DNA of 64,000 nt. It comes from Allostella vacuolata (GTDB lineage Bacteria; Pseudomonadota; Alphaproteobacteria; ATCC43930; Allostellaceae). Made by a program: the position numbers and the translations under genes. Location: contig AP019702.1 of NCBI GenBank assembly GCA_006739055.1, forward strand, positions 496,501 through 560,500, read 5' to 3'. The notes beneath the pieces were generated by a model. That model had not been told where the DNA came from. It saw nothing but the letters and a program-made list of their open reading frames with translations, and made no database searches. Position 1 is the stretch's first letter; each line of letters starts with the position of its first letter. Positions 1 through 64,000 of this stretch are shown here, piece after piece.

Positions 1-556
1 GGCCCGGCATCAGGCAGGTGATCGACACTCCCCGGTCCTTCAGCTCGTTGCGCAGGGCGAAGGCGAAGGAGTTCAGGAACGCCTTGGTCCCGTTGTAGAC
101 CGCCTGGAAGGCGCCCGGCATGAACCCCGCGATCGATCCCGTGATCAGGATCCTGCCCTGGCCGCGCGCCTGCATGTCCTGGCCCACCTTCTGGATCAGC
201 AGCAGGGTTCCGGTGATGTTGGTATCCACCACCCGCCGCCAGTCGGCCGGGTCCTGGCTCAGGAAGGCGTGGCCCAGGCCGATGCCGGCGTTGGCGAGCA
301 GCGCCTCGACCGGCCGGCCGGTCCGGGCGACCCGGTCGAGAAGCTGGTCCACGCCCTCGGGCGTCGCCAGGTCGGCCCGGACGGCGATGACTTCGCCGCC
401 CTTGACGGCGACGACCGCCGCCGCCCGGTCGATCTCCGGTTCGTCGGCGGCGATGACGAGGTCGAAGCCGCGGGCGGCGGCGACGGCGGCGAGTTCCAGC
501 CCGATGCCGCTGGAGGCACCGGTCACCACCGCCAGGGGACGGTGCGCGGAGGTCAT
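1..556 (-). CDS. SDR family oxidoreductase (partial, C-terminus outside window)
   Basis: The first 185 codons of a short-chain dehydrogenase/reductase run off the left edge. The NAD(P)-binding glycine motif TGASSGIG lies at residues 12-19, an NAG strand motif follows near residue 90, and the active-site Tyr/Lys pair appears as YNGTK with an upstream Ser (ITGSIAG). SDRs oxidise or reduce alcohols and ketones in the cytoplasm; the substrate cannot be inferred. It starts 24 bases after the alcohol dehydrogenase gene stops and is probably co-transcribed with it. The family is certain, the substrate unknown. Confidence 0.9.
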   Translation of the reverse strand, partial: MTSAHRPLAVVTGASSGIGLELAAVAAARGFDLVIAADEPEIDRAAAVVAVKGGEVIAVRADLATPEGVDQLLDRVARTGRPVEALLANAGIGLGHAFLSQDPADWRRVVDTNITGTLLLIQKVGQDMQARGQGRILITGSIAGFMPGAFQAVYNGTKAFLNSFAFALRNELKDRGVSITCLMPG

Positions 557-580
557 GGCGTCGTTCCTTTCATGGGCGCG

Positions 581-1750
581 TCAGGGGCGGAGGACGACCT
601 TGATGCAGCCGTCCTTCTTGTCCCGGAACGTCTGGTAGAACTCGGGCCCTTCGGCGAGCGGGGCGCGGTGGGTGATGACGAAGGAAGGGTCGATCTCGCC
701 CCGTTCGATGCGATCGAGCAGCTGCGGCAGGTACCGCTGCACCGGCGTCTGGGCCATGCGGAACGTCAGCCCGCGGTTGATCGCCGAACCCATCGGGACC
801 TTGTCGAGCAGGCCGCCATAGACCCCGACGATGGAGACGACGCCGAAGTTGCGGCAGCAGTGGATGGCCTGGCGCAGCACATGGGGCCGGTCGGTCCCCA
901 TGAAGGTGGCGACCTTGATGCGGTCGATCAGCGCATCGAACCCGCTGCCCGTATCCGGCTCGGTGCCGACGGCGTCGATGCAGGCATCGGCGCCGCGCCC
1001 GCGCGTCAGGTCCTGGATGCGGTCATAGATGTCGTCCTCCAGGAAATCGAGGGGGATGGCGCCTGCCTGCCGCGCCAGGTCGAGGCGTTCGGGCACGGTG
1101 TCGACGGCGATGACGCGCTCGGCGCCGAGCAGGAAGGCGGAGCGGATCGCCATCTGGCCGACCGGCCCGCAGCCCCAGACGGCGATCGTGTCGCCCGGCT
1201 GGATGTCGCAGAACTCCGCGGCCATGTAGCCGGTCGGAAAGATGTCCGAGAGGAACAGCACCTGTTCGTCCGACAGGTGGGCCGGCACCTTGATCGGCCC
1301 TACGTCCGCATAGGGAACGCGCAGATACTCCGCCTGCCCGCCGCTGTAGCCGCCCAGCAGGTGGGAGTAGCCGAAGAGCCCGGCGGGCGAGTGGCCCCAC
1401 AGTTTCTCGGCCTTGTCGCGCGACGGGTTGGACCGCTCGCAACCGGAATAGAACCCGCGCTTGCAGAAGAAGCACTCGCCGCACGAGATGGTGAAGGGGA
1501 CCACGACCCGGTCGCCGACGCGCAGGTCGCCGGCCTCCCGGCCCACCTCGACCACCTCGCCCATGCATTCGTGCCCGAGCACGTCGCCATGCTCCATCGA
1601 CGGGATGAGGCCGCCATAGATGTGCAGGTCGGATCCGCAGATCGCGCAGGCGGTCACCTTGATGATGGCGTCGCGCGGATGCTCGATGCGGGGGTCGGGC
1701 ACGCTCTCGCAGCGGATGTCGCCCTTTCCATGCCAGGTCAGTGCCTTCAT
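581..1750 (-). CDS. Zinc-dependent alcohol dehydrogenase (MDR family, formaldehyde-dehydrogenase-like)
   Basis: 389 residues, full length for the medium-chain dehydrogenase family. The catalytic zinc site is Cys38 (CAICGSD) with His60-Glu61 (GHE). The structural zinc cysteines lie in the segment [15 protein letters not shown], and the nucleotide fold carries GCGPVGQMA. Sequence style resembles the glutathione-independent formaldehyde and threonine dehydrogenase branch, so it probably oxidises a small alcohol or aldehyde with NAD. I chose the ATG at 1750 because the family N-terminus begins there; the open frame upstream to 2458 is uninformative. A GGAAC-N17-GTT promoter lies 56 bases upstream, and the SDR gene follows, suggesting a stress-induced detoxification operon. 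Confidence 0.92.
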
Positions 1751-1805
1751 GTGCTTTCGCTCCGTTGGCGGGTGGCGGCATCGGAAAGCCGCCTCGTGTG
1801 ATCGC

Positions 1806-1831
1806 CAACCCGCCGCCCGCCCGGTTGTTCC
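1806..1831 (-). promoter_or_regulatory. EcfG-type (general stress sigma) promoter for the alcohol dehydrogenase
   Basis: Read on the minus strand: GGAACA at 1831-1826, 16 bases, then GTTG at 1809-1806. This is GGAAC-N17-GTT, the published spacing class of alphaproteobacterial EcfG/RpoE2 promoters. The ATG at 1750 lies about 50 bases past the expected transcription start. The same element recurs at 1862 and 6660. Confidence 0.65.
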
Positions 1832-1861
1832 CGTGGCAGCGTGTTCCCGTGGCCGCCGGTG

Positions 1862-1887
1862 GGAACTTCCGGCGACGGGGGCGGTTG
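1862..1887 (+). promoter_or_regulatory. EcfG-type promoter for the small membrane protein pair
   Basis: GGAACT at 1862-1867, 16 bases, GTTG at 1884-1887. It is nearly identical to the element at 6660 over the -35 flank (GGAACTTCC) and the -10 flank (CGGTTGC). It is divergent from the alcohol dehydrogenase promoter 30 bases away. Its position puts the transcription start near 1894, which argues for the downstream ATG at 1961 as the true start of the next gene. Confidence 0.65.
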
Positions 1888-1960
1888 CGCGTTCATGACG
1901 ACAGATGACCGGGAAACGCGGCCACGGCCGGACACGCCCCCTTCGACCGCAGAGGAGCGG

Positions 1961-2212
1961 ATGGAGATCGACGCCGGGCGCCATGCCGACAAGGTCGCCG
2001 CCGCCGATCCCGCGGCGGCCACGCTCGGCACCGACGACGAAGCCTCCGGGCAGCCGTCGGTGGCCGACACCGACCGTCGGCCGCTCCCGCCGGGGGCGGC
2101 CTCCGGCGGCATCAAGGCCGGACCTCAACCCTCGGGCCGGGAATGGCGGATCGTGCTGCCGGTCCTGGCCGCCGTCGCGCTGCTCGGCGTTGCCTGGATG
2201 GCCGCAGGATGA
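1961..2212 (+). CDS. Small protein with C-terminal membrane anchor
   Basis: 83 residues with a long hydrophilic Asp/Ala-rich N-terminal part and one hydrophobic segment at the extreme C-terminus (residues about 63-82), so probably a tail-anchored inner-membrane protein. I chose ATG 1961 over ATG 1895 because AGAGGAG sits at 1951-1957 at proper distance, and the EcfG-type promoter at 1862 would leave 1895 essentially leaderless. The stop overlaps the next start (ATGA, 2209-2212), indicating translational coupling. No family recognised; promoter context suggests a role in general stress. Confidence 0.6.
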
Positions 2213-2517
2213 GCGGCAGCGAACGGCCTGCCGGCCGGCGGCAGCCGGCCGAGTTGCGGTGCCTTCCCGCCGGCGCGCTGTATGGCGCTGCCGCGGGCCT
2301 TGTCGCGGGGTTCGTCGTCGCCGGCCTGTCCACCGTCCTGCCCGGCCTGGAAGGGGTCGGCACGCTGGGCGGCCTCGTCCGCCTCCTCGGAGGGCTGGCG
2401 ATGGCCGGGGCGGTCGCCGGCGGCCTCGTCGGCCTGGGCCTCGGCCGGGAGGGGGCACCTGTCCGCGATGGCGGCCCCAACCGCCATCGCGGCGATCAGC
2501 TGGACTCCGGCAACTGA
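2209..2517 (+). CDS. Small glycine-rich membrane protein
   Basis: 102 residues. Two hydrophobic Ala/Gly-rich segments (about residues 20-45 and 53-78) are separated by a short loop, followed by a charged tail. It is coupled to the preceding small membrane protein by a four-base ATGA overlap, so the two are likely made together from the promoter at 1862. It converges with the DUF2934 gene, with 13 bases between the stops. Glycine-rich paired helices resemble glycine-zipper membrane proteins, but I recognise no named family. Confidence 0.6.
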
Positions 2518-2530
2518 AGCAGCGGCACCG

Positions 2531-2809
2531 TCAGCCTGGATCGGCGCCGCGGGCAAGCTTCGGATCGGGATAGGAGCGCTCCTCGCCCTGGTCCGTCAGG
2601 GTGGGAAATTCCCCCTGGTTCTCGTAGGCCAGGGCCGGCTCGACGCCGTCCCCGCCGGCATCCACCGGCCTGGTGGCCAGCATCTGCTTGTCCTCATGGG
2701 CGGTCAGCTCCTCCGCGGCGTGCCAGTTTTCCTGGGCGCGCCCTTCCGGCTCGCCCTCCGACTGCCAGATGGCATAGGCGCGCCGGGCGATCTTCTCTTG
2801 TCGATCCAC
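2531..2809 (-). CDS. DUF2934 domain-containing protein
   Basis: 92 residues. The N-terminal segment IARRAYAIWQSEGEPEG followed by an ENWHAAEE stretch is the DUF2934 signature: a short helical domain common in proteobacterial stress and plasmid loci, function unknown. The C-terminal half is polar and low in complexity. I favour the GTG at 2809, eight bases after AGAGGAG. An in-frame TTG at 2827 overlaps the upstream stop as TTGA and is the alternative. It is the last gene of the apparent DUF4142 operon running leftwards from 4081. Confidence 0.8.
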   Translation of the reverse strand: MDRQEKIARRAYAIWQSEGEPEGRAQENWHAAEELTAHEDKQMLATRPVDAGGDGVEPALAYENQGEFPTLTDQGEERSYPDPKLARGADPG

Positions 2810-2823
2810 GGTCTTCGCTCCTC

Positions 2824-3090
2824 TCAATGATGTTCGACGTCGTCGCGCTGCGTATCCCCGCCATGCTTCTCGATCCGGGCCCGATCCGCCTCCCGACCGC
2901 CGTCCTGGAGGCGATCGACATGCTGGTTCTGGCGCTCGATGGTGTCGTGGCGCGGGAACGGCTCGCGATCGGGTGAGGGCGGCTCCGGCGCACCGGCCAC
3001 TCCGCCCGCCATCGTGCTGCCCATCGTTCCCCGTCGCCGGCCCCCCGCTGCGGGGGCACCGATCTTGTTCGACTGATCACGGTCCGGCAT
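2824..3090 (-). CDS. Hypothetical small hydrophilic protein
   Basis: 88 residues, strongly polar, rich in Arg, Asp, Gln and Gly, with no membrane segment and no cysteine. AAGGAG sits eight bases before the ATG. It lies 47 bases after the preceding gene and its stop touches the possible TTG start of the DUF2934 gene, so it belongs to the same leftward transcript. Composition suggests an intrinsically disordered protein, like other small stress-island products; no family recognised. Confidence 0.5.
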   Translation of the reverse strand: MPDRDQSNKIGAPAAGGRRRGTMGSTMAGGVAGAPEPPSPDREPFPRHDTIERQNQHVDRLQDGGREADRARIEKHGGDTQRDDVEHH

Positions 3091-3137
3091 GGGCTTGGCT
3101 CCTTCGACTGGGTGTGGGGATTCCGTGGGCTCCCGGG

Positions 3138-3509
3138 TCAACTCCCGGGCCGACCGCTGCCCCGACCATGATCGGGGGCGCCGCTGCCGGTGCCCGAGAA
3201 GGACGGCGGATCCGAGGCGTCCATGCTCTGCAGGGCCGCCTCGTCGACCTTCTCGTCCTCGCTCAGCGGCCGGTCCAGCTCGGTCGGGTCGCGCGGCAGG
3301 CCGCTCGGCGCCGCCGCCGGATCATGGCCGGAGGTGCCGGCCTCCCGGTTGCCGGGCGGCCGCTCCTCGGCATCGAACTCGAGGCGGGCCCGGCGCACAT
3401 ATTCCGCCTCCATCCCGACCGGCTTGCCGTCGTCCTCCCACCGCATCCGGGCAAGGTTGCAGACGGGCTCGCCCATCGCGCGCCACGCGCTGGCAAAGGG
3501 GTCGGTCAT
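3138..3509 (-). CDS. Hypothetical protein coupled to DUF4142 gene
   Basis: 123 residues. The start ATG overlaps the stop of the upstream DUF4142 gene (ATGA at 3509-3506), a strong sign of real coupled translation. The N-terminal half (about 1-55) is ordered-looking, with conserved-style aromatic and charged residues (FASAWRAMGEPVCNLARMRW). The C-terminal half is Pro/Asp/Gly-rich and probably disordered. No signal peptide or membrane helix. Function unknown. Confidence 0.6.
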   Translation of the reverse strand: MTDPFASAWRAMGEPVCNLARMRWEDDGKPVGMEAEYVRRARLEFDAEERPPGNREAGTSGHDPAAAPSGLPRDPTELDRPLSEDEKVDEAALQSMDASDPPSFSGTGSGAPDHGRGSGRPGS

Positions 3510-4081
3510 CCCCGTGCTCCCGGCTGGCCGGCGGCGAGCGCCTCGACGTGGCGCAGGTGGCGCTCGACGATCGCCCTGGCGGTTTCGGCAAAGGAGCGCA
3601 ACTCGGGCTGGTCGCCCCGCTCGGCGTAGGCACGGTGCAGCGCGAGCGCCTGCTTGTGGGCCTGCAGCTGCATGCCGAGGTACCGGCGATCGAACTCGCC
3701 GCCCTCCGACTTGCGCAAGGCATCGAGCTTGCCGGCGTGGGGCGGATCGAGCTCCGTCGGTACCGGCACGCCACGGTTCGGCTGCTGCAGCGTCTGCCGC
3801 ATCTGTGCCGCGAGCTTCCCGTGATCGTCGATCATCTGCCGGGCGAAGGCCCGCACCTCGGCGCTCTGCGTGCGCTCCAGCGCCAGCCGGCTCGTTTCGA
3901 TCTCGAACAGGTTGCCGATGGCGGCCTTGCGGACGAACTCCGTCGCGGCAGAAGAGGGGGCGGAGTCGGTGGTGCGGACGGCAGGCGCGCCGCTGCCGGC
4001 GGGTCCCTGGGTCTGGGCCAGCGGTGTTCCCGCCACGAAGACGGCGGCCATCGCCACCAGGCAATGGAGGGTTCGGGCCAT
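3506..4081 (-). CDS. DUF4142 family periplasmic protein
   Basis: 191 residues: a signal peptide (about 1-22, ending in LAQTQ), a linker, then a helical domain starting near residue 47 with FVRKAAIGNLFEIETSRLAL, and a later RYLGMQLQAHKQALAL. This is the ferritin-like four-helix DUF4142 family, usually periplasmic and often stress-associated, of unknown activity. It is the first gene of a four-gene leftward operon and has its own GGAAC-N18-GTT promoter at 4114-4140. Family call is strong; role is inferred from context only. Confidence 0.85.
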   Translation of the reverse strand: MARTLHCLVAMAAVFVAGTPLAQTQGPAGSGAPAVRTTDSAPSSAATEFVRKAAIGNLFEIETSRLALERTQSAEVRAFARQMIDDHGKLAAQMRQTLQQPNRGVPVPTELDPPHAGKLDALRKSEGGEFDRRYLGMQLQAHKQALALHRAYAERGDQPELRSFAETARAIVERHLRHVEALAAGQPGARG

Positions 4082-4113
4082 GGGGCTGCTCCTCGGATCG
4101 GTGTGTCCCGGCA

Positions 4114-4140
4114 GAACCTTCCACGGTTCGGGAGAGTTCC
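4114..4140 (-). promoter_or_regulatory. EcfG-type promoter for the DUF4142 operon
   Basis: Minus strand: GGAACT at 4140-4135, 17 bases, GTTC at 4117-4114 (GGAAC-N18-GTT). The DUF4142 ATG at 4081 follows 33 bases later, a normal short leader. Confidence 0.6.
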
Positions 4141-4167
4141 CGCCCGCTGTCAGCCGGCCGCCCCCGT

Positions 4168-4193
4168 GCAACCGGCACCGGCGTCATCGGTTG
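4168..4193 (+). promoter_or_regulatory. EcfG-like promoter (one mismatch) for the ThDP enzyme
   Basis: GCAACC at 4168-4173, 16 bases, GTTG at 4190-4193: the same spacing as the other sites but GCAAC instead of GGAAC in the -35 element. The ATG at 4229 is 35 bases downstream. Weaker than the others because of the -35 mismatch. Confidence 0.4.
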
Positions 4194-4228
4194 TTCCCGT
4201 GACCGTCACGCAGCGAAGGGCCCGGGCC

Positions 4229-5986
4229 ATGAGCAAGACCGCCGCCGACATCCTCGTCGACAGCCTGATCGACTGGGGCGTGGAATTCGTCTTCGGCCTG
4301 CCCGGCGACGGGATCAACGGCATCATGGAGGCGCTCCGGACGCGGCAGGACCGCATCCGCTTCATCCAGGCGCGCAACGAGGAAGGGGCCGCTTTCATGG
4401 CCTGCGCCTATGCCAAGTGGACCGGCCGGATCGGCTGCTGCCTCGCGACCACCGGGCCGGGCGGGGTCCACCTGCTCAACGGCCTCTACGACGCGAAGTT
4501 CGATCGCGCCCCGGTCCTGGCGATCACCGGCCTGCCCTACCACGACCTGCTCCAGACCAGCACCCAGCAGGACATCGACCATGTCCGTCTGTTCGCCGAC
4601 GTGGCGGACCATTCCACGGCCATCCTGGGCGCGGCCCAGGTGGAGAATGCCGTGGCACTGGCATGCCGGACCGCACTGGCCCGCCGCGGCGTCGCCCACC
4701 TGGCCATTCCGGTCGACATCCAGGAGCAGACGCTCGCGGAGGAGGAACCCTCTCCGCGCAACAAGGCCACCTCCACCCGGGCCTATGACGAGGGCCCCCA
4801 CGCCCCGTCGACGGCCGCGATCGCCGCGGCCGCAGACCTGCTCAATGCCGGAATCCGGGTGGTGATCCTGGCGGGGCAGGGGGCCTTCGGCGCCCGGGAC
4901 GAGCTGGCGCGCACCGCGGAACTGCTGGCGGCGCCGGTGGCGAAGGCGCTGCTGGGGAAGGGGGTCCTGGCCGACGACCATCCCTACGTCACCGGCGGCG
5001 TCGGCTATCTCGGTGCCCGTCCTTCGCAGCAGGCGCTGGCCGCCTGCGATACCTTGCTGATCGTCGGATCGACCTTCCCCTATATCGAGTACTACCCGCC
5101 GCCGGGGCAGGCGCGGGTCGTCCAGATCGACATCGATCCGGCCCGCATCGGCCTGCGCTACCCGGTCGACGCGGCGGTGGCGGGCGACGCGCGGCTCAGC
5201 CTGGCGGCGCTCAACCGGCACCTGGTCGCCAAGAGCGACGCCGGGTTCCTGACGCAGGTCCAGGCCTGGAAGTGGGAATGGCGCCAGGCCCTGCAGGAGG
5301 GCGCCGACCGGCCGGGCCGGCCGCTGAAGCCGCAGCGGGTGGTGCGCGACCTCGACGCGCGCCTGGCCGACGACGCCGTCATCGCCGCCGACTGCGGCCA
5401 CAACACCGGCCTGGCGGCCCAGTACGTCCAGGTCCGCGACGGCCAGGCGTTCGGGGTCTCTGGCACGCTGGCCGCCGTGGGCGGCGGCGTGCCCTACGCG
5501 ATCGCCGCGGCGCTGGCCTTCCCCGGCCGGCAGGTGGTCGCGATCGTCGGCGACGGCGGCCTGTCGATGAGCCTGGCGGAGCTTGCGACCTGCGTGCGCT
5601 ACCGGCTGCCGGTCAAGGTGATCGTCCTCAACAACGGCTCGCTCGGCCAGATCAAGTGGGAGCAGATGCAGTTCCTGGGCAACCCGGAATTCGGCTGCGA
5701 CCTGAGCCCGGTCGACTTCGCCCGGGTCGCCGAGGGGTTGGGGCTGAAGGGCTGGCGCCTGGAGGATCCGGATCTGTGCGGCGAGGTGCTGGATGCCGCG
5801 CTCGCCCATGACGGGCCGGCGCTGGTCGATGCGGTGGTCGACGGCAACGAGCCGATGCTGCCGCCGAAGCGGCGGAAGGACTATGTCGAGAAGTTCCAGA
5901 AGGCGCTCGATCGCGGCACCCCGCACCGGGCGGAGATCGAGCGGGCGCTGGGCGAGGAGCCGGCGCTGACCTCGCTGAAGCCGTGA
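4229..5986 (+). CDS. Thiamine-diphosphate-dependent enzyme, pyruvate oxidase/PoxB-like
   Basis: 585 residues with the three-domain layout of the acetolactate synthase/pyruvate oxidase family: an N-terminal PYR domain with catalytic Glu51 (in RNEEGA), a central FAD/nucleotide-type domain (about 190-330), and a C-terminal PP domain with the ThDP motif GDGG near residue 441 and the closing NN near 468. The N-terminus (ILVDSLIDWGVEFVFGLPGDG) is typical of thiamine-requiring proteins near pyruvate dehydrogenase (quinone). It would decarboxylate pyruvate or another 2-oxo acid. It is preceded by an EcfG-like site and followed after 34 bases by a cysteine hydrolase. Exact substrate unknown. Confidence 0.88.
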   Translation: MSKTAADILVDSLIDWGVEFVFGLPGDGINGIMEALRTRQDRIRFIQARNEEGAAFMACAYAKWTGRIGCCLATTGPGGVHLLNGLYDAKFDRAPVLAITGLPYHDLLQTSTQQDIDHVRLFADVADHSTAILGAAQVENAVALACRTALARRGVAHLAIPVDIQEQTLAEEEPSPRNKATSTRAYDEGPHAPSTAAIAAAADLLNAGIRVVILAGQGAFGARDELARTAELLAAPVAKALLGKGVLADDHPYVTGGVGYLGARPSQQALAACDTLLIVGSTFPYIEYYPPPGQARVVQIDIDPARIGLRYPVDAAVAGDARLSLAALNRHLVAKSDAGFLTQVQAWKWEWRQALQEGADRPGRPLKPQRVVRDLDARLADDAVIAADCGHNTGLAAQYVQVRDGQAFGVSGTLAAVGGGVPYAIAAALAFPGRQVVAIVGDGGLSMSLAELATCVRYRLPVKVIVLNNGSLGQIKWEQMQFLGNPEFGCDLSPVDFARVAEGLGLKGWRLEDPDLCGEVLDAALAHDGPALVDAVVDGNEPMLPPKRRKDYVEKFQKALDRGTPHRAEIERALGEEPALTSLKP

Positions 5987-6020
5987 CGGCGACGGCGGGC
6001 GGGTCGCCGGCCCCCGAGCG

Positions 6021-6620
6021 ATGCAATTCTCGTCGGCGCCGCTGACCGCAACCGCGGTCCATCTGTGCGTGGACATGCAGCGCCTCTTCGCGCCGGGTGC
6101 GATCTGGTCCACGCCCTGGTCGGCGGCGGCCCTGCCGCAGGTGCTGGAGCTTGCCCGGCGCTTCCCCGAGCGCACCATCTTCACCCGCTTCCTGCCGCCG
6201 CGCCGGCCATCGGACATGCCCGGGACGTGGCAGGGCTTCTATCGCCACTGGCACAGCGTGACGCGGCAGGAGATCGAGCCCGGGCTGCTGCGCCTGCATC
6301 CGGAACTGGAGGCGCTGTCTCCCCCGGCGGAGATCATCGACAAGCCGACCTACTCGGCCTTCGTCTCGCGGCGGCTGGTGGCCAGCCTGCGGGACCGCGC
6401 CGCCGACACGCTGATCGTCACCGGTGCGGAATCCGAGATGTGCGTGCTGGCGACGGTGCTGGCGGCGGTGGATCGCGGCTACCGGGTGGTGCTGGTGGCG
6501 GATGCCGTCTGCAGTTCGTCCGATCGCGGCCACGATGCGATCATGGCGATCTACCGCGAACGCTTCGCCCGGCAGATCGAGGTCGCCGCCGCCGAGACGG
6601 TGCTGTCCCTGTGGACGTAG
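6021..6620 (+). CDS. Cysteine hydrolase, isochorismatase family
   Basis: 199 residues, usual family size. The catalytic triad is visible: Asp18 (CVDMQ), Lys108 (IDKPTYSAF) and Cys141 (SEMCVLATV). Such enzymes hydrolyse amides, including nicotinamide, N-carbamoyl compounds and ureides. The substrate here is not determinable. It lies 34 bases after the ThDP enzyme, probably in the same stress-island transcript. An out-of-frame long ORF over the same span is a shadow. Confidence 0.88.
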   Translation: MQFSSAPLTATAVHLCVDMQRLFAPGAIWSTPWSAAALPQVLELARRFPERTIFTRFLPPRRPSDMPGTWQGFYRHWHSVTRQEIEPGLLRLHPELEALSPPAEIIDKPTYSAFVSRRLVASLRDRAADTLIVTGAESEMCVLATVLAAVDRGYRVVLVADAVCSSSDRGHDAIMAIYRERFARQIEVAAAETVLSLWT

Positions 6621-6659
6621 GGCCCCTGCGGACGTAAGGCATGTATGCGCTCCCGGCCC

Positions 6660-6685
6660 GGAACTTCCCCGGACACGGGCGGTTG
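6660..6685 (+). promoter_or_regulatory. EcfG-type promoter for the PRC-barrel gene
   Basis: GGAACT at 6660-6665, 16 bases, GTTG at 6682-6685. Nearly the same sequence as the element at 1862, including GGAACTTCC and CGGTTGC. The PRC-barrel ATG at 6741 lies 56 bases downstream. Confidence 0.65.
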
Positions 6686-6697
6686 CCCCTTCATCAC

Positions 6698-6727
6698 CCC
6701 GATCACGCGATGCCCGATCACGCGATG
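6698..6727 (+). repeat. 15-bp tandem repeat, two copies, in the PRC-barrel leader
   Basis: The unit CCCGATCACGCGATG occurs twice in perfect tandem, 6698-6712 and 6713-6727, immediately before the ribosome binding site (AAGGAG) of the PRC-barrel gene. It looks like a recent slippage duplication. Confidence 0.9.
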
Positions 6728-6740
6728 AAGGAGACGATCC

Positions 6741-7142
6741 ATGGATACCAGCACCCCCCGCGTTGCGACCGACCGCGACGGCCGCATCGCCACCAACGAA
6801 ACCGACCGGCTGATCGCCTCCGACAAGGTGGAGGGCACGGCCGTCTACAACCGGAAGGGCGAGCATCTGGGCTCGGTCTACAATTTCATGGTCGACAAGG
6901 TCTCGGGTCAGGCCGCCTACGCCGTCATGTCGTTCGGCGGCTTCCTCGGCATCGGCCAGAGCTACCATCCGCTCCCCTGGAAGATGCTGACCTACGACAC
7001 CGGGATGAGCGGCTACGTCGTCGACATCGATGCCGCTCGCCTCAAGGGTGCTCCGACCTACTCGGATGCCGAGCAGCCCTGGTCGGATCCGGCCTATGGC
7101 CGGCGCATCTACGACTATTACGGCATCGGCTACCCGTACTGA
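6741..7142 (+). CDS. PRC-barrel domain-containing protein
   Basis: 133 residues. The core from about residue 28 (KVEGTAVYNRKGEHLGSV) through the following strands and PLPWKML matches the PRC-barrel fold, best known from the photosynthetic reaction-centre H subunit and RimM. Stand-alone versions are frequent in EcfG regulons of alphaproteobacteria. The C-terminus is aromatic (YGRRIYDYYGIGYPY). No membrane segment. AAGGAG precedes the ATG. It is expressed from its own EcfG-type promoter at 6660 and followed by a strong hairpin. Confidence 0.9.
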   Translation: MDTSTPRVATDRDGRIATNETDRLIASDKVEGTAVYNRKGEHLGSVYNFMVDKVSGQAAYAVMSFGGFLGIGQSYHPLPWKMLTYDTGMSGYVVDIDAARLKGAPTYSDAEQPWSDPAYGRRIYDYYGIGYPY

Positions 7143-7161
7143 TCCCGGCCGATTGCGAGTG

Positions 7162-7187
7162 CGGCGCCCGGGGCACCCCGGGCGCCG
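7162..7187 (+). terminator. Strong hairpin after the PRC-barrel gene
   Basis: CGGCGCCCGGGG at 7162-7173 pairs perfectly with 7176-7187, effectively an 11-bp GC stem with a four-base loop, 20 bases past the stop. There is no T-run after it, so it may be a weak intrinsic terminator or an mRNA 3'-end stabiliser. Confidence 0.5.
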
Positions 7188-7229
7188 TTCGCCTGCCACC
7201 CGGGTGGCACGGCTTCGGAACCACCCGAA

Positions 7230-7258
7230 TTGGGCTGCCCGGAATTTCCTGGTATGGT
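7230..7258 (+). promoter_or_regulatory. Housekeeping-type promoter for cytochrome b561
   Basis: TTGGGC (7230-7235), 17-base spacer, TATGGT (7253-7258). The predicted start near 7265 leaves a leader of about 38 bases to the ATG at 7303. Confidence 0.45.
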
Positions 7259-7302
7259 CCGCGCAGGCGTCGCCCCCTGCCGGGCGCGGCCGGGAGGGGC
7301 GG

Positions 7303-7875
7303 ATGGTGGCACGGGACCTCGCACACGGCGCTGCCGGCTACACGGCCGCGGCACGCGGCGCCCATTGGATCACCGCAATCCTGCTCGCCGTCTCGATCCC
7401 GCTCGGGCTGGTGATGACCCGTATCGAGGGCGACTTCAAGTTCACGCTCTACCACTGGCATGAATGGATCGGCTTCACCGTGTGGTGGCTGGCGCTCTTC
7501 CGCGTCGCCTGGCGGATCGGCCACCCGCCGCCGCCCCATGTGCCGCCCCTGCCGGCCTGGCAGCGGGCGGTCGCAGAATCCGTCCACGGGCTGCTCTACC
7601 TGGCGCTGCTGGCGATGCCGGTCGTGGGCTGGATCGGCAATTCCGCCTTCGGCTTTCCGCTGGAGCCGTTCGGGCTGTTCGGCCTGCCGGACCTGGTCGC
7701 CAAGGACGAGGCGCTGGGCCGGCTCCTGCTCGACCTGCATGGCTGGGCCGGCTGGGCCGTGATCCTGCTGCTCGGCATGCATGTCGGGGCCGCCCTGCAG
7801 CACCATTTCATCGTCGGCGACGCCACCCTGCGGCGGATGCTGCCGCGCTGCCTCGGCGGGCTGCCGCCCGGCTGA
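7303..7875 (+). CDS. Cytochrome b561 family membrane protein
   Basis: 190 residues with four hydrophobic helices. The haem-ligand histidines of the bacterial cytochrome b561 family are visible: His21 (ARGAHW), the LYHWHEW pair in helix 2, His in LDLHGW, and His in LLGMHVGAALQHHF. These proteins carry two b haems in the inner membrane and pass electrons between quinol and an oxidant such as superoxide. Start at ATG 7303 after GGGAGGGG; the longer open frame from 7030 lies over the PRC-barrel gene. A promoter is proposed at 7230. Confidence 0.88.
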   Translation: MVARDLAHGAAGYTAAARGAHWITAILLAVSIPLGLVMTRIEGDFKFTLYHWHEWIGFTVWWLALFRVAWRIGHPPPPHVPPLPAWQRAVAESVHGLLYLALLAMPVVGWIGNSAFGFPLEPFGLFGLPDLVAKDEALGRLLLDLHGWAGWAVILLLGMHVGAALQHHFIVGDATLRRMLPRCLGGLPPG

Positions 7876-7896
7876 TGCCCAGGGCAGGCCCCGACG

Positions 7897-8262
7897 TCAG
7901 GCGAGGCGCAGCAGCAGGCTGAGCAGCCAGAGCCCCAGCGACAGGGCGGCCGTCCATCGCGCGTGCCAATAGTAGCGCTCGCGCAGGATGCCGCCGATGA
8001 CCGGTTGCGCGCTGGCTTCGGGCAGGCCGTGATTGCGGTCGAGCAGCAGCCACAGCTCGGTCGTCCGATAGCTGCGATAGGGTGCGCGCAGGCCCTTCAG
8101 GCCCAGGATCGCGCCCATCAGGGCCAGCATCACCGCCCCGCCATAGGCGGCGAGCGCCACGTCGTGCGCCACCCCCACCATGGCGGTGGAAACCGCGAGG
8201 AGCCCGAATCCGCAGCCGCGCCGGATCGAGACGTCGGCACTCTGGCGAATTCGGTCCTGCAT
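7897..8262 (-). CDS. Hypothetical three-helix membrane protein
   Basis: 121 residues. There are hydrophobic segments at about 17-35, 37-56 and 103-120, with a polar loop between (RAPYRSYRTTELWLLLDRNHGLPEA reads as a cytoplasmic linker). No catalytic motif and no recognised family. It lies convergent to cytochrome b561 (21 bases between stops) and 88 bases downstream of the CobW gene, so it might be last in that operon or independent. Confidence 0.6.
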   Translation of the reverse strand: MQDRIRQSADVSIRRGCGFGLLAVSTAMVGVAHDVALAAYGGAVMLALMGAILGLKGLRAPYRSYRTTELWLLLDRNHGLPEASAQPVIGGILRERYYWHARWTAALSLGLWLLSLLLRLA

Positions 8263-8350
8263 GCCTGCTGCCGGGTGACGGATGCCACGGGCAGCAGGGT
8301 AGGCGCGGGCGCCGCGCCTGTAAATCGGCGGCCGGCTGGGACGCGGCGGC

Positions 8351-9280
8351 TCAGCCGCCCGCCGCCGCGATCGCCCGCCGCATTCCCTCCCGCGGAACGG
8401 GGCGCCCGGCGGTGATGGCGACCAGCCGCGCCGGCCCGCCGGTCGCCGGCCCGTCCTCGGACGGCAGGGGCGTCACCGACCAGCGGCGGCCGACGACCTG
8501 GATCAGGCAGCGGCCGCCCGACCGGTCGTCGACGATGCCCTTGGCCCGCACCAGGCCGAGCCCGGCGTCGGCCAGGGCCGCGGCCAGCCTGTCGGCATCC
8601 ACCGGACAGGGCAGTTCGGCCTGCCATCTGTCCCAGGCGGCGAGGTCGTGCCGGCCTGTGGGCGCCAGGACCAGGCGCGCGCCCGACGGCGGACCCAGCA
8701 CGACGTCGACCGGCAGGGCGGCGTGGCGGCAGGGGACGATCGCCGTGCCGGGGGCGGCCGTCGCCGCCACCCACGCCGCCGTGTCGGCGAGCAAGGCGTC
8801 GTCGACCAGGTCCGCCTTGTTCAGCGCCACCAGGTCGGCGGCGGCGAACTGGCGGGTGATCGTGTCGCCCATGTAGCGGTCGGCGGCATGGGCGCGCGCG
8901 GTCTCGGCGTCCGCCAGGACGATGACGGCATCCAGGCGAAAGGAGGACAGCAGCTGCATGCCCGCCGCCACCGCGCCGGGCAGGGCGACGCCGCTGGTCT
9001 CGATCAGCACATGGTCGGGCCGCGGCGTCATCGCCAGCAGCGCGTCGAGCGCGGCCATCAGGTCGCTGCCATAGGTGCAGCAGACGCAGCCGCCGGCGAT
9101 GCCGATCACGCCCGCGCCGCGATGCTCGATCAGGTCGACATCGATCGGCAGTTCGCCGAAGTCATTGACCAGCACCGCCAGGCGCCGGCCATCGGCGTGA
9201 CGCAGCAGGTGGTTGACGAGCGTCGTCTTGCCGGCCCCCAGGTAGCCGCCGACGATGGTGACGGGCAGCGGTCCCGGCAT
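8351..9280 (-). CDS. CobW/COG0523 family GTP-binding metallochaperone
   Basis: 309 residues. Walker A GGYLGAGKTT at 11-20, the family metal motif CxCC at Cys65-Cys67-Cys68 (GGCVCCT), and NKAD for guanine specificity are all present, followed by the CobW C-terminal domain (ALADAGLGLVRAKGIV). Such GTPases insert metal ions into client enzymes. It starts only five bases after a metal-dependent amidohydrolase gene stops, so that hydrolase is an obvious candidate client. The start ATG follows naturally; the frame extends upstream only into the amidohydrolase gene. Confidence 0.92.
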   Translation of the reverse strand: MPGPLPVTIVGGYLGAGKTTLVNHLLRHADGRRLAVLVNDFGELPIDVDLIEHRGAGVIGIAGGCVCCTYGSDLMAALDALLAMTPRPDHVLIETSGVALPGAVAAGMQLLSSFRLDAVIVLADAETARAHAADRYMGDTITRQFAAADLVALNKADLVDDALLADTAAWVAATAAPGTAIVPCRHAALPVDVVLGPPSGARLVLAPTGRHDLAAWDRWQAELPCPVDADRLAAALADAGLGLVRAKGIVDDRSGGRCLIQVVGRRWSVTPLPSEDGPATGGPARLVAITAGRPVPREGMRRAIAAAGG

Positions 9281-9285
9281 CGGCG

Positions 9286-10938
9286 TCAGATGTCGGCCGC
9301 GCAGAAGACCCGGCCGCCCTGGACCGTGCCCCACACGCCGACATCCTTCAGTGCCTCCGGCGGAACCTCGGTCGGATCGTCCTCCAGCACCGCGAAGTCG
9401 GCGCGCCTGCCGCAGGCGATCATGCCGATCTCGCCGTCCAGCTTGAGGGTGTAGGCCGCTCCCGTGGTGATCGCATGGAGGGCGTCGGCGACGCCGATCC
9501 GCTCGGCCGGGCCGAGGATCCGGCCGCTCGCGGTCCGGCGGTTGACCGCGGCCCAGGCGGTGAAGAGCGGCCCGAGCGGCGTCACCGGCGCGTCGGAATG
9601 GATCGCCATCGGCACGCCCGCCGCCAGGGCCGAGGCGCAGGCGTTCATCCGGGTCGCGCGCTCCGGTCCCAGGGTCGATTCATAATGCTGGTCGCCCCAG
9701 TAGAAGTGATGGTTGGGAAACAGGTTGACGCACATGCCGAGCGCCTTCATGCGGCGGAACTGGGCTGGGTCGCCCAGCTGGCAATGCTGCAGGGTGAAGC
9801 GGTGGTCGCGGGCCGGCTGGGGCCCCAGCGCCTGTTCCAGGCAGTCGAGCGCAAGCTCGGTCGCCTCGTCGCCGTTGGTGTGGGTGTGGACGAGGATGCC
9901 GGCGGCCAGCGCGCGCTCGAACGCCTCGGTCAGCTGCTCGGGCGTGATGTACCACAGGCCGTTGGGCTGGCCGCGATAGTAGCCGGGCCATTTCAGCCGC
10001 GCCGAGAACCCCTGGATGGAGCCGTCGGCGAACAGCTTGACGCCGCCGAGCCGCAGCCGGTCGCTGCTCAGCGCCTTCAGCTCGACCGCGCGCGCCACCA
10101 GCTCGGCGATGGTCAGGCCGTAGTTGCGGCGGAACGGCACGATGCGGGCGGGAAAGCCGGCCTCGCCGGTCACCCGCAGCATCATGTCGATCGCCGCATC
10201 GGGCAGCAGGCCGGCCAGGTCGGTCGCCGTCGTCACCCCGCGGCGGACGCAGATCCGCGCGAACTGGCGCAGCCCGTGCTCGTCGCCCGCCTGCTTCTCG
10301 CGGTCGAACCCGACATGCCGGCCGGCCGGCATCATCGCCTCCGGCCCCTTCAGCTCCCCGGTCGGCAGGCCGTCGTCCCCGAGCGGGACGCCCGGGTGGT
10401 TGACGCCGGCGCGCAGCAGCCCCGCCAGTTCCAGGGCTCGGGTGTTGACGCTGAGGATATGCCCGCTGGCATGCATGACGCCGATCGGCCGCGTCGTCGA
10501 GACCCGGTCCAGCTCGGCGCGGCCGATGCGCCGGTCGCCGAAATAGATCGGGTCGAGGGACCAGCCGGTCAGGGCCTGGGCGGGGTCGTCCAGCCGCGCC
10601 TCGGCCTCCGCCAGGCGGGCGACGACGGCATCGACCGTCGGCAGCCCTGTCCACACCCGGCCGTCCGGATCCATGCGGTCGAAGAAGCCGCAATAGGTCG
10701 CCTTCCAGAAGGCCCCTTCCGAGACGTGGCTGTGGCCTTCCACCAGCCCCGGCATCAGCACCTTGTCGGCGAAGCGCCGGTCGAGGGTGGAGGCGCCCCA
10801 GCCGGACAGCTCCTCGGCCGTGCCGGCGCCCAGGATCCGCCCGTCGCGCACCGCGACATGGGTCGCCAGCGGCCGCGACGGGTTCATCGTCAGGATCTTG
10901 CGCGCCTCGTAGATCGTGAACACCGGCCTTGCCCCCAC
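9286..10938 (-). CDS. Amidohydrolase (YtcJ-like, amidohydrolase 3 family)
   Basis: 550 residues, typical for YtcJ-like hydrolases. The metal site begins with His69 and His71 (GLVEGHSH), and later HASGH, HTHTNGD and a C-terminal HSDAPV complete the pattern. These cytoplasmic enzymes hydrolyse amide or imide bonds of unknown natural substrates with a mono- or dinuclear metal centre. The start is GTG 10938, with another possible GTG five codons in. It is followed after five bases by a CobW metallochaperone, suggesting metal loading of this enzyme. Confidence 0.85.
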   Translation of the reverse strand: MGARPVFTIYEARKILTMNPSRPLATHVAVRDGRILGAGTAEELSGWGASTLDRRFADKVLMPGLVEGHSHVSEGAFWKATYCGFFDRMDPDGRVWTGLPTVDAVVARLAEAEARLDDPAQALTGWSLDPIYFGDRRIGRAELDRVSTTRPIGVMHASGHILSVNTRALELAGLLRAGVNHPGVPLGDDGLPTGELKGPEAMMPAGRHVGFDREKQAGDEHGLRQFARICVRRGVTTATDLAGLLPDAAIDMMLRVTGEAGFPARIVPFRRNYGLTIAELVARAVELKALSSDRLRLGGVKLFADGSIQGFSARLKWPGYYRGQPNGLWYITPEQLTEAFERALAAGILVHTHTNGDEATELALDCLEQALGPQPARDHRFTLQHCQLGDPAQFRRMKALGMCVNLFPNHHFYWGDQHYESTLGPERATRMNACASALAAGVPMAIHSDAPVTPLGPLFTAWAAVNRRTASGRILGPAERIGVADALHAITTGAAYTLKLDGEIGMIACGRRADFAVLEDDPTEVPPEALKDVGVWGTVQGGRVFCAADI

Positions 10939-11000
10939 ATCCCGCGAACCCGCGCGAGCTTATGCGCGCATCCGGGCGCGCGGCCAGGGCCGGATCGCCT

Positions 11001-11318
11001 TCAGGCGGAGATATTCGCCAGGGCGGGCAGGGTCATCAGCCCCGCCACCGCAAGCCAGGTCCACATCGGGGCCGGGGAATCCGGCTCGCCGGCGCGCAGC
11101 CGCTCGTGGATCGCCGCCGGCACGCCGGAGAACAGCAGGGTGGCGCTGGCGACGAAGATCGAGCTGAAGAACAGGACCCAGCTCGGGTTGCGCGGGAACA
11201 TCTCGGGCATCAGCACGGCGGTGATCGGCACCGCGATGTTGAGGTAGGGCGAGAAGATGCCGTTCACCACGGCCACCCCGATGACCAGCGTGAAGAGCAT
11301 GTGGCGATCGAAGAGCAT
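11001..11318 (-). CDS. Small membrane protein downstream of the symporter
   Basis: 105 residues with three predicted helices (about 7-35, 44-63, 85-100). I chose the second in-frame ATG (11318) because it has GGGAGC upstream and begins just after the previous gene's stop at 11329. It probably forms a two-gene unit with the YggT-like gene before it. No family recognised. Position after the symporter operon suggests an accessory membrane role, but a terminator separates them. Confidence 0.6.
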   Translation of the reverse strand: MLFDRHMLFTLVIGVAVVNGIFSPYLNIAVPITAVLMPEMFPRNPSWVLFFSSIFVASATLLFSGVPAAIHERLRAGEPDSPAPMWTWLAVAGLMTLPALANISA

Positions 11319-11328
11319 CGGCCGCTCC

Positions 11329-11661
11329 CTACCCGGCACCGGGGCCCATGCGGGGCGTGAGGCCCGCCTGGAACATGATCATGAAGAAGAGGATGCGCAG
11401 GATGATGACCCAGAAGGCCGCCACCGGGGGCAGGAAGGCCCGCGGGATCATGCGCGGCGTGATCCAGTCGACGGGCCGGATCAGCCAGTCGGTCAGCCGG
11501 CAGAACCACCGGTAGATGTAGTTGTCGACCCCGGGCGGCACCACGAAGCCGAGCAGGAAGCGCCCGAACAGCGTGTAGAACAGCACGGAGAACACATAGT
11601 TGGGCAGGTGGAAGTGGAGGTAGGACCACCAGATGTTCGTATCGCCGGCCACGTTCGCCAC
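11329..11661 (-). CDS. Small membrane protein, possibly YggT-like
   Basis: About 110 residues from GTG 11661 (a second GTG lies at 11652). The N-terminal helix is aromatic. The centre has NYIYRWFCRLTDWLIRPVD followed by a Pro-rich turn and a long hydrophobic helix, which is reminiscent of YggT proteins (NPIYRFLYRITEPLLRPIRR type), two-helix inner-membrane proteins of unclear function. The start is uncertain because no good ribosome binding site precedes either GTG. It begins just after the T-run of the terminator at 11667-11712, which limits its cotranscription with the symporter. Confidence 0.55.
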   Translation of the reverse strand: MANVAGDTNIWWSYLHFHLPNYVFSVLFYTLFGRFLLGFVVPPGVDNYIYRWFCRLTDWLIRPVDWITPRMIPRAFLPPVAAFWVIILRILFFMIMFQAGLTPRMGPGAG

Positions 11662-11666
11662 TCGCG

Positions 11667-11712
11667 GAAAAAGGAGGAGCGGCGGTGCCCGCGTTGGCGG
11701 GCGCCGCCGCTC
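11667..11712 (-). terminator. Intrinsic terminator of the symporter operon
   Basis: Arms 11677-11692 and 11697-11712 form a 16-bp stem with one G-T type mismatch and a four-base loop. Read on the minus strand it is followed within a few bases by TTTTT at about 11672-11668. It lies 36 bases after the symporter stop. Confidence 0.75.
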
Positions 11713-11747
11713 CCCTGGATTACCCTTCGACCCTGAAGGGCGGTGCT

Positions 11748-13577
11748 CTAGTCGTGGCTGGTGGCCACGCCGCGTACCGCGCCGCGCGGCACCCGGATCG
11801 AGTCGACGAAGTCCTGCATCTCGGGCGACGGCGGGGTCGTCACCAGGCTGACCAGCCAGGTCACGAGGAAGGCCACCGGCAGCCCGAACAGGGCGCTGGA
11901 GATGTTCCGGATGCCGAACCACAGCGGCATCGCGAAATAGTGGGTGGCGATCAGGTAGTAGAGACAGACGCCGAACCCGGCGATCATGCCGAGGATGGCG
12001 CCGACCGTGGTCGTCCGCTTCCACCAGATACCCATGACGAGCGGCGCGAAGAGCCCCGCCGCGGCCAGGGAGAAGGCCCAGGCCACCATCTGGATGATGC
12101 CCGACGGCCGCGTCCCGGCCACCAGCGCCGCCAGGATGGCGACGCCGACCAGCAGGGTGCGGGCGACGATCAGGCGGCGCTTGGTCGACGCCTGGGGATC
12201 GATCATCTTGTAGTAGACGTCATGCGACAGGGCGTTGGCGATGGCGAGCAGCAGCCCGTCCGCCGTCGAGAGCGCGGCCGCCAGGCCGCCTGCGGCGACC
12301 AGGCCCGAGATGACGTAGGGCAGGCCCGCCACCTCCGGCATCGACAGGACGATGATGTCCTGGTTGATGCGGATCTCGCCCAGGTCGAGCACCGCCCCGG
12401 CGATGGCATACTTCGTCACCTCCAGGATGCCGTTGCCGTTCAGGTCGTTGATCGTCAGCAGGCCGCCCACCTGCGACCAGCTCTGCACCCAGGCCGGCAG
12501 GGTGGAGATCTGCGCGCCGATGACGTTCTGATAGACCTCGAGCTTGGCGAAGGCCGCGTAGGCAGGGGCGGTGAAATAGAGCAGGAAGATGAAGAAGATG
12601 CTCCAGGCCACTGACTGCCGGGCCTCGCGCACGTTGGGCGTGGTGAAGTAGCGCATCAGGATGTGCGGCAGCGAGGCGGTGCCGACCATCAGGCAGAGGA
12701 CGAGCGCCCAGAAGTTGTTGAATTCCGTCCAGCTGAACTGGCCCGCCGCATCGACGAAGGGCGCCACGTGCTTGCGCACGATGTTCAGCTTGTCTTCCAG
12801 GGCGCCGATCTCGCTCAGCGCCATGCCGTAGGTCAGCTCGGGGATGGGGATGCCGTACTTCTTGGTCGAGAGCCAGACCACCGGCACCAGGTAGGCGATG
12901 ATGAGGATGATGTACTGGGCCACCTGGGTCCAGGTGACGGCGCGCATGCCGCCCAGCATCGAGCAGACCAGGATGCCCACGAGGCCGGCGAAGATCGCGA
13001 ACTCGAAGGGAATGCCGAGGAAGCGCGAAGTGATGATGCCGATGCCGAAGGCCTGGGCGACGATGTAGGTGAAGGAGGCGCAGAACAGCACCACCACGCC
13101 GCAGATCCGCGCGACGCTGCCCTCATACCGGGTTCCGAGGAAATCTGGCACCGTGAACTGCCCGAACTTGCGCAGGTAGGGAGCCAGCAGGATCGCGACC
13201 AGGACGTAGCCGCCGGTCCAGCCCAGCACGTAGCCGAGCCCGTTGTACCCGGCCAGGAACAGGCCGCCTGCCATGGAGATGAACGAGGCGGCGCTCATCC
13301 AGTCCGCGCCGGTTGCCATCCCGTTGTAGAGCGCGGGCACCGAGCGTCCGGCTACGTAGTACTCGGAGATTTCCATCGTCCGGGACAGGAAGCCGATATA
13401 GGCGTAGACGAAGATCGTCAGGAAGACGAAGCAGTAGCCGATCCATTTGTTCGGCATGCCGACCTGCTCCAGGATCGCGAGCAGGATGGTGAAGCCGATG
13501 AAGGCGCCGGTATAGCTGACGTAGATCTTGCCGAGGTTGGCGAGGAAGCTGGACGAGCCCGTGGATGCGTTGGCCAT
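11748..13577 (-). CDS. Sodium:solute symporter, acetate/monocarboxylate permease-like (VC_2705 type)
   Basis: 609 residues with about 13 hydrophobic helices. Segments such as GRSVPALYNGMATGADWMSAASFISMAGG (residues about 78-106) and PDFLGTRY match the SSS family branch annotated as cation acetate symporter, which imports short carboxylates with sodium in the inner membrane. It is preceded after 15 bases by the DUF4212 small subunit gene, the usual partner of this branch. It ends in a strong terminator. It is divergent from the exonuclease/CBS set, a neighbourhood often seen with these symporters. Confidence 0.9.
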   Translation of the reverse strand: MANASTGSSSFLANLGKIYVSYTGAFIGFTILLAILEQVGMPNKWIGYCFVFLTIFVYAYIGFLSRTMEISEYYVAGRSVPALYNGMATGADWMSAASFISMAGGLFLAGYNGLGYVLGWTGGYVLVAILLAPYLRKFGQFTVPDFLGTRYEGSVARICGVVVLFCASFTYIVAQAFGIGIITSRFLGIPFEFAIFAGLVGILVCSMLGGMRAVTWTQVAQYIILIIAYLVPVVWLSTKKYGIPIPELTYGMALSEIGALEDKLNIVRKHVAPFVDAAGQFSWTEFNNFWALVLCLMVGTASLPHILMRYFTTPNVREARQSVAWSIFFIFLLYFTAPAYAAFAKLEVYQNVIGAQISTLPAWVQSWSQVGGLLTINDLNGNGILEVTKYAIAGAVLDLGEIRINQDIIVLSMPEVAGLPYVISGLVAAGGLAAALSTADGLLLAIANALSHDVYYKMIDPQASTKRRLIVARTLLVGVAILAALVAGTRPSGIIQMVAWAFSLAAAGLFAPLVMGIWWKRTTTVGAILGMIAGFGVCLYYLIATHYFAMPLWFGIRNISSALFGLPVAFLVTWLVSLVTTPPSPEMQDFVDSIRVPRGAVRGVATSHD

Positions 13578-13592
13578 CTGGATTCTCCCGGA

Positions 13593-13862
13593 TCAGTCTT
13601 CGGCGACGCCGAATTCCTCGTCGATCTTGTTTTGCGCGGAAGAGTTCCAGCAACACAGGATGACGAAGATAATCAGGGATCCCTGAGCCGCCATGTAGAA
13701 GCCGAGCGGGAATCCGAATATGACGATCTGGTTTAACTGAACCGCAAAGAAGTGGACCCCGAATCCGGCGATGAACCAGACAAACAGGACGGTCCACATC
13801 AATGTTGATGTCTTTTTCCAATGGGCCTGTGCTTGGCCCTCTGTCAGTTTTCGGTTGTCCAT
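13593..13862 (-). CDS. DUF4212 small subunit of the solute symporter
   Basis: 89 residues with two hydrophobic helices (about 22-42 and 47-72) and the aromatic family pattern around WTVLFVWFIAGFGVHFFA. DUF4212 proteins are encoded directly upstream of VC_2705-type sodium:solute symporters and are thought to be their small partner. The GC content by eye is clearly lower than in neighbouring genes, as often seen for short conserved membrane proteins. GGGGGGAGAATGGA precedes the ATG. Confidence 0.9.
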   Translation of the reverse strand: MDNRKLTEGQAQAHWKKTSTLMWTVLFVWFIAGFGVHFFAVQLNQIVIFGFPLGFYMAAQGSLIIFVILCCWNSSAQNKIDEEFGVAED

Positions 13863-13971
13863 TCCATTCTCCCCCCGATAGATCAGTGACCGTCGTTGCG
13901 GATCGATCTCTCTTGGCGGGCTGCGGCGATGCACCTGCGGTCGCCGGGAACACGCCCGGTGGGGCGCATGG

Positions 13972-14000
13972 TGGACTGCCGAGTCCTTGCGATCTACAAT
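13972..14000 (+). promoter_or_regulatory. Candidate sigma-70-type promoter of the exonuclease/CBS set
   Basis: TGGACT (13972-13977), 17-base spacer, TACAAT (13995-14000) in an unusually AT-rich stretch of the 197-base divergent region. On the opposite strand the same AT-rich patch offers GATAAT as a -10 for the DUF4212 gene, so the two promoters may overlap. Confidence 0.5.
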
Positions 14001-14059
14001 TATCATCGTAACAAACGTCGCACAACGGCGCGCCGCGAACGGGGGGGACCGTATTCGCC

Positions 14060-14728
14060 ATGGGATTCTGGGATCGGTGGCTGTCCGGCATCCGGGCCGG
14101 CGGCAATGGCGAGCGGATTTCTACTCCAGCCGCCTTGCGGGAGTTCCTGTCGGGTCAGGCGTCGTTTATTGCGCAAAAGGTGGTGACGGAATACTGCCAG
14201 GCGAAGGCGGGGCGGCATTGGACGCACCTCTCGATGGAAAAAACCTTCATCGACCAGCTCGCGCGATCCCGCTGGGAGGCCTTCTCGCTGGTCCTGGCCG
14301 ATCTGTTCGTCCTGACGGCCGCTCGGCTTCGGCCCATGTCGGAGGCGCCGGACCAGCCGGAGCGGGAAGCAGCCGCGGCCGTCGCGGGCGCGCTCGTCGG
14401 GCTCTATCGGGAGGCGCTCGACGCCTATCCCTTGCCCCCGCATCGCCCGGAGGGCTGGGCCGACCGGGTCCAGGAACTGGACGCGCGGCTGCGCGCGGCC
14501 GGGGCTGCGCCCCCCGGCTCCGCCCGCGAGATCGCCGAAGTCGGCGGCCGCGCCGTCTTCGCCATCCTGCCGATCCATCTCAACATGCGGCGCCTCGACC
14601 TGCCGATGGTGATGAACGGCATCGCCTTCCAGACGGTCGCCGTCGCCGGACGGATCCGTCGGCGCCTCGATCTCCCCGCCCTGGCCGCGGCCCTGGGCAC
14701 GGGCGGCCGGCAGGGCGGGCCCGGCTAG
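14060..14728 (+). CDS. Hypothetical protein of the symporter-linked signalling set
   Basis: 222 residues, no membrane segment apparent, mostly helical. It begins MGFWDRWLSGIRAG and has a mid-region with ARSRWEAFSLVLADLFVLTA. Its stop lies 22 bases before the exonuclease gene, so the three rightward genes appear to be an operon divergent from the symporter. No family recognised. Context suggests it acts with the CBS/DUF294 protein and the exonuclease. Confidence 0.65.
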   Translation: MGFWDRWLSGIRAGGNGERISTPAALREFLSGQASFIAQKVVTEYCQAKAGRHWTHLSMEKTFIDQLARSRWEAFSLVLADLFVLTAARLRPMSEAPDQPEREAAAAVAGALVGLYREALDAYPLPPHRPEGWADRVQELDARLRAAGAAPPGSAREIAEVGGRAVFAILPIHLNMRRLDLPMVMNGIAFQTVAVAGRIRRRLDLPALAAALGTGGRQGGPG

Positions 14729-14750
14729 GCAGCCGCGACGGACGAAGGCC

Positions 14751-16100
14751 GTGGCGCGCGAACGCCTGGTGCTGCTGCTGGCGCCGACGGCCGGCGCCCT
14801 GCTCGCCGCCGCCGCCGGCGCCCTGGCGGACCGGGCGCCGGTCCCGGCCCTGCTCGCCGGCGGCGCGGCGGCTGCGGCGCTGGCCGTGTCGGTGCTGGTC
14901 GCCCGGTCGCATTTCGACGCGCTCTCCCGCCTGGCCGGGGTCCTGGCGGGCCTGGCAGCGGGCAGCGGCGCGCGGGCGCCGCCGCCGGTCCTGGAAGGCG
15001 CCGGCGACGAGGTGGCGGCCGGCTACCGGGCCGGCCTGACCCTCCATGCCAGCCGCGAGCAGGTGCGGGCCGAGGCGGCTGCCGCCGGCACGCCCGGTCG
15101 CCTGGCGCAGGTGGTGGGCGCGCTGCCGCAGCCGGTCCTGGTGCTGACCGAGAGCGGCCTCGTCAGCCTTGCCAACGGCACGGCGCGGCGCCTCTTCGGC
15201 GATCGGGCCCTGGTGCCGGGCAGCAGCGCGTTCGACGCGTTCGACCGGGATTCGGTGGGGCGCGCCATGGGCCGGGCGCAGGCGGCCGGCGGGCCGGTCG
15301 AGGCGACGATCGAGACGGTCGAAGGCGGGCGGCTGGCGGCGCGCGTCGCCCCGCTCGGGGTCCGCGACGGGGTGGTCATGGCCTTCGCGCCGCCCGCCGC
15401 CGAGTCCGGGCCCGGCTGGGAGGCCTGGCTCGACCACGCGCTCGACCTGCATGACCGGCCGCCGGACCCGCCCCTCGTCGACGACCGCACGCCCCTGGCC
15501 GACCTGCCGCTTGCGGCCTTCGACACCGAGACCACCGGGCTTTCGCCCACCCGCGACCGCATCGTCTCGGTGGGCGGCGTCCGCCTGCACGGGGCGCGGC
15601 TCTATCGCGGCGCGACGCTCGACCGGCTGGTCCGGCCGCCCGTGGCGATCCCGGCCACCGCGACCGCGATCCACGGCATCACCGATTCCATGCTTGTCGA
15701 CGCCCCGCCGATCGCCGCGGTGCTGCCGGCGGTGGACGCGTTCGCCCGCGGCTGCGTGCTGGTCGGCCACAATATCGGCTTCGACCTGGCGGTCATCGAG
15801 GCCGAGGCCCGCCGCGCCGGCCATGCCTGGGTCCGCCCGCCGGCCCTGTGTCTGTTCCAGCTGGCCGACGCGCTCGATCCCGGCCGGACGGATCTCGGCC
15901 TGGACGAACTGGCGGCGCGGCTCGCCGTGCCGGTCATCGGCCGGCACACGGCCCTGGGCGACGCCCTGGTCGCGGCCGAGATCTATCTGCGCCTGCTGCC
16001 GCGGCTGGCCGAGGCGGGCGTGGCGGACTGGGGCGGACTGACCCGGCTCGCCGCCCGTTCGCGCCGGGCGGCCTCGCTGCAGGCCGAGGCGGGCTGGTGA
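14751..16100 (+). CDS. Membrane-anchored 3'-5' exonuclease (DEDDh, DnaQ-like) with PAS-like region
   Basis: 449 residues. Two hydrophobic segments (about 5-26 and 31-52) come first, then a coiled linker, then a PAS-like region near 125-225 (LPQPVLVLTESGLVSLANGTA), then a DEDDh exonuclease domain: Asp258/Glu260 (AFDTETTGL), His340-Asp345 (HNIGFD) and His399/Asp404 (HTALGD). All five catalytic residues are present. The domain would remove nucleotides from 3' ends; membrane tethering and a sensor-like region are odd for a repair enzyme and suggest signalling. It overlaps the CBS gene by one base (TGATG). Confidence 0.88.
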   Translation: MARERLVLLLAPTAGALLAAAAGALADRAPVPALLAGGAAAAALAVSVLVARSHFDALSRLAGVLAGLAAGSGARAPPPVLEGAGDEVAAGYRAGLTLHASREQVRAEAAAAGTPGRLAQVVGALPQPVLVLTESGLVSLANGTARRLFGDRALVPGSSAFDAFDRDSVGRAMGRAQAAGGPVEATIETVEGGRLAARVAPLGVRDGVVMAFAPPAAESGPGWEAWLDHALDLHDRPPDPPLVDDRTPLADLPLAAFDTETTGLSPTRDRIVSVGGVRLHGARLYRGATLDRLVRPPVAIPATATAIHGITDSMLVDAPPIAAVLPAVDAFARGCVLVGHNIGFDLAVIEAEARRAGHAWVRPPALCLFQLADALDPGRTDLGLDELAARLAVPVIGRHTALGDALVAAEIYLRLLPRLAEAGVADWGGLTRLAARSRRAASLQAEAGW

Positions 16101-17539
16101 TGGAGATCGCGGCCGGCGACCTTGCCCGGGCGGACGGCTTCGCCTACCGCACGGCGGTCGGCCAGGTGATGACGGCACCGCTCGTCACCGCGTCGCCCGA
16201 TTGCACGCTGGGCGACGCGGCCCGGCGGATGGCCGGCCTGGGGATCAGCGCGCTGGTCGTCGCCGATCCCGGGCCGGTCGGCATCGTCACCGAACGCGAC
16301 CTGCTGCGCCGGGTCGGCGACCAGGGCGGCGCTGCCCTGGCCCTGCCGTTGCGCCGGATCATGTCGACGCCCCTGCACACCGTGCGCGCCGACGCCCTGG
16401 TCGCCACCGCGCTCGGCCGCATGGACCGGCTCGCCATCCGCCACCTGATGGTGGTCGATGCCGCCGGCCAGCCGGCGGGCATGGTCTCGGCGCGGGCGCT
16501 GCTGCGCCTCCGGGCGCGGGATTCCCTGGTCGTCGGCGACAGCATCGCCGCGGCGGCGGATGTCGAGGCGCTGCGGGACGCGCGCGCGCGGGTCCCTCTG
16601 CTCGCCGCCGCGCTGCGCCGGGACGGGGCGCCGGCACTGGACGTGGTCTCCGCGATCGCGGCCACGGTCCGGGAATCGACGGCGCGCGCGGCGGAACTGG
16701 CCGTGGCGGCGATGCGGGAAGCCCACGGCCCGGCCCCGGCGGCCTGGTGCCTGCTGGTTCTCGGATCGGGCGGCCGCGGCGAGAGCCTGCTGGTGCCGGA
16801 CCAGGACAATGCCCTGATCCATGCCGGTTGCGAGGATGACGACGCCTGGTTCGCCGAGCTCGGCCGGCGGATCGCCGACATCCTGGACGCGGCCGGCCTG
16901 CCCTACTGCCAGGGCGGGATCATGGCCCGCGAGGCGCGCTGGCGGCACGACCGCGACGGGTGGCGCCGGACGGTCGACGGCTGGCTGCGGGACAAGGACG
17001 GCGGGGCGCTGCTCGATGCCGACATCTTCTTCGACTTTCGCCCGGTCGCCGGCGACGGGGAACTGGCCCGGGGGCTGCGCGCCGAGGCGACCGCGGCGGC
17101 CGCGCGATCACCGCTCTTCCTGCGGCTGCTGGCCGACCACGTCGCCGGTCTGCGCCCGCCGCTCGGCATCTTCGGCCGCATCCTGGCCCCGTCGGGCGGC
17201 CTCGACCTCAAGAAGGCCGGCACCATGCCGGTCGTGGCGGCCGCGCGCACGCTCGCCCTGGCGGCGGGGTCGGATGCCGTCGGCACGCCGGAGCGCCTGG
17301 CGGCGGCGGTCGCCGACGGCCGGATGGTGGACGAGGATCGGGCGATCCTGCTGGAATCCTTCGAGACGGTGCTGGGCATCCTGCTCGACCGGCAGCTGGC
17401 CGCGATCGCCGAAGGGCGGCAGCCGGGCAACCGCATCGTGCCCTCGCAGCTGGACCGCCATCGCCGCGCCGCCCTGCGGCAAGCCCTGCGCTCCCTGGCT
17501 CCCCTGCCGGAGATGGTGGCGGGCGGCATCGCCCGGTAG
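16100..17539 (+). CDS. CBS-pair and DUF294 nucleotidyltransferase-like protein
   Basis: 479 residues. Two CBS repeats (about 18-75 and 82-140; [20 protein letters not shown] starts the first) are followed by a DUF294 putative nucleotidyltransferase domain with LGSGGRGE near 217 and the paired acidic residues in VPDQDNAL, then the DUF294 C-terminal helical domain ([19 protein letters not shown]). CBS pairs sense adenine nucleotides; DUF294 resembles GlnD/GlnE-type transferases. The start is coupled to the exonuclease stop. Frequently found next to VC_2705-type symporters, so it is a likely regulator of carboxylate uptake. Confidence 0.9.
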
Positions 17540-17553
17540 TGCGGCCCCGTGGA

Positions 17554-17583
17554 TTGCCGCCGGACCGTCCGATAGGCTAGAGA
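17554..17583 (+). promoter_or_regulatory. Weak candidate promoter for kup
   Basis: TTGCCG (17554-17559), 18 bases, TAGAGA (17578-17583), about 108 bases before the kup ATG. Only moderate agreement with consensus. No riboswitch-like conserved structure could be recognised in the rest of the leader. Confidence 0.3.
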
Positions 17584-17691
17584 CCGCGACGGCGGGAGAA
17601 TGGGGGCCGGCTGCAGGCGCCATGGCTCCTCCCTCCGCCAGCGAGGACAGATGGTCTTGTATCCGTTTGCTTCCGACCGCCGGGGTCGGCC

Positions 17692-19572
17692 ATGAAGAGC
17701 CCTGCGCCCGACGCCCCAGGCCGGTCCGTCCTCAAGCTGATGCTGGGGGCGATCGGCGTCGTCTACGGCGACATCGGCACCAGCCCGCTCTATGTGATGA
17801 AGGAGAGCTTCGCCGGCGCCCATCCGCTGGCGCTCGACGAGGCCCATGTGTTCGGCGTCCTGTCGCTCATCTTCTGGTCGGTGACCGCGATCGTCACCGT
17901 GAAGTACCTCGCCTTCATGATGCGCGCCGACAACAACGGCGAGGGCGGCAGCCTGGCCCTGCTGGCGCTGGTCACCCGCATCGTCGGCGGCCGGCGGCGC
18001 TCCTTCCTCATCACCGTGCTCGGCATCTTCGCGGCCGCCCTCTTCTATGGCGACAGCATGCTGACGCCCGCCATCTCGGTCCTGAGCGCGGTCGAGGGGC
18101 TGGAATTCGCGGTGCCGGCCGCCCGCCACTACGTCATCCCGATCACGCTGGGGATCCTGATCGCGCTCTTCCTGATCCAGGCCAAGGGCACGGCCAGCGT
18201 GGGCGCGCTGTTCGGGCCGGTCATGGGCGTGTGGTTCCTGCTGCTGGCGATCCTGGGCGTGGTCAACCTCGCCGCCCGGCCGGGGATCCTGCTCGCGCTC
18301 GATCCGCGCTACGCGATCGACTTCTTCGTCATCGACGGCGGGAAGGCGTTCCTGGCGCTCGGTTCGGTCTTCCTGGCGCTGACCGGGGCCGAGGCGCTCT
18401 ATGCCGACATGGGCCATTTCGGCAAGCGGCCGATCCGGCTCGCCTGGCTCACCCTGATGCTGCCTGCCCTGATGCTGAACTACATGGGGCAGGGCGCCCT
18501 GCTGCTGACCGACCCGGCCGCCGTGGCCAACCCCTTCTACAGCATGGCCCCTGCCTGGGCCGTGCTGCCGATGGTGGCGATGGCGACGATGGCCGCGGTG
18601 ATCGCCTCGCAGGCGGTGATCTCGGGCGCCTTCTCGGTGACCCGGCAGGCGATCCAGCTCGGCTACCTGCCGAGGATGCGCATCATCCATACTTCCGCAC
18701 GCGAGATCGGGCAGGTCTACGTGCCGTTCGTCAACTGGATGCTGCTGGCCTTCATCGTCGCTCTGGTGCTGGGCTTCCGTTCCTCGAACAACCTGGCGGC
18801 GGCCTACGGGGTCGCCGTCAACGGCACCATGGCGATCGATTCGATCCTGCTGATGGCGGTGGTCGTCCTGAAATGGCGCTGGAGCCTGCCCAAGGCGCTG
18901 GCGCTCGGTGCCATGCTGCTGGTGGTCGACCTCGCCTTCTTCATCTCGAACGCGACCAAGATCCCCTATGGCGGCTGGTTCCCGCTGGTCGTCGGGCTGG
19001 TGGTGTTCGTCCTGCTGACCACCTGGAAGAAGGGCCGCGGCCTGCTGGCGGTCCAGGTCCAGTCCGACGCCATGCCGGTCGATGCCTTCCTGAAGTCCGC
19101 GCGCAAGCGGCTGCAGCGGGTGGGCGGCACCGCGGTGTTCCTCACCCACAACATCGACGGCGTGCCGTCGGCCCTGCTGCACAACTGCAAGCACAACAAG
19201 GTGCTGCACGAGCGCGTCCTGCTGATGACGGTGATGGTGGAGGAGGTGCCGCACATCGACGTGCGCGCGCAGCTGGAGGTGAAGGTGCTGGCGCCGGACT
19301 TCTATCGCGTCTTCCTGCGCTACGGCTTCCAGGACGACCCGGACGTGCCCGAGGCGCTGGCCCGCAGCGACGAGTTCGGCCCGACCTTCAACATCCTCGA
19401 CACCTCCTTCTTCCTCAGCCGCGAGACGATCATTCCCGGCGACCGGCCGGGCATGTCCCTGTGGCGCGAGCACCTGTTCTCCTGGATGGCGCGCAACGCG
19501 GCGACGTCGATGGATTTCTTCCAGATACCGCCCAACCGGGTGGTGGAACTGGGCACGCAGGTGGAGATCTAG
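17692..19572 (+). CDS. kup: KUP family potassium transporter
   Basis: 626 residues, the normal Kup length, with about 12 membrane helices in the first 430 residues and a C-terminal cytoplasmic domain. The family signature [13 protein letters not shown] lies at residues 22-34, and [13 protein letters not shown] follows in helix 6. Kup takes up K+ with protons through the inner membrane. It appears to be a single gene; ettA starts 131 bases later, and the gap contains a 12-bp tandem repeat. Confidence 0.96.
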
Positions 19573-19614
19573 CCGGCGCGCTCGCTTCGCAGGCGACCGC
19601 ATCGAGCCGGCCGC

Positions 19615-19638
19615 ATTGCACCGGGAATTGCACCGGGA
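19615..19638 (+). repeat. 12-bp tandem repeat, two copies, between kup and ettA
   Basis: ATTGCACCGGGA occurs twice in perfect tandem (19615-19626, 19627-19638). It may be a slippage duplication; no terminator-like stem is formed. Confidence 0.9.
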
Positions 19639-19703
19639 CTGGCCGATGGGTTAGAAACGCCGCCAATCCCGACCGTACCCGAGACTTCCCCCCGCGAGGA
19701 CGC

Positions 19704-21386
<1,683 letters not shown>

Positions 21387-21428
21387 CGGGGGGCGACGAT
21401 CGCCCGACGCGCGTCAGCCCCGGCTAAG

Positions 21429-21467
21429 GAGCGGCCGTTCGATTCGTCGAGCGGCCGCTCTCTTTTT
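21429..21467 (+). terminator. Intrinsic terminator of ettA
   Basis: GAGCGGCCG (21429-21437) pairs with CGGCCGCTC (21452-21460) around a 14-base loop, followed directly by TCTTTTT. A classic stem plus T-run 43 bases after the ettA stop. Confidence 0.85.
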
Positions 21468-21651
21468 CGCGCCCGCAGCATACGGAGCTTGGCCTCAAGC
21501 ATCGAAAATGGCAATGTTGTGGATAAGCCCTGCTTTTTCTGGGGTGATTGGGAATCGTGTGGCCGGTCGGCGGTTCATGGCTCTCGCGCGCGTCATTGCG
21601 CCGGGGCGGGGCCACCGGGGAAAACGGCTGCTGAAGCTGCTGGAGGGGATC

Positions 21652-21930
21652 ATGCGTCGTATTCTGATGGTCATGCTGCTGTGCCTGGTGCCGAGCCTGG
21701 CCTTCGCGCAGTCGCCCCCCTCGATCACCATCACCCCGCCCACGGTCACGACCAGCGACGGGCTGACCGTCAAGCAGCTGGCCGTGGTCGTCACGGCGGT
21801 CGCCGTCGGCGCGCTGGCCGGGCAATGGATCATCGGCAATGCGCTCGGCACCTGGATCGGCGCGGCCGCAGGCGGCGTGGCGGGCCTGTGGGTCTATGAC
21901 GAGTATGCGAACGAGATCGACGACCTCTAG
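21652..21930 (+). CDS. Small exported glycine-zipper-like protein
   Basis: 92 residues: a signal peptide (MRRILMVMLLCLVPSLAFAQ, cleavage after AFA), then a Thr/Pro-rich stretch, then one glycine-rich hydrophobic segment (about 47-78; GALAGQWIIGNALGTWIGAA) and an acidic tail. ATG 21652 is chosen because GGAGGGG precedes it and the signal peptide starts there. Upstream at 21551-21576 is an imperfect GGAAT-N17-GTT. Probably an envelope protein; family not recognised. Confidence 0.65.
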   Translation: MRRILMVMLLCLVPSLAFAQSPPSITITPPTVTTSDGLTVKQLAVVVTAVAVGALAGQWIIGNALGTWIGAAAGGVAGLWVYDEYANEIDDL

Positions 21931-22020
21931 CCCGCTGGGGCGGCGCGCCGCGGGCGGCGCCCGCCACGGCGGTTGGTGAGCAGCACGGGTGGGGCCGGGC
22001 AGTTTCGGGGGGTAGAGCCG

Positions 22021-24081
22021 ATGGCGACGGGATTTGCAAGGGCTGGCGCGACCCGACTGCGGGTGGTCGCTGCCGGCATGTCGGTGCTGGCCGGGATCCT
22101 CGTGGCGGCGCCCGGCGATGCCCGGGCCCAGCTCCTCAGCCAGCAGGTCCGCACCCTGAACGGCGAGATGAAGTCGCTGCGCGAGCAGGTCGACGGGCTC
22201 GGCCGGCAGCTCGAGGCGCGCGCCCAGGAACTGGCCGTACTCGGCATCGCCCGGCGCGAGGCCGACCAGTCGCTGCGCGACTGGTTCGCCGAGTCGATGC
22301 GGCGCACCGAGCGCGTGGAAGAGATGGTGGTCGCGGGCGACCGGCAGCTGGCAGTGGCCGCCGCCACCGCCGAGGCGACGCTGCGGACCCTGGTGCAGCA
22401 GATGGCCGAGCGGCTGGGCGGGCTGGAGAAGGGTCTGGCCGGGCTGGCCGCGGCCGGCCAGTCCGGGCTGGCGGAACTGGCCCAGCGCCTGGACCGGGAC
22501 GCCGCCGCCCGTGCCCGCGAGCAAGGCGAAACCTCGGCGCGCCTGGACGACCGCATCAACGAGGCCGTCGCGGCCCTCGGCCGGCAGACGGAGCGGATGG
22601 GGCAGGATGTCGCCGGCCGCTTCCAGGAACTGTCGGCCGTGGTGGCTTCGCTCCAGGCCCGGCTGGAACAGGCGGAGGCCGGCCTGGCCGCGCGGGTCGA
22701 GCGGCTGGAGCAGGGCGATGCCGAGCGCGAGCGGGCGTCGGCGGCCGCGGGCGCGGCGCTGAAGGAGCGGCTGGAGCAGGCGGCAGCCGTGCTGGCGTCG
22801 CGCGTCGAGCGGCTGGAGCAGGGCGATGCCGAGCGCGAGCGGGCGTCGGCGGCCGCGGGCGCGGCGCTGAAGGAGCGGCTGGAGCAGGCGGCGGCCGTGC
22901 TGGCGTCGCGGGTCGAGCGGCTGGAGCAGGGTGACGCCGAGCGCGGCCGGGCATCCGCCGCCGCGGGCGAGGCGCTCACGCAGCGGCTGGAGCAGACGGC
23001 AGCGGTCCTGGCCCAGCGGCTGGAACGCCTGGAGCAGGCCGAGGCCGGCCGAGCGGACAGCCCGACGGCGGTGGAAGTGGGCGCGCTGCACGACCGGATC
23101 GACCAGGCCACGGTGGCGCTCGCCGAGCGGCTGGAGCAGCTGGAGCGGGCCGACCGTACGCTCGGGCCGGCGCTGGCCGCGGCCGCATCCGAGGCGCGGG
23201 CGCTGATCGAGCAGGCACGGGCGGAATTCGGCGGCCGCATCGGCAGCCAGGGCGAGGCGCTGACCGAAGTCGCCCGCCGGGTCGAGCGTCTCGACCGGGA
23301 AGAGGTCGCGCGCGCCGAGCAGGTGGCGGCGGTGACCGCGGAGATCCAGTCGCTGGTCGAGCGCACCCGCACCGCCCTCGCCCAGCGGATCGACGGGATC
23401 GATCGCAAGGCGGCCGGCCAGGCCGAGGCGATGGAGGCAGCGGCGGCCGAGCTTCGCCGGTCCCTGACCCAGGTCGCGGGGGAGCTGGCGCAGCGGGTCG
23501 ACCGTGTCGAGCAGGAGACGGCGGCCGCGTCCCAGCAGCGCGCGACCATGAGCGACGCCCGGCTGGAGCGGTTGCTCGGGGCTTCGGTGCACCTGTCGGC
23601 GATCGCCCAGACGGCGCGGCCCTTCGCCCGCGAACTGGCCTATGTTCGGCAGATCGGCGAGGGCGTGCGCGGGGTCGAGGGGCCCATCAACGAGTTGCTG
23701 GTGCATGCCGCGCGCGGCGCGCCGACGATCGTCGACCTGCGCCATTCGTTCGAGTCGCTTGCGCCTGCGGTGGTCGCGCGCTCCGTCGCCCGCGACGAGG
23801 GATGGACCGGTACCGCCCGCCGCTGGGCGGTGGAAGCGGGCTCCCGCTTCGGGGTCGTCGACGCCCCGCCGCCGACCGCGGCGCGGGCCGCCGTGCAGAA
23901 CGCCGAGCTGCATCTGGCGCGCGGCCAGCTGGCCCAGGCCGTGGCGGCGCTGGCGCCGCTCGATGCCGCCGCGCTCAGCCAGGCCGCCACCTGGATCATC
24001 CATGCCCGCTCGCGCATCGCGATCGACCAGGCCGCGACCGAACTCGTCAACCGGGTGATGGCCCAGGTCCTGACCCGCTGA
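22021..24081 (+). CDS. Large coiled-coil envelope protein with mitofilin-like C-terminus
   Basis: 686 residues: an N-terminal signal or anchor (about 12-37, ending GDARAQ), then some 480 residues of heptad-rich coiled coil, then a helical C-terminal domain (about 520-686). Residues 226-333 hold three tandem 36-residue repeats (VERLEQGDAERERASAA...). The end (AELHLARGQLAQAVAALAPLD...) resembles the C-terminal domain of alphaproteobacterial mitofilin homologues, here by pattern only. ATG 22021 is preferred over the TTG at 21973. Probably a periplasmic scaffold facing the inner membrane. Function not established. Confidence 0.65.
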   Translation: MATGFARAGATRLRVVAAGMSVLAGILVAAPGDARAQLLSQQVRTLNGEMKSLREQVDGLGRQLEARAQELAVLGIARREADQSLRDWFAESMRRTERVEEMVVAGDRQLAVAAATAEATLRTLVQQMAERLGGLEKGLAGLAAAGQSGLAELAQRLDRDAAARAREQGETSARLDDRINEAVAALGRQTERMGQDVAGRFQELSAVVASLQARLEQAEAGLAARVERLEQGDAERERASAAAGAALKERLEQAAAVLASRVERLEQGDAERERASAAAGAALKERLEQAAAVLASRVERLEQGDAERGRASAAAGEALTQRLEQTAAVLAQRLERLEQAEAGRADSPTAVEVGALHDRIDQATVALAERLEQLERADRTLGPALAAAASEARALIEQARAEFGGRIGSQGEALTEVARRVERLDREEVARAEQVAAVTAEIQSLVERTRTALAQRIDGIDRKAAGQAEAMEAAAAELRRSLTQVAGELAQRVDRVEQETAAASQQRATMSDARLERLLGASVHLSAIAQTARPFARELAYVRQIGEGVRGVEGPINELLVHAARGAPTIVDLRHSFESLAPAVVARSVARDEGWTGTARRWAVEAGSRFGVVDAPPPTAARAAVQNAELHLARGQLAQAVAALAPLDAAALSQAATWIIHARSRIAIDQAATELVNRVMAQVLTR
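22696..23019 (+). repeat. 108-bp tandem repeat (36 codons), three copies
   Basis: Units at 22696-22803, 22804-22911 and 22912-23019. The first two differ at only a few bases; the third is more diverged. Each encodes one 36-residue coiled-coil block beginning VERLEQGDAER. The period is not a multiple of 21 (seven codons), so each added unit shifts the heptad register by one residue. Confidence 0.9.
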
Positions 24082-24130
24082 GTCCTGATCCCCCGACCCG
24101 CCGGGTCCTGATCCGCTGAGCGTCCGGCCG

Positions 24131-24544
24131 CTACTTCGCCTCGATGTGGAGGATGCCGGTCAGCCGCGAGTGGACGCCCGAGTAGCAGATGCCGGCGGTG
24201 AAGACGACGGCGACCATCACCAGCATGGCGGTCAGCAGGCTGCTGGCGCTGGCGAGGTCGACCACGCCCAGCTCCCACAGGAGCCAGCCCGCGGCCGAGC
24301 AGGCGGCCACCACCAGCGAGATGCCGAACAGGCCGATCATCCGCCAGGTCGAGACGACCAGCATGGCATAGATGCCGAGCAGGATGAGCCCGACCAGGAT
24401 CTTCAGCGGCAGTTCGCCCGCCTTCGGCAGCCAGTGGAAATAGGACACGCCGCTCGGGTTGTAGGCGGACAGCACGAAGAACAGGCTGAACAGGAACCGG
24501 ATCAGGATGCTGGTATAGTCGAAGCGGCCGCCGCCCATCGACAT
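24131..24544 (-). CDS. Four-helix membrane protein, DUF6524-like
   Basis: 137 residues with four hydrophobic segments (about 10-28, 47-64, 68-90, 98-120). The N-terminus (RFDYTSILIRFLFSLFFVLSAYNPSGVSYFHW) is the recognisable DUF6524 pattern: short inner-membrane proteins of unknown function. Start at the first ATG; a second in-frame ATG is two codons later. It lies 17 bases downstream of the mitofilin-like gene on the same strand. Confidence 0.7.
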   Translation of the reverse strand: MSMGGGRFDYTSILIRFLFSLFFVLSAYNPSGVSYFHWLPKAGELPLKILVGLILLGIYAMLVVSTWRMIGLFGISLVVAACSAAGWLLWELGVVDLASASSLLTAMLVMVAVVFTAGICYSGVHSRLTGILHIEAK

Positions 24545-24561
24545 CGTGGCGCCATCCCCTG

Positions 24562-25437
24562 CTAGCGGACGGAGGCCGGGAGTTCGGCCAGCGCCGTCCG
24601 CACCAGGATATCGATGGCCCGGGTCGCGTCGAGGCGCGCGCGGGCCGACTGCATCCAGGGTTCCATCGCCGCCGCCGCCGCGCCGGACAGGGCGCCCAGC
24701 GTCGCCACCGCGCCGGCCAGATCGTCCGCCGCCAGGCGTCGGTCCGCCTCCTGCAGGGCGACCGCGGTATCGGGCATGGTCAGGTCGTGGATCAGATAGC
24801 CGCTGCCGAAGGGGGCGGTGGACGCCATCCAGGTGACCATCTGCATCAGCGCCGGCACCGCGTCCGTCCCGGCTTCCGCCATCAGGGCATCATGGGCATG
24901 CCCGGCAAAGCGCAGGCGCAGCTGGCGCGCGGTCGGGATGCCGGTCGGCGCATGGCGGGCCAGCAACCGCAGCGCCATTGCATACTGGTCATCGCCGTTG
25001 GTGAGGCCGGTGACCACGGCCAGCTCGACCGCGAACGGCGTCGGCCGGGTGACGGCCGGCCGCAGCTGGGCGATCGCACCCGCCAGGGCGAGGCGGCGGA
25101 TATCGCCCGACGGCGCGACCGCAGTCGCCGCGGCATTGGCTGCCGCCAGCCGCCGGACCGTGGCCTCCAGTGCCTCGATACGGCCGGCGAGCGACGCGGT
25201 CTGATCCACGGCGGCGCGGGCGGCGCGGGCCGCGTCATGGGCGACGGCCGCCGCGGCCGCCGCGGCCGGTTCGGGCTGGCTGCGCAGCATCGGCACCCAG
25301 ATGGGCGAGGCGGCGGCCAGCACGAGCGCGGCCACGGCCGTGGCCATCGCCCAGCCGACGAGCCCGCGGCCGTTCGGCTGCTCGCGGCCCGAGGAATGGG
25401 CGCCGGCAATGTTTGCGTCGTTCGTCTCGGCCACCAT
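24562..25437 (-). CDS. Mitofilin-like (COG4223-type) inner-membrane protein
   Basis: 291 residues. A polar N-terminus and one membrane helix (about 27-47) are followed by a coiled-coil region (about 60-105) and a helical domain. The C-terminus (AADDLAGAVATLGALSGAAAAAMEPWMQSARARL) closely follows the pattern of alphaproteobacterial mitofilin-domain proteins, relatives of Mic60 that shape intracytoplasmic membranes. Normally such genes sit near hemC/hemD; here they do not. ATG 25437 is chosen for its GGGGGAGACGG ribosome binding site and family fit. Shorter than usual mitofilins (400 or more). Confidence 0.65.
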   Translation of the reverse strand: MVAETNDANIAGAHSSGREQPNGRGLVGWAMATAVAALVLAAASPIWVPMLRSQPEPAAAAAAAVAHDAARAARAAVDQTASLAGRIEALEATVRRLAAANAAATAVAPSGDIRRLALAGAIAQLRPAVTRPTPFAVELAVVTGLTNGDDQYAMALRLLARHAPTGIPTARQLRLRFAGHAHDALMAEAGTDAVPALMQMVTWMASTAPFGSGYLIHDLTMPDTAVALQEADRRLAADDLAGAVATLGALSGAAAAAMEPWMQSARARLDATRAIDILVRTALAELPASVR

Positions 25438-25561
25438 GATCCCGTCTCCCCCGATGCCCCCGGCATGGTTCCGCCCCGACATCATGGTCAAGCATAGCAT
25501 TTTCCAGGCCCGCATGCGATCGGGCCAATCTGCGTTTGCCAGCCGGTCCTGCCCCGGGCGG

Positions 25562-26650
25562 TCAGCGGCCGACCGCAGCCACCCGCTCAAGCTCGGCTTC
25601 CGCGCCGGCCGCCAGGGCATCGGCCAGGGTGCCGAGCATGCCGGCCAGCATCTCGCGCTCGATTTCGTCGACCAGTTCGCGCAGGTCGTGCTCCATCGTG
25701 TCGCGATGCAGCAGCTCGTCCCCGCGGTTGATCGCCCAGTCCAGCGTCCACACTGCGCCGAGCGCGCTGAAGAAGCCGAAGGTCGGCCCGGTCAGCGAGC
25801 CGACCCCGATCATGCTGCTCAGGGCGAAGGCGGAACCGGCCTCGGATATGCGGGCCATCAGGATCGCCAGGCGGGCGCCGAACGGCCGGGTCGAGCGCAG
25901 GAAGATGGTGTCGGCGGGGCCGATGCCCTCCAGCCGGTAGAGCGCCTGGATCGGGCTCGCCCCGTCGAGCGGCAGCCCGTCGCGGGTGCGCAGGCCGTCC
26001 TGGTCGCGCGCGTCGGCGATCCGGTGCGAGTCCGGCCCGGGGGCCGGCGGCTGCGTGTCCGTGGCAAGGCCGCACTGCTCGATCAGGAACCGCCGTACCG
26101 CGGCCCGCGAACGCAGCCGGGCGGTGCGCCACTCGATCTCCGCGATCGCCGCCGCGGCCTCCCACTCCGCCTGCAGGCGCTGCGGCAGCTCGGCCGGCCG
26201 GACCACCAGCGCATCGAAGCGGTCGAAGACGAAACGGCGCATCTCGTCGATCACCGCCGCGCGCACCGCCGGATCCCAGGGGGCCGCGCCGGCCTCGACC
26301 CCCGCCAGCAGCCCGCGGATCACCAGCTGGTAGGAGGTGACGTAGCTCTCGACCCAGCCATAGGCCCAGTCGCCATAGATCGGCACCCGCTGGCGGACGC
26401 CGCTGAATGCCAGCGACACCCCGGTTCCGAGCGCGCGGTGCACCACCTGCTCGGTGCGGGCCTGGTCGGCCGCGATTCGCGCCGACTCGGCGAGGCGGAA
26501 GTCGGCGATCGTCTCGGCCGGCGCGCGGCAGGCGGTTGCGGCGTCGGCCGCCCGCGCCGGCGCGGCGCCAGCCAGCACCGCGGCGGCGCATGCCAGCGCC
26601 ACCGTCAGCCGTCGCCAGCCCGCCGGGCGGCGCGGATGCTGCCCTGCCAT
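25562..26650 (-). CDS. Secreted or periplasmic protein of unknown function
   Basis: 362 residues. A signal peptide (GWRRLTVALACAAAVLAGAA, cleaved after ARA) is followed by a long helical region with many Ala, Arg and Glu residues, and near the C-terminus two weakly hydrophobic helices (about 265-310; SMIGVGSLTGPTFGFFSALG). Two cysteines (CRAP near the mature N-terminus and EQCGLA) could form a disulphide. ATG 26650 starts the signal peptide. No family recognised; probably envelope-associated like its neighbours. Confidence 0.65.
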   Translation of the reverse strand: MAGQHPRRPAGWRRLTVALACAAAVLAGAAPARAADAATACRAPAETIADFRLAESARIAADQARTEQVVHRALGTGVSLAFSGVRQRVPIYGDWAYGWVESYVTSYQLVIRGLLAGVEAGAAPWDPAVRAAVIDEMRRFVFDRFDALVVRPAELPQRLQAEWEAAAAIAEIEWRTARLRSRAAVRRFLIEQCGLATDTQPPAPGPDSHRIADARDQDGLRTRDGLPLDGASPIQALYRLEGIGPADTIFLRSTRPFGARLAILMARISEAGSAFALSSMIGVGSLTGPTFGFFSALGAVWTLDWAINRGDELLHRDTMEHDLRELVDEIEREMLAGMLGTLADALAAGAEAELERVAAVGR

Positions 26651-26675
26651 CGCCTTCGACTCGTGATTCCAGCAC

Positions 26676-26697
26676 ATCGCCCTATGATCGCCCTATG
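26676..26697 (+). repeat. 11-bp tandem repeat in a divergent intergenic region
   Basis: ATCGCCCTATG occurs twice in tandem (26676-26686, 26687-26697) followed by a further ATCG. It lies in the 106-base gap between divergent genes and could influence either promoter. Confidence 0.85.
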
Positions 26698-26756
26698 ATC
26701 GGCCGCCCGCGAACGGATTCCGGCAGGCGCCCGCCCCCGATGCACCGGGGCCGGCG

Positions 26757-27356
26757 ATGAACAACGGCGTCCTGATGGACGTGATCGCCTGCATTGCGGC
26801 GATCATCATCCCGATCGCGACCGTGACCGTGGTGGCGGAGCTGGTCGAGGCCCTCAAGCCGCGCTGGTATCATGCGGTGCCGGTGATGCGGCGCTCCGCC
26901 CTGTCCGCGGGGCTGCTGCTGCCGGCGGCCATCCTGTGGGCGACCCCGGGGGGCGAGGTCTATGCCCCCGACCGCATCTTCTCCATCGACGGTCCCTGGA
27001 ACCTCGGCTTCCTGGAGATGCTGGAGACGCGGTGGGCGCCCTACCTGCAGCAGGTGCCGGCGGTCTATCTGCACGCTTACGACGCCCCCTTGTGGGTGCG
27101 CGTGGTCATCTCGCTGCATGCCCTGCTCGTTCTGGCGGCGATGCTGCTGCCGTTCCGGGTCTGGCCTCCGGCCGAGGCGGCGCGCGCCATGCTCTGCGGC
27201 CTGCTGATCATCGTCACGGCCGCGTCCGTGGCGCTCTATGCGGTATGCGCCAGCTACTGGCTGCTGCATCAGTTCAGCTTCTGGATCGTGGCCGCCCTGG
27301 GACTGCTGTTCCAGCGGTTCCGCCTGCACCGCGAGCACCGCGCGCGGGGCCACTGA
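26757..27356 (+). CDS. Hypothetical multi-helix membrane protein
   Basis: 199 residues. There are four hydrophobic segments: an N-terminal helix (about 5-27), one at about 44-60, one at about 119-135, and a C-terminal pair region (about 145-185). Between them is a periplasmic-looking loop with many aromatic residues (DGPWNLGFLEMLETRWAPYL). No motif of a known family. It is divergent from the preceding secreted-protein gene. Confidence 0.6.
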   Translation: MNNGVLMDVIACIAAIIIPIATVTVVAELVEALKPRWYHAVPVMRRSALSAGLLLPAAILWATPGGEVYAPDRIFSIDGPWNLGFLEMLETRWAPYLQQVPAVYLHAYDAPLWVRVVISLHALLVLAAMLLPFRVWPPAEAARAMLCGLLIIVTAASVALYAVCASYWLLHQFSFWIVAALGLLFQRFRLHREHRARGH

Positions 27357-27387
27357 CCGGGTACGGAAGAGCAGGGGCAGCGCCGCG

Positions 27388-27840
27388 TCAGTCCAGCTTG
27401 ATCGACCGGTACCAGCGGCGCGAACGGACCAGCAGCCCGGCCCGCTTCGGCTTCCAGTCGTGGTTCTCCATGATCGCCTTCACCCGCCGGCGGATCTCGG
27501 TCTCGCTCAGCGCGTTCTCGGCCTGGAGCCGGTAGAAGGCGACCGCCTGCTCGAACTGGCCCTTGCGGATCTTGTTGCGGTGCTTGGAGGCAAAACCGCG
27601 CAGGATGGCCGTGGCCGCCGAATCGACGTCCCGCTCCAGGGTCACCGACATCTCGTCGGCGACGCCGCGGACGATGTTGCGGCTGTCCGCAAGGCTCATG
27701 TCGTAGCGGTTCAAGCCCTCTTCGAGCAGCTTGATTTCCTGCTCGCGGGTGATGAACTTGGCCTTCTGGGCATGCAGGCGCACCAGGTCGGCAAAGCGTT
27801 TCTTTCCGGTATCCGAAGACGTCGCCACGCTGCCGTCCAT
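27388..27840 (-). CDS. Hypothetical cytoplasmic helical protein
   Basis: 150 residues from ATG 27840, with GGGGGAATCG before it; the open frame extends further upstream but without coding character. Highly charged and helical, ending in a basic tail (RSRRWYRSIKLD). No membrane segment. The segment KFITREQEIKLLEEGLNRYDMSLADS suggests a compact helical bundle. I do not recognise the family. Convergent with the preceding membrane protein gene. Confidence 0.55.
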   Translation of the reverse strand: MDGSVATSSDTGKKRFADLVRLHAQKAKFITREQEIKLLEEGLNRYDMSLADSRNIVRGVADEMSVTLERDVDSAATAILRGFASKHRNKIRKGQFEQAVAFYRLQAENALSETEIRRRVKAIMENHDWKPKRAGLLVRSRRWYRSIKLD

Positions 27841-27976
27841 CGATTCCCCCAGCAGGCCGGGATGCCGGGCGTCGAATTCCGGTCCCGAGAAGCCCCCATC
27901 CAAGCGAAATCTATACCATGACTGGCGCTCCTGTCGACTGTCCGCCGGCTGCCGCCCCTGTGCTAGTCTCGCCGCC

Positions 27977-28465
27977 ATGGTGGTCGAGGATCCGAGGCGG
28001 GGGCGCAAGGTGTGGTGGCCGGTCCGCCCGCGCCTGCCCCGGCGTCTGCGATGGCGGGGCAGGCCGCGGCCGCAGCGGCCGGATGGCCACGCGATCATGG
28101 AGGCGCATGGCTGGGGCGGGCTGATCGCGCTCTATCCCGACCGCATCGACATCCGCCGGGTCGGCTTCCTGCATGTCGTCATGGACCTGCTGCCGCTGCA
28201 CATCCCGCGGGTCGATTCCTCCATCTTCCTCGACACCATCACCGCCATCGAGGTCGTCCGGCCGCTGACGATGGTGGAGTTCGTCCGCTTCTCCTATGCC
28301 GGGGACCCGAGCGAGCATGGCGCCGGATACTGGGCGGCGGCCTTCTCCGACAATGCGGTGATGATGAACCTGCTCGACAACCGCGAATTCTATCGCCTGA
28401 TCGAGGCGGCGAACGCGCTCCGCCGCGGCCAGCCGATCCCCCAGACGCAGATCCCGATGCCCTGA
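27977..28465 (+). CDS. Hypothetical protein with PH-like domain
   Basis: 162 residues. After a basic N-terminus (about 1-35) comes a beta-rich domain: GLIALYPDRIDIRR, then IPRVDSSIFLDTITAIEVVRP, then strands and a final helix (DNREFYRLIEAANALRR). This alternation, with a strand pair followed by the I-x-x-I-T-A-I-E strand and closing helix, resembles bacterial PH-like domains that read membrane or small-molecule ligands. The assignment is pattern-based. It stands alone between divergent and convergent unknown genes. Confidence 0.5.
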   Translation: MVVEDPRRGRKVWWPVRPRLPRRLRWRGRPRPQRPDGHAIMEAHGWGGLIALYPDRIDIRRVGFLHVVMDLLPLHIPRVDSSIFLDTITAIEVVRPLTMVEFVRFSYAGDPSEHGAGYWAAAFSDNAVMMNLLDNREFYRLIEAANALRRGQPIPQTQIPMP

Positions 28466-28514
28466 CCGGACCGTCCGGCCCCGCGACGGGCGTGCCGGCC
28501 TCAGCGGGCTGTTC

Positions 28515-29633
28515 TCAGCGGGCCGGGCGCGCCGGCTGGGTCGGCAGGGGCGCCAGCGCCAGGAGCTCCCAGGCGTAGCTGTCGTATCCGGCCAGGACGT
28601 CGCGGTCGCGCGCCTTCCAGCAGGCGGCGATCGAGCGGGCCGGGCGCCATGGCGCCTCGCGGTCGGACAGCAGGTGGCCCAGCTGCGGCAGGTCGGCGCA
28701 GGCGCGCTGCCACAGGGTCTCGGCCAGCTTCGGCTGCCGCACCGCCTCGGCGTTGAAGGCCGCGGTGGCATAGACCGTGCCACGCAGGATGCGCAGCGCC
28801 TTGGGCTGCAGCCCGCTCTTGCCGGTCAGCGCGCTTTCCGCCTCGCGGGCGAGCGCCAGCGAGGGCAGGTGGCGCCCGCGCAGCAGGTTGACCAGCGCCA
28901 GGTTGGTCTGGGCCGCGACCATCGTGGGATCGAGCGCGAGCGCGCGCTTCAGCAGCATCTCCGCCTGGTCGAGGTCGCCCGTGCGGAAGGCCAGCACCGC
29001 CTCCAGGTGGGTCAGCTCGGCGTCGTCGCGGCTGCGCGTGCCCTCGGCCTTCGCCGCCCGCTCGGCCAGTTCCGCCTGGAGCCGGCGCAGCCCTTCGCCC
29101 GATGCCCCGGCCGGGCCCTGGGTCTGCCGGGCCTGGGCCAGGCGGGCGTGGTATTCGTCGATCATCAGCGCCGCCCGCATCGCCACGTCGCCCAGGAACT
29201 CGGGCGCCGGGCGGCCGTCGGCGCGGGCGTGGAACTCGAAGAAGGCGCCGCTCGGGCGGCTGCCGAACCCGACCGAGCGAATGCCGTCGCCCGACGGCAG
29301 CAGGTAGATCTCGAGGCTGAGCGGATCGACCTGGAAGAGGTTCTGCAGGGCCGAGCGCAGCTTGTCCGCCCCCAGCGGCTCCGCCAGGGCGGAGGTGACC
29401 GACGGCTCGCCCGCCGCCCGCACCGCCACGCTCTTCACCACCGACTCGTGGCGGAAGATCCGTTTCATCTCGAAGGCGAAGTAGTTCTCGACATACTGGC
29501 GGGTGTAGCCGGACCGCTGCACGTCCTCGTGCACCTCGACCCGCACGCTGTAGGAGTCGGCATAGATGACGCTGTCGGCGGTGAAGACCGAGAAGCCGAA
29601 CAGGAGAGCGTAACCGAGCGTCGTCAGGTCCAT
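28515..29633 (-). CDS. Membrane-anchored TPR protein of unknown function
   Basis: 372 residues. One N-terminal hydrophobic segment (about 5-24) is followed by a beta/alpha domain containing YTRQYVENYFAFEMKRIF and, from about residue 205, TPR-like helices (LEAVLAFRTGDLDQAEMLLKRAL then LDPTMVAAQTNLALVNLLRG). It ends in a Pro/Ala-rich tail. Probably anchored in the inner membrane with the repeats outside or inside; orientation is not clear. Partner unknown. Convergent with the PH-like gene. Confidence 0.65.
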   Translation of the reverse strand: MDLTTLGYALLFGFSVFTADSVIYADSYSVRVEVHEDVQRSGYTRQYVENYFAFEMKRIFRHESVVKSVAVRAAGEPSVTSALAEPLGADKLRSALQNLFQVDPLSLEIYLLPSGDGIRSVGFGSRPSGAFFEFHARADGRPAPEFLGDVAMRAALMIDEYHARLAQARQTQGPAGASGEGLRRLQAELAERAAKAEGTRSRDDAELTHLEAVLAFRTGDLDQAEMLLKRALALDPTMVAAQTNLALVNLLRGRHLPSLALAREAESALTGKSGLQPKALRILRGTVYATAAFNAEAVRQPKLAETLWQRACADLPQLGHLLSDREAPWRPARSIAACWKARDRDVLAGYDSYAWELLALAPLPTQPARPAR

Positions 29634-29797
29634 GACCGGTCATCCCCCGGACGGCATTTTTGCGGGCGGGACGGGACCGTCTCCCCGATCCACCGGCCGG
29701 TCGACTACTCTAGCATCGACGAACCGCCCAGCCGAACCCTAAGGTCGCCTCCAAGGACGGCGGCTTGGCTGCCGGCATCAGGGAGGGGAACGGCACC

Positions 29798-30394
29798 ATG
29801 CTCATCGACTACTACATGTCCCACAATTCGCCCTGGGCCTATCTCGGCTCCGCCCGCTTCGCGGACATCGCCGCGCGCGCCGGGGCCGAGGTGCATGTCC
29901 GCCCGGTCGATTTCGGCCGCATCTTTCCCCAGTCGGGCGGCCTGCCGCTGCCCAAGCGCGCGCCGCAGCGCCAGGCCTATCGCCTGGTCGAGCTCGGCCG
30001 CTGGCGCGATCATCTGGGCGTGCCGATCACCTTGCATCCCAAGGCGTTCCCCTCGCCCGAGGGGCTGCGGGTGGGCATGGTGCTGGCGTTGCGCGAAAGC
30101 GAGGGGCACGCGGCGGCGATGCGCCTGTCGCACGGCTTCATGGCGGCGCTGTGGGCCGACGATGCCGACATCAACGATGCCGCCGTGCTGGACGGGGTGG
30201 CGGCGAGGCTCGGCTTCGACGGACCGCGGCTGCGCGAGCGTGCCCAGGACCCGGCGATCGCGGCGCTCTTCGACGCCGACACCGAGCGGGCGATGCAGGC
30301 GGGGGTCTTCGGGGCCCCGTCCTATGTGGTGGACGGCGAGATCTTCTGGGGCCAGGACCGTCTCGACTTCCTGGCCCGGCGCCTGGGTCTCTAG
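29798..30394 (+). CDS. 2-hydroxychromene-2-carboxylate isomerase family protein (DsbA fold)
   Basis: 198 residues. It begins MLIDYYMSHNSPWAYLGS, the HCCA-isomerase/kappa-GST pattern with the glutathione-binding Ser (SPWAYLG). Near the end is GVFGAPSYVVDGEIFWGQDRLDFL, the cis-proline region and family C-terminus. Such enzymes isomerise ring-opened aromatic intermediates in naphthalene-type catabolism or act as glutathione transferases. No aromatic catabolic genes are adjacent, so the substrate is open. ATG 29798 follows GGGAGGGG. Confidence 0.88.
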   Translation: MLIDYYMSHNSPWAYLGSARFADIAARAGAEVHVRPVDFGRIFPQSGGLPLPKRAPQRQAYRLVELGRWRDHLGVPITLHPKAFPSPEGLRVGMVLALRESEGHAAAMRLSHGFMAALWADDADINDAAVLDGVAARLGFDGPRLRERAQDPAIAALFDADTERAMQAGVFGAPSYVVDGEIFWGQDRLDFLARRLGL

Positions 30395-30421
30395 CCACTC
30401 TTGGCCGGATCGCGCCGCGAT

Positions 30422-30441
30422 GCCCCGCAAGGGGCTCTTCT
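30422..30441 (+). terminator. Weak hairpin after the isomerase gene
   Basis: GCCCC (30422-30426) and GGGGC (30431-30435) enclose a GCAA tetraloop, followed by TCTTCT. A short stem with a stable loop and a poor T-run; a weak terminator at best. Confidence 0.35.
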
Positions 30442-30451
30442 GAGCCGGCGG

Positions 30452-30480
30452 TTGACATGGGCCGTGCCGGCGAAGACGGT
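30452..30480 (+). promoter_or_regulatory. Possible promoter of the YcgN-GNAT pair
   Basis: A perfect TTGACA (30452-30457) is followed after 17 bases by GACGGT (30475-30480), a poor -10. The ATG at 30488 would be almost leaderless. The exact -35 is notable in such GC-rich DNA. Confidence 0.3.
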
Positions 30481-30487
30481 GCGGCCC

Positions 30488-30979
30488 ATGAGCCTTCCCG
30501 CCATCCCGGACGCGCCCCAGCCCGAAACCGAGCCCTTCTGGAAGACCAAGCGACTGGGCCAGATGACCCCGGCGGAGTGGGAATCGCTGTGCGACGGCTG
30601 CGGCCGCTGCTGCCTGCTGAAGTTCTACGAGCCCGAGGAGGACCGGTATCTCTTCACCGATGTCGCCTGCCGGCTCCTGGACCTGGAATCCTGCCGCTGT
30701 TCGAGCTATGCGACGCGCCAGTCGATCGTCAAGGACTGCATCAAGCTGACGCCGCGCAACATCCGTCGCCTGCGATGGGTGCCGCCGACCTGTGCCTATC
30801 GCCTGGTGGCGGAGGGCCGGGACCTCTACTGGTGGCACCCGCTGGTCTCGGGCGACCCGGAGACGGTGCATGCCGCGGGCATCTCCGCCCGCGGCCGCAT
30901 CGTCTCGGAGAAGGACGTGGCGGAGGATGCGGTCGAACAGAGGATCGTCGCCTGGCCTTCGGAGCGACCCAAGCCATGA
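30488..30979 (+). CDS. YcgN family cysteine-cluster protein (UPF0260)
   Basis: 163 residues, the usual size. The start of the family core EPFWKTKRLGQMTPAEWESLC leads to the cysteine cluster CDGCGRCC, then further cysteines (ACRLLDLESCRCSSY, KDCIKLTP, PPTCAYR). Eight or more conserved Cys suggest a metal site, and the family is related to the YkgJ-type zinc/iron clusters. Role unknown. It overlaps the GNAT gene by four bases (ATGA), so the two are translationally coupled. Confidence 0.92.
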   Translation: MSLPAIPDAPQPETEPFWKTKRLGQMTPAEWESLCDGCGRCCLLKFYEPEEDRYLFTDVACRLLDLESCRCSSYATRQSIVKDCIKLTPRNIRRLRWVPPTCAYRLVAEGRDLYWWHPLVSGDPETVHAAGISARGRIVSEKDVAEDAVEQRIVAWPSERPKP

Positions 30980-31530
30980 CCATCGTGACCACGGAGCGGC
31001 TGACGCTCCGACCCTTCACCCTCGATGACCTTCCCGATTACATCCGCATCCGCGACGAGGCGTCGGTGCGCGGCTGGCTGCGCTCGCCCGACGAGCCCGC
31101 GGCCGTCATCGCCGAGCGGTCCCTGCGCCATTTCCAGGACGAGTGGGCCACGACCGGCTACGGCCCCTGGGCGGTCGTCGACCGGCGGACCGGCGACCTG
31201 CTCGGCCATCACGGCCTGCGCCGCCTGCCGGAGTTCGACGGCGAGACGGAGGTGCTCTACACCCTGACCGAGCGGGTCCGCCGCCAGGGCATCGGCGTCG
31301 AAGCCGGCCGGGCGGCGCTCCGCTTCGGCTTCGATACGCTCGGCCTCGATCGCATCATGGCGATCACGCTGCACGACAACCTCGCCTCGCGCGGGGTGAT
31401 GGAGCGGCTGGGGCTGACCTGGCGCCGCGACACGGTCTTCAAGGGCCACGAGGTCGTCTACTACGCGCTCGACCGGGCAGACTGGCGGGCCGACTGGCAG
31501 GCAGACGGGCAGGCGGACCGGACGGCGTAG
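30976..31530 (+). CDS. GNAT family N-acetyltransferase (RimJ/RimL type)
   Basis: 184 residues. TERLTLRPFTLDDL at the N-terminus and the acetyl-CoA loop region RVRRQGIGVEAGRAALRFGF (motif A) followed by HDNLASRGVMERLGL (motif B) are the RimL-like GNAT pattern. It transfers acetyl groups to an amine, perhaps a ribosomal protein N-terminus or an antibiotic. The tail after residue 165 is repetitive (ADWRADWQADGQAD). Coupled to YcgN by the ATGA overlap. Confidence 0.88.
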   Translation: MTIVTTERLTLRPFTLDDLPDYIRIRDEASVRGWLRSPDEPAAVIAERSLRHFQDEWATTGYGPWAVVDRRTGDLLGHHGLRRLPEFDGETEVLYTLTERVRRQGIGVEAGRAALRFGFDTLGLDRIMAITLHDNLASRGVMERLGLTWRRDTVFKGHEVVYYALDRADWRADWQADGQADRTA

Positions 31531-31540
31531 GGCCGCCGGC

Positions 31541-31569
31541 TTGCGGCCGGTGGCGGTCGGGCCTACCTT
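31541..31569 (+). promoter_or_regulatory. Candidate promoter of the FAD-linked dehydrogenase gene
   Basis: TTGCGG (31541-31546), 17-base spacer, TACCTT (31564-31569), leaving a leader of about 25 bases to the ATG at 31601. Confidence 0.4.
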
Positions 31570-31600
31570 CCGGCGACCCTGACTACCGGAGACCTTGCCC

Positions 31601-33001
31601 ATGTCCGCCGCCGTCGCCGCGCGCCGCAGCCCGCCCACCGAGGCGCTGCTCGACCATCTGCGCCAGCTGCTGGGCGACCGGCTGTCGACGGCGCAGGCGG
31701 TGCGCGAACAGCATGGGCGGGACGAATCCTACCACGTCACCGCCCCGCCCGACGCGGTCGCCTTCGCTCACTCGACCGAGGAGGTGAGCCAGATCGTCAA
31801 GGCGTGCGCGGCGGCCGGGGTGCCGGTCATCCCGTTCGGCACCGGCACCTCGCTGGAAGGCCACGTCGCGGCCCTGCATGGCGGCATCTGTCTCGATGTC
31901 GGCCAGATGAAGGAGGTGCTGCGCGTCTCCACCGCCGACCTCGACTGCACGGTGCAGGCCGGCGTCACCCGCAAGCAGCTGAACGAGCACCTGCGCGACA
32001 CCGGCCTCTTCTTCCCGATCGACCCCGGCGCCGACGCCTCGCTGGGCGGCATGGCCGCCACCCGCGCCTCCGGCACCAACGCCGTGCGCTACGGCACCAT
32101 GCGCGAGAACGTGCTGGGGCTGACCGTCGTCCTGGCCGACGGCCGGGTCATCCGCACCGGCGGCCGCGCCCGCAAGTCGGCCGCGGGCTACGACCTGACG
32201 CGCCTGTTCGTCGGCTCGGAGGGCACGCTTGGCGTCATCACCGAGGTCACCCTGCGCCTCTACGGCGTGCCGGAGGCGATGGCGGCGGCGGTCTGTTCCT
32301 TCCCGACGCTTGCGGGCGCGGTCGACACCACCATCCTCACCATCCAGTCCGGCATCCCGATCGCCCGCATCGAGCTGCTGGACGAGGTGCAGATGGATGC
32401 GATCAACCGCTACTCCAAGCTCGACTACCCGCTGCAGCCGACCCTCTTCTGCGAGTTCCACGGCACCGAGGCCGGGGTGGCCGAGCAGTCGGAGATGGTC
32501 AAGGCGATCGCCGCCGAGCATGGTGCGGCCGACTTCCAGTGGGCGACCAAGCCCGAGGACCGCTCGCGCCTGTGGGCCGCCCGGCACACCGCCTACTACG
32601 CGGCGATCTCTCTCCGGCCCGGGGCCAAGGGCTGGGCGACCGACGTCTGCGTGCCGATCTCGCGCCTGGCCGAATGCATCCTCGAGACCAAGAAGGACAT
32701 CGTCGAGAGCCGGCTGCTGGCGCCGATCGTCGGCCATGTCGGCGACGGCAACTTCCACCTCGCCTTCATCATCGACCCGAACGACCCCGAGGAGATCGCC
32801 CGCGCCCAGGCGCTGAACGACCGGATGGTGCACCGGGCGCTCGCCATGGGCGGCACCTGCACCGGCGAGCACGGCATCGGCTACGGCAAGATGAACTTCC
32901 TGACGGCCGAGCATGGCGAGGCGGTCAGCGTCATGCGCATGCTGAAGAAGGCGCTCGACCCGGACAACATCATGAACCCGGGCAAGATCGTCTCGGCCTG
33001 A
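31601..33001 (+). CDS. FAD-linked oxidase, D-lactate dehydrogenase (cytochrome)-like
   Basis: 466 residues. The FAD-binding PP loop reads PFGTGTSLEGH, followed by GADASLGGMAATRASGTNAVRYG, and the C-terminal domain carries GHVGDGNFH and GEHGIGYGK, all diagnostic of the GlcD/D-lactate dehydrogenase/LDHD group. These flavoproteins oxidise D-2-hydroxy acids and pass electrons to cytochrome c or the quinone pool. ATG 31601 is preferred over the TTG two codons upstream. No GlcE/GlcF subunits follow, so it is likely the single-subunit LDHD-like type. A cupin gene follows by 32 bases. Confidence 0.9.
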   Translation: MSAAVAARRSPPTEALLDHLRQLLGDRLSTAQAVREQHGRDESYHVTAPPDAVAFAHSTEEVSQIVKACAAAGVPVIPFGTGTSLEGHVAALHGGICLDVGQMKEVLRVSTADLDCTVQAGVTRKQLNEHLRDTGLFFPIDPGADASLGGMAATRASGTNAVRYGTMRENVLGLTVVLADGRVIRTGGRARKSAAGYDLTRLFVGSEGTLGVITEVTLRLYGVPEAMAAAVCSFPTLAGAVDTTILTIQSGIPIARIELLDEVQMDAINRYSKLDYPLQPTLFCEFHGTEAGVAEQSEMVKAIAAEHGAADFQWATKPEDRSRLWAARHTAYYAAISLRPGAKGWATDVCVPISRLAECILETKKDIVESRLLAPIVGHVGDGNFHLAFIIDPNDPEEIARAQALNDRMVHRALAMGGTCTGEHGIGYGKMNFLTAEHGEAVSVMRMLKKALDPDNIMNPGKIVSA

Positions 33002-33033
33002 AGAACACGGCACCAGATCCGGGGGAGGGGACC

Positions 33034-33435
33034 ATGCGCTTCTCGGTCAGTCATGCGGACACCAGCGGCTTCGCCACCGACGGGCTGCGGCCCTTCTTCG
33101 AGTATCGCGACCTCGGCATCGCCGCCGCGACTGACGGCCAGTTCCAGGCCCACGTCATCCGGGCCCGGTCCGGCCATCACGCGGCCGGCGGCTGGCACCG
33201 CCATGCCCTGGGCTTCCAACTGGTCTATGTCCTGAAGGGCTGGGTCACCTTCCGCTACGAGGGCCAGGGCGAGGTGACGCTGCGGCCCGGCTCCTGCGTC
33301 CACCAGCCGCCCGGCATCCGCCACGTCGAGGTGGAGCACTCCGACGACCTGGAGCTGATCGAGATCACCATGCCGGCCGAGTTCGTGACGGAATCGGTGG
33401 CCGCCCCCGAGGACGAGGCGCGCCAGGGCCGGTGA
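33034..33435 (+). CDS. Cupin domain-containing protein
   Basis: 133 residues in a single cupin barrel: GWHRHALGFQLVYVLKGWVTFRYEG is cupin motif 1 (two His), and PGSCVHQPPGIRHVEVEH is motif 2. A metal site with three His is therefore plausible. GGGGGAGGGG precedes the ATG. It follows the lactate-dehydrogenase-like gene by 32 bases and may be co-transcribed. Substrate unknown; small cupins act as dioxygenases, isomerases or sensors. Confidence 0.85.
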   Translation: MRFSVSHADTSGFATDGLRPFFEYRDLGIAAATDGQFQAHVIRARSGHHAAGGWHRHALGFQLVYVLKGWVTFRYEGQGEVTLRPGSCVHQPPGIRHVEVEHSDDLELIEITMPAEFVTESVAAPEDEARQGR

Positions 33436-33569
33436 GGGTCGACGGCAGGCGGGCGGCGCGGAAATTTCGCCGCAGGCCCGTCGGGAGGGTGAGGATTCCG
33501 CCGCGCTCGATCGTCTAGGAGGTAGGGGGATCGCGCATCGCCCCCTTCTCTCCGGGAGCGCGCTTCGCC

Positions 33570-33908
33570 ATGTCGCCCACGTTCGCCCGCCTTGTCGGCA
33601 AGGCCGGTGCCCCTCTCCGTTCGATCGGCCGCCGGCGCTGGGTCATGATCGCGTCCCGCGTCGTGGCCGCGATCGGCGGCGGCTATGCGGTTGCCGCCGC
33701 GGCGGCCATCTGCCTGGCGCTTGCCCTGCCGGGCCCACGCGCCGAGGCGGTGCTGACCGGCATGCTGCTCAGCTTCGCCGTCTATGCCGGGGCGGTCATC
33801 TGGGTCTTCGCCGCGGCGACCGCGACCCGGGCCTGGATCGGGCTTGCCATCCCGGGCGCGGCGCTGGCGGCGATCGCCTGGCTGGCGGGCGGCGGGGGTG
33901 CGGCATGA
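33570..33908 (+). CDS. DUF3649 domain-containing small membrane protein
   Basis: 112 residues with three hydrophobic helices (about 31-50, 58-80, 85-107). The pattern SRVVAAIGGGYAVAAAAAIC followed by AVLTGMLLSFAVYAGAVIWVFAA and RAWIGL is the DUF3649 family, found next to PepSY-domain iron-uptake reductases. Its stop overlaps the PepSY gene's start (ATGA, 33905-33908). Probably part of siderophore-iron handling in the inner membrane, by association. Confidence 0.82.
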   Translation: MSPTFARLVGKAGAPLRSIGRRRWVMIASRVVAAIGGGYAVAAAAAICLALALPGPRAEAVLTGMLLSFAVYAGAVIWVFAAATATRAWIGLAIPGAALAAIAWLAGGGGAA

Positions 33909-35479
33909 AGGGCGGCCTGCGCCAGTCGATGGCCTGGCTGCACACCTGGTCCGGGCTGCTGGTCGGCTGGGTGCTGTTCGCGGTCTTCCTGACCGGCACG
34001 CTGAGCTATGTCCGGCCCGAGATCACGCAGTGGATGCGGCCCGAGCTGCACGGCACCACCGCCAACCCCGATGCGGCGACGGTGGCAATGCGCCGGATGC
34101 AGGAGCAGGCGCCGGGGGCGACCCTGTGGAGCATCGGCCTGCCCGACGATCGCCAGCCGATCGTGACGGCCTTCTGGCGCTCGCCCACCATCGGCGGGCG
34201 CGGCTTCCGCACCGCCACGTTCGATTCCCATACCGGGCGCGACCTCGCCTCGCGCGAGACCCTTGGCGGCGCATTCTTCTACCGCTTCCACTACCAGCTC
34301 CATTACATGGCGCCGGTGGCGGGCCGCTGGATCGTCGGCTTCTGCACCATGTTCATGCTGGTGGCGATCGTCAGCGGGATCATCACCCACCGACGGATCT
34401 TCGCCGACTTCTTCACCTTCCGGCCCGGCAAGGGCCAGCGGTCCTGGCTCGATGCCCACAACGCGACGGCGGTGCTGGCCCTGCCGTTCCACCTGGTGAT
34501 CACCTACACCGGCCTCGTCACGCTGATGCTGCTCTACATGCCCTGGGGCATCGAGGCGCGCTACGGAGCCGACCGCGCCGCGTTCAACGCGGAGGTGTTC
34601 GCCGTCACCCCGCCCGGCCAGGCGACGGGCCGGCCCGCCCCCCTCGTCGCCGACATCCGGCCGCTGATCGCCGAGGCGGAGCGGCACTGGGGCGAGGGGC
34701 GGGTCGGGCGCATCGTCGTCAACCATCCGGGCGATGCCGCCGCCACCATCCAGCTCCTGCGCGACGACGAGGGGCGGCTGTCCACCAGCCGCCGCGTCGT
34801 GCAGTTCGACGGGGTGACCGGCGCCTTCCAGTCGGCGACGCCCGGCACGCCGCCCGCCGCCGAGACGCGTGGCATCATGGTCGGCCTGCATCTCGGCGGC
34901 TTCGGGGGCTGGCCGATCCGCGCCCTCCTGCTGCTCTCGGGCATCGCCGGGACGATCATGGTCGGCAGCGGCCTGTTGCTGTGGGCGGTGAAGGAACACA
35001 AGAAGGCCGGGCGGGCCGGTCGCCCCGGATTCGGCGTCCGGCTCGTCGACCGGCTCAACCTCGCGGTCGTCGGCGGCATGCCGGTCGCGGTCGCGGCGTT
35101 CCTGTGGCTCAACCGGCTGCTGCCGGTCGGCATGGCCGATCGCCCGCAATGGGAGGCGAACGGCTTCTTCATCGTCTGGGGCGTGCTGGCCGCCGCGGCC
35201 ATGGTCCGCCCTGGCCGGCAGGCCTGGGCCCTGATGCTGGCGCTGGCTGCCGGACTGTTCCTGCTGCTGCCGGTGCTGAACGCACTGACCACGTCGACCC
35301 ATCTCGGCGTCAGCCTGGCCCGCGGCTACTGGGGCGTGGCCGGGGTCGACCTGGGCGGGGTTGTCGTCGGCCTGGCGCTGGCGCTCGCTGCGGCCAGGCT
35401 GGCGCGCGCGCCCGGTCGCCCGGTACGCGCGCTGGCCGCGGCGGAGCAGGGGGCAGGCGTCGGATCGTCGGCCGGCTAG
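33905..35479 (+). CDS. PepSY-associated TM protein (PiuB/FhuF-type iron-regulated membrane protein)
   Basis: 524 residues. An N-terminal helix (QSMAWLHTWSGLLVGWVLFA) is followed by a periplasmic PepSY region with FYRFHYQLHYM, further helices, and a C-terminal four-helix region. This is the PiuB family, inner-membrane proteins induced by iron limitation that reduce or process siderophore-bound iron, with histidines as probable haem ligands. It is coupled to the DUF3649 gene. No TonB receptor is in the window, so the receptor must lie elsewhere. Stops of this gene and DUF4169 overlap by four bases. Confidence 0.88.
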   Translation: MKGGLRQSMAWLHTWSGLLVGWVLFAVFLTGTLSYVRPEITQWMRPELHGTTANPDAATVAMRRMQEQAPGATLWSIGLPDDRQPIVTAFWRSPTIGGRGFRTATFDSHTGRDLASRETLGGAFFYRFHYQLHYMAPVAGRWIVGFCTMFMLVAIVSGIITHRRIFADFFTFRPGKGQRSWLDAHNATAVLALPFHLVITYTGLVTLMLLYMPWGIEARYGADRAAFNAEVFAVTPPGQATGRPAPLVADIRPLIAEAERHWGEGRVGRIVVNHPGDAAATIQLLRDDEGRLSTSRRVVQFDGVTGAFQSATPGTPPAAETRGIMVGLHLGGFGGWPIRALLLLSGIAGTIMVGSGLLLWAVKEHKKAGRAGRPGFGVRLVDRLNLAVVGGMPVAVAAFLWLNRLLPVGMADRPQWEANGFFIVWGVLAAAAMVRPGRQAWALMLALAAGLFLLLPVLNALTTSTHLGVSLARGYWGVAGVDLGGVVVGLALALAAARLARAPGRPVRALAAAEQGAGVGSSAG

Positions 35480-35685
35480 CCGGCCGCCCCCGGCGGCGGC
35501 TCGTCCTTCCCCGGATCCAGCTTGCGACCGTCCATTGACCGGCCCGACCGGTCGGCGTCGTCGGCGTCCTTGGCGCGCTCGGTCTTCGTGCGTCCGAAGC
35601 GCGCGCGATTCTCCGCGGCATCGGCCTCCGCCTGGCGTCGGGCCGCCTGCTTGCGGAACCGGTTCAGGTTGACGACTTCGCCCAT
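35476..35685 (-). CDS. DUF4169 family protein
   Basis: 69 residues, MGEVVNLNRFRKQAARRQAE then ANRARFGRTK-type residues and LDGRKLD-like RSMDGRKLDP: the DUF4169 signature, a small charged protein found in most alphaproteobacteria and of unknown function. It is convergent with the PepSY gene, sharing four bases at the stops. GGGAGGGACC precedes the ATG. Confidence 0.88.
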   Translation of the reverse strand: MGEVVNLNRFRKQAARRQAEADAAENRARFGRTKTERAKDADDADRSGRSMDGRKLDPGKDEPPPGAAG

Positions 35686-35706
35686 GGTCCCTCCCGCGGC
35701 CGCCGG

Positions 35707-35735
35707 TTGGTCGACCGCCGCTTGGGGACTAGATT
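35707..35735 (+). promoter_or_regulatory. Candidate promoter of the asmA-like gene
   Basis: TTGGTC (35707-35712), 17-base spacer, TAGATT (35730-35735) in a small AT-rich patch. The leader to the ATG at 35835 would be about 93 bases. Confidence 0.45.
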
Positions 35736-35834
35736 AATCCCCGGCGATCCGGCATGCACGGATTCCAGGAATGGCGGGCCGGCGGGGCCCCTCGCCCCGT
35801 GGCGCAAGGCTCGGCAGCCCGAAGGGAGCAATCG

Positions 35835-38800
35835 ATGCGCAAAGTCCTGATCGGCGCGATCGCCGTCGTCGTCCTGCTCCTGGCCGCGGCCCTGCTGGCG
35901 CCGGGCTTCATCGACTGGAACCGGTACAAGGACCGCATCCAGGCCGAGGCGGAGGCGGCGACCGGGCGCAAGCTGACCATTGCCGGCGATATCCGCCTGT
36001 CGCTCCTGCCGTTCCCGCAGCTGCGCGTGCAGGACGTGCGCTTCGCCAATGCGCCCGGCGCCGCGGTGCCGGAGATGGCCAGCCTCAAGGCGCTGGAGGT
36101 CGACGTCGCATTCGGCCCGTTGCTGTCGGGCCAGGTGGAGACGACCCGGGTCACCCTGGTCGAGCCGGTGATCGAGCTGCAGACCCTGCCCGACGGCAGC
36201 GGCAACTGGGCGATGAAGCCGGCCGCGGCCCCGGCCGCCACGCCGGGGGCGCCCGGCGCGGCCACGCCGGCCGCAAGCGGCGGCGGGCTGCCGATCCGGC
36301 TCGGCAACGTCACCATCGACAACGGCACCGTCGTCTGGCGCGACGCCAGGGGCGGCACGGAGCGGATCGAGCGGATCCAGGTGCGAGCCTCGGCCGAGAC
36401 GCTGCAGGGGCCGTTCCGGGTGACCGGCGACATGGTCGTGCGCGGCAAGCCCGCCACCATCGACGCGGACGTTGCCCGCCTGGCACCGACCGGCACCACC
36501 CCGGTGCGGGTGTCGCTGCTGCTGAAGGAGGCGAAGGCGGGCCTGGTCCTGACCGCCAGCCTCGGGCCGGAGGCGCCGGCCCGCCGCATCGAGGGCACCG
36601 CCAAGCTCGAGGCGGAGAGCCTGGCGGGCCTGGTCGCGGCCCTGGCCGGGGCACCCGCCGGCCCGGCGCGGCCGATCACGGCCGACGTGACCTTCGTCGC
36701 CGAAGGCGACCGCTTCAAGGCGGATCCGCTGTCGGTGCGTATCGACGACACCAGCTTCGCCGGGCGCATCGAGGCCGCCCCGGACCGCAGCGGGCGGACG
36801 GCCATTGCCGCGGTGCTGTCGACCCCGCGCGTCGACATCGACAAGTGGCGGGCGCTCGCCGGCCCGGTGCCGACGTCGGCCGGGAAGGCCCCGGACCCCG
36901 CGCCGACGCCCGCACCGGCGGCCGGCGGGTTCGCCCTGCCGGCCGGCATCGCCGCGCGGATCGAGCTGGCGGCCGAAACCGTGGTGGCCCAGGGGCAGCA
37001 GGTGCGCAACGCCAGGCTGGTCGCCCGTCTCGCTGACGGCAAGGTGACGGTCGAGCGGGCAGCGGCCGAATTGCCCGGGCCCACCACCGTCGCCGTCTCC
37101 GGCACCCTGTCCGCGGTCCAGGGCCAGCCCAGCTTCGACGGCCGGGTGCAGGCCGATGCCCGCAGTCTGCGCACGCTGCTGGCCGCATACCGGGTGGCGC
37201 CCGCGGGCGTCTCGGCCGACCGTCTCGGCCGTGGCACCCTCCAGGCGCGGGTCAAGGCGACCCCCGCCATGGTCGAGGTCACGGAACTGGCGCTGGCGCT
37301 CGACGGGGCGAAGGCGACCGGCGGGGCGAGCCTGCGGCTGGCGGGCCCGGGCGCGGCCCGCCTCGGCGTCGGCGCCCGGCTGGCGGTCGACCGGCTCGAT
37401 CTCGATGCCTATCTGCGCCGTCCCGCCCCGCGAGCGGCGCCCCCGGCGGGCGCACCGGCGCCGGATGCGAAGGCCCCGGCCGCGATGGCGGACCCGGGCG
37501 TCGACCTCGACCTCGATCTGCGCGTCGGTCAGCTGATCGCCTATGGCAAGGCCGCGCGCGACGTGGTGCTGGCCGGCACCTACCAGGGCGGGGCGGTGAC
37601 GCTGCGCCAGGCGTCGGTCGGCGACTATGCCGGGGCCTCGGCCAGGATCGCCGGCACGGTGCGCGACCTGGGCCCGGCCGCCACCGTCGACCTGTCGCTG
37701 GAGGCGGGCGGCCGCGACCTGGGCCAGGTGTTGAGCCAGGGCGGGGTCGCCGCCCCGGCGCAGGCGCAGCAGCCCTTCTCGCTGGGCGGCAAGGTCACCG
37801 GCAACGCCGCCCGGCTGGCCGTCGATCTGGCCGCCCGCCTGGGCGACGGGCAGGCCAAGGTGACGGGCACGGTCGAGCCGCCGCGCGGCCTGCCGGGGGT
37901 GGCGCTCGCGATCGATGCCGGCCATCCCTCGACCGGGCGGCTGCTGTCGCAGCTGTCCCCCGGCTACCGGCCGCGCGGCGGCGACATCGGGCCCTTCCGG
38001 CTGGCGGCGCGCACCCGGGCCGACGGGTCGACGCTCTTCCTCGACGGCTTCTCGCTCGCCGCCGGGCCGGCCCGCCTGGAGGGCCCGGTGCGGATCGAGA
38101 CGGGTGGGCCGCGCCCGCGGCTGGTCGCGGACCTGACCGGCGGCGAGCTGTCGGTCGATGCCTTCCTGCCGGTCGAGGAGCGCGCCGGCCTGGCGCCGGA
38201 CACCTCGCCCGCGCGGCTGCTGCCCGGGGTGATGCTGGCCCAGGCGCGCCCGGCGCCCGCCCAGCGCCCGGCGCCGGCCCGGCCGGCCGAACGCTGGTCG
38301 AAGGCGCCGCTCGACCTGTCGGCGCTCCTGTCGGCCGACGCCGACGTCAAGCTGCGCGCCGCCAGCTTCCAGCAGGGGCGGTGGCTGGTGTCGCGGCCGG
38401 ACATCGCCGTGACCCTGGCAGATGGAACCCTGACGCTCGCCCGCTTCGCGGGCCAGGTCTATGGCGGCACGGCAGAGGTCACCGGCCGGCTGGTGGCCAG
38501 GGGCGTGCCCAGCGCACGCTTCGAGATGAAGGCGCAGAACGTCAATCTCGGCCAGGCGATCGATACCGGGCGCGCCGTGCGGCTGGTCGGCGGCCGCGCG
38601 CAGGCGAACCTGAGCGTGGAGACGACCGGGCGCAGCGTCTTCGACCTGGTGTCGGCCCTGGCCGGCCGGGGCGACCTCGACGTGCGCGACGGCGTGCTGC
38701 GCGGCCTCAACCTGTCGGCGGTCGCCGGCTCGCTGCAGACCACCGACCTGACCAAGCTGCCGAACATCCTGGGCCTGGTGCAGGAACTGGGGAAGGAGGG

Positions 38801-39197
38801 CGATACCCCGTTCTCGTCGCTCACCGCCAGCTACCGGATCGACAAGGGGGTGATCCGCAGCGACGACGTGAAGCTGTCGGCCGCCGGCTTCGGCGCCACC
38901 GGCACCACCGTCACCAGCCTGCCGGCCTGGACCACCGATACCAGGGTCGAGGCGCGGATCGCGACCAAGCCGGAGTCGGTGCCGGTCGGGGTGCGGCTGG
39001 AAGGGTCGATCGACGAGCCGCGCAAGATCTTCGACACCAACGCCCTGCAGACCTACCTCGCCCAGCGCGTCGGGCGGGGCGGCCTGCAACAGCTGCTGCC
39101 GGGGCTGCTGCCGCAGGGGCAGCCGGACCGGCCGGGCCAACCCCCGCAGCAGCAGCGCAACCCGCTCGAACTGCTGCCGGGGCTGCTCCGCCGCTAG
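35835..39197 (+). CDS. AsmA family protein
   Basis: 1120 residues. The N-terminal anchor (KVLIGAIAVVVLLLAAALLA) and following FIDWNRYKDRIQAEAEAATGRKLTIAGDI are classic AsmA. The bulk is repeated beta strands with Pro/Ala linkers, and the C-terminus carries GDLDVRDGVLRGLNLSAVAGSLQTTDL. AsmA-like proteins are long periplasmic bridges that move phospholipid between the membranes. Start ATG 35835 with GGGAGCAATCG before it. It is monocistronic; the pirin gene is convergent four bases downstream. Confidence 0.93.
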   Translation: MRKVLIGAIAVVVLLLAAALLAPGFIDWNRYKDRIQAEAEAATGRKLTIAGDIRLSLLPFPQLRVQDVRFANAPGAAVPEMASLKALEVDVAFGPLLSGQVETTRVTLVEPVIELQTLPDGSGNWAMKPAAAPAATPGAPGAATPAASGGGLPIRLGNVTIDNGTVVWRDARGGTERIERIQVRASAETLQGPFRVTGDMVVRGKPATIDADVARLAPTGTTPVRVSLLLKEAKAGLVLTASLGPEAPARRIEGTAKLEAESLAGLVAALAGAPAGPARPITADVTFVAEGDRFKADPLSVRIDDTSFAGRIEAAPDRSGRTAIAAVLSTPRVDIDKWRALAGPVPTSAGKAPDPAPTPAPAAGGFALPAGIAARIELAAETVVAQGQQVRNARLVARLADGKVTVERAAAELPGPTTVAVSGTLSAVQGQPSFDGRVQADARSLRTLLAAYRVAPAGVSADRLGRGTLQARVKATPAMVEVTELALALDGAKATGGASLRLAGPGAARLGVGARLAVDRLDLDAYLRRPAPRAAPPAGAPAPDAKAPAAMADPGVDLDLDLRVGQLIAYGKAARDVVLAGTYQGGAVTLRQASVGDYAGASARIAGTVRDLGPAATVDLSLEAGGRDLGQVLSQGGVAAPAQAQQPFSLGGKVTGNAARLAVDLAARLGDGQAKVTGTVEPPRGLPGVALAIDAGHPSTGRLLSQLSPGYRPRGGDIGPFRLAARTRADGSTLFLDGFSLAAGPARLEGPVRIETGGPRPRLVADLTGGELSVDAFLPVEERAGLAPDTSPARLLPGVMLAQARPAPAQRPAPARPAERWSKAPLDLSALLSADADVKLRAASFQQGRWLVSRPDIAVTLADGTLTLARFAGQVYGGTAEVTGRLVARGVPSARFEMKAQNVNLGQAIDTGRAVRLVGGRAQANLSVETTGRSVFDLVSALAGRGDLDVRDGVLRGLNLSAVAGSLQTTDLTKLPNILGLVQELGKEGDTPFSSLTASYRIDKGVIRSDDVKLSAAGFGATGTTVTSLPAWTTDTRVEARIATKPESVPVGVRLEGSIDEPRKIFDTNALQTYLAQRVGRGGLQQLLPGLLPQGQPDRPGQPPQQQRNPLELLPGLLRR

Positions 39198-39201
39198 CCC
39201 C

Positions 39202-39846
39202 TCAAGGCACGTCGACCAGGACCACCCCGTCGCGGGCGTCGATCGCCTCGCCGTCGACCGTGAACCGGCCGCTGGGCGCCACCAGGTAGGCATGGCGGCC
39301 GGCCGCCACGGTGTAGTCCAGGGTCTGCCCGGCCAGCACCGTGGCGCCGAGCACGGCCGCGTCCTGGTGGATCGGCAGCGCGTCCTCGTCGCCCGGCCGG
39401 CCGGAGGCGAGCGTGACCCACAGGCCGGCGCGGTCGCCCTTGGGGAAGGGCCTGGCGGCCCAGCGCGGGGCGACGCCACGGGCTGCCGGCTCGATCCAGA
39501 TCTGGAAGATCGTGGTCGCCTCGTCCTCCTGGTTGAACTCGGCATGGCGGATGCCGGTGCCGGCCGACATCACCTGCACGTCGCCCGCCTCCGTCCGGCC
39601 GCGGTTGCCGAGGCTGTCCTCATGGGTGATCGCGCCCTGCCGGACATAGGTGATGATCTCCATGTCGCGGTGGGGGTGGGGCGGGAAGCCGGTGCCGGGC
39701 TGGATCTCGTCGTCGTTCCACACCCTGAGCGCGCCGACATTCATGCGGGAGCGGTCGAAATACTCCCCGAAGGAGAAATGATGCCGCGCATTGAGCCAGT
39801 CGTTGCGGAAGCGGCCGAGCGAGGCGAAGGGACGGCGTTCGATCAT
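39202..39846 (-). CDS. Pirin family protein
   Basis: 214 residues. The pirin pattern is clear: SFGEYFDRSRMNVGALRVWNDDEI, then the metal-binding PHPHRDMEIITYV (two His) and SAGTGIRHAEFN (His), with an Asp/Glu as further ligand. Bacterial members such as YhhW have quercetin 2,3-dioxygenase activity. A perfect AGGAGGTG ribosome binding site stands before ATG 39846, so the upstream extension to 39936 is not used. It is divergent from the VWA gene. Confidence 0.93.
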   Translation of the reverse strand: MIERRPFASLGRFRNDWLNARHHFSFGEYFDRSRMNVGALRVWNDDEIQPGTGFPPHPHRDMEIITYVRQGAITHEDSLGNRGRTEAGDVQVMSAGTGIRHAEFNQEDEATTIFQIWIEPAARGVAPRWAARPFPKGDRAGLWVTLASGRPGDEDALPIHQDAAVLGATVLAGQTLDYTVAAGRHAYLVAPSGRFTVDGEAIDARDGVVLVDVP

Positions 39847-39944
39847 GGTGCACCTCCTGTTGGCGATGGACTGCCCACCGCGTTGAGGCGGAATATGGCG
39901 CGAAACGACGCTTAGCATAATCTGGCCATCATGCACCGAATTGT

Positions 39945-39990
39945 CTCTTAAGAGTGTTCAATGCGAGAATGAACCACCGATCAGCGGTGG
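39945..39990. promoter_or_regulatory. Palindrome and hairpin in the pirin/VWA divergent region
   Basis: CTCTTAAGAG at 39945-39954 is a perfect 10-bp palindrome, and CCACCG-ATCAG-CGGTGG at 39974-39990 is a perfect six-base stem. The area is AT-rich for this genome. Either could be a regulator site for one of the divergent genes; no specific regulator suggested. Confidence 0.35.
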
Positions 39991-40027
39991 ACGACGGACA
40001 GGCAGGGTCAAAAGGGGGGATCGGTCG

Positions 40028-41392
40028 ATGCGCCTGATGTTGCGGTATCTCACGCTCCTGCTCTCGTTCGCGGCGGCCGTTCCGGCCGCAGCCCAGCCTG
40101 CATCGCCGACGGCGGCCGAGACCCCCGTCCTGCTGATCCTGGACGCATCGGGTTCGATGAACCGTCCGGCCGGGACCGCTCCCAAGATCGCCGTCGCCAA
40201 GGGGGTGGTGCGCGACCTGCTGGGGGCCTGGCCGGCGGGCCGGCCGGTCGGCATGACGCTCTATGGCCATCGCCGGCCGCGCGACTGTTCCGACATCGAG
40301 CAGGTGCGGCCGATCGGCGCCATCGACCGGGCCGAGGCGGCGCGGCTCCAGGCACTGGTCGGCGGGCTGACGGCGCGCGGCGAGACGCCGATCGCGCGTG
40401 CCCTGACCGATGCCATTCCCGCCTTCGGCGGCCGCCGGGGCCGGATCATCCTGGTGACGGACGGCAAGGAGGAGTGTGGCGGCGATGTCTGCGCGGCGGC
40501 CGACGCGCTGGCCCAGGCCGGGGTGGACCTGACGGTGGACATCGTCGGCTTCGACCTGCGTCCGGAAGAGCGGGCCTCGCTGCAATGCGTGACCGAGCGC
40601 ACGGGCGGCCGCTATTTCGACGCCCGCGACCGCGACGGGCTGCAGGCGGCGCTGGGTGCGGCCACGGCCGGCCCCGACCTGGCGACCCTGGAAGTGAACG
40701 TCACCGAATCCGGCCGCCGCCCGACCGAGGCCGCGCGCGTCACCATCGACGGCGGCACCCATGCGGGGCTCGCCCTGACCGGCAACCCGGTCCGCTACCA
40801 GCTGGCGCCCGGCCGCTACCGGGTCACGGCGCAGCTCGCCAACGGCCCCGTCTCCGCCCCGGTCGAGGTGGCGCTGGCGCGGGGCGAACTGGTCCGGCGG
40901 ACGATCGATATCGGCAGCGGCACCATCGTCGTGGCGCTCGTCGCCGCCGACGGCCGGCCGATCCCGCGCGGGCCGCAGGTACAGCTGCGCGAGGGCGAGC
41001 GGCTGATCGGCGCGCTCAACGAGGACCGGGCCCGGTTCCAGGCGCCGCCCGGGCGCTACACCATCCGGGTCCAGCTCACCACCGGCGCGTTCGAGGACCA
41101 CGCCGTGGAGATCCGCGGCGGCGAGACGGTGGAGCAGAAGCTGGTGGCCGAGATCGGCACGGTCGAGGTCACCGTGGCCGGCCGCTTCGCTGTTGGCCGG
41201 CAGCCGTTTCCCTATGTAGAATTGCAGAAGGACGGGCGCTTCGCGGCGGCATTGGCAGACAATCCGGCGAGGTTCGTCCTGTTTGCCGGCCGATATGTGG
41301 CCGGCGTGCGGGTAGATGGGGGTCTGGTCGCTGCGACGCCGGTCGAGGTGCGTGGCGGGCAGGTCAGCGTGGTGCCGATCGCGGTGCCGTGA
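40028..41392 (+). CDS. Secreted VWA-domain protein with repeated beta domains
   Basis: 454 residues: a signal peptide (about 1-24, cut after PAAAQ), a von Willebrand A domain with the metal site DASGSMN near residue 43 and VTDGKEECGG (two Cys), then three beta-rich repeats of about 80-95 residues (each with a PGRYRVTAQL or PPGRYTIRVQL or AGRYVAGVRV strand). The VWA fold binds a partner through Mg2+. Probably periplasmic. ATG 40028 starts the signal peptide. A glycosyltransferase gene follows 12 bases later. Confidence 0.82.
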   Translation: MRLMLRYLTLLLSFAAAVPAAAQPASPTAAETPVLLILDASGSMNRPAGTAPKIAVAKGVVRDLLGAWPAGRPVGMTLYGHRRPRDCSDIEQVRPIGAIDRAEAARLQALVGGLTARGETPIARALTDAIPAFGGRRGRIILVTDGKEECGGDVCAAADALAQAGVDLTVDIVGFDLRPEERASLQCVTERTGGRYFDARDRDGLQAALGAATAGPDLATLEVNVTESGRRPTEAARVTIDGGTHAGLALTGNPVRYQLAPGRYRVTAQLANGPVSAPVEVALARGELVRRTIDIGSGTIVVALVAADGRPIPRGPQVQLREGERLIGALNEDRARFQAPPGRYTIRVQLTTGAFEDHAVEIRGGETVEQKLVAEIGTVEVTVAGRFAVGRQPFPYVELQKDGRFAAALADNPARFVLFAGRYVAGVRVDGGLVAATPVEVRGGQVSVVPIAVP

Positions 41393-41404
41393 CGAGGTCA
41401 ACTG

Positions 41405-42400
41405 ATGGAGCGCATGCGGTTCACGGTTTCCATCGCACGGGGCGCAAGGATTTTCATCGAGATCGCCGAGGCTCTGGCCAGCGCCCTGGCCGAGCTCGGC
41501 CATGACGTCCGCACCGGCGTCCTGTTGCCCGATCGCCGCAACATCGTGCTGGCGGTCAACGACCTGTCGATCGACGAGTTCGCGACCCTGCCGCCGGGCA
41601 GCATCCTCTACAACATGGAGCAGCTGGCAGGCATGGAGGGTGGGCTCGCATATGTCGAGCGATGCCGGACCGTCCGCGATGTCGAATGGTGGGACTACAG
41701 CATCGGCAACATGCACTATCTGGCGCGGCACGGGGTGCCGCTGGCGGCGCGATGGGTGCCGCTGGGGTTCGCGGAACCCTTGAACCGGATCCGCAACGCG
41801 CCGGAGCCGGACATCGACGTGCTCTTCGTCGGCTTGATCACCCCGCGCCGCCGGCCGGTGCTGGAGCTCCTGCAGCGCCATTGCCGCTGCATGATCGTCC
41901 AAGGGAAGTTCGGCGAGGAGCGGGATGCCCTGATCGCCCGGTCCAAGATCGTCCTCAACATCCACTCCATGAACTCGCATATCCTGGAGATCGTGCGGGT
42001 CCTCTACCTGGTGGCGAACGGCAAGGCGGTGGTGTCCGAACGCAACCCGACGACCGAGGTGGCGCCGTGGCTGGAGCGGGCGATCGCGACCGCCCCTTAC
42101 GAGCGCCTGGCGCTGGAATGCCTGAAGCTCCTGGCCGACGAGCCGCGGCGGCGGGCCCTGGCGGACGCCGCCCTGGGGCACGCCCGGGCCGCGCCGATGA
42201 CGGAGGTGCTGGCGGCCGTCCTGCGCCGCGGCCCGCCCGGGCCGGAGGCCGCTCGCATCAGCGATAAGCATCGGCCATTGCCGCCAGTTCGGCCGCGATC
42301 CGCGGGCGCCATGCGACCGGCCGCAGCAACTCCGCCCCAGGGCCGAGCCAGCGCACCAGTTCCAGCACCAGGCCCGGATCGACTTCGCCATAGGTCATGA
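41405..42400 (+). CDS. Glycosyltransferase-like protein (GT-B fold, CgeB-type)
   Basis: 331 residues. The C-terminal half shows RRRPVLELLQRHCRCMIVQGKFGEERDALIARSKIVLNIH and HILEIVRVLYLVANGKAVVSE, the sugar-nucleotide-binding pattern of CgeB/GT4-like glycosyltransferases. After about residue 280 it becomes Pro/Arg-rich and runs for 143 bases antisense through the convergent YafY gene (42258-42400), as if the original stop had been lost. Donor and acceptor unknown. Start at ATG 41405, 12 bases after the VWA gene. Confidence 0.75.
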   Translation: MERMRFTVSIARGARIFIEIAEALASALAELGHDVRTGVLLPDRRNIVLAVNDLSIDEFATLPPGSILYNMEQLAGMEGGLAYVERCRTVRDVEWWDYSIGNMHYLARHGVPLAARWVPLGFAEPLNRIRNAPEPDIDVLFVGLITPRRRPVLELLQRHCRCMIVQGKFGEERDALIARSKIVLNIHSMNSHILEIVRVLYLVANGKAVVSERNPTTEVAPWLERAIATAPYERLALECLKLLADEPRRRALADAALGHARAAPMTEVLAAVLRRGPPGPEAARISDKHRPLPPVRPRSAGAMRPAAATPPQGRASAPVPAPGPDRLRHRS

Positions 42401-43259
42401 CGATGCTGTCGCCGTCGGCGGCGAAGCCGGCGAAGCGGTAGAGCCAGTCGGCCTGCAGGCGGCGGGCCTGGTCCGGGCGCATGCGGATGGCGACCGGGCT
42501 GGATCGCGCCCATTGGCCCATCGCGTCGGCGAGCCAGGCGCGGCCCAGGTGGCGGCGCACGTCGAACCCGCCGTCGCCGCGGTAGCGGAAGCCGGTGGCG
42601 GCGATCGCCACCACCCGGTCGGCGCGCCAGAAGCGCTGGCGCCGGTCCTCGCGCCGGCCGATCAGGTACCAGCGGTCGCGATCCCAGATCACCCCTTCGG
42701 GCTCGGCCTCGATCTCCGGCGCCGGGTGCGCCTGATAGGGGGAATGGTAGGTGAGCCGGACCAGCACCCGGTCGAGGATGGCGGCCATGAAGACTTCGAC
42801 CGCCTTGGCCGCGGCCGGGCCCGGCGCGTTGCCGGCATCCGGCTCCGGATGGAACAGGTCGTCGGCCGCGCGCTCGAACCCGACCAGCCGGCGCGTCTCG
42901 GCGGCCAGCGGGCGCAGGCGGGCGGGCAGGGCGGCGGCCAGCTTGCGCTCCGCCGCGTCGAGCGCGGCCGGGAAGGGCGGGACCTTCAGGCCGCGCGCCA
43001 GCGCCAGCGCCAGCAGGCTGGCGACGGCCTCTTCGCGGGTGAAGGCGACCGGCGGCAGGAAATAGCCCTCCAGCAGCCGGTAGCCGCCGGCGGCCCCCCG
43101 CTCCGCATAGAGCGGCACGCCGGTCGCCCCCAGCATCTCGACATCGCGATAGATGGTCCGCACGGAGACCTCGAAGCGCTCCGCCAGGGTGGCCGCGGTG
43201 ACGGTGCCGCCGTCGCTCAGCAGCAGCAGGATGGCGAAGGCGCGCTCGATCCGGGTCAT
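42258..43259 (-). CDS. YafY family transcriptional regulator (HTH-WYL)
   Basis: 333 residues. An N-terminal winged helix (TRIERAFAILLLLSDGGTVTAATLAERFEVSVRTIYRDVEML) is followed by the WYL domain with WYLIGRREDRRQRFWRADRV. WYL proteins bind small ligands or nucleic acid and usually repress nearby genes. Start ATG 43259; the extension to 43427 overlaps the divergent promoter. It is divergent from a VOC gene, and the 124-base gap holds a perfect inverted repeat that is probably its operator. Its last 143 bases overlap the glycosyltransferase gene. Confidence 0.93.
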   Translation of the reverse strand: MTRIERAFAILLLLSDGGTVTAATLAERFEVSVRTIYRDVEMLGATGVPLYAERGAAGGYRLLEGYFLPPVAFTREEAVASLLALALARGLKVPPFPAALDAAERKLAAALPARLRPLAAETRRLVGFERAADDLFHPEPDAGNAPGPAAAKAVEVFMAAILDRVLVRLTYHSPYQAHPAPEIEAEPEGVIWDRDRWYLIGRREDRRQRFWRADRVVAIAATGFRYRGDGGFDVRRHLGRAWLADAMGQWARSSPVAIRMRPDQARRLQADWLYRFAGFAADGDSIVMTYGEVDPGLVLELVRWLGPGAELLRPVAWRPRIAAELAAMADAYR

Positions 43260-43322
43260 CCGCGATAGCTGACAAGCCTTGGTGCGGCGGCGCAATATTT
43301 TCCTGCACGGATGCAGCCATAC

Positions 43323-43340
43323 CTGACATGGGGCTGTCAG
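43323..43340. promoter_or_regulatory. Probable YafY operator (CTGACA-N6-TGTCAG)
   Basis: A perfect inverted repeat of six-base arms at 43323-43328 and 43335-43340 in the divergent yafY/VOC region. A half-site-like CTGACA also appears at about 43269. It lies 43 bases before the VOC gene's ATG. Confidence 0.6.
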
Positions 43341-43383
43341 TTGGCGGGCTTTAGGCTGGCGCCGTTCGACAACGGAGGAACCC

Positions 43384-43761
43384 ATGCTCGACCATTTCTC
43401 GATCGGCGTCCGCGACATCGCCCGCACCCGGCGCTTCTACGACGCGGCGCTGGCGCCGCTCGGCTACCGTTGCCTGTCCGAAGGGGCGGATTCGCTCGGC
43501 TACGGCGCCGACCGGGTGGTGCTGTGGATCTCGCAGACCGACCATCCGGTGCCGGCGGACATGCGCTCCGGCCTGCATTTCTGCTTCGCGGCCCCGGATC
43601 GCCCGAGCGTCGACCGCTTCCATGCGGCCGGGCTTGCCGCCGGCGGCCAGGACAATGGCCTGCCGGGGGTGCGGGCGGACTATTCCGAGAACTACTATGC
43701 CGCCTTCGCCATCGACCCGGACGGCTACCGGGTGGAGGCCTATTGCGGCACGGAAGGCTGA
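43384..43761 (+). CDS. VOC family protein (glyoxalase/bleomycin-resistance fold)
   Basis: 125 residues. LDHFSIGVRDIARTRRFYDAALAPLGY at the N-terminus and FAIDPDGYRVEAYC at the end are the VOC superfamily pattern (two beta-alpha-beta-beta-beta modules). Family members are dioxygenases, isomerases or drug-binding proteins. It is divergent from the YafY regulator, a common arrangement in which the regulator controls the VOC gene. AACGGAGGAACCC gives a good ribosome binding site. Confidence 0.92.
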   Translation: MLDHFSIGVRDIARTRRFYDAALAPLGYRCLSEGADSLGYGADRVVLWISQTDHPVPADMRSGLHFCFAAPDRPSVDRFHAAGLAAGGQDNGLPGVRADYSENYYAAFAIDPDGYRVEAYCGTEG

Positions 43762-43780
43762 CGGGGGAAGGGCCAGGCGG

Positions 43781-44344
43781 ATGAACCGCGAGATCGTCTG
43801 GGAGCGTACCGGCCCGATGGGGCTGGAGCATCTCGTTCTCTCCGCCGGCTCCGACCGGGTCGATGCCGACGGGGTCGTCGTCATCGACACGGGCGGGGGC
43901 GACGTCGTCCGCCTGCGCTACGCGATCCGGCTCGGGCCGGACTGGCGGACCCGCTCGGCCGAGCTGGCGCTCGACCGCGGCGGGCCGGCCCGCACCCTGT
44001 CGATCGCGCGGACCGGCGAGCGCTGGTCGGTCGACGGCGTGGCGCGGTCCGATCTCGACGGCGCCTTCGACATCGACATCGCCGGCACGCCCTTCACCAA
44101 CGCCATGCCGCTGCGCCGGCTGGCCCTGGTGCCGGGCGTGCCGGCGCCGATCCGGGTCGTCTATGTCGGGCTGCCGGCCCTGAACGTGGCCCCGGCCGAG
44201 CAGGACTATACCCGCCTCGGCGAGGGCCGCTTCCGCTACCGCGGGCTCGGCACCGGTTTCGAGGCGGTGATCACTGCCGATGCCGACGGCATCGTCGTCG
44301 ACTACCCGCCGATCTGGCGGCGGCGAGCCGGGCGGCCGTCCTGA
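43781..44344 (+). CDS. Putative glycolipid-binding domain-containing protein
   Basis: 187 residues. It starts MNREIVWERTGPMGLEHLVL, and later has VVYVGLPALNVAPAEQDYTRLGEGRFRYRGLGTGFEAVITAD, a pattern of the putative glycolipid-binding family (PF06475). Largely beta. It follows the VOC gene by 19 bases and is likely in the same YafY-controlled unit. Function in this family is only predicted. It converges with the next operon (13 bases between stops). Confidence 0.8.
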   Translation: MNREIVWERTGPMGLEHLVLSAGSDRVDADGVVVIDTGGGDVVRLRYAIRLGPDWRTRSAELALDRGGPARTLSIARTGERWSVDGVARSDLDGAFDIDIAGTPFTNAMPLRRLALVPGVPAPIRVVYVGLPALNVAPAEQDYTRLGEGRFRYRGLGTGFEAVITADADGIVVDYPPIWRRRAGRPS

Positions 44345-44357
44345 AGGGCGGCCGCCG

Positions 44358-46436
44358 CTACCGCCCCTCGCGCCGCCAGGCCAGCATCAGCGCGCCCAGC
44401 GCCAGGGCCATGACGATGATCGCCGGCAGCAGCGCCGCATCGCGGATGCCGGTCACCACATAGTCGGCGTTGGCGCGGAAGCCGAACCAGTCGCTTCCCG
44501 CAAACGTGCGGCCGGAGCGGATGCGGCGCGGCTCGGGAATGCCGTCGCGGGCGATGTGGAACATGCCGCCGCCGGTCGCGTCGGCCACCGGCTGCAGCCG
44601 GTCGGGCAGGCTGCGGACGTCGGTCAGCTCCTTGGGGTTGAGGGCGCCCGCGGCCGCCAGCGCGGTGCGCTCGCCGTCGGTGATGGTGTAGAGGCCGCTC
44701 TCGCGGATCGGCACGCTGACGGTCTGGCGGCCGCCGCCCACATCCTCCAGCCGCACGGTGCGCGGGGGGCCGGAGGGGGGCGAGATCTGGACGGGGGAAT
44801 CCTTGGGGTCGAGGCTCTTGCGCTCGATCACCAGCCGGCGGCCCTCGATGCGGGCGCGCAGGTCCTGCTCCTCCAGGTCCGGTTCCTTCATCAGCCAGTA
44901 GGCGAGCCGGCGCAGCAGCTCGGCCTGCGGGCCGCCGCCCTCGAAGCCGCGCGCCCATAGCCAGATATGGTCGCTCGACACCTGGGCGACGCGGCCCTCG
45001 CCGACCCGGTCCAGGATCAGCAGCGGGTCGCTGCCGACGCCGCTCATCAGCACGTTGCCGCTGCGCGCCTGCATCGCCGACTGGCGGAACCAACGGCCCC
45101 AGCGCGGCTCGCCGCCCTCGTTGCCGGGCAGCTCGGCGGTGACCGGGTGGCGGTCGCCCATCGGCGTCACCCGCGGCCGGTAGCCCAGCTCGTGGACGAT
45201 GCCGGTCGGCTCGCCCGGCAGCACCTGGCCGAGCGGGGTCCGGCTCAGGCTGAGGGCGGAGTTGTTGACCGGGCCGCCCGCCTCCAGCAGGCCGCCGCCG
45301 CGGCGCACGAAGTTGGCGATGTTCTCGAGATAGAGCTGCGGCAGGATCCCGCGCCGCCGGTAGCGGTCGAAGATGATCAGGTCGAACTCGTTGACCTTGA
45401 TGTCGAACAGCTCGCGGATCGGGAAGGCGATCAGCGACAGCTCGCGCACGGGCGTGCCGTCCTGCTTCTCGGGCGGGCGCAGGATGGTGAAGTGGACGAG
45501 GTCGACCGAGGGGTCGGACTTCAGGATGTTGCGCCAGGTGCGCTCGCCCGGGTGCGGCTCGCCCGACACCAGCAGCACCCGCAGCCGGTCGCGCACGCCG
45601 TTGACGACGAAGGAGGCGCGGTTGTTGTCGAGCGTCAGCTCGCGCGTGCCGGGGTCGGCGGTGATCTCGAACACGGTCGGGCCGCCATGGTCGAGCGTCA
45701 GGTCGATGCCGTGCGCGGTGCCGAGCGGGACCAGGTGCGCCTGCGGCTGGCCGCCGTCCTTGCGCACGACGATCCGCGCCTGGCCGCCGGCCGGGCCCGG
45801 CAGGTCCTCCACCCGCAGCACGACCCGCACCGTCCTGCCGACCAGGCCGAAGCTCGGCGTCTGCTCGATGACCAGGCGCCGGTCGCCCTCCTCGCGCTCG
45901 CCGGTCAGCACGGTGTGGATCGGCATCCCGAACAGAGGGTGGGTGGGGTCGTCGGGCACGTCGTGGACCTGCCCGTCGGTGATCAGGACGGCGCCGGCGA
46001 GGCGCTGGCGCGGCACGTCGGACACCGCCTGGGCCAGCGCGCCGAACAGGCGCGTGCCCTCGTCGGCCGCCGGGTCGGCATCGTCGGCCGGGGCGCCCGA
46101 ACGCACGATGCGCAGGTCGAGCCCGGGGATGGCCCGCGCCCGCTCGGCGATGGCGCGCTGGGCGGCCTCGGCGCGCGCCATGCGGTCGCCGATCTGCTGG
46201 CTGGGCGATTCGTCGATCACCATCACGGCCACGTCGCGCTGCGGCTCGCGGTCCTCCTCGACCAGGGCGGGGTTGGCGAGCGCGCCCAGGATGACGGCGA
46301 AGGCCGCCGTCCGCCAGGCGACGCCGCGGGCCCGCCGGAACAGGCCGAAGGCCAGCAGCGGCAGGGCCAGCCCGGCCAGGGCCGCGATCGCCCACCAGGG
46401 CACCAGCGGGGTGAACGCCACGGTCCATTGGGTCAT
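44358..46436 (-). CDS. Large membrane protein with VWA-like MIDAS (end of MoxR operon)
   Basis: 692 residues: two N-terminal helices (about 12-33 and 42-58), a VWA-like region with DESPSQ near residue 74 (a DxSxS-type metal site), later a glutamine-amidotransferase-like segment (ENIANFVRRGGGLLEAGGPVN near 370) and a C-terminal helix (about 668-685). This large protein is regularly the last gene after MoxR, DUF58 and DUF4159. Probably inner membrane with a periplasmic portion. ATG 46436 is 13 bases after the DUF4159 stop. Role unknown. Confidence 0.82.
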   Translation of the reverse strand: MTQWTVAFTPLVPWWAIAALAGLALPLLAFGLFRRARGVAWRTAAFAVILGALANPALVEEDREPQRDVAVMVIDESPSQQIGDRMARAEAAQRAIAERARAIPGLDLRIVRSGAPADDADPAADEGTRLFGALAQAVSDVPRQRLAGAVLITDGQVHDVPDDPTHPLFGMPIHTVLTGEREEGDRRLVIEQTPSFGLVGRTVRVVLRVEDLPGPAGGQARIVVRKDGGQPQAHLVPLGTAHGIDLTLDHGGPTVFEITADPGTRELTLDNNRASFVVNGVRDRLRVLLVSGEPHPGERTWRNILKSDPSVDLVHFTILRPPEKQDGTPVRELSLIAFPIRELFDIKVNEFDLIIFDRYRRRGILPQLYLENIANFVRRGGGLLEAGGPVNNSALSLSRTPLGQVLPGEPTGIVHELGYRPRVTPMGDRHPVTAELPGNEGGEPRWGRWFRQSAMQARSGNVLMSGVGSDPLLILDRVGEGRVAQVSSDHIWLWARGFEGGGPQAELLRRLAYWLMKEPDLEEQDLRARIEGRRLVIERKSLDPKDSPVQISPPSGPPRTVRLEDVGGGRQTVSVPIRESGLYTITDGERTALAAAGALNPKELTDVRSLPDRLQPVADATGGGMFHIARDGIPEPRRIRSGRTFAGSDWFGFRANADYVVTGIRDAALLPAIIVMALALGALMLAWRREGR

Positions 46437-46449
46437 GTCGAATACCGCG

Positions 46450-49179
46450 TCATTGGCCGAGCCGCTCCAGGATCGCCGGTACATGCACCTGGTCGGCCTT
46501 GTAGTTGCCGGTCAGCGCGTACATGACGAGGTTGACCCCGAAGCGATAGGCCATCTCGCGCTGCCGCTCGCCGCCCGGCACGATGGCGTGGGTGCCGCGC
46601 CCGCCGGCATCGACCGCCCAGGCCCCGGCCCAGTCGTTGCTGCCGATGACGACCGAGGCGACCCCGTCATTGACCCGGTCGTCGAGCTGCTCGACCCAGA
46701 CCTGGCCGCCGGCATAGCGGCCGGGGAAGTCCTGCATCAGGTAGAAGGCCTTGGTCAGGACGTGGTCGGGCGGCACCGGCGCCAGCGTGCCGATCTGCAG
46801 GCCCTGGGCCAGCTGGCGCAGGCGCCGCATGCCGCCGCCGGTGATCGACGAGGCCGCGCCCACGCCCTGGTCCTGGGTGTCGAAGAGGATCGTCCCGCCG
46901 TTGCGCAGATAGGTGTTGAGCTTGGTCACCGCCTGCGGCGACAGGGCCGGCTGCTCGCCGGTCACCGGCCAGTAGAGCAGGGGGAAGAAGGCGATGTCGT
47001 CGCGCTCCAGGTCGACTTCCATCGGCTCCGCCGCCTCGATCGAGGTGCGGCGGGAAAGAATGGTGCTGAGGCCGGCCAGGCCCGAGCGGCTGGTGGCATC
47101 GACCGCGGCATTGCCGGTGCGCACCGAGGCAAGGCGCGTCTCGGTGGTGGCGCGCAAGGCGAACGCGTCGTTGGCGGCCTGCTGCGCCTCCGCCCCGTGC
47201 GGCACCGTCAGCAGCAGGAGCAGGGCGGCTGCGGCCGCGGCCGGGCGCAGTCGCCGCGGCCGCAGCAGGCCGCGCAGCGCGAAGCCGACGACCAGGTCGA
47301 CCAGGGCCAGCAGGAAGGCTGCGACCAGCAGCCAGGGCCGGAGCGCGATCTCGCCGGCGCCGCCGAAGCGCACGACCTGCGCCCCGGCGGGCAACCCGTC
47401 CAGGGGTGCCAGCTCGGTCACCGACTGGGTCAGGTTGAGGGCGCGGCGCGACTGCTGGGTACCGTAGAAGCCGGGCGGGTGGCGCGGCCCGGCCACCGTG
47501 GTGGAGAACGCGCCGGCCGGGATCGGCGTGGCGGTGGCCGACCCGGTGTGCGGCCGGCCGAAGCCGTCCAGCAGCTCCAGCGGCGGCATCGCCATGTCCG
47601 CACTGGCCGAGGTGACGCCCTCGCTCATCGAAACCACCCGCTGCATCATCTCCACGAACAGGCCCGAGATGGCGAGGTTCGACCATTCGGTATTCGCGGT
47701 CGTGTGGACCAGCGCCAGCCAGCCGCGGCCGCGCTTCTCGCCGGTGACGATCGGCGTGCCGTCGGCGAGCTTGGCCCAGCTCTTCTGGTTGAGGTCGATG
47801 GCGGGCTCGGCCAGCACCTGGCGGGCGACCGTCACGTCCTGCGGCACCGGCAGGCCGGCGAAGGGGCTGGTCGGGTCGAACTCGGCAAGCGGCGCCGGCC
47901 GGGACCAGGACAGCGCGCCGCCCAGCTGCCGGTCGCCGCGGCGCAGGGTGACCGGCACCATGGAATCGGGGTTCTGGGCGAGGTTGGGGCCGGCGAAGCG
48001 CAGGACGATGCCGCCCTCTTCCATCCAGCGCTGCAGCCGCTGCTGGTCTTCCGGGGTCGGCATGGCGCTGTCCGGCAGGGCCAGCACCGCCAGCTCGCGG
48101 CGCAGCAGCTCGGCCACGGGGCCGATGCGCACCTCGGCGAAGGGTTGCAGGGCGCGCTGCAGGTAGTGCAGGTCGCTGAGCAGGGGCTGGCTGGCGTCGA
48201 GCGTCCCGGCAAACGCGATCCCGACCGGCCGGCGGCGCCAGCGCTCGTCGACCAGGACCGTGCCGCCGACGCTGTTCTCGCCCTCGATCTCCACCCGGTG
48301 GATGCGGTTGCGCAACTCCAGCGGCAGTTGCAGCCGGACCTCCGCGCTCCGCCGGCCGGGCGCCAGGGTCGCCGCCTCGCGGGCGAGCACCCGGCCATCC
48401 TCGGCGGTCGCGCGGACGAAGAGGCGCTCTTCCCCGCCCTCGGTCGCCCGGCGTACCGGCACCAGCATCTCGCCGGCTTCCGTGCGCGGCGGCAGGACCA
48501 GGCGCGACAGGCCGCCCGGCTCGTCGAGATAGACCTGCAGCCCGCCCAGGCGCTGCAGCCGGTCGCCGAGCTCGGCCGCGCCCGGCCCGGCCAGGCCGTC
48601 GGCCAGCCAGACGACGTTGGCCGATCCCTCCAGGCGCAGCTGGGCGACGCGCTCGGCCGTGGCCAGGCGGTCGGCCGGCCAGGGGCGGGGCACCAGGGTC
48701 TGGGCCAGCAGCCGAGCATCGGCGGCGCGCATCGGCTCGGGCGGGCGGGCTGGCTCGCCGCCCGGCAGGGGGGCGGTGGTCAGCAGCAGCACGCGCCGCC
48801 CGGTGCGCTCGGCACGGTCGATCGCGTCCGCCATCGCGGCCTGGCGCTCGCGCCAGTGGCGGGCGGCGGCCCAGCCGTCGTCGACCACCAGCGCCAGCGG
48901 CCCGCTGCCGCCGAGCCCGGCGCTGGGATTGAGCAGCGGCTGGGCCAGCGCCAGGATGGCCAGCGCCGCCAGCAGCATGCGCAGCAGGATCAGCCACAGG
49001 GGCGTCTTGGCCGGCGTCTCCTCCTTGGGCCGGAGGTCGAGCAGCAGGCGGATCGGCGGGAAGGCGAGGCGGCGCGGGGCGGGCGGCGTCACCCGCAGCA
49101 GCCACCACAGCACCGGCAGCGATGCCAGGCCGAGCAGCGCCCAGGGGGCGGCGAAGGCGAAGGTGCCGAGGGACAGCAT
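46450..49179 (-). CDS. DUF4159 domain-containing BatA-like membrane protein
   Basis: 909 residues. The N-terminus is the aerotolerance-regulator/BatA type (FAAPWALLGLASLPVLWWLLRVTPPAPRR) with two helices, followed by a VWA-like region, further helices near 640-690, and the DUF4159 domain at the C-terminus (FPLLYWPVTGEQPALSPQAVTKLNTYLRNGGTILFDTQDQG). DUF4159 resembles a glutamine-amidotransferase-like fold. Part of the MoxR operon thought to assist assembly or quality control of envelope or metal-containing complexes. It starts three bases after the DUF58 stop. Confidence 0.88.
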   Translation of the reverse strand: MLSLGTFAFAAPWALLGLASLPVLWWLLRVTPPAPRRLAFPPIRLLLDLRPKEETPAKTPLWLILLRMLLAALAILALAQPLLNPSAGLGGSGPLALVVDDGWAAARHWRERQAAMADAIDRAERTGRRVLLLTTAPLPGGEPARPPEPMRAADARLLAQTLVPRPWPADRLATAERVAQLRLEGSANVVWLADGLAGPGAAELGDRLQRLGGLQVYLDEPGGLSRLVLPPRTEAGEMLVPVRRATEGGEERLFVRATAEDGRVLAREAATLAPGRRSAEVRLQLPLELRNRIHRVEIEGENSVGGTVLVDERWRRRPVGIAFAGTLDASQPLLSDLHYLQRALQPFAEVRIGPVAELLRRELAVLALPDSAMPTPEDQQRLQRWMEEGGIVLRFAGPNLAQNPDSMVPVTLRRGDRQLGGALSWSRPAPLAEFDPTSPFAGLPVPQDVTVARQVLAEPAIDLNQKSWAKLADGTPIVTGEKRGRGWLALVHTTANTEWSNLAISGLFVEMMQRVVSMSEGVTSASADMAMPPLELLDGFGRPHTGSATATPIPAGAFSTTVAGPRHPPGFYGTQQSRRALNLTQSVTELAPLDGLPAGAQVVRFGGAGEIALRPWLLVAAFLLALVDLVVGFALRGLLRPRRLRPAAAAAALLLLLTVPHGAEAQQAANDAFALRATTETRLASVRTGNAAVDATSRSGLAGLSTILSRRTSIEAAEPMEVDLERDDIAFFPLLYWPVTGEQPALSPQAVTKLNTYLRNGGTILFDTQDQGVGAASSITGGGMRRLRQLAQGLQIGTLAPVPPDHVLTKAFYLMQDFPGRYAGGQVWVEQLDDRVNDGVASVVIGSNDWAGAWAVDAGGRGTHAIVPGGERQREMAYRFGVNLVMYALTGNYKADQVHVPAILERLGQ

Positions 49180-49182
49180 CGG

Positions 49183-50067
49183 CTAGGGCCCCACGCGTTG
49201 CGTCAAGGCGGTGAAGAGGGCGAGCAGCGCCGCCTGGGGCGGCTGGTCGGTATGGTGGACGATGTGGGTCCAGCCGGCCGCGCGCGCGATGTCGCCGAGG
49301 CCGGCGGCGTGGTCGCGCATCCGCGCGACATAGGCGTCGCGCACGGTCTCGACCCGCGACAGCAGCAGCTGCCCTTCGGCCTCCATGCCCTCGAAGCGGA
49401 CCCGGCCGGTGAAGGGCAGGCTGGCCTCGGCCGGGTCCACCACCTGCAGCAGGTGGCCGCGCAGGCCGGCCCCGGCGAACCGCCGCACGATCGCGTCGAC
49501 ATCGGCCAGCGGGGCCAGGAAGTCGCCCATCAGGACGGTGCGGGCATGGCGCGGCAGCGGCTCGACGACCGGCAGGCTGTCCAGGGACTGCTTGCGGCCG
49601 GCGACCTGCTCGGTGATCCGCTCGACCGCGAAGCGGCCGGCGACCGGACGCTGGCCGCCGCCCAGCAGGGCGACCCGTTCGCCGGCCCGGGCCAGCAGGG
49701 AGGCGAGCGCGACCAGCAGCAGCTCGGCCCGGTCGAGCTTGGTCGGCAGGCCGTCGGCGCTGCGCCATTGCATGGAGCTGGAGGCATCCCGCCACAGCCA
49801 CACGCTCTGGGCCGCCTCCCATTCGTTCTGGCGCACGAACAGGCGCTGGCCGCGGGCGGACTGGCGCCAGTCGATCTGGGTCGCCGAATCGCCGGGTTCG
49901 TAGTGGCGATACTGCCAGAAGGCGTCGCCCTGGCCGACGCGGCGGCGGCCGTGCACGCCCTGCACGATGGTGGCCGCGACCCGCTCGGCGGCCACCTGCA
50001 GGGGCGGCATGCGCGAGGCGGCCTGCTCGGCGCGATGGCGCAGGCGGAGGGTTTCGGCCGTCGTCAT
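49183..50067 (-). CDS. DUF58 domain-containing protein
   Basis: 294 residues. YEPGDSATQIDWRQSARGQRLFVRQNEWE is the DUF58 signature, followed by a VWA-like domain beginning VWLWRDASSSMQWRS (DASSS in place of DxSxS). Partner of MoxR-type AAA ATPases. ATG 50067 fits the family N-terminus; the longer frame upstream lies over moxR. It starts 29 bases after the MoxR stop. Confidence 0.9.
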   Translation of the reverse strand: MTTAETLRLRHRAEQAASRMPPLQVAAERVAATIVQGVHGRRRVGQGDAFWQYRHYEPGDSATQIDWRQSARGQRLFVRQNEWEAAQSVWLWRDASSSMQWRSADGLPTKLDRAELLLVALASLLARAGERVALLGGGQRPVAGRFAVERITEQVAGRKQSLDSLPVVEPLPRHARTVLMGDFLAPLADVDAIVRRFAGAGLRGHLLQVVDPAEASLPFTGRVRFEGMEAEGQLLLSRVETVRDAYVARMRDHAAGLGDIARAAGWTHIVHHTDQPPQAALLALFTALTQRVGP

Positions 50068-50096
50068 CGCGGGGCGGGCTCCCGGGTTGCCGCCGG

Positions 50097-51107
50097 CTAC
50101 CGCAGCGGCCGGAGCAGGCGGTCGATGATGTCGCCCACGGTGATGCCGTCGGCGCGGGCGGCGAAGCTGAGCGCCATGCGGTGACGCAGGATCGGCTGGG
50201 CCAGCGCCACGATGTCGTCGATCGAGGGGCTGAGGCGGCCGTCGAGCACGGCGCGGGCGCGGGCTGCCAGCATCAGGGCCTGGCTGGCGCGCGGGCCGGG
50301 GCCCCAGGCGACGTGGCGGCGGACCTCCTCGATGTCCGAGCTGTCGGGCCGGCCGGCGCGGACCAGGGTCAGGATCGCCTCCAGCACGCTCTCGCCGACC
50401 GGGATGCGGCGCACCAGGCGCTGGGCCGCCAGCAGGTCGTCGGGCGACATCACCTCGGCCGCCACCTCCTGCTCGACGCCGGTGGTGGCGACCAGCATCC
50501 GCCGCTCGGCCTCCAGGTCGGGATAGGTCACGTCGATCTGCAGCAGGAAGCGGTCGAGCTGGGCTTCCGGCAGGGGGTAGGTACCCTCCTGCTCCAGCGG
50601 GTTCTGGGTTGCCAGCACGTGGAAGGGGCGCGGCAGCGGGTGGTAGCGGCCGGCGACCGACACGCGGCCCTCCTGCATCGCCTGCAGCAGCGCGGACTGG
50701 GTGCGCGGGCTGGCGCGGTTGATCTCGTCGGCCATCAGCAGCTGGCCGAAGACCGGGCCTTCGATGAAGCGGAAGCTGCGGCGGCCGTCCTCGCCCTCTT
50801 CCAGGACTTCCGAGCCGATGATGTCGGCCGGCATCAGGTCGGGGGTGCACTGCACGCGCTTGTCGTCCAGGCCGAGCACGGTGCCGAGCGTCTCCACCAG
50901 CCGGGTCTTGGCCAGGCCGGGAACGCCGATCAGCAGGCAGTGGCCGCCGGCCAGCAGCGTGATGAGCGCTTGATCCACCACCTCCTGCTGCCCGAAAATG
51001 ATGCGATGAATGCGCTCCTGCACCATCGACAGACGTTGTCCGAGGGCATCGACCTCGGCGACGAGGGCCGGGGTGTTGGGTTCGGCGAGGACGGTGGTGA
51101 CGGTCAC
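50097..51107 (-). CDS. MoxR family AAA+ ATPase
   Basis: 336 residues. Walker A GVPGLAKT at 61-68, Walker B LLMADEINRASPRTQSALLQ, and the sensor region ATQNPLEQEGTYPLPEAQLDRF are the MoxR hallmark. MoxR ATPases act as chaperones with VWA-domain partners, here encoded next. The GTG at 51107 is chosen because GAGGAGACG precedes it; the frame upstream to 51167 lies in the divergent region. First gene of the leftward four-gene operon. Confidence 0.93.
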   Translation of the reverse strand: MTVTTVLAEPNTPALVAEVDALGQRLSMVQERIHRIIFGQQEVVDQALITLLAGGHCLLIGVPGLAKTRLVETLGTVLGLDDKRVQCTPDLMPADIIGSEVLEEGEDGRRSFRFIEGPVFGQLLMADEINRASPRTQSALLQAMQEGRVSVAGRYHPLPRPFHVLATQNPLEQEGTYPLPEAQLDRFLLQIDVTYPDLEAERRMLVATTGVEQEVAAEVMSPDDLLAAQRLVRRIPVGESVLEAILTLVRAGRPDSSDIEEVRRHVAWGPGPRASQALMLAARARAVLDGRLSPSIDDIVALAQPILRHRMALSFAARADGITVGDIIDRLLRPLR

Positions 51108-51118
51108 GGTGCGTCGTC

Positions 51119-51148
51119 TCCTCGAAACGGGGGTCCTCGAAACGGCGG
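51119..51148 (+). repeat. 15-bp tandem repeat in the moxR/DUF1285 divergent region
   Basis: TCCTCGAAACGGGGG (51119-51133) and TCCTCGAAACGGCGG (51134-51148) are tandem copies with one mismatch, directly upstream of the moxR ribosome binding site. Confidence 0.85.
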
Positions 51149-51181
51149 CGGGCGGCAAACCGTCCACCGCGGGAGAGCAGC

Positions 51182-51838
51182 ATGAGCGCGCGAACGCCGG
51201 ACGATCGCTCCAGCAGGCCCAATTCCGGAAAGGCCCATCATGAATCTAGCACGAGCAATAAGGATGCCGAGATGCTCGCGCGACAAATCGGCGTGAAGGC
51301 CGGCCCTACCACCATTGGCCCTACCACCATTGGCCCGACCACCATTGGCCCGGAAGAGGAGTGCGGGGATTTCGGCATCCGCATCGCGCGCGACGGCACC
51401 TGGTACTATCGGGGTTCGCCGATCGGGCGCCTGCCCCTGGTCAAGCTGTTCGCCACCGTGCTGCGCCGGGACGCCGACGGCGGCTTCTGGCTCGTCACCC
51501 CGGTCGAACGCGGCCGGATCGAGGTCGACGATGCCCCGTTCGTCGCCGTGGCCATGCAGGTGGCCGGCGGCGGGCGGGAACAGGCGCTGACTTTCACGAC
51601 CAATCTTGACCAAACTGTGACCGCCGGCCCGGACCATGCAATACGGGTCCGGCTGGATCCTGACACGGGCGAGCCCAGCCCCTATGTGTTGGTGCGAGAC
51701 GGCCTCGAAGCGCTGATCGCGCGCCCGGTGTTCTACGACCTCGTGGAGCTGGGGGAGGAACGAGACGTCGACGGTGGACGGGAGCTGGGCGTATGGAGCG
51801 GCGGGAAGTTCTTCACGCTGGGGCGGCTGGAGCCGTGA
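51182..51838 (+). CDS. DUF1285 domain-containing protein
   Basis: 218 residues. The DUF1285 core begins near residue 61 (DFGIRIARDGTWYYRGSPIGRLPLVKLFATVL) and runs to the end (RPVFYDLVEL...). The N-terminal 58 residues are polar and carry three tandem PTTIG-type repeats, unlike the compact family norm, so this end is a local addition. Function unknown, though structures exist for the family. An alternative start is ATG 51272. It couples to the NUDIX gene by GTGA. Confidence 0.86.
   Translation: MSARTPDDRSSRPNSGKAHHESSTSNKDAEMLARQIGVKAGPTTIGPTTIGPTTIGPEEECGDFGIRIARDGTWYYRGSPIGRLPLVKLFATVLRRDADGGFWLVTPVERGRIEVDDAPFVAVAMQVAGGGREQALTFTTNLDQTVTAGPDHAIRVRLDPDTGEPSPYVLVRDGLEALIARPVFYDLVELGEERDVDGGRELGVWSGGKFFTLGRLEP
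51302..51346 (+). repeat. 15-bp tandem repeat, three copies, coding for (GPTTI)3
   Basis: Units at 51302-51316, 51317-51331 and 51332-51346, differing at a single base (CCT versus CCG). They encode GPTTI three times in frame within the N-terminal linker of the DUF1285 protein. Confidence 0.92.
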
Positions 51839-52488
51839 GCGGCCTGGCGCCGGCGATCGACCGGCGCTTCGTCACCGCTCGTTTCCCGCCGGTCCGCGCG
51901 GGTGCGGCCGAGCCGCCGGTGCGGCGCGGCTGGGCCTATGCCGGCCCCCGCGGCGACCATGACCTCAACCCCGGCGTCGTCCTGCCCACCAAGCTGACGC
52001 CGGCTGCCGTCCTGGTGCCTCTGGTCGAACGGCCGGATGGCTTCACCATCCTGCTGACCCAGCGGACCGCCCACCTGCACGACCATGCCGGCCAGATCAG
52101 CTTCCCGGGCGGCCGGGTCGACCCCTGCGACACCGATCCCGAGGCCTGCGCGCTGCGCGAGGCGGCGGAGGAAGTGGGGCTCGACCGGGCAGTGGTCGAC
52201 CTGGTCGGACGTCTCGACCATTACGTCGTCGGGACCGGCTTCGAGGTGGTGCCGGTGGTGGGCTTCGTCCGCCCGCCCTTCGAGATCCGGCCCGACCCGT
52301 TCGAGGTGGCCGACGTGTTCGAAGTGCCGCTCTCGTTCATCCTCGACCCGGCCAATCATCGCCGCGAGATGCATGTCCGCCAGGGGGTGGAGCGGCACTT
52401 CTACGTCCTGCCGTTCGAGAACCGATACATCTGGGGGGCGACCGCCGGAATGCTGGTGAACCTGGCGGAGGTGCTGTCGGCGCCGTGA
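51835..52488 (+). CDS. CoA pyrophosphatase-like NUDIX hydrolase
   Basis: 217 residues. The NUDIX box is in the CoA-pyrophosphatase form: SFPGGRVDP then REAAEEVGL, with LLTQRTAHLHDHAGQISFPGG before it. These enzymes hydrolyse CoA and acyl-CoA to 4'-phosphopantetheine and 3',5'-ADP. I prefer the GTG at 51835, which overlaps the DUF1285 stop (GTGA); the ATG at 51793 would add 14 residues of no family character. The next gene is again coupled by GTGA. Confidence 0.92.
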   Translation: MSGLAPAIDRRFVTARFPPVRAGAAEPPVRRGWAYAGPRGDHDLNPGVVLPTKLTPAAVLVPLVERPDGFTILLTQRTAHLHDHAGQISFPGGRVDPCDTDPEACALREAAEEVGLDRAVVDLVGRLDHYVVGTGFEVVPVVGFVRPPFEIRPDPFEVADVFEVPLSFILDPANHRREMHVRQGVERHFYVLPFENRYIWGATAGMLVNLAEVLSAP

Positions 52489-52763
52489 TCCGCATCCTCC
52501 TGACGACCGTCCTGCCGCTGCTGCTGCCGGCCCTGATCTACACGGCCTGGCTCGTCCTCGGGCGGCGGCGCGAGCGGGCGCGGGCCGACGGCGAGGTGAG
52601 CCTGGCGGTGCGCGTTCCCTGGATGGCGCTGCTGCTGGCCGGGGCGGCGCTCGCCGCCGTCAGCATGCTCTATTTCGGGTTCAGCAGCGGGACGGCGCCC
52701 TGGTCCGACCATCGCCCGCCGGCCCTGCGCGACGGCGCAGTGGTGCCGGGCGGGGTGCGCTGA
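52485..52763 (+). CDS. DUF6111 family small membrane protein
   Basis: 92 residues. Start GTG (GTGA overlap with the NUDIX stop). Two hydrophobic helices (about 3-26 and 43-65) with RRRERARADGE between, and a Pro-rich end. Matches the DUF6111 pattern (LTTVLPLLLPALIYTAWLVL) and is in the usual place between the NUDIX and cca genes. Function unknown. Confidence 0.78.
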   Translation: MIRILLTTVLPLLLPALIYTAWLVLGRRRERARADGEVSLAVRVPWMALLLAGAALAAVSMLYFGFSSGTAPWSDHRPPALRDGAVVPGGVR

Positions 52764-52774
52764 CGGACGGGGGC

Positions 52775-53998
52775 ATGGAAGCCCGCGGCTGCCTGCTGCC
52801 GCAGCCCTGGATGACCGCGTCGGCGACCCGGCGGGTGATGGCGGCCGTGGCCGGCGGCGGCGGGCGGGCGCGCTTCGTCGGCGGCATGGTGCGCGACGCG
52901 CTGCTCGGCCGGCCGATCTCCGACATCGACCTCGCCACCGACCTGGACCCGGAGCGGGTGATGGGCCGGCTGGTGGCCGACGGCATCCGGGTCATCCCGA
53001 CCGGCCTCGCCCACGGCACCGTCACCGCGGTCGTGGGCGGCCGGCATTTCGAGATCACCACCCTGCGCCGGGACGTGGAGACCGACGGGCGCCACGCCCG
53101 CATCGCCTATACCGACGACTGGGCCGAGGATGCGCGCCGCCGCGACTTCACGATCAATGCCCTCTTTGCCGACGGCGACGGCACCTTCTACGATCCGGCC
53201 GGGGGCCTCGACGATCTGGTGCTGCGGCGGGTGCGATTCGTGGGCGACCCGGACCAGCGTATCCACGAGGATGTCCTGCGCCTGCTGCGCTACTACCGGA
53301 TGCTGGCGCGGCTTGGGATCCATGGCTTGGACGCTCCCTCGCGGGCTGCCTGCCGGCGCCATGCGGGGCGGCTGCCGGCGTTGTCCGGGGAGCGGGTGCG
53401 CGGCGAGGTGGAGCGCATCCTGTCCGTGGCGGACCCGCGCCCGGTATTAGCGATGATCGTCGACGACGGCATCCTGCCGCCGATCCTGCCGATGGCGACG
53501 GCGTTCGCGCGTGCGGCCCGCCTGATCGCGCTCGAGCCGGCGGCCGACTGGCTGCGCCGCCTGGCGGCCCTGGTCGAGGGCGGCGAGCCGGCGGCCGTCG
53601 ATGCCGCCCGCCGACTGCGCCTGTCGCGCCAGGAAACCGGGCGGCTGGTCGCGATGGCCGGGCCGTGGACCCCGGCCGACCTGCCGCAGGGCGGCCGCGC
53701 CCTGCGCGATCGCCTGCACGCGCTGGGCGCCGAGCCTCTGCGCGACCGGGCCCTGCTGGCCGCTGCCGCCGGGCTCGACCGGGACGGAACGGTGCGGGAC
53801 ATCGTGGCCGCGGCGGCGGTCACGGAGCGGCCGGTCTTTCCCTTGAAGGGCCGCGACCTCGTCGGCCTGGGCCTCGCCCGCGGGCCGCAGATGGCCCAGG
53901 CGCTGGCGACCGTCGCCGCCTGGTGGGCCGCGGGCGACTATGCCGCCGATCGCGAGGCGTGCCTGGCCCAGGCCAGGGCACTTCTGGCAAGCGGGTAA
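52775..53998 (+). CDS. cca: CCA tRNA nucleotidyltransferase
   Basis: 407 residues. The class II head domain shows FVGGMVRDALLGRPISDIDLATDL (GG, RRDF-preceding DxD), RRDFTINALF, and DPDQRIHEDVLRLLRYYRMLARLG. This enzyme adds or repairs the 3'-CCA of tRNA. Start ATG 52775 is 11 bases after the DUF6111 stop. It ends the DUF1285-NUDIX-DUF6111-cca operon. Confidence 0.95.
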   Translation: MEARGCLLPQPWMTASATRRVMAAVAGGGGRARFVGGMVRDALLGRPISDIDLATDLDPERVMGRLVADGIRVIPTGLAHGTVTAVVGGRHFEITTLRRDVETDGRHARIAYTDDWAEDARRRDFTINALFADGDGTFYDPAGGLDDLVLRRVRFVGDPDQRIHEDVLRLLRYYRMLARLGIHGLDAPSRAACRRHAGRLPALSGERVRGEVERILSVADPRPVLAMIVDDGILPPILPMATAFARAARLIALEPAADWLRRLAALVEGGEPAAVDAARRLRLSRQETGRLVAMAGPWTPADLPQGGRALRDRLHALGAEPLRDRALLAAAAGLDRDGTVRDIVAAAAVTERPVFPLKGRDLVGLGLARGPQMAQALATVAAWWAAGDYAADREACLAQARALLASG

Positions 53999-54018
53999 GA
54001 ATATTGCCGCTTCTCCTG

Positions 54019-54036
54019 GGATAAGTGGCACTATCC
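54019..54036. promoter_or_regulatory. Probable HipB operator (GGATA-N8-TATCC)
   Basis: GGATA (54019-54023), eight bases, TATCC (54032-54036), a perfect palindrome ending four bases before the hipB-like ATG. E. coli HipB sites are TATCC-N8-GGATA, so the same half-sites occur here in the opposite (everted) orientation at the same spacing. Confidence 0.6.
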
Positions 54037-54040
54037 TGCC

Positions 54041-54382
54041 ATGAATGCAGGAATGGGAAAGCTCCCGCCTCCCGAGGAGGTCGTCGCGGCACTGGCCGAT
54101 ATCGGCCAGGGCGTCCGCCTGGCGCGCCTGCGACGCCGGCAGACCGCCCGCGAACTGGCTGATCGCATCGGCATCTCCCTGCGGACCTTGCAGAAACTGG
54201 AGCGCGGCGACCCGGGGGTGGCACTCGGCACGTTCGCGACCGCCCTGTGGGTGCTGGACCTGTTGCAGCCGGTCCGGGAGGCGGTCAGCCCGCAGAGCGA
54301 TCGCATTGCCGCGGCACTGGAAGCGAGCCGCGTCCCCAAGCGCGCGCGGCGCCGACGGGAAGACGACCTTGACCGTCTCTAG
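54041..54382 (+). CDS. HipB-like XRE antitoxin
   Basis: 113 residues. An XRE helix-turn-helix covers about residues 25-70 (VRLARLRRRQTARELADRIGISLRTLQKLERGD), followed by a basic tail (RRRR near 105). It is directly upstream of, and overlaps by 14 bases, a HipA-type kinase, which is the normal antitoxin position. It probably represses its own operon through the palindrome at 54019-54036 and neutralises HipA. Confidence 0.88.
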   Translation: MNAGMGKLPPPEEVVAALADIGQGVRLARLRRRQTARELADRIGISLRTLQKLERGDPGVALGTFATALWVLDLLQPVREAVSPQSDRIAAALEASRVPKRARRRREDDLDRL

Positions 54383-55601
54383 GGTGTTCGTCCACGCGCG
54401 GTTCACCGACGGGACGAGCCGGATCGTCGGCCGGTACATGGTGCTGCCGATATCGCGGGGCAGGTTGGGCGTGTTCGACTACGCCGGCTCGTGGCTGCGG
54501 AACGAGCACGGCCAGGCCTTTGCGATGCACCCGACGAAGGTGCCCCTGGGCGGGGGGACGATTGAACTCTCGTCGAGCACCGAACTCGGGTTCCTGGCGG
54601 ACTCGACGCCGGATCGCTGGGGGCGTCGCATCCTCGCGACCCTCCGGGCACCGGATCCCTTGCCGGCGAACGGGCCGGAATGGCTGCTGGCGACCGGCGA
54701 TGACCGCGTCGGCTGCCTGGCATTTTCCGAGACGCCCGAGCTGGGATCGATCCGAACCGATGCGGCCTCGGCAAACGATCTGTCGCGGCTTGCGGACGCC
54801 TTCGAGCGACTTGAGCGGGGCGAGCCGGCGAACCCGCCCTGGGAGCAGCTGTTCCGCGCCGGTCTCAGCATGGGCGGTGCCAGGCCGAAGGCGACCGTCC
54901 ACCACGATGGCCATCTATGGATCGCCAAGTTCCAGCGTCGCACGGACGATTTCGATCAGTGCGCGGCCGAGCATGCGGCAATGCGGCTGGCCGCGCATTG
55001 CGGGCTCGATGTCGCGGAGACCCGGATCGCCGACGCGGGTCCACGCCGAGCCGTGCTCGTCAAGCGGTTCGACCGGGCGCCCGGCCCCCCGTTCCATCCC
55101 ACTGGGCACTATCTGAGCGCCCTGAGCGCGCTGGACCTCGATGAGACCTCGTTGCTGGGCTCCTATCGTGAAATCGCCGGCTTCCTCCGCCGGCATTCCG
55201 CCGCCCATTTGGGTGACCGGATCGAGCTCTTCCGGCGCATGGTCTTCAATGTGCTCGTCGGCAACCGGGACGACCATCTGAAGAACCACGCGCTGATCCA
55301 CCGGCCCGGTGCCGGATGGCGGCTTACGCCAGCCTTCGACGTGGTGCCCCAGCCAGACATGGATCCGGTCCAGGCGATATCCGTCGGACGACATGGCACG
55401 ACTGCGAGCCTGTCGAACTGCCTGAGCCAGTGCGGGGAATTCGGACTGGCTGAGGAATCCGCCCGCACGCTGGTCGAGGCAATGGTCGCCCGGCTGCGGG
55501 GCTGGCGGGCGTTCTTCGCCGACCTTGGGGTCGACCGGCAGACCATCGGCCAGCTGGAGCGGGCCTTCGCCCGGCGACTCGACACCGACCCTCCGGCCTA
55601 G
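54369..55601 (+). CDS. HipA family serine/threonine kinase toxin
   Basis: About 410 residues from TTG 54369, overlapping the antitoxin by 14 bases (GTG 54384 is the alternative). The HipA features are present: LSMGGARPKA with Ser167 in the phosphorylated P-loop position, KFQRRTD, and the catalytic NRDDHLKNHALI (Asp301/Asp302, Asn306), then PAFDVVPQ. HipA kinases phosphorylate a tRNA synthetase (GltX in E. coli) and halt growth. By eye the DNA is less GC-rich than its neighbours, in keeping with acquisition. Convergent with the ligase gene, sharing CTAG at the stops. Confidence 0.9.
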   Translation: MTVSRVFVHARFTDGTSRIVGRYMVLPISRGRLGVFDYAGSWLRNEHGQAFAMHPTKVPLGGGTIELSSSTELGFLADSTPDRWGRRILATLRAPDPLPANGPEWLLATGDDRVGCLAFSETPELGSIRTDAASANDLSRLADAFERLERGEPANPPWEQLFRAGLSMGGARPKATVHHDGHLWIAKFQRRTDDFDQCAAEHAAMRLAAHCGLDVAETRIADAGPRRAVLVKRFDRAPGPPFHPTGHYLSALSALDLDETSLLGSYREIAGFLRRHSAAHLGDRIELFRRMVFNVLVGNRDDHLKNHALIHRPGAGWRLTPAFDVVPQPDMDPVQAISVGRHGTTASLSNCLSQCGEFGLAEESARTLVEAMVARLRGWRAFFADLGVDRQTIGQLERAFARRLDTDPPA

Positions 55602-57070
55602 TCCCGCAGCCGTTCGCGCAGGGCGCGTCGGTCGAACTTGCCGAGTTCCGTCTTCGGCAGGTCGGGCATGACCACGATGCGGCGCGGGCTCCGCTCGGCG
55701 CCGAGCCGTCGCTGGCAGAACCGGGCGAGTTCGCCCAGCGTGGCCGGCTGGCCCAACACGACGCAGGCGACCGGCAGGGTGCCGGTATGCGGGTGCGGTA
55801 CGGCCACCACCGCCACCTCCGACACCGCGGGGTGGAGCGACAGGCAGTTCTCGATGTCCGCCGGATAGACCTTGGCGCCGCTGACATTGATGAGGTCGTC
55901 CACCCGGCCCTTGAGGAAAAGCTGCCCGCTCGCGTCGATGAGGCCGACATCCCCCGGATAGAACCACCCGCCCTCGAACCGGCTGGTCGCGTCGGGGGTG
56001 GCGCGCAGGTATCCGGACGGATAGAGCGCGTGCCGGAAGCGGACGATGCCGATGGCGCCGGGCGGCAGCGGCCGGTCGTGCTCGTCCACCACCCGCAGTT
56101 CGGTCTGCGGGTCCGGCCGGCCGGCGGTCTCGGGGTTGGCGCGCAGCTCGTCCGGGGTTGCCAACGTCAGCACGCCCACCTCGTTGACCCCGTACATGAC
56201 GTGGATCTCGCTCGACAGCCGCGCCATGGCGGCGCGCCGGGCCGCGGGTGACAGGGTGCCGGTGCCGACGACGATGCGCAATCCGGGCAGCAGCCGGCCA
56301 GGGCCCCAGTCGGCGGCCATCAGGCCGAGCAGGTAGGCCGGGGTCAGCGCCGCCCAGGTCGCGCCCAGCTGCCGGACGAGTTCGGCCATGTGGGCGGGAG
56401 ACTGGAGCGGCGGCGGGATGACCACGCCCCCGCCGCTCATCAGGCTCCGCTGCGCGGCACCCCGGCCGTACCCCAGATGGAACGAGAAGATCGCCAGGAA
56501 CCGGTCGGCGGGACCGAGCACGAGTCGCGTCTGGGTCCCGGCGTGGCGCGCCGACTGCCCGGCATGGGTCATCTCCACCAGCTTGGGCACCCCCTGGGTG
56601 GTTCCGGACGAACGCAACAGGTAGCAGACGTCCCGTGGCCCCGGTGGCGGCGGCAGGCCGCGCACCGCGACGCGCAGCCACGATTCGTCGATGCGGAATG
56701 CGGGCACGCCCAGGCGGCGCGGCGGCGGCGCGGCGGCGGTGGACAGGACGCGCGCGGCACCAGCCGCCGCGATCATCGGCCGGGTCAGGTCCGGGGGCTC
56801 GTCGTTGCCGATCACCAGGACGGGAACGCCGAGCCGGTGCGCCGCGAAGAGCAGGACCAGGTCGATCGGCTGCCGCCCGAGCCCCAGCGCGACCGGTTCG
56901 CCCGGGCGGCAGCCATGCGCCAGCATCGAGGTCGCGATCTGCTCGATCGACCGCTGGAAGCCCCGGAAGGACACGGTGTGGGATGCGCTGACGATCGCCG
57001 GGCGATCCGGATGACGGGCGGCGTTCCGGACAATGGCCTCGCCGTACCAGGACTGCGGGTCGATCGACAT
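55598..57070 (-). CDS. AMP-dependent synthetase/ligase (acyl-CoA synthetase type)
   Basis: 490 residues, an adenylate-forming (ANL) enzyme. The P-loop RSSGTTQGVPK, the YGVNEVG motif, GWFYPGDVGLIDASGQLFL and the hinge plus KGRVDDLINVSGAKVYPADIE are present, and the catalytic Lys lies in PKTELGKFDRRALRERL at the end. It activates a carboxylic acid with ATP, usually to a CoA thioester. Start ATG 57070. Just upstream lies the scar of a second ligase copy. Position after the UbiD gene suggests it acts on the product or substrate of that pathway. Confidence 0.9.
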   Translation of the reverse strand: MSIDPQSWYGEAIVRNAARHPDRPAIVSASHTVSFRGFQRSIEQIATSMLAHGCRPGEPVALGLGRQPIDLVLLFAAHRLGVPVLVIGNDEPPDLTRPMIAAAGAARVLSTAAAPPPRRLGVPAFRIDESWLRVAVRGLPPPPGPRDVCYLLRSSGTTQGVPKLVEMTHAGQSARHAGTQTRLVLGPADRFLAIFSFHLGYGRGAAQRSLMSGGGVVIPPPLQSPAHMAELVRQLGATWAALTPAYLLGLMAADWGPGRLLPGLRIVVGTGTLSPAARRAAMARLSSEIHVMYGVNEVGVLTLATPDELRANPETAGRPDPQTELRVVDEHDRPLPPGAIGIVRFRHALYPSGYLRATPDATSRFEGGWFYPGDVGLIDASGQLFLKGRVDDLINVSGAKVYPADIENCLSLHPAVSEVAVVAVPHPHTGTLPVACVVLGQPATLGELARFCQRRLGAERSPRRIVVMPDLPKTELGKFDRRALRERLRD

Positions 57071-57097
57071 GGCGGGCAATGCGTTTGGCGGGGCGAT

Positions 57098-57244
57098 CAG
57101 GGAACGAGCCCGACCGCGGCGGTCGTACTTGCCGGGTTGCGCCTTCGGGCCGCGGCAGGATGTAGTCTGCGTGGCGTTGGCCATGGCGGCCGCGTCCGGC
57201 GTGCACGCCGCATGACGGGCGACGGCTTCCCCGAACCAGGACTG
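57098..57244 (-). pseudogene. Remnant of a tandem paralogous ligase with internal deletion
   Basis: The open frame continues upstream of the ligase start for 63 codons. Residues from Gln (57244) read QSWFGEAVARHAACTPD and match the ligase N-terminus QSWYGEAIVRNAARHPD position by position; a little further, PGKYDRRGRARS matches the ligase C-terminus LGKFDRRALRE. The first part (about 33 codons) is thus fused to the last part (about 15 codons) of a ligase-like gene, with some 430 codons missing. No start codon survives at the expected place, so it is read as a scar, not a gene. Confidence 0.65.
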
Positions 57245-57284
57245 GGCTCGGGGACCGTGCCCGGGGGGTGCGGGCGGGCCCCGC

Positions 57285-58691
57285 TCATGCGGGCTCGCCG
57301 CCGGCGGCCTCCGCCGGCCGGATCTCCGGAATCGCGATGTCGTGGGCCGCCGGGTCGGCCGCGGCGAAGAAGGCCCGGTCGTGCTCGTAGCGGAAGGGGA
57401 AGGGGCGCAGGGCGTCGAAGCCGACCTTGCTGCCGATATAGTCGGGGAAGCCGGGGTTGAGCCCATGGCCGAAGACCCGGTCGATGACGAGGATGCCGGT
57501 CGCCGGGTCCATCCGGGTCGCCATCGCCCATTCGACGTCGCCGGCATTGCGGATGTCGACGTCGTCGTCCACCACCGTCACCATCTTCAGCGGCGGGAAG
57601 GCGGCGAAGGCCGCCATGATCGCCTGCTTGCCCCAGCCGGCGCGCTTTTGCCGGAGCGCGACCACGGCGTGGTAGAAGCCGCAGCCGCCATGGGTGAAAT
57701 AGACGTCGGCCACGCCCGGAACCTGGCGCTGCAGCAGGGCCAGCACGTTGGCCTCGCCCAGCAGCCCGACCGAATTCCACACCTCCTTGCCGGACAGGAT
57801 GGTCTGGAAGACCGGCTCGCGGCGGCGATGGATGCGCCGGACATGGACGACCGGGCGCGGGGCGCGGCGCGCGTAGTAGCCGGTGACTTCCGCGAACGGG
57901 CCCTCGTCGGCCAGCTCGCCCGGGATCATCTCGCATTCCAGCGCGATCATCGCATGGGCCACCATCTCGACCGGCGAGCAGGTGCCCGGCACCAGCTCCA
58001 GCGGCGCGCCGTGGAACTCGCTGGCGATGCCGAGTTCGTCGGTATCCGCCGGGGCGGCCTCCGCCGGGGTGGCGGCGGCGAAGTGCAGGCCGGGCCCGAC
58101 GCCGCAGTTGAGCGTGAAGAACAGCGATTCGCCGCGCGCCCGCGCCTTCTCCAGGTACAGCTCCAGGTGCCGGCCGGAATCGATGTTGATGGTCATCGTG
58201 TCGGGCCCGGTGACCAGGAAGCGCTGGATGGAGGCGTTGCGCACGCCGGTGTCGGGATCGCGTGCGATCACCACCGCGGCGTCGAAATAGGCCCCGCCGT
58301 CCTTCTCGGCATGGGTCGGGATCGGCAGGGCGGCCAGGTCGACCGCGGCCTCGGTCACCTCCAGCACCGGCCCGCTCGCCACCACCACCGGGTCGACCGG
58401 CCGCTGCTGCCAGGCGCGGATGCAGTTGGAGACATGCTGCGGCAGGGCCTTCTCGTCCCGGCCGAGCAGGTCCGCCAGCAGCTCGCGCGACCAGTAGAGG
58501 CCCGTCATCACCGGCCAGCGATGGCCCTTCACCCGCTCGAACAGGACCGCGCGCGGCCCACCCTCGAAGCGCGCCGCGATGCCGGCCAACTCGTGCACCG
58601 GATCGACCTCGGAGCGGACGCGGACCAGCCGGCCGCGCGCGTCGAGCGCGGCCAGGATGCGGCCCAGGTCGTGCAGCAGGTTCGCGCTCAT
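57285..58691 (-). CDS. UbiD family decarboxylase
   Basis: 468 residues. The family is recognised by NASIQRFLVTGPDTMTINID, ELADEGPFAEVTGYYA, and HGGCGFYHAVVALRQKRAGWGKQAIMAAF ending in DVEWAMATRMDP. UbiD enzymes use prenylated FMN, made by UbiX, to (de)carboxylate aromatic or alpha,beta-unsaturated acids in the cytoplasm. No ubiX is nearby. The start overlaps the enolase-like stop by four bases (ATGA), so the two are translationally coupled, and the substrate should relate to the enolase-like reaction. Confidence 0.92.
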   Translation of the reverse strand: MSANLLHDLGRILAALDARGRLVRVRSEVDPVHELAGIAARFEGGPRAVLFERVKGHRWPVMTGLYWSRELLADLLGRDEKALPQHVSNCIRAWQQRPVDPVVVASGPVLEVTEAAVDLAALPIPTHAEKDGGAYFDAAVVIARDPDTGVRNASIQRFLVTGPDTMTINIDSGRHLELYLEKARARGESLFFTLNCGVGPGLHFAAATPAEAAPADTDELGIASEFHGAPLELVPGTCSPVEMVAHAMIALECEMIPGELADEGPFAEVTGYYARRAPRPVVHVRRIHRRREPVFQTILSGKEVWNSVGLLGEANVLALLQRQVPGVADVYFTHGGCGFYHAVVALRQKRAGWGKQAIMAAFAAFPPLKMVTVVDDDVDIRNAGDVEWAMATRMDPATGILVIDRVFGHGLNPGFPDYIGSKVGFDALRPFPFRYEHDRAFFAAADPAAHDIAIPEIRPAEAAGGEPA

Positions 58692-59989
58692 GGCCGGCCC
58701 TGCCCCGGGAAGATCTGGCCCGCGCGGAAGCGGGCGCGTTCGCCCAGCCCCTCCTCGATGCGCAGCGCCTCGTTCCATTTCGCCATCCGCTCGGAGCGGG
58801 CGAAGGAGCCGACCTTGAGCTGGTCGGCCTGCCAGCCGACGGCGAGATGGACGACGGTCACGTCCTCGGTCTCGCCGGACCGGGCCGAGACGATGGTGCG
58901 CATCCCGGCCGCGCGCGCGGCATCCAGCGCGGCCCTGGTCTCGGTCAGGGTGCCGGCCTGGTTCGGCTTGATGAGGGCGGCGGTGCAGGCGCGGTCGCGC
59001 GCGGCGGCCTCGATGCGGGCGGCGCTGGTGACCAGGAAGTCGTCGCCCACCACCAGCGCCCGGTCGCCGATCGCCGCCGTCACCTGGGCCATGCCGGCCG
59101 GGTCGTCCTCGGCCATCGGGTCTTCGACCGAGACGATCGGGTGGCGGGCGACCCAGCCGGCGACCCGCTCGGCCCATTCGCCGCGGTCGTAGTCGCGCTC
59201 GTCCAGGCGCAGGCGGTAGGCGCCGTCGCGGCCGAACTGGGTGGCGGCGACGTCGAGCGCGATCGCCACCTGCTCGCCGGCGCGGAAGCCCGCCCGCTCG
59301 ATGGCGAGTGCCAGCGTCGCGATTGCCTCCTCGTTGTCGGCGAAGACCGGCCACCAGCCGCCCTCGTCCGCCACCCCCTGGCGCTTGCCGGCTGCCGCCA
59401 TCAGGGCGCCCGCCGCGCGATAGACCTCGGCCGTCCAGTCGAGCGCCTGGGCGAAGTTCTCCGCCCCCGGACAGACCACCATGAAGTCCTGCAGGTCGAC
59501 CCGGGCGTCGGCATGGGCGCCGCCGCCGAAGATCTGGATCTCCGGCAGGGGCATCACGACCGGGCCGTCCGCGCCATCCCCGGCCAGCCAGCGCCACAGG
59601 GGCAGGCCGTGCGCGGCGGCGGTGGCGTGGGCGGCCGCCATGGAGACGGCGATGGTCGCGTTGCCGCCGAGCCGCGCCTTGTTCGCGGTGCCGTCCAGCT
59701 CGATCAGGCGGGCATCGAGCGCGGCCTGGCCGGCCGCGTCCATGCCGGCGATGGCGGGGGCGATCTCGTCGCGGATCGCGGCCAGCGCGCCCCGCACGTC
59801 GAGCCCGCCGAAGGCCGTGCCGCCGTCGCGCCGGTCGACCGCCTCGCCGGAGCCGGTCGACGCGCCGGCCGGGGCGATGGCGCGGCCGACCGCGCCGCCG
59901 GCCGTGGTCACCTCGGCCTCGACGGTCGGGCGGCCGCGGGAATCCCACACCCGGCGGGCATGGACATGGCGGATGGTGGAATCAGGCAT
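58688..59989 (-). CDS. Enolase paralogue with altered active-site residues
   Basis: 433 residues, enolase length and full-length homology. Conserved: metal ligands Asp246, Glu290 and Asp316; Lys341 (LIKPNQ), Lys392, His159 (GGAHAD), Glu209 (ADEGG). Altered: Ala369 where enolases have the phosphate-binding His (SARSGETED for SHRSGETED), Asp168 where Glu167 is usual, and divergent loops (RGRPTVEAEV, LGGNATIAV). The overall pattern says it is not the housekeeping phosphopyruvate hydratase but a paralogue for a related phospho-acid. Translationally coupled to a kinase before it (8-base overlap) and UbiD after it. Confidence 0.85.
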   Translation of the reverse strand: MPDSTIRHVHARRVWDSRGRPTVEAEVTTAGGAVGRAIAPAGASTGSGEAVDRRDGGTAFGGLDVRGALAAIRDEIAPAIAGMDAAGQAALDARLIELDGTANKARLGGNATIAVSMAAAHATAAAHGLPLWRWLAGDGADGPVVMPLPEIQIFGGGAHADARVDLQDFMVVCPGAENFAQALDWTAEVYRAAGALMAAAGKRQGVADEGGWWPVFADNEEAIATLALAIERAGFRAGEQVAIALDVAATQFGRDGAYRLRLDERDYDRGEWAERVAGWVARHPIVSVEDPMAEDDPAGMAQVTAAIGDRALVVGDDFLVTSAARIEAAARDRACTAALIKPNQAGTLTETRAALDAARAAGMRTIVSARSGETEDVTVVHLAVGWQADQLKVGSFARSERMAKWNEALRIEEGLGERARFRAGQIFPGQGRP

Positions 59990-60983
59990 GGTTCAACTCC
60001 GCTTCCCATGCCGCGCGGACGGCGGCCAGGCGATCGACGGGGGATTGCAGCAGGCGGCGGGCGACGCGGCGCACCCGCGCCCGGTCGCCCTCGCCGGTCA
60101 GGTACTCGACCGGGGACTTGCCGTCGACCCGGGCGAGGAACAGGGCCGGCAGCAGCGTCGCCGCCCGCATCTCCGCGGCCTCGACCGGCTCCCAGGCCAC
60201 GCCCTCCAGCCAGCTGCCGGCAAGCCGGTCGAAGGCGGCGAGGAAACCCGGCGTCGCGGCCGGGGTCCACAGGCATTTCAGCAGCAGGTGGTTGAGGCAG
60301 AAGGCGATGTCGAAGGCGGGGTCGCCGTACCAGGCGCATTCCGCGTCGAGGAAGACCGGGCCGTCCGGCCCCAGCAGGATGTTCTTCGGGCTGGCGTCGC
60401 CATGGACGAGGGCCAGCCGGGTGTCGGCGGTCCGCCGGGCCAGGGTCTCCAGCACGGGCGCCAGGTCGGGATGGGCGCGCGCCGTCGCCAGCAGGTAGGG
60501 CTCCAGGCGGATCGCGTGGAAGATCGCGTCGGTGGCGAAGCGCCGGGCGACCTCCGGGTCGCCGGCGGTCGCGGCGTGGATCCGGGCCAGCGTGGTGCCG
60601 ACCGCCGCCGCGGCCGCGGGGTCGGCCCGGCCGTCGCGCAATTCGGCCTTCCACAGGGGGCAGCGGCCGGGGTCGAGGAACTCCATGGCGAAGAGGCCGG
60701 CCTCGGCATCCTGGGCCAGGATGCGGGGTGCTGCGCCGGGCACGATCGCGCGGGCGGCGCGGATCCAGTCCGCCTCGTGGGCGTTGCGGCCGACCGGTGC
60801 CCGCCAGTCCTGGGCGACCTTCAGCTTGGCCAGCGCCCGCTTGACGCAGAACACGGCATCGCCCGCCTCCACCTTCCAGATGTCGGACGACACCCCGCCG
60901 GTCAGCGGGATCAGGCGGGGCTCGATGCCGTCGGCGACGAGGCCGAGGCGGCGCAGGGTGGGGAGGAGATCTGTGTCGGACAC
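59982..60983 (-). CDS. APH-fold kinase (aminoglycoside phosphotransferase/choline kinase family)
   Basis: 333 residues from GTG 60983. The P-loop-like LTGGVSSDIWKVEAGDAVFCVKRAL, the Brenner motif LVHGDASPKNILLG and the metal Asp in FLDAECAWYGDPAFDIAF identify a small-molecule kinase of the APH/ChoK family. It phosphorylates a hydroxyl with ATP. Its stop overlaps the enolase-like gene by eight bases, so the phosphorylated product may be the enolase paralogue's substrate. No strong ribosome binding site; the frame extends upstream through non-family sequence to 61244. Confidence 0.87.
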   Translation of the reverse strand: MSDTDLLPTLRRLGLVADGIEPRLIPLTGGVSSDIWKVEAGDAVFCVKRALAKLKVAQDWRAPVGRNAHEADWIRAARAIVPGAAPRILAQDAEAGLFAMEFLDPGRCPLWKAELRDGRADPAAAAAVGTTLARIHAATAGDPEVARRFATDAIFHAIRLEPYLLATARAHPDLAPVLETLARRTADTRLALVHGDASPKNILLGPDGPVFLDAECAWYGDPAFDIAFCLNHLLLKCLWTPAATPGFLAAFDRLAGSWLEGVAWEPVEAAEMRAATLLPALFLARVDGKSPVEYLTGEGDRARVRRVARRLLQSPVDRLAAVRAAWEAELNHA

Positions 60984-61189
60984 CGGGCAGGGCCTTGTTG
61001 CCCCGCGACCGTAATCGACCCGGCCGCGGAGCGCGAGGGGGCCCCGGTTTCTTCGAATGACTTCTTCTCTGGATGCAGTCCGGCGATCGTCCACGCGCCT
61101 GCATCTCGCCTCCGCAGGCTCGGCGGAACTTCCGGCCGGGCGGCGCGGTGGCGTGCAACGGCACTTTTCCCCGGCGGCGGATCGCCGTA

Positions 61190-62518
61190 GTGTCGGTTCC
61201 GGGTCCCAGTCGGAGCCCAGGCCCGGACGGGACGTTCTCGACACCCCGGCGGGCCATCCTGCCAGGAAGCTTCGCCATCAGCAGCATCGGCCTCATCGCC
61301 CGCGCCCTGCGGAACCCGAACTATGCCGTCTACGTCGCCGGCAACTCGGTGTCGCTCATCGGCACCTGGATGCAGCGCATCGGGGTCGGCTGGCTGACCT
61401 GGGAGCTGACGCAGTCCGGCACCTGGCTCGGCCTGGTCGCCTTCGCCGACCTGTTCCCCTCGGTCTTCTTCGGGCCGATCGGCGGCGCCATCGCCGATCG
61501 CTTCGACCGGCTGCGCATCATCCGGACCTCGCAGACCCTGGCCATGTGCCAGGCCGCGACCCTGTTCGCGCTGACCGCGACCGGCACCATCACCATGACG
61601 CTGCTGTTCGTCCTGGTGCTGATCAACGGGGTGGTGATCGGCTTCAACCAGCCCTCGCGCCTGGCCATCATCTCCAGCCTGGTGCCGCGGCAGGACCTGG
61701 CGACGGCGGTCGCGATCAATTCCATCGTCTTCAACCTGGCGCGCTTCGTCGGGCCGGCGCTGGCGGGCGCGCTCATCGTCTCCGGCGGCACCGGGGCGGT
61801 GTTTGGCGCCAACGCCATCACCTTCCTCGCCTTCCTGCTGGCGCTGACCCGGATCCGCCTGCCGAAGCCCGAGCGGCCGGAGGCGACCGGCCATGGCCGC
61901 TCGATCCTGGGCGAGGTGGCCGACGGCATCCGCTACACCGCGCGCCACCCGGGCGTCGGCCCGCTGCTGCTGCTGCTGACCATCAACTCGATCACCGTGC
62001 GCCCGTTCGTCGAGCTGCTGCCGGGCTTCGCCGCCGACGTGTTCGACCGCGGCGCCGACGGGCTGGCGCTGATGACCTCGGTGATCGGCGGCGGGGCGAT
62101 CGTCGCCGGCGTGTGGCTGGCGCGGCGCGAGGGCATGCGCGGGCTGACGGTGATCACCCTGTGGAGCACGCTGCTCATCTCCGTCTCCACCCTGTGCTTC
62201 GTGGCGAGCGGCCGCTTCGAACTGGGGCTAGCCTGCCTCGCCGTCTCCGGCATGGGGCTGGTGACGAGCGGCGTCGCCACCCAGACGCTGGTCCAGACCG
62301 CGGTCGATGCGCGCATGCGCGGCCGTGTCCTCAGCCTCTACGGCATCATCTTCCGCGGCGGGCCGGCGGCGGGGGCGCTCGCCATCGGGGTGCTGTCGGA
62401 TGCGATCGGGCTGCAGCTGGCGATGGGCATCGGCGCCACCGCCGGCATCTTCGCCTGGGCCTGGGCCTGGCGTCGCCGCGGGGTGATGAGCGCCGCGCTG
62501 GAGCCGCCCGGGCCCTGA
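61190..62518 (+). CDS. MFS transporter (MFS_3 type)
   Basis: 442 residues from GTG 61190, with 12 hydrophobic helices. The N-terminus GLIARALRNPNYAVYVAGNSVSLIGTWMQRIGVGWLTWELT is typical of the enterobactin-exporter-like (MFS_3) group. There is no ATG near the family start, so the GTG or even an upstream start (ATG 61073) may be used; the exact N-terminus is uncertain. It is divergent from the kinase operon, with 206 bases between, and may export or import that pathway's compound. Confidence 0.85.
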   Translation: MSVPGPSRSPGPDGTFSTPRRAILPGSFAISSIGLIARALRNPNYAVYVAGNSVSLIGTWMQRIGVGWLTWELTQSGTWLGLVAFADLFPSVFFGPIGGAIADRFDRLRIIRTSQTLAMCQAATLFALTATGTITMTLLFVLVLINGVVIGFNQPSRLAIISSLVPRQDLATAVAINSIVFNLARFVGPALAGALIVSGGTGAVFGANAITFLAFLLALTRIRLPKPERPEATGHGRSILGEVADGIRYTARHPGVGPLLLLLTINSITVRPFVELLPGFAADVFDRGADGLALMTSVIGGGAIVAGVWLARREGMRGLTVITLWSTLLISVSTLCFVASGRFELGLACLAVSGMGLVTSGVATQTLVQTAVDARMRGRVLSLYGIIFRGGPAAGALAIGVLSDAIGLQLAMGIGATAGIFAWAWAWRRRGVMSAALEPPGP

Positions 62519-62555
62519 CCGGGGGTGTCCTGCCCGAGTCCGTCCCGACGGCCGA

Positions 62556-63542
62556 TCAGGCGGCCGGCTGGGTGTCGAGCAGCTCCGTCGGCAGGCGGAA
62601 ATGCATGTCCTCGACGGCACCGGTCAGGCGGCGCAGGCGGGTCGGGCGCAGGGTGCCGAGTGCGGCGATCACGCCCTGCACCAGATGCTCCGGTGCCGAT
62701 GCGCCCGCGGTGATGCCGACCGAGCGCCGGCCGTCGAGCCAGGCCGGGTCGATGCCGTCGGCGTCGTCGATCAGGTAGGCGGGCCGGCCCATCTCCTGGG
62801 CCAGCTCGCGCAGCCGGTTGGAATTGGAGCTGTTGGGCGAGCCCACGACCAGGACCAGGTCCGTCTCCGCCGCCAGCAGGCGCACGGCCTCCTGGCGGTT
62901 CTGGGTCGCGTAGCAGATGTCGCGGGTGCCGGGGCCGACGATGTCGGGAAAGCGCGCCTGCAGGGCCTGGATGACCTCCCGCGTGTCGTCGACGGCCAGC
63001 GTCGTCTGGGTGACGAAGGCCAGCGCCGTCCCCTCCGCCACCTCCATCCGGGCCACGTCGGCGGCGGTTTCCACCAGGTGGACCCGGCCCGGGATCTGGC
63101 CCAGCGTGCCGACCACCTCGGGGTGGCCGGCATGGCCGATCAACACCACCTCCCGCCCCTGGCGGACATAGCGCTGCCCGCCCAGGTGGACGCGGGTGAC
63201 GAGCGGGCAGGTGGCGTCGATCACGTGCAGGGACCGCGCGCCGGCGGCATCCTCCACCGTCCGGGCGACGCCGTGGGCGCTGAAGATGGTGATGGCGCCG
63301 GGCGGCACCTCGTCCAGCTCGGCCACGAACACCGCGCCCCTGGCGCGCAGATCCTGGACGACATGGCGGTTATGGACGATCTCGTGCCGGACATAGACCG
63401 GCGCGCCGTACTTGGCGATCGCCCGCTCGACGATCTCGATGGCCCGCTCGACGCCGGCGCAGAAGCCGCGCGGCTCCGCCAGGACGATGTCCAGCACCGG
63501 GGCATCCGTCGCGCGGCCGGGGGGCGCCTGATCGGTAATCAT
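62556..63542 (-). CDS. ispH: 4-hydroxy-3-methylbut-2-enyl diphosphate reductase (IspH/LytB)
   Basis: 328 residues. The three cluster cysteines are visible: Cys28 (PRGFCAGV), IDATCPLV and [10 protein letters not shown]. Other signatures are [31 protein letters not shown] and ITAGASAPE. It makes isopentenyl and dimethylallyl diphosphate in the MEP pathway with a 4Fe-4S cluster. ATG 63542 starts the family; the frame upstream to 63650 has no family character. Convergent with the MFS gene (37 bases) and 64 bases downstream of the mlaA gene. Confidence 0.97.
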
Positions 63543-63606
63543 GCGAACGAGGATAGCAGAGACCCTCCGCCCTGTCGCCAGGGCGGAGGCATGGCCGGGG
63601 CGATCC

Positions 63607-64000
63607 TCAGCGGCGCTCGGCCAGCGAGACCCGCTCCAGCAAGGAGGCATGGTCCGACGGGCCGGGCGCGGCCGCCGCGGACGCGCGCTCGATCTGCACC
63701 GGCACCGCCGCTGCGCGCTCCGCCGCGCGGCGCAGCTCCTCCTGCCGCCGCTGGCGGCTGAGCGTGCGGATCTGGGCGTAGAAGTCGAGCGAGTTGCGCT
63801 CGATCTCGTCCAGCGTGTCGATCACCTGGGCCCGCTTGTCGAGCACGTCGAGGCCGGTGCGGGTATAGGTGATCCACTCCAGATCGTTGGCGCTGGCGGC
63901 CCACATGAAGGGGTCCATCAGCATGTCGGCGACCAGGCCCGCGGTGTCGCGCGGGTTCGATGGCCCCAGCAGCGGCAGCACCAGGTACGGGCCCTCGCCG
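63607..64000 (-). CDS. mlaA: MlaA family lipoprotein, 3' end (partial)
   Basis: The last 130 codons of an outer-membrane MlaA (VacJ) lipoprotein; the start lies beyond the right edge. It begins with [21 protein letters not shown], the diagnostic MlaA segment, followed by [37 protein letters not shown] and a polar Ala-rich tail of about 45 residues. MlaA removes phospholipid from the outer leaflet of the outer membrane with porins. Confidence 0.9.

Follow-up and report, generated by a model that had tools for sequence, protein, structure and literature searches.

An enolase paralogue with substituted active-site residues and its conserved APH-fold kinase partner

The 433-aa enolase-like protein encoded in the window (the whole stretch of 64,000 nucleotides of Allostella vacuolata DNA analysed here) is an enolase paralogue, and together with an APH-fold kinase it forms a unit that is conserved in many bacteria. 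The features concerned are listed below. Their coordinates and frames, the 8-base overlap between the kinase and paralogue genes and the ATGA overlap between the paralogue and UbiD genes all agree with the original prediction made from this sequence.

57285..58691, minus strand: UbiD decarboxylase, 468 aa (PF01977, PF20695, PF20696); outside the conserved unit
58688..59989, minus strand: enolase paralogue, 433 aa (PF03952, Enolase_N; PF00113, Enolase_C; TIGR01060, 439 bits)
58883..58885, minus strand: Ala369 codon of the paralogue (GCC; His in standard enolase; Ala in 92/92 paralogues)
58967..58969, minus strand: Lys341 codon of the paralogue (catalytic base, kept; 92/92 paralogues)
59351..59353, minus strand: Trp213 codon of the paralogue (TGG; Ala in standard enolase; Trp in 91/92 paralogues)
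59363..59365, minus strand: Glu209 codon of the paralogue (catalytic acid, kept; 92/92 paralogues)
59486..59488, minus strand: Asp168 codon of the paralogue (GAC; Glu in standard enolase; Asp in 92/92 paralogues)
59982..60983, minus strand: APH-fold kinase, 333 aa, GTG start (PF01636, E 9e-18); constant partner of the paralogue

A second enolase and its kinase partner

The window protein was excluded as the housekeeping enolase by a separate standard copy in the same genome (G000:C1:3110869-3111720), as the original prediction had held. Against the Enolase_C profile, the housekeeping enzyme scores 424 bits and the window paralogue 254. Scored with TIGR01060, the paralogue lies above the cut-off of 300 bits, and its AlphaFold2 model (pLDDT 90) matches solved enolases with a TM of 0.95, a likeness of fold only. 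A standard enolase was also present in all 24 survey genomes that carry the paralogue. Given that the window protein exceeds the score curated for glycolytic enolases, annotation may easily label proteins of this family phosphopyruvate hydratase, which would blur metabolic models.

For the kinase, APH (PF01636) is the only Pfam-A match, and no fold of the glycerate kinase classes I–III was detected. The AlphaFold2 model (pLDDT 95) finds its nearest fold in 5-methylthioribose kinase (TM 0.82), and the best NCBIfam match, TIGR01767, reaches 48.8 bits against a cut-off of 275, so that the kinase fails this equivalog test. A role in aminoglycoside resistance was set aside, the nearest relative in fold being methylthioribose kinase, and so was a defence system, as no PADLOC match was obtained for the four window proteins.

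The coupling of the paralogue to the kinase, as originally predicted, holds well beyond this genome, and strains of Neoroseomonas and Kaistia are among those with both genes. The kinase was present in all 16 genomes of the class and in all 8 further genomes of the phylum that carry the paralogue (24/24). In the database loci, drawn from the best 80 of 555 confirmed kinase relatives and thus leaning to close relatives, it adjoins the paralogue in 75 of the 79 with room for a neighbour; these loci span 3–21 kb, some are cut by contig ends, and a few share their contig with loci that came from genomes. Within this set of 80, one locus (L059) extends no further than the kinase, and a directly adjacent enolase is absent at four others (L054, L060, L082 and L110). 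Looser arrangements were also found: kinase and paralogue lie on separate contigs in two genomes (G065 and G109), and on opposite strands, approximately 5 and 8 kb apart, in another two (G374 and G316, respectively), while one genome (G046) encodes a kinase of 51% identity and lacks the paralogue. The correlation between kinase and enolase distances was computed without control for species relatedness.

Active-site residues of the paralogue

The window paralogue keeps H159, E209, D246, E289, D316, K341, R370, S371 and K392, and all 92 paralogues, counted as distinct sequences at least 55% identical to the window protein, keep these residues together with S44 and Q167. The ligands of the metal, phosphate and carboxylate, along with the catalytic Lys and Glu, are therefore those of an enolase in 92/92 sequences, whereas the C3-hydroxyl contacts Glu168 and His369 are replaced by Asp and Ala in every one of them. 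The same D168 and A369 are found in three divergent paralogues below the 55% cut and in eight more from the phylum survey, whose alignment comprised 14 rows, six of them repeating earlier ones. By contrast, E168, H369 and A213 occur together in 15 of 15 standard enolases, all from this class and 14 of them the best-scoring ones in the class survey. Trp213, which replaces this alanine, lies four residues beyond the catalytic Glu209; the locus L110 has D168 and A369 without W213, and in the tree its protein is a neighbour of the standard clade. The D168 and A369 pattern is more than chance.

The reading of Asp168, Ala369, the metal ligands and Lys341/Lys392 in the original prediction was borne out, although its description of the missing histidine as phosphate-binding was not. 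In E. coli enolase bound to SF2312 (PMC6863902), Glu167, Lys392 and His369 hold the inhibitor hydroxyl that mimics the C3-OH, whereas the phosphonate is gripped by the amides of Ala40 and Ser371 together with His158, Arg370 and Mg2. His369 is thus on the side of the C3-OH mimic, and the phosphate-side residues, including their histidine, are kept here. The basis for this C3-OH role of His369 is one inhibitor paper. Contact of the 2-PG hydroxyl with two glutamates has also been described (PMC4667285). The assignment of residue 168 to C3 is not unanimous, however, since PMC10619443, on the M. tuberculosis enzyme, puts Glu163 (equivalent to residue 168) at the carboxylate and His154, which is kept in the paralogues, at the 2PG hydroxyl. 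With residues changed at the C3-OH and the phosphate and carboxylate grips retained, the natural substrate is most likely not ordinary 2-phospho-D-glycerate but a compound that departs from it at C3 or in the configuration at C2.

Gene neighbourhood of the pair

The original prediction had placed the kinase, the paralogue and the UbiD decarboxylase in one pathway, accompanied by a ligase and an MFS transporter. The three genes overlap in the window, UbiD also adjoins the pair in two congeners (G001 and G002), and the genome has a UbiX. Against this, no UbiD relative was found beside the pair in the loci of the best 80 of 555 kinase relatives (0/80; 3–21 kb each, some cut by contig ends), and in 241 genomes of the class the UbiD subfamily (10 genomes) and the paralogue (16 genomes) coincide only in this genome and one congener (G000 and G001). 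The nearest solved chain to the window UbiD is AnInD (7p9q; 589 bits over residues 7–452), which PMC8988006 describes as strictly specific for indole-3-carboxylate; this closest solved relative has no bearing on the kinase–enolase pair. UbiD was therefore rejected as a common pathway step and looks like a local addition: the neighbourhood search upheld the kinase and enolase as a conserved pair, not the set of three. The ligase of the window shares just 42–44% identity with the ligases that occupy the corresponding position in two congeners, only weak ligase matches (25–35%) lie near the pair outside the genus, and the MFS gene next to the pair is conserved within the genus only, for which reasons both were dropped as core members. 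A pathway through all three enzymes is accordingly very improbable; what stands of the original interpretation is the paralogue and its kinase, without the phosphate-histidine label, the UbiD step, the ligase and the transporter.

Other neighbours point to sugar-acid metabolism. Clusters containing the pair include sugar transporters, sugar-acid dehydratases, SDR proteins and FAH-type hydrolases, although in the two best clusters these hydrolases score 334 and 362, short of the NCBIfam threshold of 500. In 28 of the 80 loci (best 80 of 555), a D-2-hydroxyacid dehydrogenase of at least 45% identity lies beside the pair, and at other loci PanE-like or distant dehydrogenases take its place. Within the window genus, no close copy of this dehydrogenase was detected with its 90 N-terminal residues as the query, the best E in the genus being 9.8e-10. 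The reductases adjoining the pair belong to (R)-specific families, and the neighbouring dehydratases do not discriminate between the D and the L series. A further co-directional neighbour was found at only 44 of 96 loci, and these neighbours vary. The MOFRL glycerate 2-kinase is encoded in 14 of the 16 class genomes with the paralogue, so that, with the standard enolase alongside, the ordinary enzymes from glycerate to PEP are already there.

Candidate reactions and relation to known systems

Phosphorylation by the kinase followed by an enolase-type elimination, as originally proposed, is the natural reading of the pair. Somewhat more probably than otherwise, the kinase O2-phosphorylates a glycerate-type acid from sugar-acid breakdown, and the paralogue then dehydrates the product to PEP or a PEP analogue. 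Paralogy, residue pattern, coupling to the kinase and gene context are observed; from them we infer the reactions and substrate of a two-enzyme module, often joined by a third enzyme. The acid would come either from a 2-oxo-3-hydroxy acid, reduced by an (R)-2-hydroxyacid reductase, or from oxidative, non-phosphorylating routes from sugars or sugar acids that end in pyruvate and a 2-hydroxy acid. The APH-fold kinase would phosphorylate the 2-hydroxyl of this small 2,3-dihydroxy acid; in the paralogue, K341 may then abstract the C2 proton while the C3 hydroxyl leaves, aided by E209, to give either PEP itself or an enol phosphate resembling it. The boldest candidate substrate, 2-phospho-L-glycerate, is doubtful; according to a preprint (PMC13228409), it can be bought, as can the D form. 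Anchored normally by its phosphate and carboxylate, the L-enantiomer would have its CH2OH shifted, which would explain the replaced C3-OH contacts, and non-phosphorylating L-galactose-type routes would be its source; the (R)-specific families of the reductases beside the pair argue against it.

The D-type reductases also count against the preferred reading itself, because they imply D-glycerate, which the standard enzymes would handle. They favour instead an inducible pair of isozymes, in which an APH-fold D-glycerate 2-kinase and a second 2-phospho-D-glycerate enolase would convert hydroxypyruvate or D-glycerate into PEP when sugar acids support growth: with the D-2-hydroxyacid dehydrogenase the set would equal the conversion of hydroxypyruvate to PEP exactly, none of the residues serving as base or acid or binding metal, phosphate or carboxylate is lost, the fold match is near-perfect and TIGR01060 is exceeded. 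Such a pair would, however, be redundant beside the standard enolase (24/24) and the MOFRL kinase (14/16), and D168 and A369 stand in place of C3-OH contacts in every paralogue; we regard it as a serious, though unlikely, explanation. Bialaphos biosynthesis includes an enolase homologue, a precedent for a non-glycolytic role, although our literature search on that homologue gave no paper. The paralogue might likewise be a specialised-metabolite enzyme, acting on a phosphonate-type PEP precursor, in favour of which one locus (L047) has a member of the PEP-mutase/isocitrate-lyase family as a neighbour. But this neighbour's best match is methylisocitrate lyase, below the cut-off, it is found in one of the 80 loci (best 80 of 555), and the pair is not repeatedly accompanied by any biosynthetic cluster, making this explanation highly unlikely. 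The loss of a substrate-contacting histidine could also suggest a non-catalytic enolase with a regulatory or structural role, which is hardly credible given that 92/92 paralogues retain the metal ligands, the base and the acid, as would be unexpected for a dead enzyme.

A literature search for the gene set, the lost histidine, and a glycerate or L-glycerate route via enolase found no description of a kinase–enolase module. The paralogue offers a natural test of how far the enolase active site can change with its phosphate and carboxylate grip fixed, and with the kinase as its constant partner, a screen of modest size and ordinary design can identify the substrate.

Compared with enolase (phosphopyruvate hydratase), the paralogue is alike in fold, length, Mg ligands and residues Lys341, Glu209, Lys392, Gln167, His159, Arg370 and Ser371, and its group differs by D168 (Glu), A369 (His) and W213 (Ala). 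Unlike the standard enzyme, it is always accompanied in the survey genomes by a standard enolase and the APH-fold kinase. The kinase, close to 5-methylthioribose kinase in fold and best NCBIfam match, is only 15–16% identical to it. In the serine cycle, one arm consists of hydroxypyruvate reductase, glycerate 2-kinase and enolase. If the D-2-hydroxyacid dehydrogenase, the kinase and the paralogue act in sequence, the order of reaction types would be the same, but the module has a kinase of another fold, an enolase changed on its C3 side, and the ordinary enzymes also present. Glycerate kinases, of which PMC2063504 describes three classes, I, II (MOFRL) and III, catalyse the reaction proposed here, O2 phosphorylation of a glycerate-type acid, with folds unrelated to that of the window kinase, whose sole Pfam match is APH. 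If the kinase uses glycerate, it would represent a fourth, unrelated class beyond the three in that account.

Window genes and the second enolase

Family assignments are secure for the window genes considered here:

60983-59982, minus strand, APH-fold kinase, 333 aa, first of the three in transcription order
59989-58688, minus strand, enolase-like protein (the paralogue), 433 aa, second
58691-57285, minus strand, UbiD decarboxylase, 468 aa, third
57070-55598, AMP ligase, downstream of UbiD
MFS transporter, divergent from the kinase

The coordinates bear out the overlaps originally predicted, of 8 bases between kinase and enolase and 4 bases between enolase and UbiD. The UbiD-ligase gap holds a decayed ligase remnant (57071-57285, minus strand), in which one frame aligns with the window's own ligase over residues 6-37 (53%, E 6e-9) and is followed by a piece resembling the ligase C-terminal end (7/11); congener G001 carries two tandem ligases at this place. 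At 54053-55601 (plus strand), a small HTH-like ORF (by eye) and then a HipA-like gene (PF07804) are convergent with the ligase and have its final bases in common.

The source genome, a single contig of 5.83 Mb, encodes a separate standard enolase at 3.11 Mb, which is 46% identical to the window protein and scores 424 bits against Enolase_C, versus 254 for the latter. The window protein is thus a paralogue, as had been proposed, and not the housekeeping enolase. Among 241 Alphaproteobacteria genomes, paralogue-model scores formed two groups, with 16 paralogue-bearing genomes at 608-759 bits and the rest at 515 or below. All 16 contained two or more enolase matches, and a second enolase scored as standard in 12 of them, among the matches listed. 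The phylum survey (397 genomes) detected the paralogue in 10 genomes at E 1e-165 or better, including 8 new relative to the class survey, all of which also encoded a standard enolase. G003, a 570-contig genome with 5% contamination, contains two different paralogue-kinase pairs (L038, on G003:C153, and L025, on G003:C412) and a partial enolase.

Active-site substitutions

We aligned 92 distinct paralogues with 15 standard enolases (window numbering). S44, H159, Q167, E209, D246, E289, D316, K341, R370, S371 and K392 are invariant throughout. Position 168 is Asp in 92/92 paralogues and Glu in 15/15 standard enolases, position 369 is Ala in 92/92 versus His in 15/15, and position 213 is Trp in 91/92 versus Ala in 15/15; eight more paralogues from the phylum survey carry the same residues at these positions. 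In the tree, a branch with SH-aLRT 99 splits the 15 standard enolases from 37 sampled paralogues plus the enolases of loci L133 and L134. A divergent Caulobacteraceae enolase (L110:8683-9921, plus strand), 48% identical to that of the window, has D168 and A369, lacks W213, adjoins the standard side and has a neighbouring D-2-hydroxyacid dehydrogenase (41%); it may represent either a separate or an intermediate lineage.

In the excerpted description of E. coli enolase bound to SF2312 (PMC6863902, numbered one lower than the window at window positions 159 and 168), Glu167, Lys392 and His369 bind the hydroxyl mimicking the substrate C3-OH, while the phosphonate is held by the Ala40 and Ser371 amides, His158, Arg370 and Mg2. 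An excerpt of PMC4667285 names two glutamates contacting the 2-PG hydroxyl. An excerpt of PMC10619443 differs on both points: Glu163 (equivalent to 168) is listed among the carboxylate contacts, and the hydroxyl is contacted by His154 (equivalent to 159, which is retained). Weighed together, these excerpts put both replaced residues, 168 and 369, on the C3 side of the substrate. The original prediction of a lost phosphate-binding His therefore mislabelled position 369, because the phosphate-side His159 is retained.

Conservation and gene context of the pair

Genome contigs were scanned with a kinase alignment. Among the best 80 of 555 confirmed kinase relatives, 79 loci had room for the paralogue; in 75 of them it comes immediately after the kinase in the same orientation, the two genes being separated by a median of about -3 bases. 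All 16 paralogue-bearing class genomes encode the kinase, next to the paralogue in 14 of them and on another contig in 2; all 8 additional phylum genomes have it too, adjacent in 6 and about 5-8 kb away in 2. The proposed kinase-enolase coupling is thus supported by co-occurrence in 24/24 survey genomes. Kinase and enolase distances over 79 loci correlate (r 0.50; 999 permutations peak at 0.197), with relatedness of species uncontrolled. At L034:4900-8659 (minus strand) the enolase lies apart from the kinase, after Rieske-type and Gfo/Idh-type genes, and at L045, L067, L072 and L076 the kinase is immediately preceded by a co-directional PdxH-like gene (names by eye).

The proposed kinase-enolase-UbiD set did not recur: UbiD was near the pair in 0 of these best 80 loci, and UbiD of the window's subfamily, found in 10/241 class genomes, coincides with the paralogue only in the window genus. 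UbiD is a local neighbour of the pair. Its nearest solved relative is AnInD, strictly specific for indole-3-carboxylate in the excerpted account of PMC8988006; UbiX is present in the source genome, and the window UbiD is plausibly a working enzyme.

A D-2-hydroxyacid dehydrogenase (at least 45% identity) adjoins the pair in 28 of these best 80 loci; it lies downstream in 16, divergently upstream in 11 and is placed otherwise in 1. It is replaced by a PanE-like reductase at L101 and L194 (family search) and L107 (by eye), and by a distantly related dehydrogenase of that type at L165 (overlapping the kinase) and L192 (adjoining it). Both families produce (R)-2-hydroxy acids. An additional co-directional neighbour, of varying type, occurs in 44 of 96 loci.

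Gene neighbours at individual loci (L) and genomes (G)
L056 (family search; TRAP by eye) and L167 (by eye): FAH-type hydrolase, DUF6807, TRAP transporter
L079 (family search) and L109 (by eye): RraA-like protein, split galactarate/altronate-type dehydratase, sugar ABC transporter
L041 (family search) and L043 (by eye): TPP pair resembling sulfopyruvate decarboxylase, at L041 below its cut-offs
L111 (family search): four-carbon-acid-sugar-kinase-like protein, PdxA
G063: LacI-type regulator, kinase, enolase, FAH hydrolase, SDR, ABC sugar transporter, IlvD/Edd-type dehydratase, SDR
G550: galactonate-dehydratase-like enzyme, SDRs, FAH hydrolase, enolase, kinase, LacI-type regulator

DUF6807 recurs with the pair and the FAH-type hydrolase (L056:8306-9208, tested; L167:11718-12641, by eye) and may point to a sugar route. 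The G063 and G550 clusters look like whole sugar routes; the G550 galactonate-dehydratase-like enzyme scores 276 bits, below the cut-off of 311, and the best model for the two FAH hydrolases is 2,4-didehydro-3-deoxy-L-rhamnonate hydrolase, at 334 and 362, below the cut-off of 500. By the established logic of such pathways, the FAH step gives pyruvate and a 2-hydroxy acid; starting from a full hexose, that acid is glycerate. Titles cited in PMC13406643 mention mammalian conversion of L-galactose to L-lactate and glycerate and, for the bacterial L-galactose and L-fucose routes, enzymes of the altronate dehydratase family.

Candidate reaction and known systems

In the simplest account, the kinase would phosphorylate O2 of a glycerate-type 2,3-dihydroxy acid, and the paralogue would dehydrate the product to PEP or an analogue. 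The pair could instead be an isozyme set handling ordinary D-glycerate and 2-phospho-D-glycerate, in keeping with the (R)-type reductases, which favour D products; we consider this less likely, since a MOFRL glycerate 2-kinase (in 14/16 paralogue-bearing class genomes) and a standard enolase are already there and would make the pair redundant. That redundancy, together with the C3-side changes, suggests a paralogue substrate with a different C3 group or an inverted C2 configuration. The specific case of 2-phospho-L-glycerate seems improbable, given that the same preference for D products counts against it.

For the kinase, the nearest fold by structural comparison is methylthioribose kinase (TM 0.82, 15-16% identity), and by Pfam it falls outside the three glycerate kinase classes set out in the excerpted PMC2063504. 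No description of such a kinase-enolase pair was found in the open-access literature searched. What appears new here is an enolase that has probably retained its chemistry, with a seemingly rebuilt C3 side and a putative dedicated kinase.
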